DNA of 55,991 nucleotides. Origin: Nitrospirota bacterium (GTDB lineage Bacteria; Nitrospirota; Thermodesulfovibrionia; Thermodesulfovibrionales; UBA6898). Positions within the stretch are counted from its first letter, which is position 1. The number at the start of each line of letters is the position of its first letter. The position numbers and the translations under genes are program-made. The stretch spans positions 1 to 55,991 of the forward strand of contig QKDO01000062.1 of assembly GCA_003252075.1 (NCBI GenBank). Direction: 5' to 3'. Below are positions 1 through 55,991 of the stretch, piece after piece. The notes under the pieces were generated by a model. The model ran no database searches, was not told where the DNA came from, and worked only from the letters and a program-made list of their open reading frames with translations.

Positions 1-305
1 GTACCTGCAACATTGTTCTGATAGTATTTCCCAGGGTCAGAGACAGACTCTCCGACATAGGCAAAAGCAGCAAAATGTATGACAGCTGCAGGGCTGTAGG
101 ATCTGAAAACCCGATCGAGCAACCGCCTGTCATGGATGTCTCCCTTGATGAAAGGACCCCATTTCACGGCCCATTGATGGCCGTAGACAAGGTTGTCAAC
201 GGTCACCGGAGTAAATCCGGCGCGCGAAAGGGCCTTGCAGGCATGACTTCCGATATACCCGGCGCCGCCGGTAACAAGAATCCTTCTCTGTTTCGCATCA
301 TTCAT
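1..305 (-). CDS. galE: UDP-glucose 4-epimerase-type NAD-dependent sugar epimerase (N-terminal part)
   Basis: Only the first ~101 residues are in the window; the reading frame runs off the left edge without a stop. The protein opens with MNDAKQRRILVTGGAGYIGS, the Rossmann GxxGxxG NAD-binding motif of extended short-chain dehydrogenase/reductase sugar epimerases. It continues through a GalE-like stretch (VTVDNLVYGH, then VIHFAAFAYVGESV). Family knowledge: GalE interconverts UDP-glucose and UDP-galactose in the cytoplasm. The ATG at 305 has a GAGGTGAG ribosome site just upstream. As the last visible gene of a glycan operon it probably supplies a nucleotide sugar. Other UDP-sugar epimerases cannot be excluded from the N-terminus alone. 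Confidence 0.85.
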   Translation of the reverse strand, partial: MNDAKQRRILVTGGAGYIGSHACKALSRAGFTPVTVDNLVYGHQWAVKWGPFIKGDIHDRRLLDRVFRSYSPAAVIHFAAFAYVGESVSDPGKYYQNNVAG

Positions 306-311
306 CTTTTC

Positions 312-545
312 TCACCTCTGTTCCGACATCTCTGCTGATATCCCAGTTCCGCAACAATACCCGCGGCCTGCTCTTATTACTTCAACATCAGATATATCGC
401 TGCGCGTTTTTTTAGCACAACCTCCCTTCAGCACAGTGCGTCTCTTCATAAGGGGATGGTTCGTTACCCCACTCTCCATAACGATTGCCGTGAGGCCATG
501 AATCATAGACTGAATATCGGACAGTTCAACGGACGTCGTGCTCAT
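312..545 (-). CDS. small hypothetical protein, translationally coupled
   Basis: A 77-residue reading frame fills the space between the deacetylase-like gene and galE. Its ATG shares ATGA with the stop of the upstream gene, and an AGGAG lies about seven bases before the ATG, so it is arranged like a coupled operon member. I recognise no family. It has no signal peptide or membrane segment and carries a Cys-containing, Arg/Lys-rich middle. It may be a genuine small protein or merely an open stretch; the overlap and ribosome site are the only support. Confidence 0.4.
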   Translation of the reverse strand: MSTTSVELSDIQSMIHGLTAIVMESGVTNHPLMKRRTVLKGGCAKKTRSDISDVEVIRAGRGYCCGTGISAEMSEQR

Positions 546-2320
546 GAACGTCTCCTGAATCGCCGTGAATCCTGCCCGACAGGCGATCCGGGGAGAACGC
601 CTCGTCCGAAATCCTTACTCGTGACGTCAATATTCAGCATCGATGTCTTGCCGCTCTGTGAGACCAATAGCGTCGACGGCAAGACCATGTCGGGCACGTA
701 TACATTGAAAGGTTGCCCCTGCACCAGTGCCGGCGCACCATGGTTTGTCACCGCGAGATGAAGCGTACCCTCGGAAAACGACAAGTGAAGCTGCCGCCTG
801 ACAGCCGCAGCAAGCTGACGAAAATCAATAAATCGGCGCGCTCCAACATTCTCCCAATCGTCCAGGCAGTGCGTAATCCAGCGAATGCCTTCCAGGGCCG
901 GCTCCCGGTCGTGAAAGTACCCGACCACCGGCAGGCCAGAATCGAACCACGCTGCGTGGGCCTCATCAAGATAGGGGGCGCAAATGTGCGTACACCAGCA
1001 AAAACGGTTGTCCTCTCGGACGGCAAGATAGTAGCTTCCGACAAAGTGCAGCCCTGCGTCGAGGGCGTATTCCAAAGCAGCATTCGTCCACTCGTCTCCA
1101 GGACAGATAAGGGTTGTCGGTCGAACACCAAAAAAGCGGTGCAGAGCGTTAATACCTAACATGATGGGATGCGTTCGAGTCGGCCGTTTTCTGAGGACAG
1201 CTTCGGCCGATTTGCCCAATTCCCTGAACCAGGCGACGGTCGCATAACGGTCCGCTGCTTTTGCCCAAGCTGAGCTGTCGGGGTGCATATGAGTGAAACC
1301 ATGCAGCTCTACGTCCCCGAGGCCGGCCGCACGAAGCGTCTGTATTCCCTTGTATTCACCCACGTAGTCTTGGCAGAGTCGTTGTTCACCATCGGTTTTT
1401 TCAGTGTATCGTACATGTGGTGAAGGATGGACAGCTCCCGGGATTCGTGTCTCCGCATGTCCGCGGACAGTCAGTCTACCCCGCTCTGAGTCACCATCGT
1501 CAACCCATCCCGGAACATAGGCAATCGAGAGGCGGCCGCCACGTCGTTTCAGCTCCTCAGCAATCTCTGCCCAGTCACTCTCGCCCAGCTTTGGATATAG
1601 CCAAGCTTTCAGGTGGACATTCTGGGCGCCACCTGGATCGTCCATACGCAGTACCATGGTTCCCTCGAAGTCAAACCACGCTACGGGCTTTGATGATCCC
1701 CAAACGAGGAGATGTATGAGCAGAGCCGTCACTTTCCCATCGGTATCTCGCCCTTCGCTGGGGTGAAAACCAAGCGTCACGATGAGGCCCCGGCCTGCAC
1801 GCCGTGCAGCGACAACGGGGCAGTCGTCGAGGGTGACCCACATTGCGGTATCCGGCGTGAGGGACAGGGTCTGTGCTGAAAGGACCTTCCTGCAGTCCCA
1901 CCGTTGCTCTGCGCCAGGCCCAAACCACTTCAGGTAGCGGCCCGAAACGGTTTGCGATGTCGTTGAAGCCCCGGTCAGTCGCGCCAAGGGAGATCCGGTT
2001 TCAGGGGCGCGGACAACCACGAGGATGGGGTCCTCAGCGAGCCTCCGCGTCAGCCACGTAATAGTTGTTTCACTCAACGACGATGACGGATCGCCAGTCA
2101 GAACGATCCAGCGGCTTCCGCCATGCAAATCACCGATGAGAACGTTTTTCCTCTTTCGTACAATGCTAACACCCCACCCGCACACTTTCGCCAAGGTCAA
2201 CCAGTCCAAGGCCTCGCGCTGATCTGGCGGCAACCACCCGCCGGTCCCCCAGATCCGCTCGGCGACTGGTAATTCAGACTCATCTGCAACTAACAGCATG
2301 GCTTGTCGAAGGTCGTTCAT
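542..2320 (-). CDS. polysaccharide-deacetylase-like protein
   Basis: This 592-residue protein has an N-terminal ~210-residue part of unclear fold. It is followed by a region resembling the NodB/CE4 deacetylase barrel: MDDPGG near residue 226 (candidate metal-binding Asp pair) and ELHGFTHMHP near 338-347 (candidate His pair). Family knowledge: CE4 enzymes remove N- or O-acetyl groups from polysaccharides using a divalent metal. A C-terminal ~100-residue part may bind glycan. No signal peptide is visible, so it could act on a cytoplasmic lipid-linked or nucleotide-linked intermediate. The start overlaps the stop of the upstream glycosyltransferase (ATGA). The deacetylase call rests on short motifs and is moderate; the GATase-like N-terminus is unassigned. 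Confidence 0.55.
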   Translation of the reverse strand: MNDLRQAMLLVADESELPVAERIWGTGGWLPPDQREALDWLTLAKVCGWGVSIVRKRKNVLIGDLHGGSRWIVLTGDPSSSLSETTITWLTRRLAEDPILVVVRAPETGSPLARLTGASTTSQTVSGRYLKWFGPGAEQRWDCRKVLSAQTLSLTPDTAMWVTLDDCPVVAARRAGRGLIVTLGFHPSEGRDTDGKVTALLIHLLVWGSSKPVAWFDFEGTMVLRMDDPGGAQNVHLKAWLYPKLGESDWAEIAEELKRRGGRLSIAYVPGWVDDGDSERGRLTVRGHAETRIPGAVHPSPHVRYTEKTDGEQRLCQDYVGEYKGIQTLRAAGLGDVELHGFTHMHPDSSAWAKAADRYATVAWFRELGKSAEAVLRKRPTRTHPIMLGINALHRFFGVRPTTLICPGDEWTNAALEYALDAGLHFVGSYYLAVREDNRFCWCTHICAPYLDEAHAAWFDSGLPVVGYFHDREPALEGIRWITHCLDDWENVGARRFIDFRQLAAAVRRQLHLSFSEGTLHLAVTNHGAPALVQGQPFNVYVPDMVLPSTLLVSQSGKTSMLNIDVTSKDFGRGVLPGSPVGQDSRRFRRRS

Positions 2321-3609
2321 CCTCTTTGCCCGTCAAGGAAATACTGGCGTAACTGAGCTGCAACAGCAGCAGGTGAAAGATTCAGCTCGGCTTCAGTCCT
2401 TACTCTGGCACGCATCCTCGTGACGGCCTCTGGATGGTCGAGCACGTCTGAAAGAGCAGCCGCCAACGCTTTGTCATCGCCCGGGGGAATTAACCAGCCG
2501 GTCTTTCCCGTTACGACTATCTCTCCAACGCCTCCCACATCAGTGCCCACGACAGGCGTACCGCATGACATTGCCTCACCGACAACGGTGGGAAACCCTT
2601 CACTGCATGACGGAAGCACGAGACACTCGGCTGCGTTGTAAAGATTGGCCAAGGGCGCCGGGTCACCTATCCAGCCGAGAAAACGGGCACGCCCCGGCGC
2701 CATCTCGTCAGCGAGTCTCTCCAGGACCACGCAATCGGGCCCCGTGCCGACGATTAGCAGATCAACAGAGGGATGGCGAGATAAAAGGCTTGAAAACACC
2801 CGGATGAGGGCGCTTACCCGCTTGATGCGGTCGTCGAGCCGGCCTACAAAGAGAAGGTATCTCCGAGACGGATCCAGCCCGGCCGCACCGCAGGCGGCAA
2901 TCCGATTTCGCGGGGCGAACATCAATGTGTCGATGGGCGTGAGAATGACTGCAAGCTTAGCCCGTGACACGCCGTAGCGAGAAATCAGCATATCACGTTC
3001 CCGCCTGTTTGAAACGATCAGGAAGTCTGCGTGAGGGATGGTCCATCGCTTGATACGCCTTCCCATATAGACATCCGGCCTGCTGCCCGCGTGGTAAGCA
3101 ATGACCCTAACCCGAGTCAGGCGGGCCAGGAGCACGAGAATGTCGAAGCGACCGGTAGCATAATCCTGCACGAAAAATATGTCGGGTCGATCGCGCCACA
3201 GGGCGCGCACAAAGGGCAGGGAGAACAGTGCAACGTATGAGGCGATCGTCGCATAGAAGGGATAGGTCCGTCTCCACCGCCAGGCAGCCTTAGGGAGATA
3301 GAACAAACGCCAAAGAATGCGGTGCAGCCCGGATGACGGCAGGAATTTCACCTGGCAGCCGACGACTTCATGTCTGGCTGTCGAAACCTCGGGCGCGAGA
3401 GAAAACTCATACCACACGACTTCACCGACCTCGCGTTGCAACAACGTCAGAAAAGCGTGATTGCCGGTATTTGCCCATGTTGTTGCAAAGCTGTGCTGAT
3501 CGATCCCGTAGTGGGTGTAAAAGTCCTCGAACACATCGGCGTAGTCAAAGAATGCTATGAGGGGACGCTGGCGAGGTTTCACGGTGTTTTCTCTACCGAT
3601 ACGCATCAT
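2317..3609 (-). CDS. GT4-family glycosyltransferase
   Basis: A 430-residue GT-B fold glycosyltransferase. The C-terminal half shows the group-1/GT4 pattern: YLLFVGRLDDRIKR opening the nucleotide-binding domain, a GTGPD loop, then CLVLPSCSEGFPTVVGEAMS with the E-x7-E donor-binding motif, and GTPVVGTDVGGVGEIV. It should transfer a sugar from a nucleotide donor to a growing glycan at the cytoplasmic face of the membrane. The start codon doublet ATGATG overlaps the stop of the preceding gene, and its own stop overlaps the next start, so it is tightly coupled within the operon. Donor and acceptor cannot be deduced. Confidence 0.9.
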   Translation of the reverse strand: MMRIGRENTVKPRQRPLIAFFDYADVFEDFYTHYGIDQHSFATTWANTGNHAFLTLLQREVGEVVWYEFSLAPEVSTARHEVVGCQVKFLPSSGLHRILWRLFYLPKAAWRWRRTYPFYATIASYVALFSLPFVRALWRDRPDIFFVQDYATGRFDILVLLARLTRVRVIAYHAGSRPDVYMGRRIKRWTIPHADFLIVSNRRERDMLISRYGVSRAKLAVILTPIDTLMFAPRNRIAACGAAGLDPSRRYLLFVGRLDDRIKRVSALIRVFSSLLSRHPSVDLLIVGTGPDCVVLERLADEMAPGRARFLGWIGDPAPLANLYNAAECLVLPSCSEGFPTVVGEAMSCGTPVVGTDVGGVGEIVVTGKTGWLIPPGDDKALAAALSDVLDHPEAVTRMRARVRTEAELNLSPAAVAAQLRQYFLDGQRG

Positions 3610-4808
3610 GCCCGCCGGTTGCGTGGCGCAATGGTCTCAGGGCACATCGCGCGTTCGAGAAGGAGAGGCAAGATCTTTCTCGAGTCGAAATATTTTTCAG
3701 CCACTGCGCGGGCCGCGCAGCAATGGAACTCGTAGTGCATAGTGATCTCATCCAGAGCAGCAAGGGCCTCCTCCTGGTTGCTGAACGGAAAGACACCACC
3801 CGCAGCATCAAGCCACTCGGAGAAGCCAGTCTCTTGTGTAACCACCGGTCTCCCGGTCGCGAGATAGGTTGCACTTCTTTCACTGAACCATCCACAGTAC
3901 GTTTCCGCGTAGCCTTGCTTAGCGACCGAAAACTCACCCCGCGAATCTCGAATGTATCGCAGATACGCCGAAACATCGCGTGTGACCGCTAGCGGGTCGC
4001 AAAGTCGCCAACCGTGGCGCGTTAATAAGTCGCGGGGGGCAGAAGGGCTGCCCAAAGCAAGCTCTAGGACACACGCAGTGCGCTGTGGCAAGGATAGATA
4101 CGGAAGGAAGGACTCTGCCTTCATGCCGTAGCAACGCCCGCAATAGCTTACGGATCGATAGCTTTCCCACTGCATCACGGTTGTGAATCTTGCATTCGTG
4201 GGACTCGGTCCTGGCTCAACCATGTCAAGCACGATCGGATGGCGCGTCGGATGCCACTGCAGACCGTCGTCAGGAACCCGCGCCTTGGGCAGCCCGATAT
4301 TTTCTGCATAGGTGAACAGCGCAGTGTGGTGAAGGCAGAACTGCTTTTTCTCCGGGGTAGTTGCGTTATGAATCTGGGTGAACACGGGGTCCTTGTCGAT
4401 AAAGATGCGAATAGGTATCTCTGCTAACCACGACCGAAGTGGATTGACGCCGCCGAGGTTGATGAGCACATCCGCGGTCTTGCAGACCTGCATGATATTT
4501 ATCGCTAGGGGTCCATACCAGCGTGCTGCGTGGGCATCGTGGAAGGCCCATCTATCGCCCATCCCAACTCTCTTAAGGATCTCCGCCGCATATCGGAGCC
4601 CATAGCTCGGATCGATGTCGGTAGTGTGCCGGGAGGGATCGTAACAAGACGGGTATGCATCGCTATCCTCGATGAAGTAGACATCGTGACCGAGCCGCGC
4701 CAAACCCAAAAGATACTGCAGTTCACTCCATGTCATACCGCCGAGGGGGCCCCGTATGATATAGCCAAGCAGGACTATGCGGAGACCGCTCGTGACCGTG
4801 ATATCCAT
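3606..4808 (-). CDS. GT-B-like glycosyltransferase, paralogue B
   Basis: A 400-residue protein starting at MDITVTSGLRIVLLGY, one base after the previous stop. This start aligns with its neighbour's MSPKLRLVVTG; longer in-frame starts up to 4910 would run inside the neighbour. Both proteins share LGG(M/V)TW near the N-terminus, LGLARxGHDVYxxED, DPVFTQI, and a C-terminal TGRPVVTQETGFSEWL or equivalent, which matches the donor-binding end of GT-B enzymes. No DxD motif is expected in GT-B enzymes. The pair is a clear tandem duplication. Role: probable successive sugar additions in the glycan pathway. Confidence 0.75.
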   Translation of the reverse strand: MDITVTSGLRIVLLGYIIRGPLGGMTWSELQYLLGLARLGHDVYFIEDSDAYPSCYDPSRHTTDIDPSYGLRYAAEILKRVGMGDRWAFHDAHAARWYGPLAINIMQVCKTADVLINLGGVNPLRSWLAEIPIRIFIDKDPVFTQIHNATTPEKKQFCLHHTALFTYAENIGLPKARVPDDGLQWHPTRHPIVLDMVEPGPSPTNARFTTVMQWESYRSVSYCGRCYGMKAESFLPYLSLPQRTACVLELALGSPSAPRDLLTRHGWRLCDPLAVTRDVSAYLRYIRDSRGEFSVAKQGYAETYCGWFSERSATYLATGRPVVTQETGFSEWLDAAGGVFPFSNQEEALAALDEITMHYEFHCCAARAVAEKYFDSRKILPLLLERAMCPETIAPRNRRA

Positions 4809-4809
4809 A

Positions 4810-5973
4810 CTAGTGGACCGTTGCGAACGCTTCATCGAGGAGGCGCGATAGAACCTTCTCTGAGTCAAAGAAGGTTTCGGCCGCAGCCCTTGCGGCAAGA
4901 CAGTGCGCATCGTAGTTTCTGCGCACCTCCTTAATGGCGTCAGTCGCCTCGTCGAGGGTGGTGAAGGTTAATATGCCCTGTCCTACAGGGATAGTGGCTG
5001 AAAAACCGGTATCTTGCACAACAATCGGCTTCCCGGCTGCAAGGTAACAGGCCGACCGGCAGCTGAACCACCCTGAGTGCCCGACGACGTATGCGTTCTT
5101 GGCCACGCTCCACTCAGCGTAGGACGACTCAATGTAACGCCGGTAGCTGTCCATGTCGGGACAGACTTCGTCGGGATTAACGAGATGCCAGCCCTTGTGA
5201 GCCAAAAGGTCCATCGGCGTGCGACGCGTCTTTCCGGTGTTTGCGGCGATCTCGAGTACTGCCGGGGCAACACGCTGCGGGAGGTCGATGAACCGCATAA
5301 ACTCAACGTCCTTTTGACCGTATGTCTTGCCTTCATAGACGACTGGTTTGTAGCTAGTCCAATTCATTACGGTGGTAAAAACATCGCGCCGCGCCTCGGC
5401 AGTTCGCCACTCCGACAAGACGACCGGCTGGCGAGTGGCGCGCCAGTGATGCCCTGTCTGTGGAGCATTGGCAGGCAGTCCCTCGCCGAAGCTGAAATGG
5501 ACGTCGTGCGTGTCTACCATGCGTCGAAAGTCTCCCTGTCCTCGCGCGAGTTTGATTTGGGTAAACACCGGATCGGAATCAATGTAGACCATGCACCGAA
5601 TATCGCGGTACTTCTCAGGCTCGGCGAGCGTCCCGGACACGTTGATGAGGAGATCAGCGGAAGAGATAACCTCCCGCCGCTCTACCTCGGACAGTCCGAA
5701 CCACTCTGAGTGCCAGGGAAATCGGTACGCCCACTTTCCGGCAAGACCCATGTGGCTCATCACCCGAGACAGGTATTGCACATTGAAGTCGCATCCCTTT
5801 GCCACGCCGCCTTCAATGGGGTTATAAGGCCACTGTCCTGTGTCCTCGAAGTAGTAAACGTCGTGACCCATGCGGGCAAGGCCCAGGACATACTGGACAT
5901 AGTCCCATGTAACCCCGCCGAGAGGATACTGGGCGATTAATCCTGTTACGACGAGTCGTAACTTTGGTGACAT
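4810..5973 (-). CDS. GT-B-like glycosyltransferase, paralogue A
   Basis: A 387-residue cytosolic protein homologous to its downstream neighbour along most of its length. Shared features are LGGVTWDYVQYVLGLARMGH at the N-terminus, IDSDPVFTQI in the middle, and a C-terminal AAGKPIVVQDTGFSATIP followed by a TLDEA helix. That last pattern is typical of a GT-B nucleotide-sugar pocket. I chose ATG 5973, preceded by GGCAGGGA, over the upstream in-frame ATG at 6006, because the homologue starts at the equivalent place. About 200 bases without a gene separate it from the kinase upstream. Function as a glycosyltransferase is inferred from the C-terminal motif and operon context. Confidence 0.75.
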   Translation of the reverse strand: MSPKLRLVVTGLIAQYPLGGVTWDYVQYVLGLARMGHDVYYFEDTGQWPYNPIEGGVAKGCDFNVQYLSRVMSHMGLAGKWAYRFPWHSEWFGLSEVERREVISSADLLINVSGTLAEPEKYRDIRCMVYIDSDPVFTQIKLARGQGDFRRMVDTHDVHFSFGEGLPANAPQTGHHWRATRQPVVLSEWRTAEARRDVFTTVMNWTSYKPVVYEGKTYGQKDVEFMRFIDLPQRVAPAVLEIAANTGKTRRTPMDLLAHKGWHLVNPDEVCPDMDSYRRYIESSYAEWSVAKNAYVVGHSGWFSCRSACYLAAGKPIVVQDTGFSATIPVGQGILTFTTLDEATDAIKEVRRNYDAHCLAARAAAETFFDSEKVLSRLLDEAFATVH

Positions 5974-6174
5974 GGCATCGTCCCTGCCTCTACCTGTGCA
6001 GTTCATTTCAGTCTAATACCCTTGCGGATAGCCCGCTTATCTCACATTCCGGTTGTTGGCCACCGCGAAGTCGGTACGAGACCGGCGCATGTGACATCAC
6101 CAGGCACCGAACGCATCGGGAGACCTTTTGCAGGAAAAAATCGGTCCTCATGAGCGTAACCCCAGTGCGTGCCA

Positions 6175-7152
6175 CTACTGTCCTATCATTCCCCATCGTT
6201 TCCCCACATCGTACAACTGCTCAAAACGCCAGAGTGAACCCTCTTCTCTCCTCTCCTTATCATTGTCACCAAGCCACCGGAAAGAAAGGTAAACTCTTGC
6301 TGCATCAAGCCTTGCCGCGAAGTCTGGCGGTGCATCCCCAAGCCAGCGAGTCCGGCAGTACGCTAGCTCACACTCCCCTGCAACGTCTACAGCCCACCCC
6401 TCTGTCAAAGCTGCAAGGTCTATCTCTCCTGCTCCCACCGCTGCCGATTCCCAGTCGACCGGATAAATCACACCGTCTCTTACGAGAATATTCTTAGGAT
6501 AGAACTCACCATGAATGACCGTCGGACGACATGACAGGAGGAGTGCCGTGAACTCTTCGAAACGTTTGCAGAGAGCAGCGAGCCAGGGGAACCGCAGGTG
6601 CAAAGGACCGGCAAAGCGGGATGCACGACGCGGCCACCCCAGATAGTATTCCTTATCATACGTTCCGAGAAATGATAACCCTTGCTCGACCACGAGGGTT
6701 TCGCAGGCGGCATGGAATTGCCCTATCCATTGAGCACATGCGATGAGCGCGTCTGGTTCCTTGTACATCAACCGCAGACAGTCATCCAAGTACTCGAGGA
6801 TCAGCCACGTCTGCCCCGTCGTTACATCGGTATAGGTGCCGTAGAATCTCGGCATTGAATTCCCCGAATGCCCCAGCACACGGCGATAGACCTCGGCCTC
6901 GTACACCACGCCTCCCCGGTGGCCGTGACTGTCGTAGTTCTGTCCTCCCGAATACTTGCAGAACAGGCGCAATGTCCTGCCGTCGTTGAGTCTGCAGGAC
7001 ACGACTTCAGAGGGAAACGTACTCCGGTAAATGTGGGCCTCACGATGTAGGACAGTCACAGGACAAGGAGCTGAAAGACTCCCGGAAAGGACACTGGTGA
7101 GTCCCTCCGTCAGGGAGGCGGTGTCAGGGAATTCTGAGACAGGCAAGGTCAT
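6175..7152 (-). CDS. aminoglycoside-phosphotransferase-like kinase
   Basis: A 325-residue APH/choline-kinase-fold protein. A candidate ATP-binding Lys lies at ~66 (LFCKYSGG). The Brenner-type catalytic loop is VIHGEFYPKN at ~212-221, and the metal-binding segment is PVDWE at ~231. In most family members the loop reads HGD; here the catalytic position is Glu, as in some uncharacterised APH subgroups. The ATG overlaps the exporter's stop (ATGA). Because it sits inside a glycan operon, its substrate is more likely a sugar, choline-like head group or glycan than an antibiotic. That is inference; no resistance role is indicated. Confidence 0.8.
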   Translation of the reverse strand: MTLPVSEFPDTASLTEGLTSVLSGSLSAPCPVTVLHREAHIYRSTFPSEVVSCRLNDGRTLRLFCKYSGGQNYDSHGHRGGVVYEAEVYRRVLGHSGNSMPRFYGTYTDVTTGQTWLILEYLDDCLRLMYKEPDALIACAQWIGQFHAACETLVVEQGLSFLGTYDKEYYLGWPRRASRFAGPLHLRFPWLAALCKRFEEFTALLLSCRPTVIHGEFYPKNILVRDGVIYPVDWESAAVGAGEIDLAALTEGWAVDVAGECELAYCRTRWLGDAPPDFAARLDAARVYLSFRWLGDNDKERREEGSLWRFEQLYDVGKRWGMIGQ

Positions 7153-9014
7153 ACGGTCTCTCCAGCGCCACTGATAGTTCGTGGATACTGACCAATGCCG
7201 CCTGTGCCGTACCTATCCTGCTCTGGGAATGGTCCATGCTGCACTATCTCTATCTGTTGATGATAGAGACTCGCATAGAGCTGTCCCTGCGTAATGAGAC
7301 CTTCATGGGTTCCCTGTTCAACAATCTCGCCGTCCTTTACGACAAGGATGCGGTCGGCATTGCGGATCGTGGACAGACGGTGAGCAATAATAAAGGTGGT
7401 GCGGTCCTTCATCAGGCGTTTGAGCGAGTTCAGCAAAAGAAATTCCGTCCCGGCATCCAGTGCTGAGGTCGGCTCATCAAGGATGAGAACAGGAGCATTC
7501 ATAAGGAATGCGCGGGCTATGGATAACCGCTGCTTTTCTCCACCGGAAAGGGTGGCCCCCCTCTCACCTATCACGGTATGGTATCCATCCGGTAAACGGC
7601 GGATAAATTCGTCGGCGTTCGCTGCTTCAGCAGCGGTTCTGATCTCATCAAGCGAAGCTTCCGGTCTGCCATATGCAATATTTTCGGCAACGGTCAAAGG
7701 GAAGATAAAGGGATCCTGAAGAACCATGGCCATCTGCTGCCGCAAGGAATGAATCCTGATATGGCGTATATCATGGTCGTCTACGGTGACGCTCCCGGAC
7801 CAGGGATCAAAAAATCTGACGAGAAGGTTTACCAAGGTCGTCTTTCCGCTTCCTGTCGGCCCTACTATGGCGGTGACCTCTCCGGGCCTCGTCTCGAACG
7901 AGACCTCATGCAATACTTCCTTGCCAGGTTCATAGCCGAATGTAACCCGGTCATAGCGGACACTCCCCCGGATCCTAACATCTGTGGCTTCGGGCAGGTC
8001 CTGAACTTCCTGAGGTATATTGAGTATCTCCAATACTCTGTCGGTATTGGCTGATGCCCCCTGCCAGGTTGAGGCTGAATAGCTTATCGCATTCAGCGGT
8101 TCGTACAGGGATGCAAGATAGGACAGGAATACGAGGATTGTACCGACCGTCATGCTGCCATCCAGCGCGTAACGGGCGCCCATCCACATTATCGTTGCTG
8201 TTCCAAGAGCAGTGACGAGACCGACCGTGAGTTTGAACCACATGCCTGCCAGCGTGCTTCGCTGGTAGGCAATGACCGTTTCATCAGCATATTTACGGAA
8301 ACGTTCATGTTCAAGCTCTTCCCGTGAAAAGGCCTGAACAGCAGGGATGGCGCTGAGCGTCTGCTGCACCAGGGACATCATCCGTCCTTCCAGATCACGC
8401 CTCTCCCTGCTGCGGTCTTTCATCGGTTTTCCGAAAATGTGGATACTGAGCAGAAGAAACGGTACCACCCCTAGGGAAAGAAGCGTCATGACCGGCTGCA
8501 GATGCCACATGATGAAAAAAAGAGCGAAGAGGGTAACAAAAGACTGCAGAAGCGGCAGCAGCACGCTCGTAACCTTGATTTGCAAACAATAAACATCACC
8601 GGTAACACGAGATATCGTGTCGCCAACAGGGCGGCGATTATGGAACATGAGGGAAAGCCTTTGCAGATGTAAAAACAGGTCAGCACCGAGCGAGTAGGTG
8701 ATCCTCTGCCCGAGCCCCACCGTAACGAAATTCCCGGCAATGGACATAAGTGTCCCGATAAGAAAGATCAGGACCGTACTGACGCAGACCCAGAAAAGCA
8801 ACCCCTTCACACCCGACGACCACGGCAGCACCGCAAGAGTGCCGACGAGCTTATCGGGAAGCGGCTGACTGCCAAGAATGACATCTACGAGGATCTTCAT
8901 CGGCCACGGACGCAGGACCTCCAGCCCAATGACCGCGAGCATCGTAATAAGGGTGATGCCCAAACTGCGCCAGTGTGGACGCACATAGCGGAACATCTGC
9001 AGTTCATTTTTCAT
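7149..9014 (-). CDS. ABC-type exporter half-transporter (MsbA/NdvA-like)
   Basis: A 621-residue fused permease/ATPase. About six membrane helices occupy residues ~20-310 (ABC type I exporter fold). The nucleotide-binding domain follows with Walker A GPTGSGKTT, Q-loop LQDPFIF, signature LSGGEKQ, Walker B VLILDEPTSALD and switch AHRLST. Such proteins work as homodimers exporting lipid-linked or free glycans; NdvA/ChvA, the cyclic glucan exporter, is one branch. I use ATG 9014 with GGAG in front; a longer frame begins at 9191 but would run into the upstream gene. It lies 65 bases after the hydrolase/GT2 fusion gene and overlaps the kinase gene, so it is probably the export step of this operon. 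Confidence 0.9.
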   Translation of the reverse strand: MKNELQMFRYVRPHWRSLGITLITMLAVIGLEVLRPWPMKILVDVILGSQPLPDKLVGTLAVLPWSSGVKGLLFWVCVSTVLIFLIGTLMSIAGNFVTVGLGQRITYSLGADLFLHLQRLSLMFHNRRPVGDTISRVTGDVYCLQIKVTSVLLPLLQSFVTLFALFFIMWHLQPVMTLLSLGVVPFLLLSIHIFGKPMKDRSRERRDLEGRMMSLVQQTLSAIPAVQAFSREELEHERFRKYADETVIAYQRSTLAGMWFKLTVGLVTALGTATIMWMGARYALDGSMTVGTILVFLSYLASLYEPLNAISYSASTWQGASANTDRVLEILNIPQEVQDLPEATDVRIRGSVRYDRVTFGYEPGKEVLHEVSFETRPGEVTAIVGPTGSGKTTLVNLLVRFFDPWSGSVTVDDHDIRHIRIHSLRQQMAMVLQDPFIFPLTVAENIAYGRPEASLDEIRTAAEAANADEFIRRLPDGYHTVIGERGATLSGGEKQRLSIARAFLMNAPVLILDEPTSALDAGTEFLLLNSLKRLMKDRTTFIIAHRLSTIRNADRILVVKDGEIVEQGTHEGLITQGQLYASLYHQQIEIVQHGPFPEQDRYGTGGIGQYPRTISGAGETV

Positions 9015-9079
9015 GCTTCTCCGCCCGCGGATGAAGCCCTGATACCTCGGGGATCCATCTGAAACGTAACATCTCAATC

Positions 9080-11665
9080 TTATTCCGTTCTGACGGCATG
9101 AAGGAACGTCGACGTGGCTGCGGAACAGTCCCCGAACGCCCGTGCGCCGAACATCACGGCAAAGGCTCCCAACAGGGCGGAGGCGATCCATGCATGATCA
9201 ATGAAAGCTAGACCGAAAAAAACAGCGAGCAAGATCGTCACAAAGAGCACCGCGGCAGGAACTTTGGGCCAGGCGCGAATAAGAACCATCTGCCTGCCTC
9301 CCCCGTGCTCCTCTATTGCCATGCGCAAACGCACCGCTCCGAACAATCCGCCCCGCACTTCCAGATCGTGGCGGTCGAAATCACCACCGCGCCTGATCAC
9401 CGCCCCCTGCAAACGCAAAGCATTTTCTACCGATGTCACTCTTTCTGCAGGATCGCGCCATTGCTCTTTCCATATTCTGACGGTGCGCATGCACGGCAGA
9501 GAAATATCTGATGAGGCACGCCGCCGCAATGGGGTGAGACCGCGGCTCAGCCGTCCCATAAGACGCGCGACAGGCTGCATCAGGTGAAGGCAGGCAGTCA
9601 CCGCATGTATCCGGAGGCGGTCCCAGGCACAAAAAGAGCAGGAATACAACGGTATGTTCGCTGCATTGATTACTGCCTGAACAATCGGAGCGCCGACAGC
9701 GGCTGCCAACAGCGGCAGCATGTATAGGAGAGGGGACCATACCGTGCCCACGGCCGCAAGAACAGCGAGAAGAGCGATGACAAGATACCACTCCGGCATC
9801 ATCATGATCGAAAAGAAAAGGGGCGGCTGCGCCTGATACAGACGCTGAAAAAGGGCGGTGCCCCATACGCCATGATAAATGCGCCATTTTCCGGTCTTGA
9901 TGGGCTGTGATAGTCCTTTTCCGTAGAGCCGTCCAGTCCATGTTATATGTCCCGCCGCATTGTATTTTTGCGGCCATTTCTGCTCCAAAAGCGCTTCGGC
10001 CTGTCCGTAGCCGCGCTGCTGCTTCCAGTAGGTCTTCAGGGAACCGCGCCGGTAATGCCATACAACTGCGGCGGCATTAAAGCCGATCTTCCAGCCCCTC
10101 TCCTGGATCTTCCAGCAGATGTCCACGTCATCACCTGCAGTGCGGAAACGGGGATCAAATCCGCCGATTGCTGAGAGAGCTTCTCTGCGGAACGCCATAT
10201 TGCAGCCGGCAATATGTTCTGCTACTCGGTCTGAGAGGAGCACATGGACCGGCCCTCCCGGTGCATGCACAACGCTGTTGGTAAAGATCCCGTTGTCGGG
10301 CGGCGCAATATTAGGTCCCCCTACACCCATGAATGAAGTCGACAGGAACGTATGGGCGATGTAGGTGAGCCAATCTTTGTCAGGATATGCGTCATCATCG
10401 ATATACGCCACGATTTCACCGGTTGCCTCCTGCCAACCGGTGTTGCGGGCGTTGCTTAGTCCGCGGTTCTCGGTCGAGATAAGGCGAACATCAAACTCTC
10501 GGGCTATGGCTGGCGTGCTGTCACGGGAGCCGTCGTTGACAACGATAACCTCATAATCGGGATAATCCAGTCTGCTGAGACCCTGAAGCGTGTCCCGAAT
10601 AGTTCGCGAACCATTATAACTGCAGACAACAACTGAAATTCTCGGCCAGGCTGTTTCCGGTGGGAAGGGCACCTCATGAAAAGCCCTGCTGACCGAAAAA
10701 AGGGATGGCTTGGGATCTCTCTCCCGTGTGGTGAGACCAAAATTCCAGTCATCGATGTCGCATCCTCCCCTATGCCACTCGTCGGTCCAGGCAAAGACAA
10801 TGGCACCGGCGCATCCCGAAGCAAAGGCTGAGCGGACCTGCCAGTCAAGACTTTTCGCCTGTACATCATCTCCGTTACGCAGGCTGTCCAGACCGATCTC
10901 GGCCATTATCAGGGGCCGCTCGCCGGCGATGTTCTGGATACGAGCTATATAGGACTCGAGATGCCCTTTCGCTTCCAGGTACACATTAAAACAGACTATG
11001 TCGAGGAACGGCAGCTGAAGATACTCTGTAGTGGGAAAGTTCACATAGGTGACCAAACTCCCGGGGTCAGCATTCTTTACGATATCATATAATTCTCTGA
11101 TAAAATTCTCGATACGCTGCCGTCCGTGCCAGCGCACGATGGAAGGGGGTATTTCATTACCGACGGCAAAGCAGAGCACTGCAGGATGAGCGGCGCAACC
11201 GATTACGGCATCGCGTACACGGCGCTTGATTGCCTCCACCCGTTCGCTGTCATCGAGGAATGCGATATGCTGCTCCCAGGGAATGCCCACCATGACGTAT
11301 AACCCGTGTTCCTTCGCAGCCTCAAGAAGCCACATTGGCGGTACGGTATAGGTACGCACCGTGTTCATTCCGGATGAGGCTATGAGAGAGAAATCTTTTC
11401 GCACAACTGCCGGGTTTGGGTAATCGCATCCGTCAGCTCCAGGACGGAACGTACCATAGGTAACACCGCGTACCCAGAGCTTCTCACTTCCCGCATAAAT
11501 AAATTTGCCAAGGGCTTTTGTTCGTTGGTCAGGAGCATGAGCTCTCTTCGGCAGTGATGGGGGCAGTTGCTCAAGATCTTCTTTCGGGGAGGTCAGGACA
11601 CGCTCATCCGCCTTGGCAAGCCCTGCTGCAATATGGAACATTGCTCTGTTTTCCCTCATAGGCAA
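9080..11665 (-). CDS. glycoside hydrolase (clan A-like) fused to GT2 glycosyltransferase, membrane-anchored
   Basis: An 861-residue two-enzyme protein. Residues ~55-335 resemble a (beta/alpha)8 glycosidase of the GH2/GH5/GH17 type, with candidate acid/base FAVGNE (Glu ~171) and candidate nucleophile IMAEIG (Glu ~256). Residues ~343-600 are a GT2 domain with VVVCSYNG, VIVVNDGSRDSTP, the metal-binding YIDDDAYP and AGDDVD. Hydrophobic segments follow at ~640-700, and two more lie near the C-terminus. There is no signal peptide, so the sidedness of the hydrolase domain is unclear. It is the first gene of the operon, behind a riboswitch. A fusion of transglycosylase/hydrolase and polymerase is reminiscent of NdvB/NdvC-type cyclic glucan synthesis, but the product is unknown. 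Confidence 0.85.
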   Translation of the reverse strand: MPMRENRAMFHIAAGLAKADERVLTSPKEDLEQLPPSLPKRAHAPDQRTKALGKFIYAGSEKLWVRGVTYGTFRPGADGCDYPNPAVVRKDFSLIASSGMNTVRTYTVPPMWLLEAAKEHGLYVMVGIPWEQHIAFLDDSERVEAIKRRVRDAVIGCAAHPAVLCFAVGNEIPPSIVRWHGRQRIENFIRELYDIVKNADPGSLVTYVNFPTTEYLQLPFLDIVCFNVYLEAKGHLESYIARIQNIAGERPLIMAEIGLDSLRNGDDVQAKSLDWQVRSAFASGCAGAIVFAWTDEWHRGGCDIDDWNFGLTTRERDPKPSLFSVSRAFHEVPFPPETAWPRISVVVCSYNGSRTIRDTLQGLSRLDYPDYEVIVVNDGSRDSTPAIAREFDVRLISTENRGLSNARNTGWQEATGEIVAYIDDDAYPDKDWLTYIAHTFLSTSFMGVGGPNIAPPDNGIFTNSVVHAPGGPVHVLLSDRVAEHIAGCNMAFRREALSAIGGFDPRFRTAGDDVDICWKIQERGWKIGFNAAAVVWHYRRGSLKTYWKQQRGYGQAEALLEQKWPQKYNAAGHITWTGRLYGKGLSQPIKTGKWRIYHGVWGTALFQRLYQAQPPLFFSIMMMPEWYLVIALLAVLAAVGTVWSPLLYMLPLLAAAVGAPIVQAVINAANIPLYSCSFCAWDRLRIHAVTACLHLMQPVARLMGRLSRGLTPLRRRASSDISLPCMRTVRIWKEQWRDPAERVTSVENALRLQGAVIRRGGDFDRHDLEVRGGLFGAVRLRMAIEEHGGGRQMVLIRAWPKVPAAVLFVTILLAVFFGLAFIDHAWIASALLGAFAVMFGARAFGDCSAATSTFLHAVRTE

Positions 11666-11778
11666 CCCTAGCCTTGAAACCGACCTTTCTACCAGTCTAC
11701 TTCTTCAGCCTTACCCCATCTTCAGCTCGATAATCGTCTGTAAACGGTACTGCATCTACCGGATAACAGACTCCCCCT

Positions 11779-11820
11779 AAAAAAAAACCGAACATGCCGA
11801 AGACTTCTTCAGTTGTTCGG
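11779..11820 (-). terminator. intrinsic terminator of the riboswitch expression platform
   Basis: On the minus strand an outer stem CCGAACA/TGTTCGG encloses an inner stem CTGAAGA/TCTTCGG and is followed by nine T residues (11779-11787). It starts at the last base of the predicted aptamer P1 stem and ends 113 bases before the GH-GT2 start codon. It is therefore positioned to be controlled by the riboswitch. Confidence 0.85.
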
Positions 11821-11905
11821 CAGCTCGGCTATCTCTCATTGCTGAATAAGACCCGTTGCTTTCCGCCCGCACCTCACGGTGCGTTTGGCTTTATCGAGCG
11901 TCTGC
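11820..11905 (-). promoter_or_regulatory. GEMM-I-family riboswitch (c-di-GMP or 3',3'-cGAMP aptamer)
   Basis: The minus strand reads GATAAAGCCAAACGCACC, then a GTGA tetraloop closing GCACC/GGTGC. It continues as GGGCGGAAAGCAACGGGTCT and ends with AGATAGCCGAGCTGCC. This matches the order of GEMM-I conserved blocks: AAAGGCAAACC, GNRA hairpin, GACGCAAAGCCACGGGTCT, AGATAGCCGGG. A P1 helix GCTC (11899-11896) with GAGC (11826-11823), extended by GCA/TGC, replaces the usual CCC/GGG pair, a covariation that supports the fold. By my alignment to the Vibrio Vc2 aptamer the base equivalent to G20 is A, as in the cGAMP-binding GEMM-Ib subgroup; this numbering is approximate. Several conserved bases deviate. 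Confidence 0.8.
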
Positions 11906-11909
11906 TCCA

Positions 11910-11938
11910 CACTTAACAGACAATCGCTGCAAAGTCAA
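11910..11938 (-). promoter_or_regulatory. candidate promoter of the glycan operon
   Basis: The minus strand has TTGACT at 11938-11933, 17 bases, then a weak -10 hexamer (TAAGTG). Transcription would begin near 11903, which coincides with the first base of the riboswitch aptamer. The -35 matches consensus at five of six positions; the -10 is poor, so an activator or another sigma factor is possible. Confidence 0.35.
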
Positions 11939-11944
11939 CCCTGG

Positions 11945-12600
11945 TTATCCTTTAACTTTCAGGGCATAGATTTCTTTCCTGCAATAGTGATGCAATTTGT
12001 ATACCAAGATGGAAGTTAATCTGCAGCATAAGTCAATACTAAACAGCGCAACCCTAATAAAAATAAGGAAAATACCGAGAGGCTGCCCCCCCATCATTTT
12101 GGGATTTGTCAAGGAAGATAGTGGTCTTCTCACCATATCGTTCATGTAAAGTCCTTGTTGCATTCGTCGACGAACTACCACCCTCTGATACACTTCTCGA
12201 CAAAAGTGTTTCCCCTGGAGACAATGAATCCCTGAGAAACAACAATGAGATTGCCCTTTTTGCCTCGCAGAGAACCCTTCTTTTCATTAGGAATAGTAAC
12301 GCGCAGGGAATCGGAATTATGTGCAGCATCCCTGACCAGGAACTGCTGGCACCACTCTATCCTATTCAACAGCCCAGAGTAGGGTCTACACTTCAGGGGC
12401 AGTTGAGGCAGTGCCTTCACATCGTCGCAGTACCGCATGTTCGGAAAGTCCGGATCGTTTCAGGATGCAGGTGATATTTGTCAACAATGCAGCCGGGATA
12501 ACAAGATAGGAACCCACACCTGATACCTCAGAGGGTCCAGGCTCGCATCGGCGAATAGGGCATAGCTGCTGTCTCTGACTGGAACCGGAAGGGCCGAAAA
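11945..12600. other. about 650 bases without a convincing gene
   Basis: Several overlapping open stretches of 60-120 codons exist on both strands, but none shows a ribosome site, recognisable motifs or codon use like the neighbours. The minus frame 12438-12175 looks marginally protein-like, and it may be a remnant. I see no terminal repeats or transposase motifs. Confidence 0.5.
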
Positions 12601-12609
12601 CTGGTGAAA

Positions 12610-13002
12610 TTACGAATTGCCTTTGGGGGGCTTTTTATACTGTATAACAGCCTCATACTCAATGCGCGCATGATCAGCCTCAAGAGCTTCGGTATTCCCC
12701 CGGCAGAAAATGGTCCCCCTTGTCTCTTTCTTGTGCATTTTGATCATGTCAGCCAGCACAGTGGTCAGATCAAAACCGCCGCCCTTACAACCCTTGATCA
12801 TACAATCCATCTTGAAGTAAGCATAGGATGTGGGAAAGACATTGAGCGTACGCACCATAAGCAGAGGGATCATTGCTTTCCGGTAATAGGTCATATGGAT
12901 CACTATTCCCGACACTGCAGGGAATCGCTCGGAGACCAGTCCGGCGGCAATATTATTCCGTTTTTTCAGTTCCAATTTTGCAGCATAATCATGTCTATTC
13001 AC
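12610..13002 (-). CDS. conserved-looking hypothetical protein, GTG start
   Basis: A 130-residue soluble protein I cannot name. The start is the GTG at 13002, since GGAGG lies six bases upstream; a longer frame up to 13047 would begin inside a terminator hairpin. The C-terminal two thirds have an ordered pattern: YAYFKMDCMIKGCKGGGFD with two Cys, then TIFCRGN and HARIEYEAVIQYKK. The paired Cys and His residues could bind metal. It lies downstream of the cold-shock gene on the same strand with only a terminator between them, so it may depend on read-through from that gene. Confidence 0.65.
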   Translation of the reverse strand: MNRHDYAAKLELKKRNNIAAGLVSERFPAVSGIVIHMTYYRKAMIPLLMVRTLNVFPTSYAYFKMDCMIKGCKGGGFDLTTVLADMIKMHKKETRGTIFCRGNTEALEADHARIEYEAVIQYKKPPKGNS

Positions 13003-13020
13003 GTTTGTCCTCCGGGGGAA

Positions 13021-13052
13021 TAAAAATCCCCCTTGCTGCTGGAGCAAGGGGG
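13021..13052 (-). terminator. intrinsic terminator after the cold-shock gene
   Basis: A perfect 10-bp stem, CCCCCTTGCT with AGCAAGGGGG around a five-base loop, is followed on the minus strand by ATTTTTATT. It lies 12 bases past the cold-shock stop codon and 19 bases before the GTG of the next gene, leaving no room for a promoter between them. Confidence 0.85.
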
Positions 13053-13064
13053 AAAATCAGCAAA

Positions 13065-13265
13065 TTACAGCTTTGTTACATTGGTTGCCTTGGGGCCTTT
13101 CGGACCCTTCTCTGTATCAAAACTGACTGCATCACCCTCGGCAAGGGATTTAAACCCGCCGCCTTGGATGGATGAATAGTGCACGAAAACATCGCTGCCT
13201 TCGTCGCTGGCAATAAATCCAAAACCCTTGGACTCGTTAAACCACTTTACTGTTCCATTAGCCAT
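13065..13265 (-). CDS. csp: cold-shock domain protein (CspA family)
   Basis: A 66-residue OB-fold protein of normal length for the family. RNP1 is KGFGFI and RNP2 is VFVHYSSI; the N-terminus [13 protein letters not shown] is typical, with a short acidic C-terminal strand region. Family knowledge: such proteins bind single-stranded RNA/DNA, melt RNA hairpins and can act as transcription antiterminators. The ATG at 13265 has AAGGAGGTAAC eight bases upstream, a near-perfect ribosome site. It is flanked by an intrinsic-terminator-like hairpin in its leader and another terminator after its stop, which suggests RNA-level control. Confidence 0.97.
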
Positions 13266-13317
13266 TTCTGTTACCTCCTTTTCTCTCAAATTAAAATCTT
13301 AGAAGGTCGCAGCGACT

Positions 13318-13352
13318 AAAAAAGGCCACAAAGTCAAAAGTCTTTGTGGCCT
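13318..13352 (-). terminator. terminator-like hairpin inside the csp leader (putative attenuator)
   Basis: On the minus strand GGCCACAAAG, an eight-base loop and CTTTGTGGCC form a perfect 10-bp stem (11 with the closing A-T), followed by six T residues. It lies between the predicted csp promoter and the csp start, about 52 bases before the ATG. It could stop transcription of the csp leader unless melted. Confidence 0.75.
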
Positions 13353-13386
13353 CATAAACGGCAAAAACTTCCAAAATTCTGTTTAT

Positions 13387-13416
13387 AAGATAGCATAATT
13401 CGTTGCTATGCGTCAA
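13387..13416 (-). promoter_or_regulatory. candidate sigma-70 promoter of csp
   Basis: The minus strand has TTGACG (13416-13411), an 18-base spacer and TATCTT (13392-13387). The predicted start near 13380 gives a leader of about 115 bases, long as in known cold-shock genes. Confidence 0.5.
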
Positions 13417-13419
13417 TGA

Positions 13420-14030
13420 GAACAACGGGTGACAGATCAAGCACTACCGACTTCATTCACATCCTGATGTTGTGATCCCGGGTAAGGAACGCCCATCGTC
13501 GCATAACCGCTTTCCTGAAAACAACCTGCATTCTCTGTTTGCGTGCACCGCAGGTTCGGACCGGTCTGTCATCCGAGCTCTTCTGCTTGCTCCCTGAAGA
13601 ATCTTCAGCATGAACATTACTTAACCGGTCCTTCATCCTTGTTTCATCTGGATATGTGAATATTTTCCCAGTCTGAAGCGACAGGGTATCCGTGTACAGA
13701 TCATGTGCGATAAAAGAACCGCAAGAGGAGGAGGGAAAAAAACGATGTTGCCAGGCAGATGTAACCATGTTCATCAGGGGAGGTTATATGAAATCAGCAG
13801 GGTGCATTCCATAAAAAAATATTTCATTATCTGTGCAGGGACAGGGTCACCTGTTTGACGTGTCACAATCCTCATCAAGCAGGCGTCATTGCCGACGGTC
13901 CGGCACAGGCCTGCGCCGAAGTACCTCGCCGGCTGCGCATGCCTGAGGGTTCGGTATCTGCTGCATGCCATGACATGTACGGCAGCGGCAGGACGAAATA
14001 AAAGATTTTCAGCCGTAATGATCTCAGCTA
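13420..14030. other. intergenic region without a convincing gene
   Basis: The longest open frames here, 105 codons (13774-13457, minus) and one antisense to the adhesin-like gene, lack ribosome sites and motifs. A short frame of eight codons at about 13788 (plus) does have GGGGAGG before its ATG, but nothing further supports it. I see no repeats, tRNA or clear terminator. Confidence 0.4.
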
Positions 14031-14044
14031 AAGGAGGCAGAGCC

Positions 14045-14497
14045 ATGAAAAGACTCCCCATAGTGACAGTAGCAGCAGTGCTCATGGGCTTCTTATCCGC
14101 GGCCTGCGTTGATGCGATCGCCGATATCGGCAAGCAAGGATGGAGTCCGCTGAATAAGGACGTCTCTATCAAAAAGAAGAGCATCGTCTACCCTTCCAAG
14201 ACTACCGTCAGCCTCTGGATTAAGGTCGTGCCCGCCAAGGATACGGGCCCCCTGTCCGATGCCGGCACGCTTCTGATGGACAAGGGCAGGGACGATCAGG
14301 CCCTCGCATATGATCATACCGGCTATCTGACAGAAATAGATTGCTTGAAGAACAAGCATCGGGAATTGATCGCAATCCTGTATGACGCAAATAGCAATAT
14401 AATTCACTCTGTGCAGCATGAACATGCCTCCTGGGAGGCCATACCTTCAGGAAGCAGCTACGAAGCTGTGCAGGAGGCTGTATGCGCGTATGATTAG
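14045..14497 (+). CDS. secreted surface-adhesin protein E-like protein
   Basis: A 150-residue exported protein. The first ~25 residues (MKRLPIVTVAAVLMGFLSAA) form a signal peptide; a Cys follows, but the residue at -3 is Ser, so a lipobox is not canonical. The mature part has an early WSPLNKDVSIKKKSIVYP strand, then VSLWIKVVPA, a central ..EIDCLKNK and a C-terminal Cys. That order resembles the bacterial surface-adhesin E family (haemophilus protein E-like), whose domain has two conserved Cys. ATG 14045 is preceded by AAAGGAGGCAG. No operon partner is seen. The family call is by pattern memory; a generic small periplasmic protein is the alternative. Confidence 0.65.
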   Translation: MKRLPIVTVAAVLMGFLSAACVDAIADIGKQGWSPLNKDVSIKKKSIVYPSKTTVSLWIKVVPAKDTGPLSDAGTLLMDKGRDDQALAYDHTGYLTEIDCLKNKHRELIAILYDANSNIIHSVQHEHASWEAIPSGSSYEAVQEAVCAYD

Positions 14498-14758
14498 CCC
14501 TCCCTTTCCTCTTCGCCTTTTCATTAGCATGGAAGGTTGTTACGAAGCGGATCAGGCAGTGAAATGACAGCCACCCTTTGCACTATGCTGCCTCTCGCAA
14601 TGATTCAGTCTGCAATATCACCAATGCAGCCCGTCGGCACTGATGAGCGCAGACCGCATCCGCGGACACCATGTGAGAGGCTGAGAAAAAAGCAGATTTC
14701 GGCGGCCATTCCATCATGAGGCAGGCAGGCGGCCATCCGGATATCAGTTCCTAGCTTC

Positions 14759-14920
14759 TTATTTTACTGTCATCCGCTGCTGCATACGGTTATCAGGTCT
14801 TGGTTTTACGGCCACAGGCCTCTTGTCGTCCACTAATTGTCTGGCGGTGTCAAATTCAGCCGCCTCGGCAAATGCTACAGCTACCATGATCTTCTCGAAT
14901 GTTTCAGTGAACCTTTTCAT
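14759..14920 (-). CDS. small acidic/basic hypothetical protein, 53 residues
   Basis: A short gene, MKRFTETFEKIMVAVAFAEA at the N-terminus, continuing with EFDTARQLVDD. The ATG has AAAGGAGAAGGAAG directly upstream, and a promoter-like TTGATT-17-CATATT lies about 45 bases before it. The first 35 residues would make an amphipathic helix with the pattern VAVAFAEAxEFxTAR. I recall similar small proteins in related anaerobes, but I cannot assign a function. Confidence 0.6.
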   Translation of the reverse strand: MKRFTETFEKIMVAVAFAEAAEFDTARQLVDDKRPVAVKPRPDNRMQQRMTVK

Positions 14921-14962
14921 CTTCCTTCTCCTTTGATTTGATTATCTGATTTTAATTGATGC

Positions 14963-14991
14963 AATATGCTTGCCGTAGACAAATGAATCAA
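14963..14991 (-). promoter_or_regulatory. candidate promoter of the 53-residue protein
   Basis: On the minus strand TTGATT (14991-14986), 17 bases, CATATT (14968-14963). The surrounding sequence is AT-rich, unlike the genes on either side. Confidence 0.4.
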
Positions 14992-14999
14992 TAACATAT

Positions 15000-15923
15000 T
15001 GCTTTTTAAGCCTTTTTTAGATTTAGCCATGTTTCAAATACAGAACTTATGTTTCACATTTGGACGTTAAGTGAACACTACTGGTTGATATTCATTTCAC
15101 GGACATCCGTTATTAGTCATAACGGAGTTCAGGGCATGCGAACAAGATCGGCTACCGTTCTCTTCAGAAATGTATCACTCAGAAAGAAAAGACCGAAAAG
15201 ACTCAACCACCGGTCTCGCCCTGCAGATGGAAGCATCAGTAATCACATCTTCTCAGGGCAGACCATTTGCCCATATGACGCGGATACCTGCTTCGAGAGG
15301 AACCAGATCAGCAGGCATCCTGAATCGGGCAAGCTGCAGGGAAACTCAGGTATCCCGCTTTCAGGTGTCTTCGGGTTGAAATCAGGAAAGATGCTTCTCA
15401 TTCTTTCCGGCCCACCCCTCATCCTGAGAAGTTTCTCCGGACTCCCTGCGTGGCAATGGATAAAATTAAGCGCAAAATCCGGGTAACCCTGTTGTGGCGA
15501 ATAATCGCTGAGCAGCACGCGGAAAATCTGGTTCTCTTCAGAGTATTCGGCCATGTGCAATATCATCGGCATCTTCCAGATGTTGACTATTTCCGACGCT
15601 TGGCGGACAGAACCGGCAGAGGTTTTCGGCTGCGCGTGCGTACTGCCCGGTGTCTGCATCTGTGGAAAGGACAGTCTCCGGCAATGCCGCAAAGGCAAGC
15701 GATAGCCCTTCTGCATGGAGCAGATCATAGGACATGAGCCCCTCCCAACAGACAGCGACTGTGGGTTCTCCCCGGGAGGCCGCAAAAAGACCCTAAGAGA
15801 AATGAGCAGCGGCTTTTCCGATGCGCGGGTAAAGTCACAGAGTCCTGCGACCGTTCATTTGTGCGTCATGACGAGCGAATGCATAGCCCTGTATGCGGCC
15901 GGCAGCCAGGCGGAGCGATGCGG
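15000..15923. other. about 900 bases without a clear gene, possible decayed minus-strand gene
   Basis: On the minus strand an ATG at 15735 has GGGAGG seven bases upstream and opens a 65-codon frame. After its stop, protein-like pieces continue in another frame (around 15610-15420) and again in the first frame (around 15320-15160), interrupted by stops. This could be a gene broken by frameshifts and stops, or chance. No family is recognisable, and the region shows no mobile-element ends. Confidence 0.3.
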
Positions 15924-17132
15924 TCAGATCTTTTCAAGCGCCTGCCTCAGATCAGCGATCAGGTCATCTACATCCTCAAGTCCGAGGGCGAGGCGTACCA
16001 GATTGTCCACCATGCCGATGTTCTTACGATATTCCTCCGGATAATCGAAGAAGGACATGGCCCACATCTGCGTGATCAGGCTCTCGCTGCCGCCGAGGCT
16101 CGGCGTGATCAGGAAAAGCTCGAGCGCGTCGATAAACTTCCGGGTTTCAGCGTTCCCCCCCCTGACAAGAAAACTTATGACGCTGCCGTTGCCTAGCATC
16201 TGCTCCACGGCGATCCGGTAATCCGGATGTGACTCGAGGCCGGGATACCAGACCTTTTCGATCTTCGGGTGCGCCTCAAGCATGCGCGCAACCGCGAGGC
16301 CGGCATTGTTGTGATGCTCCATGCGCATGCCGAAGGTCTTGAGCCCCCGCTCCAGAAGAAAACAGGTGAGTGGCCCCGGCGTCGCGCCGATCATGCGCTG
16401 CATCTTATACAGGTCATTCATGAGGGTTGCCGAGCCAAGCGCCACCCCGGCCATCAAGTCATTGTGCCCTCCCAGATACTTGGTCGCAGAATGGATCACC
16501 ACATCCACACCCATCGCAATCGGCTTGATGTTGTAGGGCGTGGCCAGCGTTGCGTCAATGACGGTCATGATGCCGCGCTCTTTCGCCACCTTTACGATCG
16601 CCGGTATATCGAGCACGCGCAGATAGGGGTTGGTCGGTGATTCGGTGAAGATGATGTTGGTGTTCGGCTGTATGGCAGCCGCTATCGCATCTGCTGCGGG
16701 GTCAACGATCGAGAAAGGAACATTGAACTTGCCGAGAAAGTTCATGGCAAAGTCGCGGGTCTGGCGGTAGCAGTCACCGGTGAAGATGATATGGCCGTCC
16801 GGCTTCATATAGGTCATGATCACCAGAAGGACTGCGGCCATGCCAGAGGAATAGAGCACGGCGCGCTCGGCCCCCTCAATAGCGGCAAGCTTGCGTTCGC
16901 ACTCCTGCTGGGTCGGGTTGCCGTAGCGTGCGTACTCGTGCTCGCGGAGCACCTTGCCCTGCCCCTTGGCGCGCATGAACTCCTCGACCTCGCCGGCAGT
17001 GTCAAAGTAGTAATTGGAGGTATGGACGATCGGCGTTGACACAGCATAATATGCGTGAGGCTCACGGCCGCGTCCGTGAATCGCAAGGGTTGACGGTTTC
17101 CAGTTCCTGGCATTGGACGACTCCTTAGGCAT
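15924..17132 (-). CDS. metB: trans-sulfuration PLP enzyme, probably cystathionine gamma-synthase
   Basis: A 402-residue Cys/Met-metabolism PLP enzyme. The Schiff-base Lys lies in [18 protein letters not shown]. Other family landmarks are RYGNPTQQ near residue 70, YSSGMAA (phosphate binding), FTESPTNP, and VIDATLATP with the Asp that binds the pyridine nitrogen. The full length matches the family. The enzyme would join an activated homoserine with cysteine, or use sulfide, on the way to methionine. Its start lies inside the last eight bases of thrC, so the two branch-point genes of homoserine use are co-translated. Homocysteine-forming or gamma-lyase specificity cannot be separated by eye. Confidence 0.85.
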
Positions 17133-18471
17133 CTATTCCTCTCCTCTTTTTCATTGCAGATTGGAGCGCTTCCTTTACCGCATCCACGGTAGCCGGCAGC
17201 TCTATCGGCTTGTTGGCAAAACGGCAGGGGAAGTCAAGCGTGCCTTCATGATAGGAGACCTTGAAATCCGTGAACTTCAGCCCGTGCGCCGTCGATATCA
17301 CAACGACATGCTCGGCCCTGTCTATCTTGCCCGTCTTAAGAAGTTTTATCATGCCGGCGAGTGCAACACCGGTATGTGGGCAGTTGAACATGCCGGTGGT
17401 GTCGCCGAGCGCGGCCGCATCTGCCAGTTCCTGCTCGGTCGCGTCCACTACAATGCCGTCAAACTGCTTCAGCGTGCGGATCGCCTTTTCCCTGCTGACC
17501 GGGTTGCCGATTTGGATGGCGCTCGCAAGGGTCTTCTGGGCCCGGACAGGCTCGAAGGTCTCGAAGTTCTTCAGATACGACCGGTACAGCGGGTTCGCCC
17601 GTTCTGCTTGTGCTACCACGATGCGCGGCAGCCGGGTGATCAGGCCAAGATCGCGCATCATCAGCAGACCGCTCCCTAGGGCAGAGACATTGCCAAGGTT
17701 ACCGCCCGGTATGATGATCACATCAGGCACTTCCCAGTCAAACTGCTGCACGATCTCTATGCCGACGGTCTTCTGCCCTTCTATACGCAGCGAGTTCATC
17801 GAGTTTGCCAGGTAGATGGTCTCGTCCTTCGTGATCTCCTTCACAACCGCCATGCAGCCGTCAAAGTCCGTGTCAAGAGAAAGGACCAGCGCACCGTTTG
17901 CAATGGGCTGGACAAGCTGCGCAATGGATATCTTGCCTTTCGGCAGAAGAACAACGGACTGGATCCCGGCCGCAGCGCAATAGACCGCGAGCGCGGCAGA
18001 GGTGTCGCCGGTGGATGCGCAGGCGACCGCCTGGATCGGCGCGCCCTCGCTGATCATCTGCTTAACCATGGAGACCAGTACGGTCATCCCGAGATCCTTG
18101 AATGAGCCGCTGTGAGAGTTTCCGCAGAGCTTGATCCAGAGGTTGTCGATGCCTACCATCTTCCCGAAGCGCTCGGCCCAGAACAGGTTTGTACCGCCCT
18201 CGTACAGCGAGACGATATTCTCGTCATGTATCTCCGGGAGCACCCATTCCTTTTTGCCCCAGATGCCGGAGCCGTACGGCCACTCGGTAGACTTGTAACG
18301 GTCCTCGAAGAGCTTCATCCATGCCTTGGCGCTCCTGTGGGCAAGTGCCTGCATGTCATGCTGCACTTCAAGCAGAGAGTTGCAGTTTTTGCAGCGGTAG
18401 ATGATAGTGGTGAGAGGATAGCTCTCCTTACATGCCGGATTGATGCACTGAAACCATGCTTTGTATGACAT
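17125..18471 (-). CDS. thrC: threonine synthase
   Basis: A 448-residue PLP beta-family enzyme that converts O-phosphohomoserine to threonine. An N-terminal zinc-ribbon-like element has two CxxC-like pairs (Cys ~9/14 and ~27/30). The catalytic Lys lies in [13 protein letters not shown], followed by the phosphate loop [11 protein letters not shown] and [15 protein letters not shown] 18471 is used with AAAGGTGG just in front; a GTG two codons upstream is also possible. It is the first gene of a two-gene operon with the metB-like gene, and it is divergent from the DUF3300 gene. Confidence 0.92.
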
Positions 18472-18812
18472 AACCACCTTTAGGAATGGAATTTTGCTCT
18501 TCGGAAAGATATCATAACAGCCGATGATTGTTCAACAATCCGCAGCCCGTACAGCTGCATCTCGACCTCGTCCCTGCGATTTTCTTCGGCTCCTGCCGAG
18601 AACTGCAGGAATCCACGTTCTGCGACACTCAGAAACCTCTCAGCTCTTGCAGGGTTTATATAGTTACCACAAGAGCCTTGGTCGGCTTCAGGGGTGTTCC
18701 CTGAACCAGAAAACTCTGCCATGCCCTGCTTCAGATGAAGACTATCGCAGGGAACCCGTTACCGGTCGCCGGTGGATTCCGGAATTTCCGGAACTGCACT
18801 TTAGGAGGTGCC

Positions 18813-20120
18813 ATGAAAAAGATACGCACGATGCTGAGAGGTCTTGTGCTGATGCTCATCGTCATGATCATGTTGCCCGGCGGACTGGGAGCGCAGGATA
18901 GCGGGGAACCGGTTCCTGACGATAAGTTCAGCTCGGAAGAGCTCGCACAAATGCTCGCACCGATTGCACTGTATCCCGATTCGTTGCTCGCACAGATACT
19001 GATGGCTGCTACCTATCCACTCGAGGTTGTCGAAGCCGAACGCTGGATCCGTCAGAATAAGGATCTGAGGGGCGACGCGCTGGACAATGCCCTTCAGGAA
19101 AAAACATGGGACCCCAGCGTAAAGTCGCTCTGTCATTATCCTGACGTTCTTTTTGCCATGAGCGACCGCCTTGACCAGACGCGGACCATGGGAGATGCCT
19201 ATCTGACACAACAGGATGATGTCATGACGACCGTGCAGGAATTGCGCCGCAGGGCAGAGGAGCAGGGGAATCTCAAAACGACGAAAGAACAGAAGGTCAT
19301 CGTCGAGCAGGAGGTCATCAGGATCGAGCCGGCAGATCCCGACGTTGTTTATCTCCCGGTCTATAATCCGGTCTATGTCTACGGCCCCTGGTGGTACCCT
19401 GCCTATCCGCCATGGTACTGGTATTACCCTCCCGGCATTGTCGTGTCCGGCGGGTTCATTACCTTCGGATCTCCTTTTTTCATAGGGTTCGATCTGTTCT
19501 CCTGGAGCTGGTTCGACTGGCACCATCATCACATTTTTGTAGATTTTAACAGGACACGTCATTTTCACCGGCGCCACGACCGTGATTTTGGGAAGCATCA
19601 ATGGCAGCATGACCCTGTCCACAGACACGGGGTCGCCTACCGGGACAGAAGAACGAGTGAGCGCTTCGGCCAGCAACCGGCCCAGAGAAGGAGACCTGAC
19701 TCCCAGGTACGCGGATATCCTTCACTGGGGGATAGGCAGCGAACGATAACCCCTGGAACGACAACAGATCGTCAAAGATCCCGGGAGCGTATCGAGCAGC
19801 GGGGGACGACAGCACAGCCAAGTATGAGAACTAAGGGGCAAAGGGTGCAAGGCGCTCCTCGCACCGAAACCCCTTTCAGGGGAGTTGGTGAGGGCAGTTT
19901 CGAACGCAGGGCCGGCAAACGCGGAGGGCAGAGTCTCCGAAGCCAGGAGATGAGACGCCCGACTGCCAACATTCAGCAGCGCCAGGGAGGGGGAGGAGGC
20001 GTGCAACAGCAACGCGGCGGCTCCCGGGGCAATGTTTCGCAGCAGGGCGGTGGAGCCCGCGGTAGCGGACAGAGCGGCGGAGCTCGGAGTGGAGGACAGG
20101 GCGGTGGAGCCCGCAGGTAG
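18813..20120 (+). CDS. DUF3300 secreted protein with a low-complexity tail
   Basis: A 435-residue exported protein. A signal peptide covers residues ~1-28. The DUF3300 core follows (~40-235): LAQMLAPIALYPDSLLAQIL, then WDPSVKSLCHYPDVL and DPDVVYLPVYNPVYVYG. A Trp/Tyr/Pro-rich membrane-like stretch (WWYPAYPPWYWYYPPG) and a His-rich patch follow. The last ~150 residues are Arg/Gln/Gly-rich and of low complexity, probably disordered. ATG 18813 has TAGGAGG upstream; a longer frame from 18735 lacks one. It is followed 60 bases later by a DUF2950 gene, a pairing common in Proteobacteria and related groups. Function is unknown; an envelope role is likely. Confidence 0.9.
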   Translation: MKKIRTMLRGLVLMLIVMIMLPGGLGAQDSGEPVPDDKFSSEELAQMLAPIALYPDSLLAQILMAATYPLEVVEAERWIRQNKDLRGDALDNALQEKTWDPSVKSLCHYPDVLFAMSDRLDQTRTMGDAYLTQQDDVMTTVQELRRRAEEQGNLKTTKEQKVIVEQEVIRIEPADPDVVYLPVYNPVYVYGPWWYPAYPPWYWYYPPGIVVSGGFITFGSPFFIGFDLFSWSWFDWHHHHIFVDFNRTRHFHRRHDRDFGKHQWQHDPVHRHGVAYRDRRTSERFGQQPAQRRRPDSQVRGYPSLGDRQRTITPGTTTDRQRSRERIEQRGTTAQPSMRTKGQRVQGAPRTETPFRGVGEGSFERRAGKRGGQSLRSQEMRRPTANIQQRQGGGGGVQQQRGGSRGNVSQQGGGARGSGQSGGARSGGQGGGARR

Positions 20121-20179
20121 CGGATCGAACCGGCTGTGATATATTTTGTGAGCGCTGCTCGATACAATAGGGAGGAAAT

Positions 20180-21145
20180 ATGAAAAGTTTTGCACATCAT
20201 ACACATGGATCCGGGCACTGGTGGTTCATGTTGTTTTTTGCCTTACCTGCCGTTTTATTCCTGCCGTGGGCTGCGCCCAATGCGCGGGCAGAAGCTCAGA
20301 AAAAGTTTGCTTCGCCTGAAGAGGCTGTCCAGGCCCTGGTAGCAGCTATACGTGCTAACGATGTGAAGGCTTTGATAACCGTCCTCGGCCCAGGAGGCAA
20401 AGAACTCGTATCTTCAGGCGATGATCTCGCTGATAAGGTCGGCCGTGAAAAATTTCTCAGGTCATATGATCAGAAGAATGCGCTTCAGCAGGGGACTGCC
20501 GGAAAGACAATCCTCTGCACAGGTGATGACAATTGGCCTATGCCCATTCCGGTTGTCAAGAAGGGCGGCCAATGGGTATTTGACAGCATGTCAGGGAAAC
20601 GGGAGATCCTTAACCGCAGAGTAGGTAGAAATGAGCTGCGTGTGATGGATGTGCTGCATGCATATGTTGATGCGCAGCATGAATACGCGAGCAAGAATTG
20701 CAACGGCACCGGTTTGGTCGAGTTCGCGCAGAGGATCGTCAGCCGCGCAGGAAAGCATGACGGACTTTACTGGGAAGCGAAGGATGGCGAAGAACAGAGC
20801 CCCCTCGGCCCGCTGGTAGCGCAGGCTGCCAAGGAAGGATATGCAAACCCCGAGCTGAATCCGTTCCACGGGTATTATTTCAAAGTCCTGAAGGGCCAGG
20901 GAAAGCATGCAAAGGGAGGTGCCTATAATTACGTGGTCAAAGACAAGATGATCCTCGGCTTCGGGCTCGTCGCCTACCCTGCTGAATACGGCAATTCGGG
21001 GGTGATGACCTTTGTGGTGAACCAGGAGGGGGTCATCTATCAGAAGAACCTGGGGAAAAACACCAGACGCAGAGCAGAGGCGATAAAGACGTTCGACCCT
21101 GACAAGTCATGGACAAAGGTGAAGGAGCCGGAAAAAAAGGAGTAA
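20180..21145 (+). CDS. DUF2950 secreted protein
   Basis: A 321-residue exported protein with a long signal peptide (hydrophobic ~14-33, cleavage after ANARA). The mature protein shows the DUF2950 order. An FASPEEAVQALVAAIRAND opening helix is followed by GKREILNRRVGRNEL and YVDAQHEYA. Later blocks are GLYWEA, ELNPFHGYYFKVL and a C-terminal ILGFGLVAYPAEYGNSGVM. GGGAGG precedes the ATG. It forms a two-gene unit with the DUF3300 gene. No catalytic motif is evident, and the role is unknown. Confidence 0.9.
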   Translation: MKSFAHHTHGSGHWWFMLFFALPAVLFLPWAAPNARAEAQKKFASPEEAVQALVAAIRANDVKALITVLGPGGKELVSSGDDLADKVGREKFLRSYDQKNALQQGTAGKTILCTGDDNWPMPIPVVKKGGQWVFDSMSGKREILNRRVGRNELRVMDVLHAYVDAQHEYASKNCNGTGLVEFAQRIVSRAGKHDGLYWEAKDGEEQSPLGPLVAQAAKEGYANPELNPFHGYYFKVLKGQGKHAKGGAYNYVVKDKMILGFGLVAYPAEYGNSGVMTFVVNQEGVIYQKNLGKNTRRRAEAIKTFDPDKSWTKVKEPEKKE

Positions 21146-21231
21146 TCTACTGCCGGTCCGACCGGAACAAAATGTTCGGTAAGCACCGCTGCCGTGTTAC
21201 CGGACCGCCCGTGGTCGTGCGGTCTCTCATG

Positions 21232-21447
21232 CTACGCCTTCGAGCTATTCAAGAGCTGGCGGATAACGGCGATCTGCTCCCTGAGCGCTGTCAGAGAGGC
21301 CTCATCGTTTCTCACCTGCCCACCGCTTATATGCGCTGAGGTATTGATCAGGTTAAAGCCAATGGTCTCTTCGAGGTCTTCGAGATCCCGCTGCATCCTC
21401 TCCATCTGTGCCTCGAGCTCCTCCCTGCGCATGTCCTTATAGTCCAA
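21232..21447 (-). CDS. small coiled-coil protein, TTG start
   Basis: A 71-residue, highly charged helical protein. Residues ~8-30 (REELEAQMERMQRDLEDLEE) and ~50-70 have heptad spacing typical of an antiparallel coiled coil. The TTG at 21447 has GGGGGA in front; an internal ATG at 21432 is the alternative start. A TATAAT sequence lies upstream at about 21522. Such small coiled-coil proteins near 5-formyl-THF cyclo-ligase recall the ZapA position in other bacteria, but this sequence has no ZapA motif that I can identify. Confidence 0.6.
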   Translation of the reverse strand: MDYKDMRREELEAQMERMQRDLEDLEETIGFNLINTSAHISGGQVRNDEASLTALREQIAVIRQLLNSSKA

Positions 21448-21537
21448 TCACGTCCCCCGCTTTCACCTCTGTCTGTTCTCAAACACTCCGAAGAAGTGCC
21501 ATGGTGACTGTTTTACCATATTATAAACGATGGCCCC

Positions 21538-21560
21538 AGACCGCGAAAAGCGGTCTTTTT
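21538..21560 (+). terminator. intrinsic terminator (plus strand)
   Basis: AGACCGC and GCGGTCT enclose a five-base loop and are followed by TTTTT on the plus strand. The nearest plus-strand gene is the DUF2950 gene, about 390 bases away, so it could end a long 3' region or protect the minus-strand genes from antisense transcription. Confidence 0.7.
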
Positions 21561-21626
21561 ACTTCCTTCCTCAAGATCGGGGACTTGAACCTTTCTGCCC
21601 TCTTCAGCAATTCTTTGCTGATGCAA

Positions 21627-22256
21627 TCATGAAAACGGCGTTTGCTCACCGTTGACAGGGTTATCTGACTGCAGAGGCACGAACTCATGGGTGCAGCGTA
21701 TCTCCTGCCGGTCCGTCACAATGATGCTCACTTTTTCGTCATGGAGGTCTGCGGGAACAGCATCGATAACCTGCTCTTCATATGCCGGAGCAATAATGGG
21801 GATAGTCCTTTGCATCCCTGCAAGAAGACGATCATAGAAACCTCCGCCGTAGCCTAACCTGTTGCCGCTTCGGTCAAAGGCCGCACCCGGCACGATAACG
21901 GCATCAACATCACGGATGCCGACCTTCCGGTCATCGGTCAGGACCACGGGTTCCGGGATATTCATAAACCCGGGAGCGACCTCATCAAGGCTTTTGATCA
22001 GGTAAAGTCCGAGGTCCGCTCCCTCAACGCGCGGAAGCGCCACCCGTTTCCCTTCGTCCAGCGATCTCCTGATCATGTTGAAGGTATCCACCTCTGACCT
22101 GAATGAAGCAAAGAAGAAGACCGTTTTCGACTGCTGAAATTCACCGAGGCTGAAGAGGCGCTCTTCGATAGCCCTGCCCTTGATCTTTCTGACCAAACCA
22201 GGGATGCTGTCCCTTCTGGCGAGCATCTCCTTCCGGAGGGCTGCCTTATCCCGCAT
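21627..22256 (-). CDS. 5-formyltetrahydrofolate cyclo-ligase
   Basis: A 209-residue enzyme that uses ATP to convert 5-formyl-THF to 5,10-methenyl-THF, returning stored folate to the active one-carbon pool. The N-terminal KAALRKEMLARRD and the ATP-site motif NRLGYGGGFYDRLL near residue 135 are diagnostic, as is FRSEVDT. It overlaps cooC by 11 bases on the same strand, so both are probably co-transcribed. The partnership links folate C1 repair to maturation of carbon monoxide dehydrogenase. A 7-bp hairpin follows near the stop. Confidence 0.93.
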   Translation of the reverse strand: MRDKAALRKEMLARRDSIPGLVRKIKGRAIEERLFSLGEFQQSKTVFFFASFRSEVDTFNMIRRSLDEGKRVALPRVEGADLGLYLIKSLDEVAPGFMNIPEPVVLTDDRKVGIRDVDAVIVPGAAFDRSGNRLGYGGGFYDRLLAGMQRTIPIIAPAYEEQVIDAVPADLHDEKVSIIVTDRQEIRCTHEFVPLQSDNPVNGEQTPFS

Positions 22257-23025
22257 GCAGGACTTTTTCGATCGCAGCCTTGATGCTCTTCACCTCTTCA
22301 ACCGTCTGCGGTGAGAATTTGAACGGAGAATCGCCCTTGATATCGGCTTCCATGATCGCGTGGCTGAAGCTGATATACCCGGCAAGGTCCATGGACCCGA
22401 TGCCTTTTTTTACAAATGCAAGGTCCTCATTTCCGCGGATCTTGTTTGCAACAACAAAGACGTTCTTTACGCCGAGCCCCTTGGCCATATCCTGCACAAC
22501 GCCCGCGGTCTGGATGCTGCGCTGACCGGGTTCGATAACAACAATGAACGCGTCGACGGAATCGGCCGTGCCCCGGGTAAGGTGCTCGATGCCCGCTTCC
22601 ATATCCACGATGACCACTTCGTTTCGCTCCACAACAAGATGCTTGAGGAGCCTGCGGAGAAGGACATTCTCCGGGCAATAACATCCCGATGACGCCGCCT
22701 TAGACTTGCCCATGACAAGAAGGGTTATGCCGTCGATCCGGTACCCCAGGCCTTCGGGAAGGTCATCGACCTTGGGATTGAGCTTGTAGATACCCGCGCT
22801 TCCTGGCTTTGCGCCGGTGCGCTCTTCGATCAGCTCGTTCATGTCAGCGATCGGCCTGATCTTGTCTGCTGCCTCCCGTGAAACGCCGAGAGCAGAGGCA
22901 AGATTGGCATCAGGGTCAGCATCAACAGCTATGACCTTGTTACCCTCTGCAGCGAACAGATAGCTCAAGATAGATGACAGGGTTGTCTTGCCCACGCCGC
23001 CTTTACCGGTCACCGCGATCTTCAT
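22246..23025 (-). CDS. cooC: CooC-type CODH nickel-insertion ATPase
   Basis: A 259-residue MinD/SIMIBI P-loop ATPase. The deviant Walker A is GKGGVGKTT at residues 8-16, followed by AVDADPDANLASALG. The CooC-specific CxC pair is in SSGCYCPEN (Cys ~115 and 117), which binds the metal at the dimer interface. VIVDMEAGIEHLTRGTAD is the Walker B/switch II region. Family knowledge: CooC dimers load nickel into the C-cluster of CODH or assist ACS activation. It lies 25 kb from the CODH/ACS operon. There is no ribosome site; the promoter predicts that transcription starts at the ATG. Confidence 0.92.
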   Translation of the reverse strand: MKIAVTGKGGVGKTTLSSILSYLFAAEGNKVIAVDADPDANLASALGVSREAADKIRPIADMNELIEERTGAKPGSAGIYKLNPKVDDLPEGLGYRIDGITLLVMGKSKAASSGCYCPENVLLRRLLKHLVVERNEVVIVDMEAGIEHLTRGTADSVDAFIVVIEPGQRSIQTAGVVQDMAKGLGVKNVFVVANKIRGNEDLAFVKKGIGSMDLAGYISFSHAIMEADIKGDSPFKFSPQTVEEVKSIKAAIEKVLHAG

Positions 23026-23031
23026 GAAGTG

Positions 23032-23061
23032 ATTCTACCATTATGCAGAAATCTCTGTCAA
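23032..23061 (-). promoter_or_regulatory. sigma-70 promoter of cooC predicting a leaderless mRNA
   Basis: The minus strand has a perfect TTGACA (23061-23056), an 18-base spacer and TAGAAT (23037-23032). The -10 ends seven bases before the A of the cooC ATG at 23025, the usual distance to a transcription start. No purine-rich ribosome site exists before the ATG. Confidence 0.65.
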
Positions 23062-23073
23062 AGCCATTTTTGT

Positions 23074-23103
23074 TTGATTTTTCAAATAGTTATACGTTAT
23101 TAT
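23074..23103 (+). promoter_or_regulatory. sigma-70 promoter of argD predicting a leaderless mRNA
   Basis: TTGATT (23074-23079), an 18-base spacer and TATTAT (23098-23103, five of six matches) put transcription start at about 23109-23110. This is the A of the argD start codon chosen by homology. It lies back to back with the cooC promoter. Confidence 0.55.
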
Positions 23104-23108
23104 GTCCA

Positions 23109-24308
23109 ATGGAAACGAAAAAAATACTCGAAGATTCTGCTAACTATCTGATGCACACCTACAACCGGTTTCCCCTTGTGCTCAAAAAAGGGCGGGGTGT
23201 CAAGGTATGGAGCTGGGACGGCAAGGAATACCTTGATTTCGTCGGCGGTGTTGCAACGAACTGTCTCGGCCATTGCCACCCCAAGGTTGTTGTCGCTGTC
23301 CAGAAACAGGTTCAGCGGCTCATCCATGTTTCAAATTTCTATCACATCGAACCCCAGACCAGGCTGGCCAAGATGCTGGTGACCCATTCGTTCGCGGACA
23401 AGGCGTTCTTCTGCAACTCGGGCGCAGAAGCGAACGAAGCTGCCATGAAGCTTGCCAGAAGGTATTTCAAGGAGCACATCGGCCAGAACAAGTTCGAGAT
23501 CATTGCGACGGTCAACTCGTTTCATGGCAGGACGCTTGCGACACTGACGGCAACAGGACAGGACAAGTTCAAGGTCGGCTTCGATCCGCTGCTGCCGGGC
23601 ATCAGGCATGTCGAGTTCAACAACATCGAAGCCCTGAAGAATGCAATAACCAATGAGACCTGCGCAGTCCTGCTCGAACCGATACAGGGAGAGAGCGGCG
23701 TGCGGATTCCTGATCCGGAATACCTCCGGCAGGTGAGGAAGCTGTGTGATGACAATAATGTCCTGCTGATCCTCGACGAGGTGCAGACAGGCGTCGGCAG
23801 GACCGGCAAGCTCTTCGCCTATGAACATTTCGGGATGACGCCCGATATCATGACCCTTGCCAAGGGGCTCGGTGGGGGGGTCCCGATCGGCGCAATGCTT
23901 GCCACGGACAAGGTGGCTGAGGCGTTCCAGCCGGGCACGCATGGTTCGACCTTCGGCGGAAACCCGCTGGCATGTGCTGCGGCATTGGCAACGCTTGAGG
24001 CGGTGCTCGAAGACGGATTCATCCTTGACCAGTGCAAGAGGATGGGAAAATATTTCCGGAAGCGGCTCGAAGACCTGAAGAAGGACTTCCCGGAGATCAT
24101 TGGGGACATCCGCAGCATGGGCCTGCTTATCGGCATGGAGCTGCTCCGGGACGGCACCCCGGTCGTGAAGGCGTGCATGGAGCGGGGGATGCTGATCAAT
24201 TGCACCGCAGGCAATGTCCTGCGGTTCATGCCGCCGCTCATCGTCGCGGAAAAGGAGATAGACAGTCTTGCCGATGTCCTCGAGCAGGTGTTTGACACGC
24301 TATCGTAA
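23109..24308 (+). CDS. argD: acetylornithine aminotransferase
   Basis: A 399-residue class III PLP aminotransferase. The PLP Lys is in TLAKGLGGGVPIGA, the PLP-binding Asp in LILDEVQTGVGRTGK, and the phosphate loop is FCNSGAEANEAA. SFHGRTLATLTATGQ is also typical of the family. It makes N-acetylornithine in arginine synthesis using glutamate. I use the ATG at 23109, which gives the usual length; a 22-codon in-frame extension from 23043 would cover the promoter. It is followed nine bases later by argF. Confidence 0.92.
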   Translation: METKKILEDSANYLMHTYNRFPLVLKKGRGVKVWSWDGKEYLDFVGGVATNCLGHCHPKVVVAVQKQVQRLIHVSNFYHIEPQTRLAKMLVTHSFADKAFFCNSGAEANEAAMKLARRYFKEHIGQNKFEIIATVNSFHGRTLATLTATGQDKFKVGFDPLLPGIRHVEFNNIEALKNAITNETCAVLLEPIQGESGVRIPDPEYLRQVRKLCDDNNVLLILDEVQTGVGRTGKLFAYEHFGMTPDIMTLAKGLGGGVPIGAMLATDKVAEAFQPGTHGSTFGGNPLACAAALATLEAVLEDGFILDQCKRMGKYFRKRLEDLKKDFPEIIGDIRSMGLLIGMELLRDGTPVVKACMERGMLINCTAGNVLRFMPPLIVAEKEIDSLADVLEQVFDTLS

Positions 24309-24317
24309 AGGAGACGT

Positions 24318-25232
24318 ATGAAAAAGGATTTTCTCAAACTGACTGATCTCACCCGGGATGAGATAACAGGACTGCTGCGACGGGCCATTGACCTTAAGGC
24401 AGGGAAGGATGCCGGCCTCTGTCAGCTCATGGGTAAGAATATTGGACTTTTTTTCGAAAAACCTTCTACGCGGACGCGGGTATCCTTTGAGGCGGGCATA
24501 TACCAGCTGGGCGGCAACGCCATCTGCATGACACCTGCGGAGCTGCAGCTTGGCAGAGGAGAGACGTTGCCTGATACGGCCAGGACGCTCTCCCGGTATC
24601 TCCACGCTATCATGATGCGTACGTTCTCGCATGAGACGATCGAGGCATTCGCCCTGAACAGTTCAATACCGGTCATCAACGGGCTGAGCGATCTGCGGCA
24701 TCCCTGCCAGGCACTCGCCGATGCCATGACCCTGCTGGAAAAGAAAGGGGCCTTTGAAGGATTGAAAGTAGCATACGTGGGAGACGGCAACAACGTATGC
24801 AATTCGCTGATCGAGGCAGCTTCCGTTCTCGGCTTCAACCTTGCTGTTGCCTGCCCGGAAGGTTTTGAACCGCATACGGAGATACTGGAGAACTCCCGTG
24901 CAGCGGCACGGAGTGAGATTGTCATACTTCGGGACCCCCGGGAAGCTGCAGGGATGGCAGATGCCGTCTATACCGATGTATGGGTAAGCATGGGGCAGGA
25001 AAGCACTGCAGAAGAAAAGAAAAGAAAGTTCAGCGGGTATCAGATCAATGCACGGCTTCTGAGCTGTGCAAAGAAGGATGTGATCGTGCTGCACTGCCTG
25101 CCTGCTCACCGCGGCGAGGAGATAACGGACGAAGTCATGGACGGACCGCACAGCGTTGTCTTTGACCAGGCGGAAAACCGCCTGCATACGCAGAAAGCGC
25201 TCCTTGAGCTGCTGCTTTGTCCCCGGCAATGA
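24318..25232 (+). CDS. argF: ornithine carbamoyltransferase
   Basis: A 304-residue transcarbamylase joining carbamoyl phosphate and ornithine to citrulline. The carbamoyl-phosphate site is PSTRTRVSFEAG, and HPCQALAD contributes the second phosphate contact. HCLPAHRGEEITDEV near the C-terminus is the ornithine loop typical of OTCases. AAGGAGACGT precedes the ATG. It lies in an argD-argF unit; no arginine repressor site is obvious. Confidence 0.95.
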   Translation: MKKDFLKLTDLTRDEITGLLRRAIDLKAGKDAGLCQLMGKNIGLFFEKPSTRTRVSFEAGIYQLGGNAICMTPAELQLGRGETLPDTARTLSRYLHAIMMRTFSHETIEAFALNSSIPVINGLSDLRHPCQALADAMTLLEKKGAFEGLKVAYVGDGNNVCNSLIEAASVLGFNLAVACPEGFEPHTEILENSRAAARSEIVILRDPREAAGMADAVYTDVWVSMGQESTAEEKKRKFSGYQINARLLSCAKKDVIVLHCLPAHRGEEITDEVMDGPHSVVFDQAENRLHTQKALLELLLCPRQ

Positions 25233-25315
25233 GCACAGCACAGACGCTGAACCCGCCAGCTCCGCGGGCAGCGAAGCGAAGGTATACTTCCGTTGAAAGG
25301 CTGGTATGAGAAGTA

Positions 25316-26971
25316 ATGGATAAGGTGCTTTCGGTCATTCCTCTCGGCGGCGTCGAAGAAATCGGCATGAACATGACGGTCATGGAATACGGGGAAGACA
25401 TGATCATCATCGATGCCGGCCTCATGTTTCCCGAAGAAGACATGCTCGGCGTTGACTTTGTCATTCCTGACTTTACCTATGTCATCGAGAACAGGGAAAA
25501 GGTACGGGCGATCTTTCTCACCCACGGACATGAGGACCATGTCGGCGCTCTTCCCTTTTTGCTCCGGGAGATCCGGGTGCCGATCTACGGTACACCGCTG
25601 ACGCTCGGCCTGGTCAGGGAGAAGCTGAAGGAACACAACCTTGAAGACATTGAGCTGCGCTCCATCATGCCGCGGGATATCATCCGGGAAGGCGAATTCA
25701 CCCTGGAACCGATCCGCGTGACCCATAGCATTGTCGATGGCGTGGCATACGGCGTCCGGACGCCGGTAGGCCTCGTTGTGCATACGGGCGACTTCAAGCT
25801 GGACCCCACACCGGTTGACGGCCAGCTCATGGATTTCCACAAGTTTTCAGAATACGGAGAGAAAGGCACCCTGCTCCTCCTTTCAGACAGCACCAACGCC
25901 GAACGGGGAGGGTTCACGTTCTCGGAAAAGGAAGTGCGCAGGGCTTTTGAAGATATCTTTTCCGAGGCGAAAGGGAGGATCATCATCGCCACCTTTGCCT
26001 CGAATATCCACCGGATACAGCAGGTGATCGACGTCGCAGTCATGTTCGGCAGAAAAGTGATCCTCTCCGGCAGAAGCATGGTCGCCAATGCCCAGATAGC
26101 CCTTGACCTTGGATATCTCAGGATCCCTGAAAACACCTGGCTGAAACTGGATGCGCTGAAAACCCTCCAGGACAACGAGGTCGTGATCGTGACCACCGGC
26201 AGCCAGGGTGAACCGATGAGCGTGCTTTCCCGTATTGCCACGGACGAACACAAACAGATAAAGATCAAGCAGGACGACATTGTGATCCTCTCTGCCAAAG
26301 TCATCCCCGGCAACGAGCATTCCATCGGCAGGATCATCAACCACCTTTTCCGGCGGGGAGCAAACGTCATCTATGAAAAAGTGTCGGAAATCCATGTTTC
26401 GGGTCATGCATCCAAGGAAGAACTGAAGCTGATGCTCAATCTCGTGAGACCGAAATATTTCATGCCGGTGCACGGAGAATACCGTCACAAGTTTTATCAC
26501 GCGAGGCTCGCGGACAAGATCGGGATTCCGCGGGAAAACATCTTCAATCTGGAAAACGGTGATGTGCTGGAGATTTCTCCGGATGAGGCGCGCAGGGCGG
26601 GTACCGTTACCAGCGGCAGGATATTCGTTGACGGCAAAGGGGTCGGCGATGTCGAGGGCATGGTATTGCGCGACAGGAGAAGGCTTGCCCACGACGGCAT
26701 CGTCATCGTGATCATCTCCATCGAAAAGCTTTCCGGCAGCATCGTCTCCGGGCCGGAGATCATTTCCCGGGGATTCATCTTCGAGGACGCCTCACAGGAT
26801 GTGCTCAATGACGTCAAGGAACTTGTTTCACGAACCCTCGGGGAAATGTCTGCAGAGATCGTTGCCGACAAAACCCTGGTGCAGGCAAAAATCAGAAGCG
26901 TGCTCAAGAAATACCTGAGGAATGCCATGGACCGCAAGCCCATGATCATGCCGCTGATCTTTGAGGTCTAG
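25316..26971 (+). CDS. rnj: ribonuclease J
   Basis: A 551-residue metallo-beta-lactamase/beta-CASP nuclease of the RNase J family, with dual exo- and endonuclease roles in RNA decay and rRNA maturation. The zinc motif is LTHGHEDHVGALPF near residue 62. SDSTNAERGGFT, TTGSQGEPMS and PVHGEYRHK are the beta-CASP landmarks, and a C-terminal ~100-residue domain completes the usual length. It stands between argF and uppP with 84 and 48 bases of spacing. Confidence 0.95.
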   Translation: MDKVLSVIPLGGVEEIGMNMTVMEYGEDMIIIDAGLMFPEEDMLGVDFVIPDFTYVIENREKVRAIFLTHGHEDHVGALPFLLREIRVPIYGTPLTLGLVREKLKEHNLEDIELRSIMPRDIIREGEFTLEPIRVTHSIVDGVAYGVRTPVGLVVHTGDFKLDPTPVDGQLMDFHKFSEYGEKGTLLLLSDSTNAERGGFTFSEKEVRRAFEDIFSEAKGRIIIATFASNIHRIQQVIDVAVMFGRKVILSGRSMVANAQIALDLGYLRIPENTWLKLDALKTLQDNEVVIVTTGSQGEPMSVLSRIATDEHKQIKIKQDDIVILSAKVIPGNEHSIGRIINHLFRRGANVIYEKVSEIHVSGHASKEELKLMLNLVRPKYFMPVHGEYRHKFYHARLADKIGIPRENIFNLENGDVLEISPDEARRAGTVTSGRIFVDGKGVGDVEGMVLRDRRRLAHDGIVIVIISIEKLSGSIVSGPEIISRGFIFEDASQDVLNDVKELVSRTLGEMSAEIVADKTLVQAKIRSVLKKYLRNAMDRKPMIMPLIFEV

Positions 26972-27003
26972 GAAGCCGTTTCAGGATAGTTACACGGCAA
27001 ATC

Positions 27004-27012
27004 TGCTATAAT
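27004..27012 (+). promoter_or_regulatory. extended -10 promoter of uppP predicting a leaderless mRNA
   Basis: TGCTATAAT at 27004-27012 is a perfect extended -10 (TG, one base, TATAAT). The ATG of uppP begins eight bases after it, where transcription would start. There is no ribosome site between them and no good -35, as is allowed for extended -10 promoters. Confidence 0.6.
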
Positions 27013-27019
27013 CAGAAAC

Positions 27020-27787
27020 ATGATAGAAGCCTTGATTTTAGGGATTGTGCAGGGATTTACTGAGTTCCTGCCGGTAAGCAGTACTGCTCATCTCATCCTG
27101 TTCCCCTGGTTCTTCCACTGGTCCGGAGAACTGGACTCGCTCACCTTTGACGTTGCGCTCCACGCGGGGACGCTGCTCGCACTTTTTATCTGTTTCTGGA
27201 AGGACTGGATAGAACTCATCCTCAAAAAACAGAGGCTCTTCCTGTTGATCGTTATCGCCTCCGTTCCGGCGGGAATAGCCGGGGTACTGCTGAACGATCT
27301 TGCAGAGCATACGCTGAGAAGTCCGTCCGTTATCGCCATATCACTGATCGTGTTCGGCTGCGTCATGCTTCTTGCCGAGAAGCTGAACCGGAACAGGGCA
27401 TTTGAAAAGATCACCCTTGGAGATGCACTGACCATCGGGATCGCACAGGCGGTTGCCATCATCCCGGGCGTCTCCCGCTCGGGCATTACCATATCCGCGG
27501 GACTCTTCCGGGGCATCGGGCGTGAGTCGTCGGCACGCTTCTCCTTTCTCCTCTCCACGCCGATCATCGCGGGTGCAACCCTGCTCCATGCCAGAAAGCT
27601 GCTGACCGGCCAGGGAGATCATGACATGAGCCTGTTCCTGACCGGTTTCATCGCATCGGCGCTCACCGGCTTCGCTGCAATACGCTTTCTCATGGCCTTC
27701 TTCAGGAAACACCCGATGAATGCATTTGCCTATTACCGGTTCGGACTTGCAGCTATCATCCTTGCGGGGCTATGGCTAAGAAGATAA
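27020..27787 (+). CDS. uppP: undecaprenyl-diphosphatase (BacA/UppP)
   Basis: A 255-residue polytopic membrane protein with about seven or eight hydrophobic segments. The two active-site signatures are EFLPVSSTAHLIL near residue 14 and PGVSRSGITISAGLFRG near 155. It dephosphorylates undecaprenyl diphosphate to recycle the lipid carrier used for peptidoglycan and exported glycans. It overlaps the downstream ftsK by 16 bases. The start codon has no ribosome site; see the promoter at 27004. Confidence 0.95.
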   Translation: MIEALILGIVQGFTEFLPVSSTAHLILFPWFFHWSGELDSLTFDVALHAGTLLALFICFWKDWIELILKKQRLFLLIVIASVPAGIAGVLLNDLAEHTLRSPSVIAISLIVFGCVMLLAEKLNRNRAFEKITLGDALTIGIAQAVAIIPGVSRSGITISAGLFRGIGRESSARFSFLLSTPIIAGATLLHARKLLTGQGDHDMSLFLTGFIASALTGFAAIRFLMAFFRKHPMNAFAYYRFGLAAIILAGLWLRR

Positions 27788-29859
27788 GCAGGATAAAGGA
27801 GGAGATCGCCGGGATTGTATCGGTCCTTTTCAGCGTCTACCTCGGACTCAGCCTCGCCAGCTATTCAAAATGGGACGCCTCGTTCTTCACCTATGCCGTA
27901 TCCCCGGTTCGGAACTACGGCGGCGTGATCGGCGCACATGCCTCTGACCTGCTCATGTCATGTATCGGCTTCGCTGCGTACCTGGTGCCTGCTGCACTCA
28001 TGACATATGGCATACGAAGACTTCTCAGCAGAGAAAAGAAAAAAATATACCTCCTCGGCACACTGCTTCTCCTGTTAGCTGTCTCGCTGCTTTCAGCGCT
28101 CTTGCTCAAGACTTTCCATCTGTCCTCCGGAAATAATCCTGGAGGCATTGCCGGTTCAGTCACTGCGGGTGTCCTTGTGCGGTATCTCTCGGTCCCCGGC
28201 GCGTATCTTCTTGCGTTGTCATGCTTTTTTTCCTCCCTCGTTCTCCTGATCCCCGTTGCCATCACGCCGTCCCTCTTCGTGCGGAGAAAAAAAGAGGAGC
28301 CGAAGAAGGTGGGCATACTCAAGGACGATGTCCTGATTATGGAACCTGAGGAATTGTTCGAACCGGAGATCATTGAACCCGTGCATTCCATTGAACCGGA
28401 TTCCGAGCCTGAACCTGAGCCAAGACAGAAGGATCGGCCTCAGCAGGGGCCGGCCCGTTCAAGAGACGGCTATGTTTTGCCCTCCTTCGAACTGCTTTCT
28501 GATTACGATACAACGGCTGCGCGCCCTTCCAATGAAGAGATAAAACAGAACCGGGAGTTGATCAGAAATACGCTCGCGAATTTTGACGTTGAGGGAGAGA
28601 TAACCACGGTCCAGCCGGGCCCGGTCATCACGCTCTACAAGTTCGAACCGGCTCCGGGCATCAAGATAAACAAGGTCGTTTCTCTTGCCGATGACCTTGC
28701 GCTTGCGCTCAAGGCCCAGAGCATCAGGATATCGCCGCTGGCCGGGGAGAACACAATCGGCATAGAAGTGCCGAACAAGAAGCGCGAGATCGTCTCGCTG
28801 AGAGGCATGGTTTCATCGGAACGTTTTCTGAAAAGCTCTTCGAGGCTGACGCTGGGGCTGGGGAGGGACATCTCCGGAGAACCGGTGATAGCCGATCTCA
28901 CCAAGATGCCGCACCTGCTTGTTGCAGGCCAGACCGGGGCGGGCAAGAGCGTCTCGGTCAACTCCATGATCATGAGCATCCTTTTCAAGGCATCCCCGCG
29001 GGAGGTGAAGATGCTCATGATCGATCCAAAGCTCATTGAACTTTCGATGTATGATGATATCCCGCACCTCATCTCGCCGGTCATCACCAATCCCAAGCAG
29101 GCTGCCGAGGCACTGCGTAAGATGGTATTTGAAATGGAGCGCCGCTACCGGCTGCTTGCCGAAAAAGCTGCGAGAAACATCGAGGGCTATAACCGGGTCG
29201 CACCCGAAGACGAGCAGATACCCTATATTGTCATCTTCATCGATGAGCTTGCCGACCTTATGTTCGCTTCATCACGAGAGGTTGAAGATTCGATCACCCG
29301 GCTTGCGCAGATGGCACGGGCTGCCGGCATTCATCTCATCATCGGCACCCAGAGGCCCTCTGTCGATGTCATTACCGGCATCATTAAGGCAAACCTTCCT
29401 TCGCGGATATCCTTCAAGGTGACGTCGAAGATCGATTCACGCACCATCCTTGATACGCAGGGAGCGGAACAGCTTCTCGATAAGGGCGATATGCTCCTCA
29501 TGCTCTCCGGCCAGGGCATCAAGCGCGTGCATGGCGCACTGGTGACCGAGGATGAGATACACGCGATCACCGACTTCGTCAAGCCGCAGGGCACGCCGGA
29601 TTATTCGATCTTTGAGCAGATACCGATCGAGGCGCCTCCCTCCGCTGATGACGGACCGGACGAGCGTGATGAGATGTATTACAAGGCCATGGAATTCGCA
29701 GAGTCCGTGGGTGAGATATCGATATCCTCGTTGCAGCGAAGATTCAAGATCGGCTATAACCGGGCTGCCCGCATCATGGAGATTCTGGAAGATGACGGAC
29801 TTGTAGGTCCCCCGAAAGGCGCAGGCAAGCCGCGGGATTTCCTGAGGAGGTCGCATTGA
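27772..29859 (+). CDS. ftsK: DNA translocase FtsK/SpoIIIE
   Basis: A 695-residue septal DNA pump that segregates the chromosome terminus. Four membrane segments span ~12-165, followed by a short acidic/Pro linker (~175-230), shorter than in E. coli. The motor has Walker A VAGQTGAGKSVSVN near 386, Walker B YIVIFIDELADLM near 485 and LARAAGIHLIIGTQRPSVDV-type segments. The C-terminal winged-helix gamma domain (SISSLQRRFKIGYNRAARIM), which reads KOPS-type sequences, is intact. It overlaps uppP upstream and lolA downstream. Confidence 0.95.
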   Translation: MAKKISRIKEEIAGIVSVLFSVYLGLSLASYSKWDASFFTYAVSPVRNYGGVIGAHASDLLMSCIGFAAYLVPAALMTYGIRRLLSREKKKIYLLGTLLLLLAVSLLSALLLKTFHLSSGNNPGGIAGSVTAGVLVRYLSVPGAYLLALSCFFSSLVLLIPVAITPSLFVRRKKEEPKKVGILKDDVLIMEPEELFEPEIIEPVHSIEPDSEPEPEPRQKDRPQQGPARSRDGYVLPSFELLSDYDTTAARPSNEEIKQNRELIRNTLANFDVEGEITTVQPGPVITLYKFEPAPGIKINKVVSLADDLALALKAQSIRISPLAGENTIGIEVPNKKREIVSLRGMVSSERFLKSSSRLTLGLGRDISGEPVIADLTKMPHLLVAGQTGAGKSVSVNSMIMSILFKASPREVKMLMIDPKLIELSMYDDIPHLISPVITNPKQAAEALRKMVFEMERRYRLLAEKAARNIEGYNRVAPEDEQIPYIVIFIDELADLMFASSREVEDSITRLAQMARAAGIHLIIGTQRPSVDVITGIIKANLPSRISFKVTSKIDSRTILDTQGAEQLLDKGDMLLMLSGQGIKRVHGALVTEDEIHAITDFVKPQGTPDYSIFEQIPIEAPPSADDGPDERDEMYYKAMEFAESVGEISISSLQRRFKIGYNRAARIMEILEDDGLVGPPKGAGKPRDFLRRSH

Positions 29860-30509
29860 GCAGGCGGGGGTGCATACGGATCCTGCTGTCATGCCTTGTT
29901 ATTATCCTGCAGGCCCTGTTCTCTCCATCTGTCCGGGGAGAGGACGTTGACGATGCGGTCTCGCGGATCCAGAAGGCATATGAGGGGATCACGGATATGA
30001 AAGGGAGCTTCGTCCAGAAAAATATCATCAAGGATCTGAACAAGAGCGACACCTACAACGGAGAGTTCTTCGTCAAAAGGCCGCTCAAAATGAAATGGGC
30101 TTATAAAGGCAAGGCAGCGCAGGACCTGCTTATCAACAATGACACGGTCCTTATTTACAAAAAAGGCGACAATCAGGCATATCGCTCCGCGTTCACAAAA
30201 GAGGCCTATGGCCAGACACCGGTCGTGCTTCTGACGGGTATGGGGAACCTGCGCGAAGAGTTCGTAGTTACGGGGAAGAAGCATATACTGCAGCTTAAGC
30301 CCCGGAAGGCTATGTCTGGCATCGTATCGATCACGGTCTTCCTGGCCGAGACAGGATTTCCCATTAAAGGATTTACCATACAGGACGGCCGCTCCAACAC
30401 TGTAGAAATCCGGTTGAACAACATCACGATAAATCCCGGTCTTAACGATTCACTTTTCGACCTGAACCTGCCCAACGGGGTGAATGTCTATGAGCAGCCC
30501 TCCCCGTAG
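29856..30509 (+). CDS. lolA: outer-membrane lipoprotein carrier protein LolA
   Basis: A 217-residue periplasmic chaperone that ferries lipoproteins from the inner to the outer membrane. A signal peptide (~1-28, ending SVRG) is followed by IQKAYEGITDMKGSFVQKN, the typical LolA entry strand, and MKWAYKG. The start is a TTG (29856) sharing TTGA with the ftsK stop, with AGGAGG six bases upstream. This overlap and ribosome site decide the start. Its presence is evidence for an outer membrane. Confidence 0.88.
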   Translation: MSRRGCIRILLSCLVIILQALFSPSVRGEDVDDAVSRIQKAYEGITDMKGSFVQKNIIKDLNKSDTYNGEFFVKRPLKMKWAYKGKAAQDLLINNDTVLIYKKGDNQAYRSAFTKEAYGQTPVVLLTGMGNLREEFVVTGKKHILQLKPRKAMSGIVSITVFLAETGFPIKGFTIQDGRSNTVEIRLNNITINPGLNDSLFDLNLPNGVNVYEQPSP

Positions 30510-30561
30510 GAAACCGGGTGTTCTGTGCAGACCCTCGATGACGCATCGGTAGTGTCCGCTC

Positions 30562-31596
30562 ATGCTGATCCTCGGGATAGATACTTCATGTGACGACACC
30601 TCTGCTGCGGTCGTGGAGGATGGCAGAAAAATCGTATCAAATATTGTATCCAGCCAGTCTGAAATCCATACGAAATATGGCGGCATTGTGCCGGAGCTTG
30701 CCTCCAGAAGGCATATTGAGATGATTCTTCCGGTGGTTGAAGAGGCTCTCCGGCTGGCTGCGGTTACGCTCTCCGACCTCTCTGCGATAGCAGTCTGTTA
30801 TGGTCCCGGGCTCATCGGTTCTCTGCTTGTCGGCTGCTCTTTTGCAAAGGCGGTCTGCTATTCCCGGGATATCCCCCTGGTAGCCGTAAACCATCTGGAA
30901 GGGCATCTCCTTTCGCCTTTTCTCGAAGAACACGCCCCTGACTTCCCGTTCATATCGCTCATCGTGTCGGGCGGTCACACCAGCCTTTACGTCGCAGAAG
31001 ATTACGGCAACTATACCCTGCTCGGCAGAACCCGTGATGACGCGGCAGGAGAGGCCTATGACAAGGTCTCAAAGCTCATGGGACTGGGATATCCCGGCGG
31101 GCCGCTGATCGACCGCCTTGCACGCGAGGGGAATCCCGGTGCAATATCCTTCCCGCGTGCCTATCTCCCGGAAACATATGATTTCAGTTTCAGCGGGCTC
31201 AAGACTGCGGTACGTAACTATGTGAAGACAGAAGTTCAGCATACCGGAGAGAGGATTCCAGGAATGGAGCCGGGAGTACTGAGCATTGAACGTCTGCGGG
31301 ATATCGCTGCGTCGTTCCAGGCTGCGGTCGTGGACGTACTCGTCAGGAAGACGAAATGGGCAGTGAAAAAAAAGAAGATCGGAAGGGTCACGCTTTCGGG
31401 CGGCGTATCCGCCAACAGGGTCCTCAGGGAGAATATGAAAAAGATGGGTGAGGAACTAAAAGTACAGGTGTTCATCCCTCCCGTTTCTCTCTGCACGGAC
31501 AATGCTGCAATGATCGCAGCAGCCGGTTTTCACCGGTTTCTGAAGAACGAGTTCGCCGGCCCTGACCTCAACCCGAAGGCTTATCTGTCTCTGTGA
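30562..31596 (+). CDS. tsaD: tRNA N6-threonylcarbamoyladenosine synthase subunit TsaD
   Basis: A 344-residue ASKHA-fold enzyme transferring threonylcarbamoyl to A37 of ANN-decoding tRNAs. LGIDTSCDDTSAAVV opens the nucleotide fold, NHLEGHL gives the two metal-binding His, VSGGHTSLY is the family signature, and CTDNAAMIAAAG near the C-terminus carries the third metal ligand Asp. Length is normal. There is no clear ribosome site before the ATG; it probably continues the uppP-ftsK-lolA transcript. Confidence 0.95.
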   Translation: MLILGIDTSCDDTSAAVVEDGRKIVSNIVSSQSEIHTKYGGIVPELASRRHIEMILPVVEEALRLAAVTLSDLSAIAVCYGPGLIGSLLVGCSFAKAVCYSRDIPLVAVNHLEGHLLSPFLEEHAPDFPFISLIVSGGHTSLYVAEDYGNYTLLGRTRDDAAGEAYDKVSKLMGLGYPGGPLIDRLAREGNPGAISFPRAYLPETYDFSFSGLKTAVRNYVKTEVQHTGERIPGMEPGVLSIERLRDIAASFQAAVVDVLVRKTKWAVKKKKIGRVTLSGGVSANRVLRENMKKMGEELKVQVFIPPVSLCTDNAAMIAAAGFHRFLKNEFAGPDLNPKAYLSL

Positions 31597-31662
31597 TAAT
31601 CTATCAGTCGCGAGGAGTTGCGCGTTGAAGATCACCGGCAATTCGCCTGAAAGGAAGACATT

Positions 31663-32253
31663 ATGAACCATCTGCTTATTTATGCGCATCCTCACCCAAA
31701 GAGCTTCAACCATGCCATCGTGCATGTCATCCTCGAGGAGTTCAGGAAAGCAGGGAAGAAACTCCTGCGCAGAGATCTCTACGCCATGCATTTCAATCCC
31801 GTGCTCGCTGCCAGTGATTTGTTAGCAATCACGAACGGGTCAGTACGCGGCGATGTACAGCTAGAGCAGGAACTGATACGGGCAGCGGATGTCCTGATCA
31901 TTGTCTATCCCCTCTGGTGGTCCGGAATGCCCGCCATGTTGAAGGGGTACATCGACCGTGTCTTTTCCTATGGTTTTGCCTATGAGATCAACGAGACTGG
32001 TGGTGTCGGCCTGCTCACCGGCAAAAAGGTATTTCTCGTCACGACCACAGGAGCGTCACGGGAGGACTACGAGCAGCTGGATATGTACCGAAGCTTCGCG
32101 CAGACCATTGACTCCGGCATATTCCGTTTCAGCGGCATGGAGGTCATTGATCACATCTATTACGCTTCCGTCCCCTATGTCACGGACGAAGACAGGAAGA
32201 AAATGCTTGAGAATGTCCGCGCCGAGGTCAGGGCGAAGCTGCTCTCGCTATGA
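31663..32253 (+). CDS. flavodoxin-fold NAD(P)H oxidoreductase (quinone reductase-like)
   Basis: A 196-residue protein of the flavodoxin-2 / NQO1-KefF-MdaB group. The N-terminus LLIYAHPHPKSFNHAI is the FMN phosphate loop. VYPLWWSGMPAMLKGYIDRV carries the WW signature that stacks on the flavin, and TTGASREDY follows. It would reduce quinones or related electrophiles with two electrons from NAD(P)H in the cytoplasm. GGAAG precedes the ATG. Its stop codon abuts the stop of the convergent lipoprotein gene, with a 6-base overlap. Confidence 0.88.
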   Translation: MNHLLIYAHPHPKSFNHAIVHVILEEFRKAGKKLLRRDLYAMHFNPVLAASDLLAITNGSVRGDVQLEQELIRAADVLIIVYPLWWSGMPAMLKGYIDRVFSYGFAYEINETGGVGLLTGKKVFLVTTTGASREDYEQLDMYRSFAQTIDSGIFRFSGMEVIDHIYYASVPYVTDEDRKKMLENVRAEVRAKLLSL

Positions 32254-32751
32254 CCTGAGCTTCCCGTACTGAAGTCTTGCCCGCTCCCAGATGATCTTGA
32301 GCGAATCAGCCGGTACGCTCTTCCATGAATGCTGCGTCAGTTCGACGATATGTGACTGAACCGGCAGGTGATATTTCAGGGCAAGGGGTTTGATCTTGGG
32401 TTCGAGGTATATCCTTCCCTCAGGGATCCAGGAGTACTGCGCCGATTCGACCTTATATTCCCAGAGCAGAAAACCGTCCTGGTAGGTCATGAGAAGGTCA
32501 GTATAATCTCTGAACAGCTTCTGTTCCTTTTCGTTCGCAACGTTATCCCGGAGAGCAAGCACCTCGTTCGCAAAGACATCGAACACCTTGGCAAACGTTT
32601 CATAATCATCGAGGTTGTCAATGGATTGCTGAACCGCCTGCGCAGCCTTCAGTGGCCCATCGAACTTCTTTTTTTCGATGCCCGATGAGCAGGCCAGAAT
32701 GCCCCAGGTCAGCGTAAGTACAATGCCTATCCCAACTGCCGCATTTCTCAT
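32248..32751 (-). CDS. predicted lipoprotein of unknown function
   Basis: A 167-residue protein with a lipoprotein signal: hydrophobic ~5-18, then GILACSS, where Cys ~21 would be lipidated. The rest is mostly helical and charged with no motif I recognise; TYQDGFLLWEYKVESAQYSW is its most distinctive stretch. It follows lgt by a single base on the same strand, so a lipoprotein gene is co-transcribed with the two enzymes (lgt, lspA) that mature lipoproteins. Confidence 0.75.
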   Translation of the reverse strand: MRNAAVGIGIVLTLTWGILACSSGIEKKKFDGPLKAAQAVQQSIDNLDDYETFAKVFDVFANEVLALRDNVANEKEQKLFRDYTDLLMTYQDGFLLWEYKVESAQYSWIPEGRIYLEPKIKPLALKYHLPVQSHIVELTQHSWKSVPADSLKIIWERARLQYGKLRS

Positions 32752-32752
32752 A

Positions 32753-33514
32753 TCAGGTCCGCCGCTGCCTAAGTTTCATGAGAAATATGCACGCCGTTAC
32801 CAGCATCACCGCACTAATGCCCTGGGAAACGGATATGCCGGGCAGGATGAACCCTCGTTCGGTATCCCCCCTGAAGAGCTCGATCAGTGCCCGGATCACG
32901 GCGTAGTTCAGCACGTACACCCAGAAGAGCTGACCATGAAAGGCCTTTCTGCGCCGGATGAAAAGAAGAATCAAAAAGTTCAGAAGCTCGGCCCCGGATT
33001 CATATAACTGCGTCGGATGAAGAGGCACGCCTCGTATGGCAAGGGTTTCGGGATTGCTGAAGGTAACGCCCCAGGGTAGGTCTGTAGGAAGGCCGTAACA
33101 ACAGCCGGCACAGAAACAACCCAGCCGGCCGATAGCATGACCAATGGCAACGGACGGCGCCCAGATATCCGCGGTCTGCCACAATGACAATTCCTGCTTT
33201 CGGGCATACCACACCGCAACCGGAATGGCAAAAATTACCCCGCCGTAGAAGACAAGGCCGCCTTCCCAAATCTTGAGCATATCAAGGGGATGGGCCGAAA
33301 AATGCCCCCATTCCGTGGCTATAAAAAAGACCCGGGAACCGATTAAGCCGGCAAAAAGCGCATAAAAACCAATGTCCGTTATCTTCTCCTTCGATAGTCC
33401 CTCACGGGCAGCCTGCCTGAGGGCAAGCCACAGCCCGAGGAGAAAAGCTGTGGCGATCAGGAAGCCATAGGTATGGATCGTGATCGGGCCTATCCTGATA
33501 AGGACAGGGAACAT
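32753..33514 (-). CDS. lgt: prolipoprotein diacylglyceryl transferase
   Basis: A 253-residue inner-membrane enzyme with seven predicted membrane segments. It attaches diacylglycerol to the lipobox Cys of prolipoproteins. The signature is HAIGRLGCFCAGCCYG near residue 125, a variant with additional Cys typical of non-enteric bacteria. RKAFHGQLFW and the C-terminal ELFRGDTERG are further landmarks. Its ATG shares one base with the lspA stop (TAATG). Confidence 0.94.
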   Translation of the reverse strand: MFPVLIRIGPITIHTYGFLIATAFLLGLWLALRQAAREGLSKEKITDIGFYALFAGLIGSRVFFIATEWGHFSAHPLDMLKIWEGGLVFYGGVIFAIPVAVWYARKQELSLWQTADIWAPSVAIGHAIGRLGCFCAGCCYGLPTDLPWGVTFSNPETLAIRGVPLHPTQLYESGAELLNFLILLFIRRRKAFHGQLFWVYVLNYAVIRALIELFRGDTERGFILPGISVSQGISAVMLVTACIFLMKLRQRRT

Positions 33515-33963
33515 TACCGCCGGCCCCTCAGGAGCTTGATTGCCATGAGGGCCATGCCGATGGAAAGCGCGGAATCGGCAACATTGAACGCAGGCCAGCG
33601 GTACCCCCCCGTGCCGAAATAAATAAAGTCGACGACATATCCGAGCGTGACCCGGTCAATAAGGTTCCCTGCAGCTCCGCCGGCAAGCAGGGCGAAGATC
33701 CGATAGTCCTCCTTGTCTTTCAGAATGACCCAGGCCATAAAGATGATCGCAATGATCGAGATGGAGATGAAGAAGGTATTGCCGAAGCTGCTGAAGATAC
33801 CGAAGGCGGCACCCTGATTGCGGACATTCACGAGATCAAGCAAGGGAAGAACACTGATCATTTCCTGTGGCTGAATATGGGTCTTCGCCAGATGTTTCGT
33901 TATCTGGTCAAGGAGCACCGTTACCATGGCGATGAGGAGCGACAGCAGTACCCGTTTCTTCAT
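33514..33963 (-). CDS. lspA: lipoprotein signal peptidase (signal peptidase II)
   Basis: A 149-residue membrane aspartyl protease that removes prolipoprotein signal peptides. DQITKHLA near the N-terminus, NVRNQGAAFGIF, GGAAGNLIDR and VDFI, then FNVADSALSIG carry the family's conserved blocks including the two catalytic Asp. I use ATG 33963, which overlaps the ileS stop as ATGA; six residues of upstream frame are discarded. The ileS-lspA order is conserved in many bacteria. Confidence 0.94.
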   Translation of the reverse strand: MKKRVLLSLLIAMVTVLLDQITKHLAKTHIQPQEMISVLPLLDLVNVRNQGAAFGIFSSFGNTFFISISIIAIIFMAWVILKDKEDYRIFALLAGGAAGNLIDRVTLGYVVDFIYFGTGGYRWPAFNVADSALSIGMALMAIKLLRGRR

Positions 33964-36900
33964 GCAACAACGTTGTAGCACTTATCGCAGACCTCAGGGA
34001 TATCGCTGAAGGTCCCGACGCTTTCACTCCAGTTCCAGCATCTCTGGCATTTGCTGCCTGCTGCGCGCTCAACCCGTATCCGGAGACCCTTGACAGCAAC
34101 GCCTTCATACGCATCAGGCAGGCTTTCATCGCTGAGCTGCACCGATGATACCAGGAAGAATATGGGAAGAAAAGATGCATAGGCCGCTGCGAGCTTTCGG
34201 TACTCATCCGGCAGGGAGATGCTGAGCCGCGCCTCAAGAGAGTTGCCGATGAACTTCTCCGCACGTTTGACCTCCAGAGCCTTGTTCACCTCATCACGCA
34301 GCGTAAGGAGATCCTTCCATCTCTGCTCAAGATCCGTATCGATAAACTTTTCCTGCACCCCCGGAAAAGAAGCGAAAAAGACTGAATCATCGTCTGCAGC
34401 CCCGGCCCCGCTGCCTTTCGTGATGACATGTCCCCAAACCTCCTCGGCAGTAAAGGAAAGTACCGGCGCCATGAGACGGGTCAGCACCGAAAGGATCTCG
34501 GCAAGGACCCACTGGCTCGCACGCCGTTCCGGAGCGTCCGTCTTTGCAGTGTACAGCCTGTCCTTGAGGATATCGAGATAGATTGCACTCATATCCACGA
34601 CACAGAAGTTATGGATCGCATGAAATACCTCATGGAAATCAAAGTTTTCGTAAGCCCGGGTTACCTTGCGGATAAGGCCCTGCAGCCGGCTCATTGCCCA
34701 GCGGTCGATCTCCTGGAGGATGCCGGAATAATCCGCGTCGTCGAAGTCGGAGAGGTTTCCAAGAAGAAACCGGCAGGTATTCCTGATCTTGCGGTATGCC
34801 TCGGTAAGCCGGTTCAGTATCTCCTTGGATATCCTGATATCGTCGCGGTAGTCCTCAGCGGAAACCCATATGCGAAGTATCTCTGCGCCGTAGTTCTTGA
34901 TGATCTCCTGCGGGGCAATGACGTTTCCCAGCGACTTTGACATCTTTTTCCCTGCCCCGTCAACAACAAAGCCGTGCGTGAGTACCGTACGGTACGGCGC
35001 GGTCCCCCGTGTACCGACCGAAGCGAGAAGTGAGCTCTGGAACCACCCCCGATGCTGGTCACTTCCCTCAAGGTAGAGGTCTGCAGGCCAGGTGAGCCGC
35101 GGATCGTTCTCGACCACAGCGGCATGACTTACTCCGGAATCGAACCAGACATCAAGGATGTCCATCTCCTTGCGAAACTCCGCGGATCCGCATGCATGAC
35201 AGGAATATCCCTCCGGCAGGAACTCCGCTGCCTCTTTGACGAACCATGCATCGGCTCCGTCCTTTTCCACGAAGCCTACGATGGTATTGAGTACGGTCTC
35301 GTCCGTTATGAACTTTCCGCACTCATTGCATGTGATGATCGTGATCGGTACGCCCCAGCTCCGCTGCCGCGAAACACACCAGTCAGGACGGTTTGCGACC
35401 ATGGCATAAATACGATCCCTGCCCCATTTCGGGACCCACGCCACCCGGTCGATTTCCTCAAGGCACTTCGCGCGCAGTCCATCATGTTCCACGAAAATGA
35501 ACCACTGTTCTGTTGCACGGAAAATAACCGGCTTCTTGCAGCGCCAGCAGTGAGGATAGGAGTGCGATATCTTTTCTTCCCGGATCAGCGCGTTGTTTGC
35601 CTTCAAGGTCTCCACAATAGCATCATTCGCCTTAAATACGAACTGCCCCTGAAGGTCTCCTGCCTGCTTCGTGAATTTTCCGCCGTCATCAACCGGCGCA
35701 TAGATATCAAGGCCGTATTTCAGTCCGATCTCATAGTCGTCCTCGCCATGGCCCGGGGCAATATGTACGATGCCTGTGCCCTCTTCAAGGGAAACAAATT
35801 CTCCCAGGACTCCCCGTGATCTTCTTTCGATAAAGGGATGTACCGCCTCGATCCCCTCAAGATCTCTCCCTGTCCACTTCGCAAGGACCGCCCCGGAAAG
35901 TCCGATCCGTTCCTTCAGCGCGTCCCGCCGACCGTCCGCAACGATAAAGACTTCGCTGTCCTGCTCAACAGCAACATATTCCAGGTCGGGATGAAATGCA
36001 ATAGCAAGATTAGCTGGCAGCGTCCACGGCGTGGTCGTCCAGATGATGACGAAGACCTTCTTACCCCTGAGTTCAGGCATATATTTTTCGACATTCTCAT
36101 CGTCCAGCACAAACTTGACGAATACCGAAGGGGATTCCTTATCCGTATATTCCACCTCCGCCTCTGCGAGAGCAGTTATGCACGAGGGACACCAGTGGAC
36201 AGGTTTATTCCTCTTTTGCACATAGCCCTTCCTGACAAACGTCTGGAACTCCCGTACGATCGAGGCCTCGTAATCAAAGGTCATGGTAAGATATGGCCGC
36301 GACCAGTCGCCAAAAACCCCGAGACGCTTGAACTCATCCCTCTGGATGTCTACGAACTTCGCCGCATACTCCCTGCAGAGCTGACGCTTTTCCAGGACTG
36401 CGACGGTATTCTTCTTCTCTCCCAGGTTCTTGTCCACCTGCAGTTCAATCGGCAGGCCATGACAGTCCCATCCGGGAATGTACGGCGCTGAAAATCCCTT
36501 CATGATCTTGTACTTGACGATCACGTCCTTCAAAATTTTGTTCAGCGCATGCCCCATATGGATATGCCCGTTTGCATAGGGGGGGCCGTCGTGCAGGATG
36601 TATGGCGCCGCACCGCGGTTTTTCTCCTGCATCCGCGCATAGATATTCCTGCTCTCCCAGTCCCGGAGCATTTCGGGTTCCCGCTGGGAAAGGTTAGCCT
36701 TCATCGGGAAATCTGTCTTGGGGAGGTTTAGTGTATCTTTGAAGTCTCTTGTCATGGCCGGCTGCGATACCACCTTGTCATTATGTGCCGGACCGTGCTG
36801 GTCCTGTGCTGCTGCATGCTCCGCCGGATAATCCGGACGTTGTCCCGCCGTCGGCCCTGCAGCACCAGACGGCTGCCTGTGCGGATTGATCACCCAGATG

Positions 36901-37598
36901 CTGCCAAAATCCTGCTCCTGATAAACTCGTGCCATACCGAGCCTGAGAAGCTCAAGGAGCGCCAGAAACGTAACGATAAGCTGCACCCGCCCCCCGACGT
37001 CCGAAAAGAGCTCCTCGAACCGAACTGCATCGATATGCTCAAGCCTTTCGGCTATATGCATCATGCGGTCCTTGACGGTGAGCGTTTCCTTGGTAATGGT
37101 CCTGACCTCAGGTGGTGCGGTATCAAGGATCCTTTTGAATGCCCCAAGCAGATCGAAGAGGTTGATGTCGAACAGATAGAGCTCCTGCTGCTCTTCCGCC
37201 CTCTGCGCATCAAATTCTGTTTTTTCACGGCCAAAGATCTTGAGCGCTTCATCCTCCTTTTCCTTCAGGATGCCGGCAGCGTCCTTGTATGCCTGATACT
37301 CGAGGAGGCGCTGCACGAGTTCGAGGCGCGGGTCTTCCAACTCCTCCATCGGCGCTTCTTCGTCAGGAGGCAGAAGCATCCGGGACTTGATATGGATCAG
37401 GGTTGCAGCCATGACCAGAAACTCTCCGGCAATCTCAAGATCCAGTTCTTTCATCATTCCGATGTACGTGAGGTACTCTCCCGTGATAAGGGAAATGGGG
37501 ATATCGTAGATGTCCACCTTGTTCTCCCTGATGAGATGGAGAAGGAGGTCAAGCGGGCCTTCGAATACCGGCAGTTTTACGTTATAGACATCTTCCAT
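33960..37598 (-). CDS. scpA-ileS: ScpA-isoleucyl-tRNA synthetase in-frame fusion
   Basis: One continuous 1212-residue reading frame. Residues 1 to ~240 are ScpA, the kleisin of the SMC-ScpAB condensin (VFEGPLDLLLHLI near the N-terminus, winged-helix end FGSIWVI). Residues ~241-281 are a linker rich in Ala, Gln, Pro, Gly and His. Residues 282-1212 are a full-length class I IleRS with HIGH-type HIHMGH, KMSKS, the editing domain and a C-terminal zinc site (CQRCWNW with CDKC). There is no stop between the parts. An internal ATG at 36755 would give IleRS alone, but its nearest ribosome-like site (AAGGTGG) is ~14 bases away. MEDVYN at 37598 fits ScpA; the frame is open further up to 37784. Confidence 0.9.
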   Translation of the reverse strand: MEDVYNVKLPVFEGPLDLLLHLIRENKVDIYDIPISLITGEYLTYIGMMKELDLEIAGEFLVMAATLIHIKSRMLLPPDEEAPMEELEDPRLELVQRLLEYQAYKDAAGILKEKEDEALKIFGREKTEFDAQRAEEQQELYLFDINLFDLLGAFKRILDTAPPEVRTITKETLTVKDRMMHIAERLEHIDAVRFEELFSDVGGRVQLIVTFLALLELLRLGMARVYQEQDFGSIWVINPHRQPSGAAGPTAGQRPDYPAEHAAAQDQHGPAHNDKVVSQPAMTRDFKDTLNLPKTDFPMKANLSQREPEMLRDWESRNIYARMQEKNRGAAPYILHDGPPYANGHIHMGHALNKILKDVIVKYKIMKGFSAPYIPGWDCHGLPIELQVDKNLGEKKNTVAVLEKRQLCREYAAKFVDIQRDEFKRLGVFGDWSRPYLTMTFDYEASIVREFQTFVRKGYVQKRNKPVHWCPSCITALAEAEVEYTDKESPSVFVKFVLDDENVEKYMPELRGKKVFVIIWTTTPWTLPANLAIAFHPDLEYVAVEQDSEVFIVADGRRDALKERIGLSGAVLAKWTGRDLEGIEAVHPFIERRSRGVLGEFVSLEEGTGIVHIAPGHGEDDYEIGLKYGLDIYAPVDDGGKFTKQAGDLQGQFVFKANDAIVETLKANNALIREEKISHSYPHCWRCKKPVIFRATEQWFIFVEHDGLRAKCLEEIDRVAWVPKWGRDRIYAMVANRPDWCVSRQRSWGVPITIITCNECGKFITDETVLNTIVGFVEKDGADAWFVKEAAEFLPEGYSCHACGSAEFRKEMDILDVWFDSGVSHAAVVENDPRLTWPADLYLEGSDQHRGWFQSSLLASVGTRGTAPYRTVLTHGFVVDGAGKKMSKSLGNVIAPQEIIKNYGAEILRIWVSAEDYRDDIRISKEILNRLTEAYRKIRNTCRFLLGNLSDFDDADYSGILQEIDRWAMSRLQGLIRKVTRAYENFDFHEVFHAIHNFCVVDMSAIYLDILKDRLYTAKTDAPERRASQWVLAEILSVLTRLMAPVLSFTAEEVWGHVITKGSGAGAADDDSVFFASFPGVQEKFIDTDLEQRWKDLLTLRDEVNKALEVKRAEKFIGNSLEARLSISLPDEYRKLAAAYASFLPIFFLVSSVQLSDESLPDAYEGVAVKGLRIRVERAAGSKCQRCWNWSESVGTFSDIPEVCDKCYNVVA

Positions 37599-37703
37599 GG
37601 TTCGCCGTAAGGGTTCCTTTCGCGCTGATATTGTAACAGATTGAATGGGAATTTGGCCTCTCTTTGATTTGCTTTCATCGCAAAAGAATAGTATGCTTAC
37701 TTC

Positions 37704-38477
37704 ATGAGGCGATACGCCCTGTTGCTCGCGTTTTTCCTGGCTTTTCTGCTTCCCGGCCATTCCTGGGGAGAGATCGTTCAGCATTTCGACGCGGCGGGAA
37801 ATCTTGTCCCCGCACTACGAAAATCCTTGCCGACTCCGGCACACAAATCTCAGAAATACTCGGTCGCCCTAAGTCTGGGTCTCCGGCCTGACATCCGGTA
37901 TGAGTTCTATCCTGTTTTCGGCAAAACCTTTGCCGAGATCGTCAAATCGGCAGAGGAGAACGGTCCGTTCAATAAGAAGACCCGGAAGCGTCAGACATCG
38001 GCCTTTGCCTGGACAATGGGCTGGAGCTATGAGCTGTCCTATGCCACGGAGTATGATGAGGAAAACGACAAAGTCCATGTTGACATCCTCATCCATGATA
38101 TTACGATCACCTATGACATCACCGTTACGCTTCCCGTGCTCACCGATGACTCGTCCCTCAATGACATTGAAAAAGAACTTTGGAAGAACTATATTGCCGG
38201 GATTCTTGAAGCCGAACATAGCAAAGTTAAGATTGTCAAGGATGACACCCGGGAGAATATCATCCGGCGTATGGGGGATGTTGCCTATCTCATGCTTGAT
38301 GGTGAACAGGAAGAGGATGCGGAAAAGCTCGTCGAACGATATGTGAAAGAGGAAACAGCCCGCATCGGCAAAGAAACCATCATACAGATCCAGGAAAAAC
38401 TGGGTCAGTATGAGAAGAGAGGCGAAGAAAAAACAGCGCCGGATTCACCCGAACAGAGCAGGAAAAAACCGCAATAG
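37704..38477 (+). CDS. secreted DUF922-like protein lacking the HExxH motif
   Basis: A 257-residue exported protein with a signal peptide (~1-22). From ~115 it reads like the DUF922 family, whose members are predicted secreted zinc proteases: VTLPVLTDDSS then LWKNYIAGILEAEHSKVKIV. At the place where DUF922 normally has HEEGH, this protein has AEHSK, so the zinc motif is lost. The C-terminus is a charged helix. It is divergent from scpA-ileS with 105 bases between the starts. The family call is by pattern, so confidence is moderate; the gene itself is clear. Confidence 0.6.
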   Translation: MRRYALLLAFFLAFLLPGHSWGEIVQHFDAAGNLVPALRKSLPTPAHKSQKYSVALSLGLRPDIRYEFYPVFGKTFAEIVKSAEENGPFNKKTRKRQTSAFAWTMGWSYELSYATEYDEENDKVHVDILIHDITITYDITVTLPVLTDDSSLNDIEKELWKNYIAGILEAEHSKVKIVKDDTRENIIRRMGDVAYLMLDGEQEEDAEKLVERYVKEETARIGKETIIQIQEKLGQYEKRGEEKTAPDSPEQSRKKPQ

Positions 38478-38481
38478 CACG

Positions 38482-39546
38482 TCAGACAGCGATACGTTTC
38501 AGGGCAAGTGTTCTGCCGACCTTCTCACCCGTCTCCCGGGAAGCCTTTCCTATGGCTGCACGCAGAGCATCCCTTCGTGTTTCATGGAACCACCTTCCGG
38601 CAGGCGTTGCAAAGAACTGCATGGCGGCCCTGATCTCGTCGTCCGTAAAATCCCGGTACTGGCATGAAAGGGAATACAGGATATGTCTCGTCAAATGCCC
38701 GCGCGGCATGCTTCGCACATTTTCTACGAATGCATCGATCTCAGAAGAGCTCAGGGAGCTGCGGTCAGCCAGCTGAGACTGCATGCCCTTGAGCATCTCG
38801 AACAGGGAGCGGGAAACGATATCGATGTTGAGATCCGTCATGCCGAAAGCCCTTTCCATATCCTCTAGGATCTTTTGCCGCCGTTCCGGCAATTTCTCAT
38901 ACATATTCTCACATGCCCCTGACTGTGGTAACTTTTCCGCGGTGGTTGTCCCAAAGTCACGTGTTGCCATCTTCCTTCCCAGCGGAGACTTCAGCCACTG
39001 GATAACAGCACGTATATGTGCCCTGTTGAATCGGCCACTGAAGGCACTGACCAGAGAGGGATAGAGCCTACCCTGCCCGAAGGAATCCCTGATGATGGCG
39101 TGCAGGTCCTGTTTTGTCCTTTCCTTGCTCATGACTCCCTGGACATCAGGGACGCTGCTCACCACGATATCGACATAATATGCCATCTGCTGCCTGGTTC
39201 CGGAAAGCGCAAGTGCGTCATGAATGAGCCGCTCTTCTTCATCAGAGCGACCGGCATGCGCAGGGACCTTATCCGAGCTGAAGCCAGGATCGATCAGGTA
39301 TGCAGCATCAAAATATTCACGTGATTTTTCAAAGTCGCTGAGCTGGTAAAATGCGTACCCGAGCATATAATAGCCGGCAGGGTCAGGCGTGCGGGAAACA
39401 AACTGCTCAAGATACGGGATAGCGTTCCGGTATTCCCTGCTCTTGAAGTAACTCACCGCCTTTTCATAGGTCTCATCATAGGCATGTCCGACCGAACTGA
39501 GGAAACAGAGCAGTACCACACAGACACGGGTAAGATGTCTAATCAT
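38482..39546 (-). CDS. secreted TPR protein with a DUF2059-like C-terminal region
   Basis: A 354-residue exported protein. The signal peptide ends near residue 22 (SSVGHA). Tetratricopeptide-like repeats cover ~25-90 (YEKAVSYFKSREYRNAIPYL, then YYMLGYAFYQLSDFEKSREY). The remainder is helical, with RWFHETRRDALR and an earlier SPLGRKM resembling the two halves of DUF2059-type domains (pattern SPxGRKM/TPAGRxF). It is convergent with the preceding gene, with only four bases between stops. A role in the envelope is likely; no enzyme motif is visible. Confidence 0.65.
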   Translation of the reverse strand: MIRHLTRVCVVLLCFLSSVGHAYDETYEKAVSYFKSREYRNAIPYLEQFVSRTPDPAGYYMLGYAFYQLSDFEKSREYFDAAYLIDPGFSSDKVPAHAGRSDEEERLIHDALALSGTRQQMAYYVDIVVSSVPDVQGVMSKERTKQDLHAIIRDSFGQGRLYPSLVSAFSGRFNRAHIRAVIQWLKSPLGRKMATRDFGTTTAEKLPQSGACENMYEKLPERRQKILEDMERAFGMTDLNIDIVSRSLFEMLKGMQSQLADRSSLSSSEIDAFVENVRSMPRGHLTRHILYSLSCQYRDFTDDEIRAAMQFFATPAGRWFHETRRDALRAAIGKASRETGEKVGRTLALKRIAV

Positions 39547-39758
39547 GGGGTATTCCTGATCGCCATGCGGAACATTTCTGCTATTCTACCTGAAATCCAT
39601 CCGCGCAGGCCATGAAAATCAGCTCGCGTTCAGCAATTGCACATCTTTTGGCAGAATCTGCAGCCAAGGACAAAGGCAATCACACTGCAGCACGGAAAAC
39701 AGCCGGAGGCTAATGATGCACGCTCCTTCTTCCCCACAGGAAATGTTCTCAGAGCAGT

Positions 39759-39788
39759 AAAAAAAAGGCGCATCCCTCAGGATGCGCC
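39759..39788 (-). terminator. intrinsic terminator of the HydBC/NuoG-like operon
   Basis: A perfect 9-bp stem GGCGCATCC/GGATGCGCC with a four-base loop is followed by eight T residues on the minus strand, 18 bases past the stop codon of the NuoG-like gene. The 200 bases beyond it (39550-39760) contain no gene that I can support. Confidence 0.9.
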
Positions 39789-39806
39789 TTGGAGAGACCG
39801 TCTTCT

Positions 39807-41831
39807 TCAGGCTGTCACGGAGGCAGTTTCAACTTGCTTCAGCCAGAGAAGCCTTGACCCCTGAACAATTGTTCCGGTCGTATCACCGATAAATACCTCT
39901 GCGTCGACATCGTGTCCGATATCCTTCTTAAAGGGATGAAAGGCGATTTTTGCCTTTACCTTTGCTGCCTTCTTGACGTCCGAGTCCTTGACGGGCTTCA
40001 GTACCGCGCCCATTGCTTCTGCAACGGCGATGAAAATATCGCCATTCTGCCTGGCATCTCCGGAGGGTTCACACACTCTTGTGACCTTCTTGATCCTGCC
40101 AAGATAATCAATGATCGAACCTTCTGATTCAAGCGCCGAAGTTGCAGGCAAGACGACATCTGCTTGAGCCGCAAGTCCCGTCATGTGAGACGCCTGGACA
40201 ACCAGGAATCCCGTTTCGGGTCTCTTGCTGACCGGCACTTCACCAACTGCATATATTGCCTTGGTCGGTGACGACAGGATATCCTGAAATTTCTTTCCGC
40301 TGGATGTCAGGCCCACGGCAACGACACCTTTTGCATTTGCCTCCAGAGGAACCGCCACGGCTTCTCCCTTCAGCAGGGAGAGGTTCGCTGCTGCTTTGAA
40401 CAGTGACGGGCTGGCGAGGATGACCGGTTTCTTCGATGCCAAAAAGAGATCGGCAGCGCTCATGGCCTCGTCCGAAGGATTCACCGCGGCAAGAGCAGAA
40501 ACCATTTCCTTCGGAGCCTTGGCACCCTTGGCTATCAGCGCCTGCCCGAGTTCCATCAGCATCTTGACCTCATCCCCCTTCAGGAGCGCCGAGGCCGCAG
40601 AAGCTATCCTCGGTTCTCCGGAGTTGATGACGATGAGCTTCGCTCCGTCGTTGTTCATCTTTTTCCTGACAACGGCATCCAGCGCAGGCAACACCCGCTT
40701 CCACTGATCAGGCGCGGTTCCGGCAATGATGAAAAGGTCTGCTGCGTCAAGGTCTGCAGTACCTCCCATCATGGCCTCCTCATCAGAGTAGAGACTTACC
40801 GTCGAATCAATATTCTTCGTTTTCACCACATCAGAAGCGAGCTTTTTCAGCAGCACTGCGTCTTCGTTCAGGATAGAACCGCTGGTCACAAATGCTGCGT
40901 CCGCACCCGCATCCTTGATGTTCTTTGCCGCAAGGGCAATGGCATCCTCCCAGGTCGTCTCCGTCAGTTCTCCACCAACCCTCTTCAGCGGGGTCTTGAC
41001 GCGCATATCGCTGTAGTTACTGTCAAAACCGAACCTCCCGATCGCGCAGATATATCGTTCAACGCTCCCTTCCGGGGCACCTGCAACAACCTTTGCAGCC
41101 ATGCCGTCTTTTGTCGAGACGGTTATACTGCAGGCATTGCCGCAAGCAAGACAAACCGTGTCTGTCTTTTCATATTCCCACTCGCGGCCTTTTCTCCAGC
41201 GGTCAGCCTCAAGAATGGCGTTTACGGGGCACGCATCAATGCAACTGCCGCAGAAAGTGCAGCCCGATTCCTGAAGCGGCCTGTCCATCGCCGTCACCAC
41301 CTTGGCCCCGACCCCCCTGCCGGTGAACTCAAGGACATCAGTCCCCTGGCCCTTGCAAACCCTGATACACCTGCTGCAGAGCACGCAGTACTCAGGGTCG
41401 CGTTTCACAAACGGGTTCGCCTCATCCGTGGCATAGCCAAATTTCTTCCGGGTGAAACTCGACTCTTTGATCCCGAAGTCATAGGAATACTGCTGGAGAT
41501 TGCATACGCCGGCCTTTGTGCAAGTCATGCAGTCAAGAGGATGCATGGAGAGAATAAGGTCAATAACGAATTTCCTGATCTCCTGAACCTTCTCGGTAGT
41601 GGTGGATATGCTCATGCCCTCCTTGACCTTGGTATTACAGGCAATCAGCGGTGCTTTCCCGCCTTCAGCTTCAACCACACAGAGTCGGCAGGCGCCGATC
41701 CCCTTCATTCCCTTCATATAACAGAGGTTCGGGATATGAATGCCTACCGTTTCCGCGGCATCTATGAGGTTCGTGCCCTCTGCGACCGTTACATCTTTTC
41801 CGTCTATCTTCAGATTTACCTTGTTTGCCAT
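39807..41831 (-). CDS. NuoG/HydA-type iron-sulfur molybdopterin-fold subunit
   Basis: A 674-residue subunit. The N-terminus has a plant-type 2Fe-2S domain (MKGIGACRLCVV), a His-Cys3 cluster (HPLDCMTCTKAGVC) and two 4Fe-4S motifs (CVLCSRCIRVC, CTFCGSCIDAC). A CLACGNAC cluster then opens a molybdopterin-oxidoreductase-like domain. Unlike HydA there is no H-cluster. Unlike formate dehydrogenase there is no in-frame UGA and no obvious active-site Cys after the Fe4S4 motif, and the C-terminal cofactor domain looks short. It is therefore likely an electron-transfer subunit, as in NuoG, without known substrate chemistry. ATG 41831 has GAGGAGG upstream. It is the last gene of the operon. Confidence 0.85.
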   Translation of the reverse strand: MANKVNLKIDGKDVTVAEGTNLIDAAETVGIHIPNLCYMKGMKGIGACRLCVVEAEGGKAPLIACNTKVKEGMSISTTTEKVQEIRKFVIDLILSMHPLDCMTCTKAGVCNLQQYSYDFGIKESSFTRKKFGYATDEANPFVKRDPEYCVLCSRCIRVCKGQGTDVLEFTGRGVGAKVVTAMDRPLQESGCTFCGSCIDACPVNAILEADRWRKGREWEYEKTDTVCLACGNACSITVSTKDGMAAKVVAGAPEGSVERYICAIGRFGFDSNYSDMRVKTPLKRVGGELTETTWEDAIALAAKNIKDAGADAAFVTSGSILNEDAVLLKKLASDVVKTKNIDSTVSLYSDEEAMMGGTADLDAADLFIIAGTAPDQWKRVLPALDAVVRKKMNNDGAKLIVINSGEPRIASAASALLKGDEVKMLMELGQALIAKGAKAPKEMVSALAAVNPSDEAMSAADLFLASKKPVILASPSLFKAAANLSLLKGEAVAVPLEANAKGVVAVGLTSSGKKFQDILSSPTKAIYAVGEVPVSKRPETGFLVVQASHMTGLAAQADVVLPATSALESEGSIIDYLGRIKKVTRVCEPSGDARQNGDIFIAVAEAMGAVLKPVKDSDVKKAAKVKAKIAFHPFKKDIGHDVDAEVFIGDTTGTIVQGSRLLWLKQVETASVTA

Positions 41832-41844
41832 ATCTTCCTCCTCT

Positions 41845-42444
41845 TTAAACCAGAGCTGCTTTATTTTCTTCAATTTTTTCTATCGCGCCATAGGTGCATG
41901 CCGTAAAACAATCACCGCATTTCACACATCGCTTCTGCCGGATTTCAAACGGCAAATATCCTGAACGGTAGGACACCTTTTTTTCACCCAGTATTGCATT
42001 GTACCGACAGGCCTCCTGACAAAGACCGCAGAGAACACACTTCTCGGGGACCACGCGGTAAATGACATAGGATGAGCATTCGTGTTCTTCGCAGTGACCT
42101 TCGAGATGCTCCCGGAATGATTCCGTTTTCAGCGCGGTAAGGAGGAATTTGGCGGTATCCTTGCCTTTTATGCATCGTGACCCTTCGAGCATCTGGTCCG
42201 CAATCCTCTGGACAGCGTCGACATCCGCCTGCTTTCCCGTGCCGGCGGCGATCTTCTTTAATCGCACCAGCGCTTCATAGCTGCCGAGGGCACAGGGATG
42301 GCATTTGCCGCACATCGGTTCCGAAAGGAACTCCTCCACAAATACCAGGGATCTCTGGATCGGACACTTGAGATCTTTTACCGCGGCCAACACATCCTTC
42401 ATATCTTTTTTGGTCGCTTCCTCTATCTTGGGGGTTTCGCTCAT
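41845..42444 (-). CDS. iron-sulfur protein resembling the C-terminal third of HydB/NuoF
   Basis: A 199-residue protein. Residues ~45-125 match the helical 4Fe-4S domain of NuoF (SEPMCGKCHPCALGSYEALV). Residues ~140-195 carry two ferredoxin motifs (CVLCGLCQEACRYNAI and CVKCGDCFTACTYGAI). The adjacent HydB protein ends with the same order of elements, so this gene looks like a duplicated tail without the FMN and NADH domains. The ATG shares ATGA with the hydB stop and has AGGAGG upstream. It probably relays electrons within the complex. Confidence 0.85.
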   Translation of the reverse strand: MSETPKIEEATKKDMKDVLAAVKDLKCPIQRSLVFVEEFLSEPMCGKCHPCALGSYEALVRLKKIAAGTGKQADVDAVQRIADQMLEGSRCIKGKDTAKFLLTALKTESFREHLEGHCEEHECSSYVIYRVVPEKCVLCGLCQEACRYNAILGEKKVSYRSGYLPFEIRQKRCVKCGDCFTACTYGAIEKIEENKAALV

Positions 42445-44330
42445 ACAACCTCCTGTTTCACAGCACGTCTTGCCTGTTTCTCCACCTTTACCGCATTGAT
42501 CGGACAGGCGGCATAGCATGCCTTGCACTTGGTACAGTAGTCCTGATCAATGAAATAGCTGTCCTGCGTCTCCTTCACGGCATCGAAGGCACATGCCTCC
42601 TTGCAGAGACCGCAGAGGAAGCATTCTTCATGTTCTATCCTGAATTTGCCGAGCCCGCTGCATGCCTTGGCACGGCAGTATTTATCATGGATGTGCTCCT
42701 CGTATTCCTCGCGGAAGTACTTTATGGTGGTGAGTACCGGGTTCGGTGCACTGTTTCCAAGACCGCACAATGCGCCGTCCTTGATAAGCTTTCCGATCTC
42801 CTCCAGACGTTCAATGTCTCCCGCCTCACCCTTGCCGGATGTTATCCGCTGGAGGATCTCGAGCATCTGATAGGTCCCGATCCTGCACGGCGGACATTTT
42901 CCGCATGACTCGGACTGGCAGAACGAGAGGAAGTACTTGGCAACATCGACCATGCAGTTGTCCTCATCCATGACGACCATGCCGCCCGAACCCATCATGG
43001 ATCCAACACTGGCCAGCGAATCGAAATCAACGGGCAGGTCGAGATGCTGCTCAGGAATGCAGCCACCCGAGGGGCCGCCTGTCTGGACAGCCTTGAATTT
43101 CTTATCGTTCATCAAACCACCGCCAATGTCGTAGATGATCTCCCTGAGGGTGATTCCCATCGGAACTTCGACAAGACCGGTGTTGACGACTTTGCCGGTA
43201 AGGGCGAAGACCTTTGTGCCGGGAGAGGTCTTTGTGCCGATGCCCAGGAACCAGTCAGCACCCTTCTCGATTATCGGGGGCACGCACGCATAGGTTTCGA
43301 TATTGTTGAGGTTGCTCGGATAGCCCCATGGGCCGCCTCCTCGCTCGGACAGGCGCGGAGGCCGCGGCCGCGGAAAACCTCGTTCTCCCTCAATGGACGC
43401 GACCAGGGCAGTGGACTCGCCGCAGACGAATGCACCGGCGCCCTCACGGATATCGATCGTGAAATTAAGCCCGCTTCCGAGGACGTTCTTGCCGAGCAGA
43501 CCAAGGTCCTCAGCCTGTTTGATGGCAAGGCTAAGATTCTTGACCGCAAGCGGATATTCATGCCTGACATATATCATCCCGTATTCAGCGCCGATTGCAT
43601 ATGCACACAGGAGCATACCTTCAAAAAGACTGTGAGGATCGCCTTCCATGACCGAGCGATCCATGAATGCACCCGGATCGCCTTCGTCTCCGTTGGCAAT
43701 TACGAACTTGACCTTTGTCTTGTCGCCCTTAGTATGCTTCCACTTCTTGCCTGCCGGGAACCCTGCGCCGCCTCTGCCACGAAGATTCGCCTTATCTACT
43801 TCGCTCAATACCTGATCCGGCGTCATGGACCCCAGCGCTTTCTCCAGCGCCCGGTATCCCCCGACCGCAATGTAATGGTAAATGTTCTTCGGATCGATAA
43901 CACCGTTGTTTCTCAGCGCGATTCTGAGCTGCTTCTGATAGAAAGGGACATCCGTCATCTCGGGTATCGGTTCGCTCAGAATATTTTCACGGTAAAGGCT
44001 CTGCCGGAAGGGTGTCCCTCCGACAACGGTATATGCCAGAATGGACTTCGCATGGTCCGGCTTGACCTTCTGATAAAAGATGCCCTGCGGTTCAACCCTC
44101 ATGACAGGGCCCTTCTGGCACAATCCCTGGCAGCCGGTCCTGACAACATCAAGCGTGATACCCCTTTTCGCGGCCTCTTCTTCAAGGGCGGTCAGAACCT
44201 TTGGGGTTCCCGTCGCCGTGCATGCCGTTCCGCTGCAGAGGCGTATCCTTGCGACATCAGGCTTGAAGGTCTCTTCCTCCAGGAGTCTTCTGAGATTCGT
44301 GAGATCTGCTATGGTCTGTAATTTGCCCAT
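42441..44330 (-). CDS. HydB/NuoF-type NADH-binding flavoprotein subunit
   Basis: A 629-residue flavoprotein. An N-terminal thioredoxin-like 2Fe-2S domain (LCSGTACTATG and TGCQGLC) is followed by the FMN/NADH domain with GRGGAGFPAGKKW and NGDEGDPGAFMDR. Next come EGAGAFVCGESTALVAS, an SLBB domain, the 4Fe-4S helical domain (SESCGKCPPCRIGTY) and two C-terminal ferredoxin clusters. The two-cluster tail is characteristic of HydB of electron-bifurcating hydrogenases and NfdB-type formate dehydrogenases rather than respiratory NuoF. It should oxidise or reduce NAD(H) for the complex. It starts three bases after the preceding gene. Confidence 0.9.
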   Translation of the reverse strand: MGKLQTIADLTNLRRLLEEETFKPDVARIRLCSGTACTATGTPKVLTALEEEAAKRGITLDVVRTGCQGLCQKGPVMRVEPQGIFYQKVKPDHAKSILAYTVVGGTPFRQSLYRENILSEPIPEMTDVPFYQKQLRIALRNNGVIDPKNIYHYIAVGGYRALEKALGSMTPDQVLSEVDKANLRGRGGAGFPAGKKWKHTKGDKTKVKFVIANGDEGDPGAFMDRSVMEGDPHSLFEGMLLCAYAIGAEYGMIYVRHEYPLAVKNLSLAIKQAEDLGLLGKNVLGSGLNFTIDIREGAGAFVCGESTALVASIEGERGFPRPRPPRLSERGGGPWGYPSNLNNIETYACVPPIIEKGADWFLGIGTKTSPGTKVFALTGKVVNTGLVEVPMGITLREIIYDIGGGLMNDKKFKAVQTGGPSGGCIPEQHLDLPVDFDSLASVGSMMGSGGMVVMDEDNCMVDVAKYFLSFCQSESCGKCPPCRIGTYQMLEILQRITSGKGEAGDIERLEEIGKLIKDGALCGLGNSAPNPVLTTIKYFREEYEEHIHDKYCRAKACSGLGKFRIEHEECFLCGLCKEACAFDAVKETQDSYFIDQDYCTKCKACYAACPINAVKVEKQARRAVKQEVV

Positions 44331-44333
44331 GGC

Positions 44334-44819
44334 CTATTTCTCCTCAACCATTTTTATTACTTCATCAACCTTTTTCGGATTAAGGTCGCCGACAACCTCT
44401 TCGTTGACCGTCACGACCGGCGCCAGTCCGCAGCATCCTACACACCCGACCGTTTCCAGGGTCATTGCCATGTCAGCAGTGGTTTCTCCTTCCTTAATGC
44501 CGAATGATTCCTCTATCTTCTCCAGCACCTTGCTGGCGCCCCTCACATGGCAGGCGGTTCCCACGCACACACAGACTACGTTTCTTCCTCTTGGCTTAAA
44601 ATAAAAGTGCTTGTAGAACGATGCCGTGCTGTATACCTCTGACAAGGGTATGTTCAGCTTCTTCGAAAGAGAATTCAGAACGTCTTCCGGGAGATAGTTG
44701 TGCTCTTTCTGAATGCTTTGAAACGCATGAATAAGAACGCCCCGTTTCTTCTGGGCTTCCGACAGGACATCTTTCACATTCCCAATCTTCTCATCGACAT
44801 TCAATTCTTCAACATTCAT
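44334..44819 (-). CDS. HydC/NuoE-type 2Fe-2S subunit
   Basis: A 161-residue thioredoxin-fold 2Fe-2S protein. The ligands are in CVGTACHVRGA and CVGCCGLAP; the N-terminal helix region (HAFQSIQKEHNYLPEDVL) is typical of NuoE. It is the first gene of the minus-strand operon and pairs with the HydB-like subunit. TTGAGGTGA precedes the ATG. A weak TAGAAT lies just upstream, but no confident promoter is seen. Confidence 0.93.
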   Translation of the reverse strand: MNVEELNVDEKIGNVKDVLSEAQKKRGVLIHAFQSIQKEHNYLPEDVLNSLSKKLNIPLSEVYSTASFYKHFYFKPRGRNVVCVCVGTACHVRGASKVLEKIEESFGIKEGETTADMAMTLETVGCVGCCGLAPVVTVNEEVVGDLNPKKVDEVIKMVEEK

Positions 44820-44839
44820 TGGTTCACCTCAAGAATTCT

Positions 44840-45128
44840 ATTGACAGACCTGCGTCCCGCGAATTTCCGCATCAGGAAATAATTCCCTGTGACACGTCAT
44901 CTTCGCTGTTTCCAGCAGTAGACCGTAGGCTTAAAATTTACCACAAATATCCAACTTTTACCAGACTTTTCTTGCATTCTTTTCATTGATATCTCCCCGG
45001 CGATTACATAACCGCCGCATGCAAAACATGCGGTGTTTTACCCGGTCATGGTCAGCACCGAGGAGTTCTCTTCCTGGCAAAAAACCCATTGAGGCGTCAC
45101 GAGCAGAAAAAATCCACCCTTTTTATTA
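44840..45128. other. divergent intergenic region between the hyd-like and nfn operons
   Basis: About 380 bases separate the two divergent starts. The part next to nfnA is AT-rich. A hairpin CCGCATG/CATGCGG lies at 45015-45033 followed by TGTTTT on the plus strand, which could be a weak terminator or a leader element. No gene, tRNA or known riboswitch is visible. Confidence 0.4.
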
Positions 45129-45158
45129 TTGATCCATTAAAATAACTTATAGTATAAG
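45129..45158 (+). promoter_or_regulatory. candidate sigma-70 promoter of nfnA-nfnB
   Basis: TTGATC (45129-45134), an 18-base spacer and TATAAG (45153-45158) would start transcription near 45165, giving a leader of about 40 bases. Confidence 0.5.
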
Positions 45159-45203
45159 CAGAGGATGTATTCCCTGAACTACCGAGCATGAGGAGACAAA
45201 CCA

Positions 45204-46067
45204 GTGTATGCCATTGTAAAAAAAGAGGTCCTCACCGATGTCACTAAACTCATGGTAATTGAGGCCCCGCATGTGGCCCGCAGTGCCAGGGCCGGCCAGT
45301 TCGTTATTGTTCGCATCGACGAGTATGGTGAAAGGATTCCTTTGACGATCGCTGATTACGACCGCGCAGCCGGAACAATAACGATCATTTTCCAGGAACT
45401 GGGGAAGTCCACGAAGCAGCTTGGCAAACTCACCCCCGGCGACACCCTGGCGTCTTTCGCTGGTCCGCTCGGGCATCCCACGGAAATCGGGAATTACGGC
45501 ACGGTCGTCTGCATGGGCGGAGGTGTTGGCATCGCACCGATCTATCCCATCACACGGGCTCTTAAGGAAGCAGGCAATAGGGTTATCTCCATTATCGGAG
45601 CAAGAACAAAGAACCTCCTCTTTTGGGAAGACAGAATGATGTCCGTATCGGACAGCCTTATCGTCTGCACCGATGACGGGTCCCATGGACGTGCATGTCT
45701 GGTCACCGAACCACTGAAAGAACTTCTTGAAGACAAGAACAACCGTGTCGCCAAGGTCTGGGCCATCGGCCCTGCCAGCATGATGAAATTCGTAACACTC
45801 ACCACAAAGCCCCACGCTGTACCTACCATAGTCAGCCTGAACACGATCATGATCGACGGTACCGGCATGTGCGGCGGCTGCAGGGTGCTCCTCGAAGAGG
45901 GCGCCCGATTTGTTTGTGTCGATGGACCGGAGTTCGACGGTCACAAAGTGGACTGGGACAGTCTGCTCTCCCGCCTCTCCTTTTACAAGGACGAGGAGCG
46001 CGAAGCGGTAGAATATTATGAACATAAATGCCGGATAGACGGCGAGACCATGAAGGGGAGGAAATGA
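45204..46067 (+). CDS. nfnA: NfnA-type ferredoxin-NADP reductase subunit alpha
   Basis: A 287-residue FAD/NAD-binding protein of the dihydroorotate-dehydrogenase electron-transfer family. An FAD barrel (PLTIADYD near 49) is followed by the nucleotide domain (VCMGGGVGIAPIYP). The C-terminal 2Fe-2S loop, IDGTGMCGGCRV plus VCVDG, has three Cys and an Asp, the unusual ligand set known from NfnA. The start is GTG at 45204 with GAGGAG upstream. Its stop overlaps the nfnB start (TGATG). With NfnB it would form the electron-bifurcating NADH-dependent ferredoxin:NADP oxidoreductase, or the related SudAB sulfide dehydrogenase. Confidence 0.9.
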   Translation: MYAIVKKEVLTDVTKLMVIEAPHVARSARAGQFVIVRIDEYGERIPLTIADYDRAAGTITIIFQELGKSTKQLGKLTPGDTLASFAGPLGHPTEIGNYGTVVCMGGGVGIAPIYPITRALKEAGNRVISIIGARTKNLLFWEDRMMSVSDSLIVCTDDGSHGRACLVTEPLKELLEDKNNRVAKVWAIGPASMMKFVTLTTKPHAVPTIVSLNTIMIDGTGMCGGCRVLLEEGARFVCVDGPEFDGHKVDWDSLLSRLSFYKDEEREAVEYYEHKCRIDGETMKGRK

Positions 46068-47518
46068 TGGCGGAGCTGAAACCCGCTGACCGGATGAAGA
46101 TCAAACGGCATCCGATGCCGAACCAGGATGAGCATGTCCGGCGGGGCAATTTCGATGAGGTAGCGCTCGGCTATGCGCCGGAGACCGCAAGGGAAGAGGC
46201 CGAGCGCTGCATCCAGTGCAAGGACCCCAAGTGCGTCCAGGGATGCCCCGTCGGCGTCCTGATTCCCCAGTTCATCAAGGCGCTGCGTGAGGGAGATATG
46301 GTCCAGGCGGTTGAGTGGATGAAAGTTAAAAATAACCTTCCGGCGATCTGCGGAAGGGTCTGTCCCCAGGAAAGCCAGTGCGAGGGCAACTGCATTCTGG
46401 GAAAAAAAGGTGACCCGGTGGCAATCGGCAGACTTGAACGCTACGTCGGCGATTTTGAGCTTGCACATCGTACCTGCCCGCTTGCAAAGGCTCCGAAGAC
46501 CGGGAAGAGAATAGCAGTGGTAGGTTCCGGTCCTGCCGGCCTGACCTGCGCTGTTGACCTGGGTCGTGAAGGACACGATGTGACGATATTCGAGTCGCTT
46601 CATGGTCCGGGAGGTGTACTCATCTATGGCATCCCCGAGTTCCGGCTGCCGAAAGGCGTGGTGCATAACGAGGTGAACTACGCTGTAGAGTGTCTCGGCA
46701 TCCAGATCAAGACTGACCATGTTATCGGCCGTTCGTACACGCTTGATGAACTCCTCGCTGAATACGATGCAGTATTCCTCGGTACCGGAGCAGGACTGCC
46801 CTCCTTCATGCGCATCCCCGGCATTAATCTGAATGGCGTGATGTCTGCGAACGAGTTCCTGACCCGGGTAAACCTGATGAAGGCCTATCAGTTTCCCGAT
46901 TACGATACGCCGGTCAAGCTCGGCAGGAAGGTCGCCGTCATCGGCGCAGGCAATGTGGCCATGGATGCTGCACGCTGTAGCCTCAGACTTCGGGCACTGG
47001 CGGCGCAGAAGAACGCAGGAGAACAGGGTGAGGTACATATTGTCTACCGCCGCTCGAAAGACGAAGTCCCTGCCCGTCATGAAGAGGTTGAACATGCCGA
47101 AGAAGAAGGGGTCATATTTGACTTCCTCACCAGTCCGATCGAGATCCTTGGGGACGAGAAGCACCATGTGCGGTCGCTCCGCTGCGTCCGCATGGAGCTG
47201 GGGGAACCCGATGCCTCAGGGAGAAGAAAACCGTTGGAACGCAAGGGCTCAGAGTTCGATATGGATATCGATACGGTCATCATGGCCCTTGGCACGAATC
47301 CCAACCCGATCGTCTTTGTAGACGCGGATGGACTGGAGCGAACAAAATACGGCACGGCCGTGGCCGAACATGAGACTGGGAGAACGAAAAAAAGACGCGT
47401 CTGGGCCGGCGGCGACGTCGTAACCGGTGCTGCGACCGTGATAAGCGCCATGGGTGCAGGCAAGCGTGCGGCTGCAGACATCCATGCGTTCGTGAAGGGA
47501 GAATCAAGCTGGGATTGA
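46067..47518 (+). CDS. nfnB: NfnB-type ferredoxin-NADP reductase subunit beta (GltD-like)
   Basis: A 483-residue protein of the glutamate-synthase small-subunit family. The N-terminal 4Fe-4S domain (RCIQCKDPKCVQGCPVGV, then CGRVCPQESQC) is followed by an FAD-binding domain (AVVGSGPAGLTCAVDLGREG) and an NADPH domain (VAVIGAGNVAMDAAR). The ATG at 46067 is used (GGGGAGG six bases before it); an adjacent ATG at 46064 is equally possible. Coupled translation with nfnA and absence of a GltB large subunit favour the bifurcating transhydrogenase over glutamate synthase. Confidence 0.9.
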   Translation: MAELKPADRMKIKRHPMPNQDEHVRRGNFDEVALGYAPETAREEAERCIQCKDPKCVQGCPVGVLIPQFIKALREGDMVQAVEWMKVKNNLPAICGRVCPQESQCEGNCILGKKGDPVAIGRLERYVGDFELAHRTCPLAKAPKTGKRIAVVGSGPAGLTCAVDLGREGHDVTIFESLHGPGGVLIYGIPEFRLPKGVVHNEVNYAVECLGIQIKTDHVIGRSYTLDELLAEYDAVFLGTGAGLPSFMRIPGINLNGVMSANEFLTRVNLMKAYQFPDYDTPVKLGRKVAVIGAGNVAMDAARCSLRLRALAAQKNAGEQGEVHIVYRRSKDEVPARHEEVEHAEEEGVIFDFLTSPIEILGDEKHHVRSLRCVRMELGEPDASGRRKPLERKGSEFDMDIDTVIMALGTNPNPIVFVDADGLERTKYGTAVAEHETGRTKKRRVWAGGDVVTGAATVISAMGAGKRAAADIHAFVKGESSWD

Positions 47519-47540
47519 GCGGCAGCGCTCAGCACAGACA

Positions 47541-47575
47541 AAAAAAGCCCCTGCCCGGACGGGCAGGGGCTTTTT
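47541..47575. terminator. bidirectional intrinsic terminator
   Basis: A perfect 10-bp GC-rich stem GCCCCTGCCC/GGGCAGGGGC with loop GGAC is preceded by seven A and followed by five T residues, so it works for both strands. It separates the convergent nfnB and cooS genes. Confidence 0.93.
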
Positions 47576-47594
47576 CATTTAACTCTCTCTGCGC

Positions 47595-49580
47595 TCAAAA
47601 ACCGAGGTGTGGTTTTGCAGCCTTCTCGATCTCACGGCGTGCAGCCATATCCATCAGGACCTTTTCCGTGCCGAATTTGCCCGGCTCATACTTCTTCAGT
47701 TTAAGCGCTTCCCGCGCCTTGTCAATATAGTCAAGAGCCATGGTGAGTATTTTCTCCGGATCCGGCTCAAAGTGCAACGCTCCCTTGAAGCGTTCGAACC
47801 AGACATCTGTCATGATCCGTGTGACTTCTTTGCTTGCCTCTACCGGCGACTCTCCTCCAAATATAACCGGCACACCGGATGCAGCAAAATAGCATCCGAT
47901 AGCAATGGCCTTTTCGGACATCCACTCAGGGGCGATGCCAACCGCAGGCATGCCGCCGATCTCGTCAGAGAGACCTCCCTCGGCAGCCATGGCGCTGGCG
48001 ATGGTCAGGATCCGCGAATTATCAACGCAAGCGCCGAGATGAAGGATCGGCGGGATACCGATAGCTTCACATACCTCGCGCAGGCCGGGTCCGGCATTTT
48101 CAAGTGCCATCTCAGGAGTCAGGTAGCCTGCTGTACCGCAGGCGGCCGATCCACAACCTGTTGATACGATCAGCACGTCATTTTTGATTAGCTCTGTTGC
48201 GAGGAACCGGTGGAGTCCTGTTGACGGCACCCGTGGGTTATCACATCCGGCAAGACCCACGACACCGCGCACCCTGCCTGCCATGATTGCGTCATTGAGC
48301 GGCCTGAAGGACGCGCGCCACTGTCCACCCTGCATGTATTCGATATACTCCTGAGAGAACCCAGCAATGACCGGGAACTTATCGGTTATATGGCTGCCGG
48401 TGACCTTCCTGTTAGGGTAATTGTCGATCGCCAGTCTGACCACCTCGCGGGCGATCTCTTTGGCCCGGTGCTCGTCGAACTCGAGATGCATTACACCCGG
48501 GATCTTAGCCTTTTCTGATGTGGTTATCACCTTGGTATGGAACTTCTTTGCAACGTCTGCCATGGCAGGCATAATGCACTGGACATCGACGGTAAGAACA
48601 TCGACGAGGCCTGTCATGATGCCGAGTTCCTGATTGGTGAATCCGCCGGCAGTCGCTATGCCGTGCCGCATGAGCACCTCATTCGCCGTACAGCACATGC
48701 CGCCGAGATTAATGCCCTTCGCTCCCTTGGACCGAGCGTACGCAAGCAAATCGGGCTCATCGATGACATCAACGATCATCTCTGCAAGCAGGGGTTCATG
48801 CCCGTGCACGACAAGGTTCACCTCGTCTTCCTTGAATATGCCGAAGCTCGCCTCGCCCTTTACCGGCATCGGTGTTCCAAAAAGGATGTCGGTAATGTCC
48901 GTGGATATCATGCTCCCCGCCCAGCCGTCGGCGAGCGCAGTCCTGAGCCCGTGCAACAGGAGATGATCCGGGTCATGATCAACACCGATACAGGTGCGGT
49001 GCATCGCCTCGACAACCTCCCTGTCGATACTCCTTGGAACAATGCCCCACTTTTTCCAGCGCTCCTGGGTCTTTTTAGGTGCACGCTTCGCAAAGTACAC
49101 CTCACCTTTTCCCTGCCTGCCGAAATCCTCGATGAGTTTCGTCGCTACATCACGGGCAACATCCGTGACCGGCCTGCCCTCGAATTCGATGTCAAGATAT
49201 CCAGCTACACGGTACAGTTTCCGTACGTCGGTTATTTTAAAATCCTTCGTCTCACCGTTTGCCACAGAAAGGAGCGTATACGCCATCCCGCGCGCGTGGT
49301 CAGAATGCGCAGCGGTCCCTGCGGCTATCATCCTCAGCATATTGCGTGCTGCAACCGTAGGGAGCGTTGCCCCGCATACGCCGCGGGCCTCTTCTTCTGC
49401 ATTTTTTCCAACAAGCCTGCACGGTCCCATATGGCAAACCTTGCAGCATGCTCCCTCCCTGCCAATCGGGCAGGGCTTCATTTTTTCCGCCCTGTCAAAG
49501 CAGGTCTCCATCTTATTCTCTTCGCCCCATTCGACTATCTTTTCTGATGCAGGGGTTGCGCTATGCACTCTCTTTTCCAT
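47595..49580 (-). CDS. cooS: carbon monoxide dehydrogenase catalytic subunit
   Basis: A 661-residue Ni-Fe CODH (AcsA/CooS). It reduces CO2 to CO, which passes to acetyl-CoA synthase, or oxidises CO. B- and D-cluster ligands lie in GACCKVCHMGPCRL. C-cluster ligands are visible in VVHGHEP, GGMCCTANE, GLAGCDNPR, STGCGSAACGTAGY, HLGACVDNSR and AIGCYFAASG. Length is normal. CGGAGG precedes the ATG. It is the last gene of the acs operon, 18 bases after acsB. Confidence 0.96.
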   Translation of the reverse strand: MEKRVHSATPASEKIVEWGEENKMETCFDRAEKMKPCPIGREGACCKVCHMGPCRLVGKNAEEEARGVCGATLPTVAARNMLRMIAAGTAAHSDHARGMAYTLLSVANGETKDFKITDVRKLYRVAGYLDIEFEGRPVTDVARDVATKLIEDFGRQGKGEVYFAKRAPKKTQERWKKWGIVPRSIDREVVEAMHRTCIGVDHDPDHLLLHGLRTALADGWAGSMISTDITDILFGTPMPVKGEASFGIFKEDEVNLVVHGHEPLLAEMIVDVIDEPDLLAYARSKGAKGINLGGMCCTANEVLMRHGIATAGGFTNQELGIMTGLVDVLTVDVQCIMPAMADVAKKFHTKVITTSEKAKIPGVMHLEFDEHRAKEIAREVVRLAIDNYPNRKVTGSHITDKFPVIAGFSQEYIEYMQGGQWRASFRPLNDAIMAGRVRGVVGLAGCDNPRVPSTGLHRFLATELIKNDVLIVSTGCGSAACGTAGYLTPEMALENAGPGLREVCEAIGIPPILHLGACVDNSRILTIASAMAAEGGLSDEIGGMPAVGIAPEWMSEKAIAIGCYFAASGVPVIFGGESPVEASKEVTRIMTDVWFERFKGALHFEPDPEKILTMALDYIDKAREALKLKKYEPGKFGTEKVLMDMAARREIEKAAKPHLGF

Positions 49581-49598
49581 CTTTACCTCCGTCCTTTC

Positions 49599-51800
49599 TT
49601 ACTGGATAATCGGATCCATTTCCAATGCAGGATGTCCCACTGACGAGAGATATTCAAGCAGTTTCTCTGAATCCTCACATATCGTCTCATCCGCTATCTT
49701 GTCAAGGAGATCAGGGACTCCTGCCTCTCCGGCCCTCTGTTTGAATTCTTCCGCTATCCTCTCCTTCAGCGCCTTGGGCATCCAGACGATCCTTTTGATG
49801 CCGCCGTCGCCGTAGAGGAACTTTTTGCTGGTGATGAAGTTGACGCCGACTCCCATGAAGCCCGGCGTCTGTGCTCCGCCGCCGACCGTACCTGCAAGCG
49901 TCGAGAACTTCATGCCCATGGGGGTCATGCCCGTATGTCCGCGGTTCACGATCATGACGCCGTTCGCCTCAGGGATGATCGCAAGGATGCATTCAAAGCA
50001 TCCGCATGATGTCATGGGATTCTCCATGATCGTATAGAGATTGAGCGTCTCCACGGCACCGCCTGACGCCTTCTTCAGATAATCATCTACGCCGGTATAC
50101 CGGCCGTACTTTGGATCAAGCAGCTCACCCTTCGGCACCGGCTGGTTTCCGCCTGTCGGATCAATTTCAAATGCCGCTTTTCCATCGAGCCAGTTGTATG
50201 CTCCGCAAAGGCCGAGCCTCTCAGGAGTGATGACACAGACATGGGCCGGCGCAAAGGACTGGCAGAGCAGGCAGGAATAAAAGATATCTACTGCCTCATC
50301 CGTCATGCTGCCGACCCTCTGGTCACGCTCCTTGTAGGCAGCGCGGGCCTCTTCAAGCTTTTCCTTCACGTCCTTTTCATCAATAAAGAGGGTTACCTGA
50401 ACCTTGTCGACAATGGAACGAAACCGGTGGTGAGTCATGGTCGCCTGAAGGATGCCGAGATGCTCAAGGGTAAATCCGTCTTTCTTGGCGTTGTTGCTGA
50501 TCCTGATCCAGTTGATGTCACGCTGTCCCATATGCCATACACCCTGGGCCTCGTTGATGTTGTGGTGGATCTTCCTTTCAATAACCGACTCGAAGTCTTT
50601 CTGCATTTTCCTTCCGGCACATTCAATAAGGATCCCGAGAGGCAGCTGGCCGCCTTTTTCGTATTTCTCCTGCCAGTTTTCGCCGACAATGATGACCTTG
50701 TTGTCTTCGATCTCTTCCATCTCTCTCGACCGCACCCATTCGAATGCAGCAGTTCTCTGCCCGCCGAATTCAATAAAGGTATCTTCTTTCCTGATCCGCT
50801 CACCTTCAAAGGCAGGGCCATATGCAACAGGGATCGGCGGTTTTTCGACGGTGATCTTGAGGCCTCTCATCTCGATGGCCTTCTGGACGATCTTTGCATG
50901 GTCGAACTCCTTGTCGACCTCCTCGTAGGTACAGACACCCGTGGGGTGGATGACCGGCACATCCGTGTCGCAGAGTGCAGGGAATCCCATATTGATTGCG
51001 CCTGCTCCGGTGCACCACTTGATATCATCCATGGGACCAAGCGCAATCGCAAAGGCAAATACCCTGTCCTTCTGGTACATCAGGTGCTCCCTGAAATTAC
51101 CCGGCTTCTTGCCGCCGAAGATAAGCGAAGCCCGTATGGCCCAGTCCAGGGCATAGAGCGTATGTTCCGTATCCGGTCCGAGCGGGACAATTCGCGTGTC
51201 CCATCCGAGCTCGACGCCCTTTCTCAGAAGCTGTTTGGTAACGCTGTCGCCGTTTGACTGACCGGAGAGGAAGGTAAGGATATTCTTTTCCTGCAGTTCC
51301 CTGCAGATAGTAACCGCAATATCGTCTGTCGGCGCTGCACCGATGATCGCAGCAAAGCCGGGCATGGTGCCGTCGACAAGCTGTATGCCGAGGTTTCTCT
51401 GGATGGTGTCCGTGATAAATCCGTTATACACATAGCCGGTCTCAGGATCCTTGCACGGTTCGAGACCATTGACATATCGGATGGCAAGCAGGATCTCCTC
51501 TGCAAAAAGCGTTGCCATGCCGGAGTCAAGGGCTTCACCAAGATACGGCCTCCAGACATGCTCCTCCGGCTCATCATGCAGCAGTTCCTTGGCAAACCCC
51601 AGACCAACGTTCATGTCGCCGAGAGTCTTTACCTGGAATCCTGTCATGGCATAAATCATGGGGAGATAAAAGGCAGTGTCAGGGAACTCGAAGACAAAAT
51701 CCTTTCCTTTTTCCGCGATTGCCTTCTGGAGCATTTCATCGGCACGCTTTACCAGCGTCTGAGCACCTCGTATGGCAGCAGAAGCAATAAGTTTGGACAT
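49599..51800 (-). CDS. acsB: acetyl-CoA synthase (CO-methylating) subunit
   Basis: A 733-residue bacterial-type ACS that condenses CO, a methyl group and CoA to acetyl-CoA at the nickel A-cluster. A-cluster Cys are in YSCLLCQSFAPAHVC, LGLCGAYNW and the SCGCFECI motif supplying the CGC that binds the distal nickel. The N-terminal ~310 residues form the CODH-contact domain with the CO tunnel. AGAGGAGG precedes the ATG. An intrinsic terminator and a promoter-like site lie directly upstream, so its expression can differ from acsEDC. Confidence 0.96.
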   Translation of the reverse strand: MSKLIASAAIRGAQTLVKRADEMLQKAIAEKGKDFVFEFPDTAFYLPMIYAMTGFQVKTLGDMNVGLGFAKELLHDEPEEHVWRPYLGEALDSGMATLFAEEILLAIRYVNGLEPCKDPETGYVYNGFITDTIQRNLGIQLVDGTMPGFAAIIGAAPTDDIAVTICRELQEKNILTFLSGQSNGDSVTKQLLRKGVELGWDTRIVPLGPDTEHTLYALDWAIRASLIFGGKKPGNFREHLMYQKDRVFAFAIALGPMDDIKWCTGAGAINMGFPALCDTDVPVIHPTGVCTYEEVDKEFDHAKIVQKAIEMRGLKITVEKPPIPVAYGPAFEGERIRKEDTFIEFGGQRTAAFEWVRSREMEEIEDNKVIIVGENWQEKYEKGGQLPLGILIECAGRKMQKDFESVIERKIHHNINEAQGVWHMGQRDINWIRISNNAKKDGFTLEHLGILQATMTHHRFRSIVDKVQVTLFIDEKDVKEKLEEARAAYKERDQRVGSMTDEAVDIFYSCLLCQSFAPAHVCVITPERLGLCGAYNWLDGKAAFEIDPTGGNQPVPKGELLDPKYGRYTGVDDYLKKASGGAVETLNLYTIMENPMTSCGCFECILAIIPEANGVMIVNRGHTGMTPMGMKFSTLAGTVGGGAQTPGFMGVGVNFITSKKFLYGDGGIKRIVWMPKALKERIAEEFKQRAGEAGVPDLLDKIADETICEDSEKLLEYLSSVGHPALEMDPIIQ

Positions 51801-51821
51801 CTTGGCCTCCTCTTACAGGTA

Positions 51822-51852
51822 AAAAAAGAGCGAAGCTGATACAGACTCCGCC
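51822..51852 (-). terminator. intrinsic terminator/attenuator directly before acsB
   Basis: The minus strand reads GCGGAG, a bulged T, CTG, loop TAT, CAG, CTTCGC, then TCTTTTTTT (seven T in a row at 51828-51822). This is a nine-pair stem with one G-U pair. It ends 21 bases before the acsB ATG, just before the ribosome site. Confidence 0.75.
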
Positions 51853-51930
51853 CCCCTAACCTATATAGTAAATTTATTAAGTAGTTATGCTACGCTAACT
51901 TCAGATAATAGATTTTTAAACCGTTGTATT

Positions 51931-51959
51931 AATTTATCCCACCCACGCCAAATAATCAA
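51931..51959 (-). promoter_or_regulatory. candidate internal promoter for acsB-cooS
   Basis: On the minus strand TTGATT (51959-51954), 17 bases, TAAATT (51936-51931). Transcription would start near 51924 and give a leader of about 124 bases containing the attenuator. The region is strikingly AT-rich compared with the genes around it. Confidence 0.45.
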
Positions 51960-51971
51960 GATTTATTTCCG

Positions 51972-53309
51972 CTATCGCGTTTTTAAGAATGCCGGTATCG
52001 TGTTTGCTTCACGCGGCCCAACCGTGATCTTCCATCCCGGAAGTTTTTCCTCCAGGGCACCGCTGAGGATCGCCACATAGCCCGGAAGAATGAGCTCCTT
52101 GTTGGCGACATCCTTTTCTACGCCGCTCTCCTGGATGAACTGTGCAATCTTCGAGGCAGTGAACTTTCCCGCAGCCCATGCGGTAAGAACAGAAAGGCCT
52201 TCGCAGTCCATAACTGCCAGTCTGCTTGCAACCTTGCTGTTTTCTATCTCACCGGAAACAATAAAATAGGTAAGTGAGAAGTTCGTCGTGATGAAGAGCG
52301 GCGACTCAGGCTTTGGCTCGCCGATATGGTAGATCTTCTGTTCAACCTGCATCGGAACCTGCGGATCCGTATAAATATTCTGTCTCAGAGTGAAAAGTGC
52401 GAGGTTCTTCCATTTCTCTATGCTGCTCATGACGATAATCGAAGCATATTTCGCAACACCAACGCTCGCGAGCAATCCTTCGAGAAGGCTGTCCTGCCGC
52501 TGCATGAAATTGATGACAGGATATCCTACCGTCTTGTCGCCCTTCTTTATAGCGGCCCTTCTGATAAGCGTATTGTGCGCAATTATTTCCTTTGCCTTGC
52601 GTGCACCTGAATCGAGCACCATATCAGCCACGCCAAGCCCCTTGATCTTTTCGGTCAGGCCGGAGAGTTCGTCAAGACCGTTGGCTGCAACACCGAGGAC
52701 AGCCTTGTTCGCCTTTGCAATAGCGGCCATCGCATCCGCATTGGACGTATTTGCACCATAAAGGATCGGCCGCTTGTCGGCAAAGAGCTTCACCGCTGCT
52801 TCTGCAGCTTGGGGATTTGTCGTGCTGATAATCACCGGTACAACAGCAGCTTTAGCCGCAATAACTTTTGCCGCAGCCTCGAGTTTTCCGGCATCCCCGG
52901 AGACATTGGATAGCATGATTGCATCAATCCTGAGCTTCTGGCCGACCCGGTCGATCTCTGAATCAATCACCTGCTGGCAGATCTTTGCGATCTCATCCTC
53001 GGAAAGGGTGTCTTTGATTTCGACGGCAAAAGCGCTGGGATTCACGAACTTCTTGTCATGACGAAAGAGGACGGTCTCCTCCCCCATCTTGACCGCCTTC
53101 TCACCCGCACCAAAGGTGATCGGCCTGATCGGCGGGGCAGAGGCCTCGCCAAGGATCTTCTTTGCCTCTTCTGAAACGTCAGGGCACGCGTCAATGCTCG
53201 CCTGTCGCTGAGCAAGCTTCATCGCAAAGGCAAGACAGGTCGGGGAACCGCATTTCTTGCAGTTGGTTTTCGGTAAGAGTTTGAATATTTCAACGCCTGA
53301 CAAAGCCAT
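51972..53309 (-). CDS. acsC: corrinoid iron-sulfur protein large subunit
   Basis: A 445-residue subunit (CdhE type). It carries the low-potential 4Fe-4S cluster at the N-terminus (CKKCGSPTCLAFAMK, then Cys in IDACPD). A TIM barrel follows, and a C-terminal domain binds the cobalamin that takes the methyl group from methyl-THF. CTAAGGAGG precedes the ATG. It lies 12 bases after acsD. After its stop comes a 171-base gap before acsB. Confidence 0.95.
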   Translation of the reverse strand: MALSGVEIFKLLPKTNCKKCGSPTCLAFAMKLAQRQASIDACPDVSEEAKKILGEASAPPIRPITFGAGEKAVKMGEETVLFRHDKKFVNPSAFAVEIKDTLSEDEIAKICQQVIDSEIDRVGQKLRIDAIMLSNVSGDAGKLEAAAKVIAAKAAVVPVIISTTNPQAAEAAVKLFADKRPILYGANTSNADAMAAIAKANKAVLGVAANGLDELSGLTEKIKGLGVADMVLDSGARKAKEIIAHNTLIRRAAIKKGDKTVGYPVINFMQRQDSLLEGLLASVGVAKYASIIVMSSIEKWKNLALFTLRQNIYTDPQVPMQVEQKIYHIGEPKPESPLFITTNFSLTYFIVSGEIENSKVASRLAVMDCEGLSVLTAWAAGKFTASKIAQFIQESGVEKDVANKELILPGYVAILSGALEEKLPGWKITVGPREANTIPAFLKTR

Positions 53310-53321
53310 GGTTATTCCTCC

Positions 53322-54263
53322 TTAGACCAGTTCATCAATGAGATTTTCAACTTCCTTGATCGCTCGCGGATGTCGCATGATCAGGAGCCCGGCCCCTGCG
53401 ATCATGAGCGCTGCCGCGGTCTCAGCCTCCCATGCGATACCCCGCTCTTCCAGTGCCCCCCACTGCGGCAGATCGGCTTCGGGTGCACTTGCTTCCTTGA
53501 TTTTCCAGACGTACATGCCGACATCTCCCAGCAGCGGCTGCTGCATGGTTACATCATTCTGGGTCAGTGCTGCAAGCCGAATTCTCTCCATGACCGAGTA
53601 GGTATATTCAATGCCGTACCCGAGGGCCGAGCACATCGGGTCGGTAATGATCTTCTCCTTGTCAAAACCCATCTGCGTGATCAGGATGTTCAACTGCTTT
53701 GAAAGGTTGATATCAAGCTCTGACATGGCGATGAGCTTATGGTTGTTCGCCATCGAGGCTGCAGCGATCGTCTTATAGTTGGCCTCCTGGGCCTTGCCGA
53801 TAATGCAGTTTTTGTCCTTCGCCGCTTCAGCAACAGCAACGAGGACTGAGGTGTCCTTTTCTGCATGATTGCTTCCCAGGATGATTAACGGCACCTGTAC
53901 TGCCGCCAGGACATCCTTCACCGTCTTCACCGCATCAGCAGGAGAACGGTTCTCCCTGTCAGGATGCGTGCCGACCAGTCTGAGCGCAAGCGCCTTCGCC
54001 TTCAGTTCGTCCTGGCAGAATGTAGCCCACGAAACAGGGTCACCGCTGACAGCGTCGTACGGTTTTCTCACCGTGTCAGGCCAGTCTGCAGGAGGAACGT
54101 CCTGGATCTCTATCGCGATGACCGGCCTGCTCGGGGTAATTCCTTCAAAGGAATGGAACGGAAGCACATTTTCACCGCCACAGGTTACCGCCTTATCGCC
54201 GGTACCGATAGTCACCGGATAGACTTTCCCGGAGTACGTTTCTTTTGGTTCTGTAAATGCCAT
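53322..54263 (-). CDS. acsD: corrinoid iron-sulfur protein small subunit
   Basis: A 313-residue TIM-barrel protein (CdhD type) that dimerises with AcsC and caps the corrinoid. It opens MAFTEPKETYSGKVYPVTIG, contains VIAIEIQDVPP and ITDPMCSALGYGIEYTYSVM, and ends near IMRHPRAI. ATG 54263 has AGGAGG seven bases upstream; a longer frame from 54329 has none. It lies 85 bases after acsE. Confidence 0.95.
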   Translation of the reverse strand: MAFTEPKETYSGKVYPVTIGTGDKAVTCGGENVLPFHSFEGITPSRPVIAIEIQDVPPADWPDTVRKPYDAVSGDPVSWATFCQDELKAKALALRLVGTHPDRENRSPADAVKTVKDVLAAVQVPLIILGSNHAEKDTSVLVAVAEAAKDKNCIIGKAQEANYKTIAAASMANNHKLIAMSELDINLSKQLNILITQMGFDKEKIITDPMCSALGYGIEYTYSVMERIRLAALTQNDVTMQQPLLGDVGMYVWKIKEASAPEADLPQWGALEERGIAWEAETAAALMIAGAGLLIMRHPRAIKEVENLIDELV

Positions 54264-54348
54264 GATAAAACCTCCTGATAGTATTCGTGTCAGTTTTCGG
54301 TATCCGTGTGCAATAACGGTCACGGACACGCTTCATTGCCGCTATCCT

Positions 54349-55206
54349 TTACATTTCAAGATAGGAATGAGCGTACAGCGTTCTTCCCATGATGACATCG
54401 ACCGTCTTGCGTATCTCCGTCATCTTCTGTTTGTCGGCAATCTCCTTGCCAGCCATCACATCCGATATAATGCTCCTCTCCTTCATAGCTTCTGCCATCT
54501 CATGCGCATCGGCAATAGCTGACGTCAGACCGGCATCCATGAGCATCACGAAAAAATGCTTGTTCAGTATCGGCCTCAGTGTCTTGGGGCAGCCGTTCGA
54601 AATATTGCTCAGCCCGACAATGGTCTTCATGGGCGGATCATTCATCTCACGGAACATCTTAACAGCGTTGATCACGTGCCGGGCGTGGTCCTGTGAGGTC
54701 GCTATCTGAAGTACGAGGGGATCAAGATAAAGATTGTCGAGCGGCAGGCCATACTCCATGGCACGCCCCATGATCTCCGCTGCAATATGGGCCCGCTCTT
54801 CTGCATCAGCGGGAAGGCCTCCCTTGCCGACCGTAAGGCCGATGACATCGCAGTTGTATTTCACGCCGAGTTCAAGGATAGGGAACCGCTCGGGGTCGTT
54901 CGACGTGGAATTGATCATGGGCTTGCCCCACTGGTTATTATGGACTTTAAGACCGGCTTCGATAGCCTGGAAGTTCGTCGTGTCGAGACAGACCGGAAGA
55001 GGAACAACCTCCTGGATGGTGGTCACCATCCACTGCATGAGCTCCTCGCCGCCATCTTCAGCAGGACCGATATTCGCATCGATCACGCCCGACCCTTCCT
55101 TCCACTGTCTTGTTGCGATCTCCTGGATGGGCCCTTTGTCCTTCTTCATCATAGCTTCCCTCACCCGCTTTGCTATGATGCTCAGCTTCTCTCCAATGAT
55201 CAGCAT
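54349..55206 (-). CDS. acsE: methyltetrahydrofolate:corrinoid/iron-sulfur protein methyltransferase
   Basis: A 285-residue TIM-barrel pterin-binding enzyme that moves the methyl group of methyl-THF to cob(I)amide on AcsCD. Landmarks are IGEKLSI at the N-terminus, VIDANIGPA, LPVCLDTTNFQAIEAGL, MINSTSNDPER and TIVGLSNISNG, the last with the substrate-contacting Asn. It is slightly longer than the ~262-residue Moorella enzyme. AAAGGAG precedes the ATG. It is the first gene of the acs operon. Confidence 0.96.
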   Translation of the reverse strand: MLIIGEKLSIIAKRVREAMMKKDKGPIQEIATRQWKEGSGVIDANIGPAEDGGEELMQWMVTTIQEVVPLPVCLDTTNFQAIEAGLKVHNNQWGKPMINSTSNDPERFPILELGVKYNCDVIGLTVGKGGLPADAEERAHIAAEIMGRAMEYGLPLDNLYLDPLVLQIATSQDHARHVINAVKMFREMNDPPMKTIVGLSNISNGCPKTLRPILNKHFFVMLMDAGLTSAIADAHEMAEAMKERSIISDVMAGKEIADKQKMTEIRKTVDVIMGRTLYAHSYLEM

Positions 55207-55262
55207 ATACGGACTCCTTTCTCAATGCTTTAATGAGTTGTTTTTCGTGCCGGAATCGTAAC

Positions 55263-55286
55263 TTCTGCAACAGGACAGATGCAGAA
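55263..55286 (-). promoter_or_regulatory. leader hairpin before acsE
   Basis: TTCTGCA and TGCAGAA form a perfect 7-bp stem around ten bases, about 57 bases before the acsE start codon. No T tract follows on either strand, so it is not a terminator; a leader structure or protein site are possible. Confidence 0.35.
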
Positions 55287-55296
55287 ACTATAACGT

Positions 55297-55345
55297 AATC
55301 TAATAAGCCTATTAAAATTAATTATTTTTATAAGGCTAATAGATT
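55297..55345. repeat. AT-rich imperfect inverted repeat upstream of acsE
   Basis: AATCTAATAAGCCT at 55297-55310 is mirrored by AGGCTAATAGATT at 55333-55345, with one-base slippage in the middle of the arm. A TTTATAAG inside (55327-55334) is repeated at 55411-55418, 84 bases away, each time followed by a TATTAG/TAATAG block. The arrangement looks like operator sites for a dimeric regulator of the acs operon. Confidence 0.5.
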
Positions 55346-55370
55346 TTCCAAATGACATTAAAAATACCAT

Positions 55371-55406
55371 AACTATCGAACAAAAAAAAGGAATCTGCCG
55401 ATAGTT
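55371..55406. repeat. 8-bp perfect inverted repeat upstream of acsE
   Basis: AACTATCG at 55371-55378 and CGATAGTT at 55399-55406 are separated by 20 bases including a run of nine A. On the minus strand the stem would not be followed directly by T residues. A protein-binding or structural site is more likely than a terminator. Confidence 0.4.
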
Positions 55407-55651
55407 TTATTTTATAAGTTTATTAGCAACACCTATGAGCTGACTTGCACGACAGAAGACACGCATTCATTGGCACGCAAATGAACGCGCCCTTCATACA
55501 AGATTGATCACGTGAACCAATATGCCCACAAGGGATACCGTTGATACGATATTCCCTGGGCAGGTTCTCCGGTAACGCCTCATGGACCTATCCGAAGGCC
55601 GGCTTTTTCTCCGGATTACTTTACCGGCAGCAGGTTATTCTTGCCTATTCA

Positions 55652-55875
55652 TCACCTAATGACCAGAAGGGATTTATTTTCCAATGAAGCAATATCTCCA
55701 TCTTTTTCCTCGGCCACTTCGGCCATGAGCTTATTGCCTGCAACAAGGGTCTGGCTCGCATCATAACCAGGGTGCTTAATACGGAAAAGATGCACTTTTC
55801 GCTTCGCTCAACGGATCTTATGGCACCGGGCTGGCTTTTTACCGTTTCCGCGACAATCTTTTCACCGGGTAACAT
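55652..55875 (-). pseudogene. possible frameshifted gene fragment
   Basis: Two protein-like stretches lie on the minus strand in different frames. From 55875, MLPGEKIVAETVKSQPGAIR reads to about 55810. From about 55808 a different frame reads KVHLFRIKHPGYDASQTLVA and then LMAEVAEEKDGDIASLE, ending at a stop at 55652-55654. Joined by one frameshift they would give a ~75-residue product of unknown family. I see no ribosome site for the second part. It may instead be chance. Confidence 0.3.
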
Positions 55876-55991
55876 ATCAAAAGAAAGATATCAGTACTTC
55901 ACGCCACATCCACTCCGGCAATAGCGTGTCACGGCAAAATGCCCTCTGTCCATAACGACGCCGGAAGGCGCGCAAACTGTACAACCACACG

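Follow-up and report, generated by a model that had tools for sequence, protein, structure and literature searches.

A conserved and apparently undescribed fusion of a clan GH-A glycosidase domain with a GT2 glycosyltransferase, encoded beside a type-IV ABC exporter in Nitrospirota and other phyla

The stretch of DNA analysed here (hereafter the window; 55,991 nucleotides from a Nitrospirota bacterium with an assembly size of 2.86 Mb) carries, on its minus strand, a gene for an 861-residue protein in which a glycosidase-type (GH) domain and a family 2 glycosyltransferase (GT2) domain are combined in a single chain. This fusion gene is the first of a same-strand cluster, in which it is followed by an ABC exporter, an APH-like kinase, two proteins of a family that we call c2, a GT4 glycosyltransferase, a 592-residue protein and GalE. 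The features of the region are the following, from the upstream end of the cluster:

11815..11898, minus strand: c-di-GMP-I-GGC riboswitch aptamer, upstream of the fusion gene (RF03167)
11779..11829, minus strand: intrinsic terminator with a U9 run (RNA folds)
9083..11665, minus strand, stop codon at 9080-9082: GH-GT2 fusion gene, 861 aa (open reading frame, domain matches)
7149..9014, minus strand: type-IV (ABCB/MsbA-like) ABC exporter half-transporter (ABC_membrane and ABC_tran; MsbA_rel, 446 bits)
6175..7152, minus strand: APH-type kinase-like protein, 325 aa (PF01636, 27 bits, cut-off 23.2)
4810..6006, minus strand: c2 family protein 1, about 400 aa, probable GT-B-like glycosyltransferase (alignment)
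3606..4910, minus strand: c2 family protein 2 (family clustering, alignment)
2317..3609, minus strand: GT4 glycosyltransferase (PF00534, PF13692)
542..2320, minus strand: 592-aa protein without a family match, also present in locus L001
3..305, minus strand: GalE (UDP-glucose 4-epimerase), N-terminal part, the gene being cut by the contig end (clusters with the GalE proteins of L001 and L002)

The fusion reading frame is a 100% match in its own genome. The coordinates given for it by a first-pass annotation, made from the sequence alone, were found to be right; as to the strand, it is the minus one, the plus strand having no open frame at 9083-11665. As listed, the frame begins with TTG, with an ATG two codons further on, and the start of the exporter gene was set at the internal Met that avoids an overlap.

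From the N-terminus, the protein consists of a clan GH-A (beta/alpha)8 domain, a GT2 domain directly joined to it, and membrane helices; Pfam and AlphaFold thus bear out the combination of a glycosidase domain, a complete GT2 domain and a membrane part in one polypeptide, which had been read from the letters before. Its parts are (residue numbers refer to the protein):

10661..11521, minus strand: clan GH-A (beta/alpha)8 domain, residues 49-335 (Pfam GH2_C, GH157 profile, AlphaFold)
11153-11155, minus strand: candidate acid/base E171 (invariant, 31/31)
10898-10900, minus strand: candidate nucleophile E256 (invariant, 31/31)
9986..10639, minus strand: GT2 domain, residues 343-560 (PF00535, 106.7 bits, Pfam cut-off 23.3)
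10391-10399, minus strand: DDD of the GT2 domain (invariant Asp)
10121-10138, minus strand: AGDDVD, residues 510-515 (invariant Asp)
residues 549-554, minus strand: QQxxYG motif of the GT2 domain (invariance across homologues)
9659..9790, minus strand: first pair of predicted membrane helices, residues 626-669 (AlphaFold, hydropathy)
9263..9487, minus strand: small alpha/beta domain, residues 727-801 (AlphaFold secondary structure)
9086..9256, minus strand: second pair of predicted membrane helices, residues 804-860 (AlphaFold, hydropathy)

Conservation was assessed in 31 non-redundant homologues, with 40-98% identity to the fusion protein. Since homologues with 43-98% identity align along nearly its entire length, the fusion is not a product of chance. 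One locus (L014) was excluded from the counts because its fusion is split over two overlapping reading frames (9965-12492), which is likely a frameshift in a metagenome-assembled genome (MAG), or else a broken gene, and the L075 fusion lacks its start at a contig end. In L074 the GH domain seemed to be lost, a reading that was rejected, the gap being a run of masked bases (X).

The predicted fold of the GH domain is that of clan GH-A: by the AlphaFold model and the structures matching it, the barrel carries the candidate acid/base glutamate after beta4 and the candidate nucleophile glutamate after beta7. In isolation the domain reaches 48.3 bits against GH2_C (PF02836, Pfam cut-off 21), and the accessory jelly-roll and Ig-like domains of GH2 enzymes (PF02837, PF00703) have no match in the fusion protein at E 0.1. 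When a profile of 13 homologues is compared with the PDB, LaGH157 (9fz9/9g4n/9g5g) comes first (E 4.9e-16), with GH2 enzymes and GH158 next. LaGH157 is also the top structural match of the model of the isolated domain (pLDDT 89.5; Z 32.4, rmsd 2.5 over 291 residues), GH158 is again among the near matches and, because GH2 beta-glucuronidases trail LaGH157 by just 1-3 Z units, this ranking is no family assignment. The catalytic glutamates align with those of the GH157 and GH158 beta-1,3-glucanases, and the residue altered in the LaGH157 E224A chain falls under E256; nevertheless, the identity to LaGH157 is about 20%, and the GH157 and GH158 enzymes were solved as free-standing proteins with no GT2 domain. 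Membership of GH17, GH94 or GH189 was considered and rejected for want of a match (for GH17, among the Pfam matches of 13 members at E 0.1).

Five residues of this domain (E171, E256, W130, N209 and W293) are invariant in all 31 sequences, and four others nearly so (R104, H133 and N170 in 30 of 31, Y229 in 28 of 31). Such a set is what the active site of a retaining clan-A enzyme should contain, and from it we infer catalysis. The glutamates had been proposed as a catalytic pair, E171 within GNE and E256 within AEIG, and this is where they lie; their loss in homologues was looked for, and the pair is kept in 31/31 sequences. The proposal of a catalytic fold fares equally well, given that the model is matched by catalytic GH157, GH2 and GH158 enzymes. 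Loss of activity is known for some GH-fold domains, and a non-catalytic, glycan-binding platform could be envisaged here too, but across 31 sequences from several phyla the glutamate pair does not vary and its surroundings hardly do, making this reading very improbable in our judgement. As for the substrate, a beta-1,3-glucan is suggested by analogy with GH157 and GH158 alone, and a glycan containing galactose or uronic acid would be compatible with the GalE neighbours and the GH2 similarity.

In the GT2 domain, the aspartates D378, D423, D425, D512, D513 and D515, several of them within YIDDDAYP (residues 421-428) and AGDDVD, are invariant in the 31 sequences. The QQxxYG motif, of which QQxxY is invariant, stands where BcsA-like processive synthases have QxxRW. 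The earlier description as a "GT2 polymerase/transferase" is therefore upheld for GT2 by the invariant aspartates, whereas "polymerase" is an inference, the motif being QQxxYG and not QxxRW. By profile, the closest characterised GT2 enzyme is MftF (TIGR03965, the nearest curated NCBIfam model), an oligoglucosyltransferase that adds up to nine beta-1,4-linked glucoses to its acceptor (PMC7491314); nevertheless, the 153.5 bits are under the 280-bit equivalog cut-off, and MftF has no GH domain and a different operon. One may then ask whether, like MftF, the GT2 domain transfers sugar to a lipid or small-molecule acceptor, with the exporter flipping the glycoconjugate and the GH domain trimming it. 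The MftF score, the missing QxxRW motif, the inclusion of lipid flippases in the exporter class and the several further glycosyltransferases of the operon all speak for such a route, but that score remains below its cut-off and no acceptor-biosynthesis genes common to the loci were seen, and we consider it unlikely, at perhaps one chance among several.

All membrane-length helices of the AlphaFold model come after the GT2 domain (residues 626-639, 644-669, 804-822 and 826-860), a probable interfacial helix (residues 680-707) follows the first pair, and the small alpha/beta domain at 727-801 has no Pfam family match. In the full-length model (mean pLDDT 76.7) the GH and GT2 domains lie side by side; it has no membrane helix before the GH domain or between the two, in agreement with hydropathy in 14 homologues. 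Given that the nucleotide sugar of the GT2 domain is cytosolic, and that no membrane segment intervenes, the GH domain is predicted to be cytosolic, so that both domains should face the cytosol; the earlier idea that they share one side of the membrane is in line with this prediction. A periplasmic placement of the GH domain was rejected, there being no signal or membrane segment ahead of it. In five loci of Acidobacteriota (L070, L071, L072, L073 and L075) the protein is longer (1250-1293 aa) and ends in an NHL propeller, preceded by another hydrophobic stretch.

The predicted location bears on what the GH domain may do. Many synthases of exopolysaccharides (EPS) are accompanied by hydrolases. 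PgaB is one example (PMC5933820). By this precedent, and considering that the closest relatives, GH157 and GH158, are beta-1,3-glucanases, the domain could be a cytosolic hydrolase serving release, length control or the clearing of misplaced chains, the product being a linear oligo- or polysaccharide. Yet the hydrolases of EPS systems are usually separate and periplasmic, whereas this domain is fused and predicted to be cytosolic, and we regard plain hydrolysis as possible but rather doubtful.

As to the neighbours of the fusion gene, in 27 of the 29 loci having enough downstream sequence (counted from the locus maps), an exporter gene of one family accompanies the fusion, the exceptions being L028 and L079. 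The exporter of the window scores 296.7 bits with the chvA model (cut-off 585) and better with MsbA_rel, and among solved proteins P-glycoprotein, TM288 and Sav1866 come closest to it in sequence. The family is generic and so does not predict the cargo, and the candidate description as a proven glucan exporter was dropped, generic ABCB proteins scoring best. The c2 family was found in 15 of 20 loci. In Nitrospirota it occurs in 5 of the 6 fusion-bearing genomes against 13 of the 389 others, a co-occurrence whose p-value (Fisher, 6e-7) is optimistic, as the 395 genomes are related. Its Pfam match, to Glyco_trans_1_2, is below threshold only, and it resembles the wbaZ-1 mannosyltransferase weakly (E 0.03); by these matches c2 is probably a GT-B enzyme. 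It has no curated family, and it is conserved with the exporter across phyla. The APH-type family is also present in L001, L002 and L014, and the GalE proteins of L001 and L002 score above the TIGR01179 cut-off. Two Nitrospirota loci without the fusion (L066 and L067) have c2 near the same type of exporter; both also encode a GT28_C-DUF2334 fusion protein close by, and L066 has heparinase-like and APH proteins in addition. These two loci represent a related glycan system without a GH-GT2 fusion. Elsewhere (L010-L012, L076 and L077), proteins of CBM9/DUF5916 type, about 890 aa long in Granulosicoccaceae, are encoded downstream or nearby, and they are possible outer-membrane partners.

Upstream of the fusion gene, the covariance model RF03167 finds its aptamer with 68.1 bits (gathering cut-off 59, E 5e-14), and it does so ahead of the fusion gene in L002 (65.5 bits) and L001 (63.9 bits) as well; no riboswitch was found in the other scanned loci and lineages, and the three loci that have it are all of the window lineage. 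In the genome of the window there are twelve RF03167 copies, of which four exceed the cut-off. The 5' arm of the terminator is the 3' strand of the aptamer, and the hairpin is kept in L001 and in L002, the latter with a compensated change. Sharing this strand, aptamer and terminator are mutually exclusive, and a ligand-ON switch is thus predicted: binding of the putative ligand, c-di-GMP, should avert termination and turn the operon on. Compared with L001 (1677-2008), a locus 95% identical to the window, the window (about 11668-11673) lacks about 332 nt of the leader between riboswitch and reading frame, and L002, like L001, has a long leader; the short leader of the window reflects either a deletion or an assembly difference.

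Full-length fusions are found in 6 of 395 Nitrospirota genomes, 20 of 247 Acidobacteriota genomes and 2 of 244 Cyanobacteria genomes, and additionally in Proteobacteria and in an actinobacterial MAG (Thermoleophilia), that is, in at least five phyla (Nitrospirota, Acidobacteriota, Proteobacteria, Cyanobacteria and Actinobacteriota). The closest relatives of the window locus are L001 and L002, from Nitrospiraceae. Identity reaches 55-60% across phyla, most Nitrospirota members being 56-57% identical among themselves, and none of the other genomes that the 395-genome survey lists for the same genus or family has the fusion. This combination, of a cross-phylum identity as high as that between most Nitrospirota members and an absence from those listed genomes, suggests that the gene has spread by horizontal transfer; plasmid and phage collections gave no match at E 1e-40, and hence no sign of a mobile carrier there. 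In eight genomes searched through their loci the GH domain occurs solely as the fusion, and across the 247 Acidobacteriota genomes its profile finds fusions only, bar one remote match (E 5.6e-15, in a 737-aa frame): fusion to GT2 is near-obligate for this GH domain. The trees of the GH and GT2 domains show no conflict among well-supported splits, which fits a single fusion event. The riboswitch, the ABC-exporter module and the cross-phylum range go beyond what the first-pass annotation had found.

Two kinds of characterised synthase invite comparison. NdvB and "Orphan" of pseudomonads, which are GH17-GT2 cyclic beta-1,3-glucan synthases, have the same order of an N-terminal retaining clan GH-A barrel, GT2 and membrane helices. 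However, in NdvB a signal peptide and three membrane helices precede the GH17 domain, for which a periplasmic location is given, and the GT2 domain carries QRxRW (PMC10237404), whereas the fusion has no GH17 match, no segment intervening between GH and GT2, and QQxxYG. The cyclic glucan synthase CGS combines glycosyltransferase, transglycosylase and phosphorylase domains, all of them cytosolic (PMC10901819), its GH189 domain performing retaining transglycosylation (PMC11842490). As is predicted for the fusion, CGS unites in one membrane protein a glycosyltransferase and a retaining glycan-processing domain that both face the cytosol; CGS is partnered by a type-IV ABC exporter, and the exporter encoded beside the fusion gene is a candidate for such a partner. 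Unlike the fusion, CGS is built of GT84, an (alpha/alpha)6 GH189 domain and GH94, none of which has a Pfam match in the fusion protein, where a (beta/alpha)8 barrel is found instead. The fusion resembles the cyclic-glucan synthases in its logic and is outside all of their families by domain content. Among open-access papers, a coverage that makes the absence of others weak evidence, only NdvB and CGS were found as such fusions. We conclude that the fusion is real and conserved, and that as a synthase architecture it is apparently undescribed, a variant of the known GH-plus-GT synthases.

This likeness also leads to the earlier idea that the GH domain is a transglycosylase, cyclising or branching the nascent glycan, with the product exported like a cyclic beta-glucan. 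The logic shared with CGS and the GH17-GT2 NdvB, the retaining clan-A active site and the ABC exporter nearby favour it, as does a weak resemblance to the GH72 glucanosyltransferases, seen in 11 of 13 members (best E 5.5e-8) and, for the window protein, at 17.9 bits, under the 25.9 gathering score of PF03198. On the other hand, the nearest families (GH157, GH158 and GH2) are mainly hydrolases, sequence cannot separate hydrolysis from transfer, and no auto-glycosylation or primer site was identified in the fusion. We take transglycosylation as a serious candidate that nevertheless falls short of being probable.

The reading that we favour, and hold to be somewhat more probable than its negation, is the more general one of a c-di-GMP-controlled synthase whose cytosolic, retaining GH domain would process the nascent glycan before its export by the ABC transporter. 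The fusion would be a membrane-anchored, cytosol-facing enzyme, with synthesis and editing of the product combined in one polypeptide. The GT2 domain, putatively inverting, dependent on a UDP-sugar and closest to MftF, would elongate the chain; the GH domain would capture the growing chain as a glycosyl-enzyme formed on E256, E171 serving as acid/base, and would then release, shorten, branch or close it. The end product, probably a short or cyclic glycan with additions made by the neighbouring glycosyltransferases, would be carried out by the adjacent type-IV ABC exporter, and in the window lineage the upstream c-di-GMP-I-type riboswitch would switch the operon on. A bolder version, which we put forward tentatively and think doubtful as a whole, is that of an undescribed synthase class present in at least five phyla: a new clan GH-A family, known solely in fusion with a GT2 domain that lacks QxxRW, would act as a cytosolic transglycosylase that cyclises or branches the glycan before ABC export, under the control of a c-di-GMP riboswitch in Nitrospirota.

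If true, this would amount to an independent invention of the cyclic-glucan-synthase logic. The cyclic glucans made by CGS and NdvB serve in osmotic adaptation, in interaction with hosts and in antibiotic tolerance, and a third architecture, with a cytosolic barrel-type glycosidase and a GT2 domain in one chain and a neighbouring exporter, would demonstrate that polymerisation and editing came together independently. The fusion offers a single-chain enzyme for defined oligosaccharides, and the riboswitch provides a ready prediction of when it is made.
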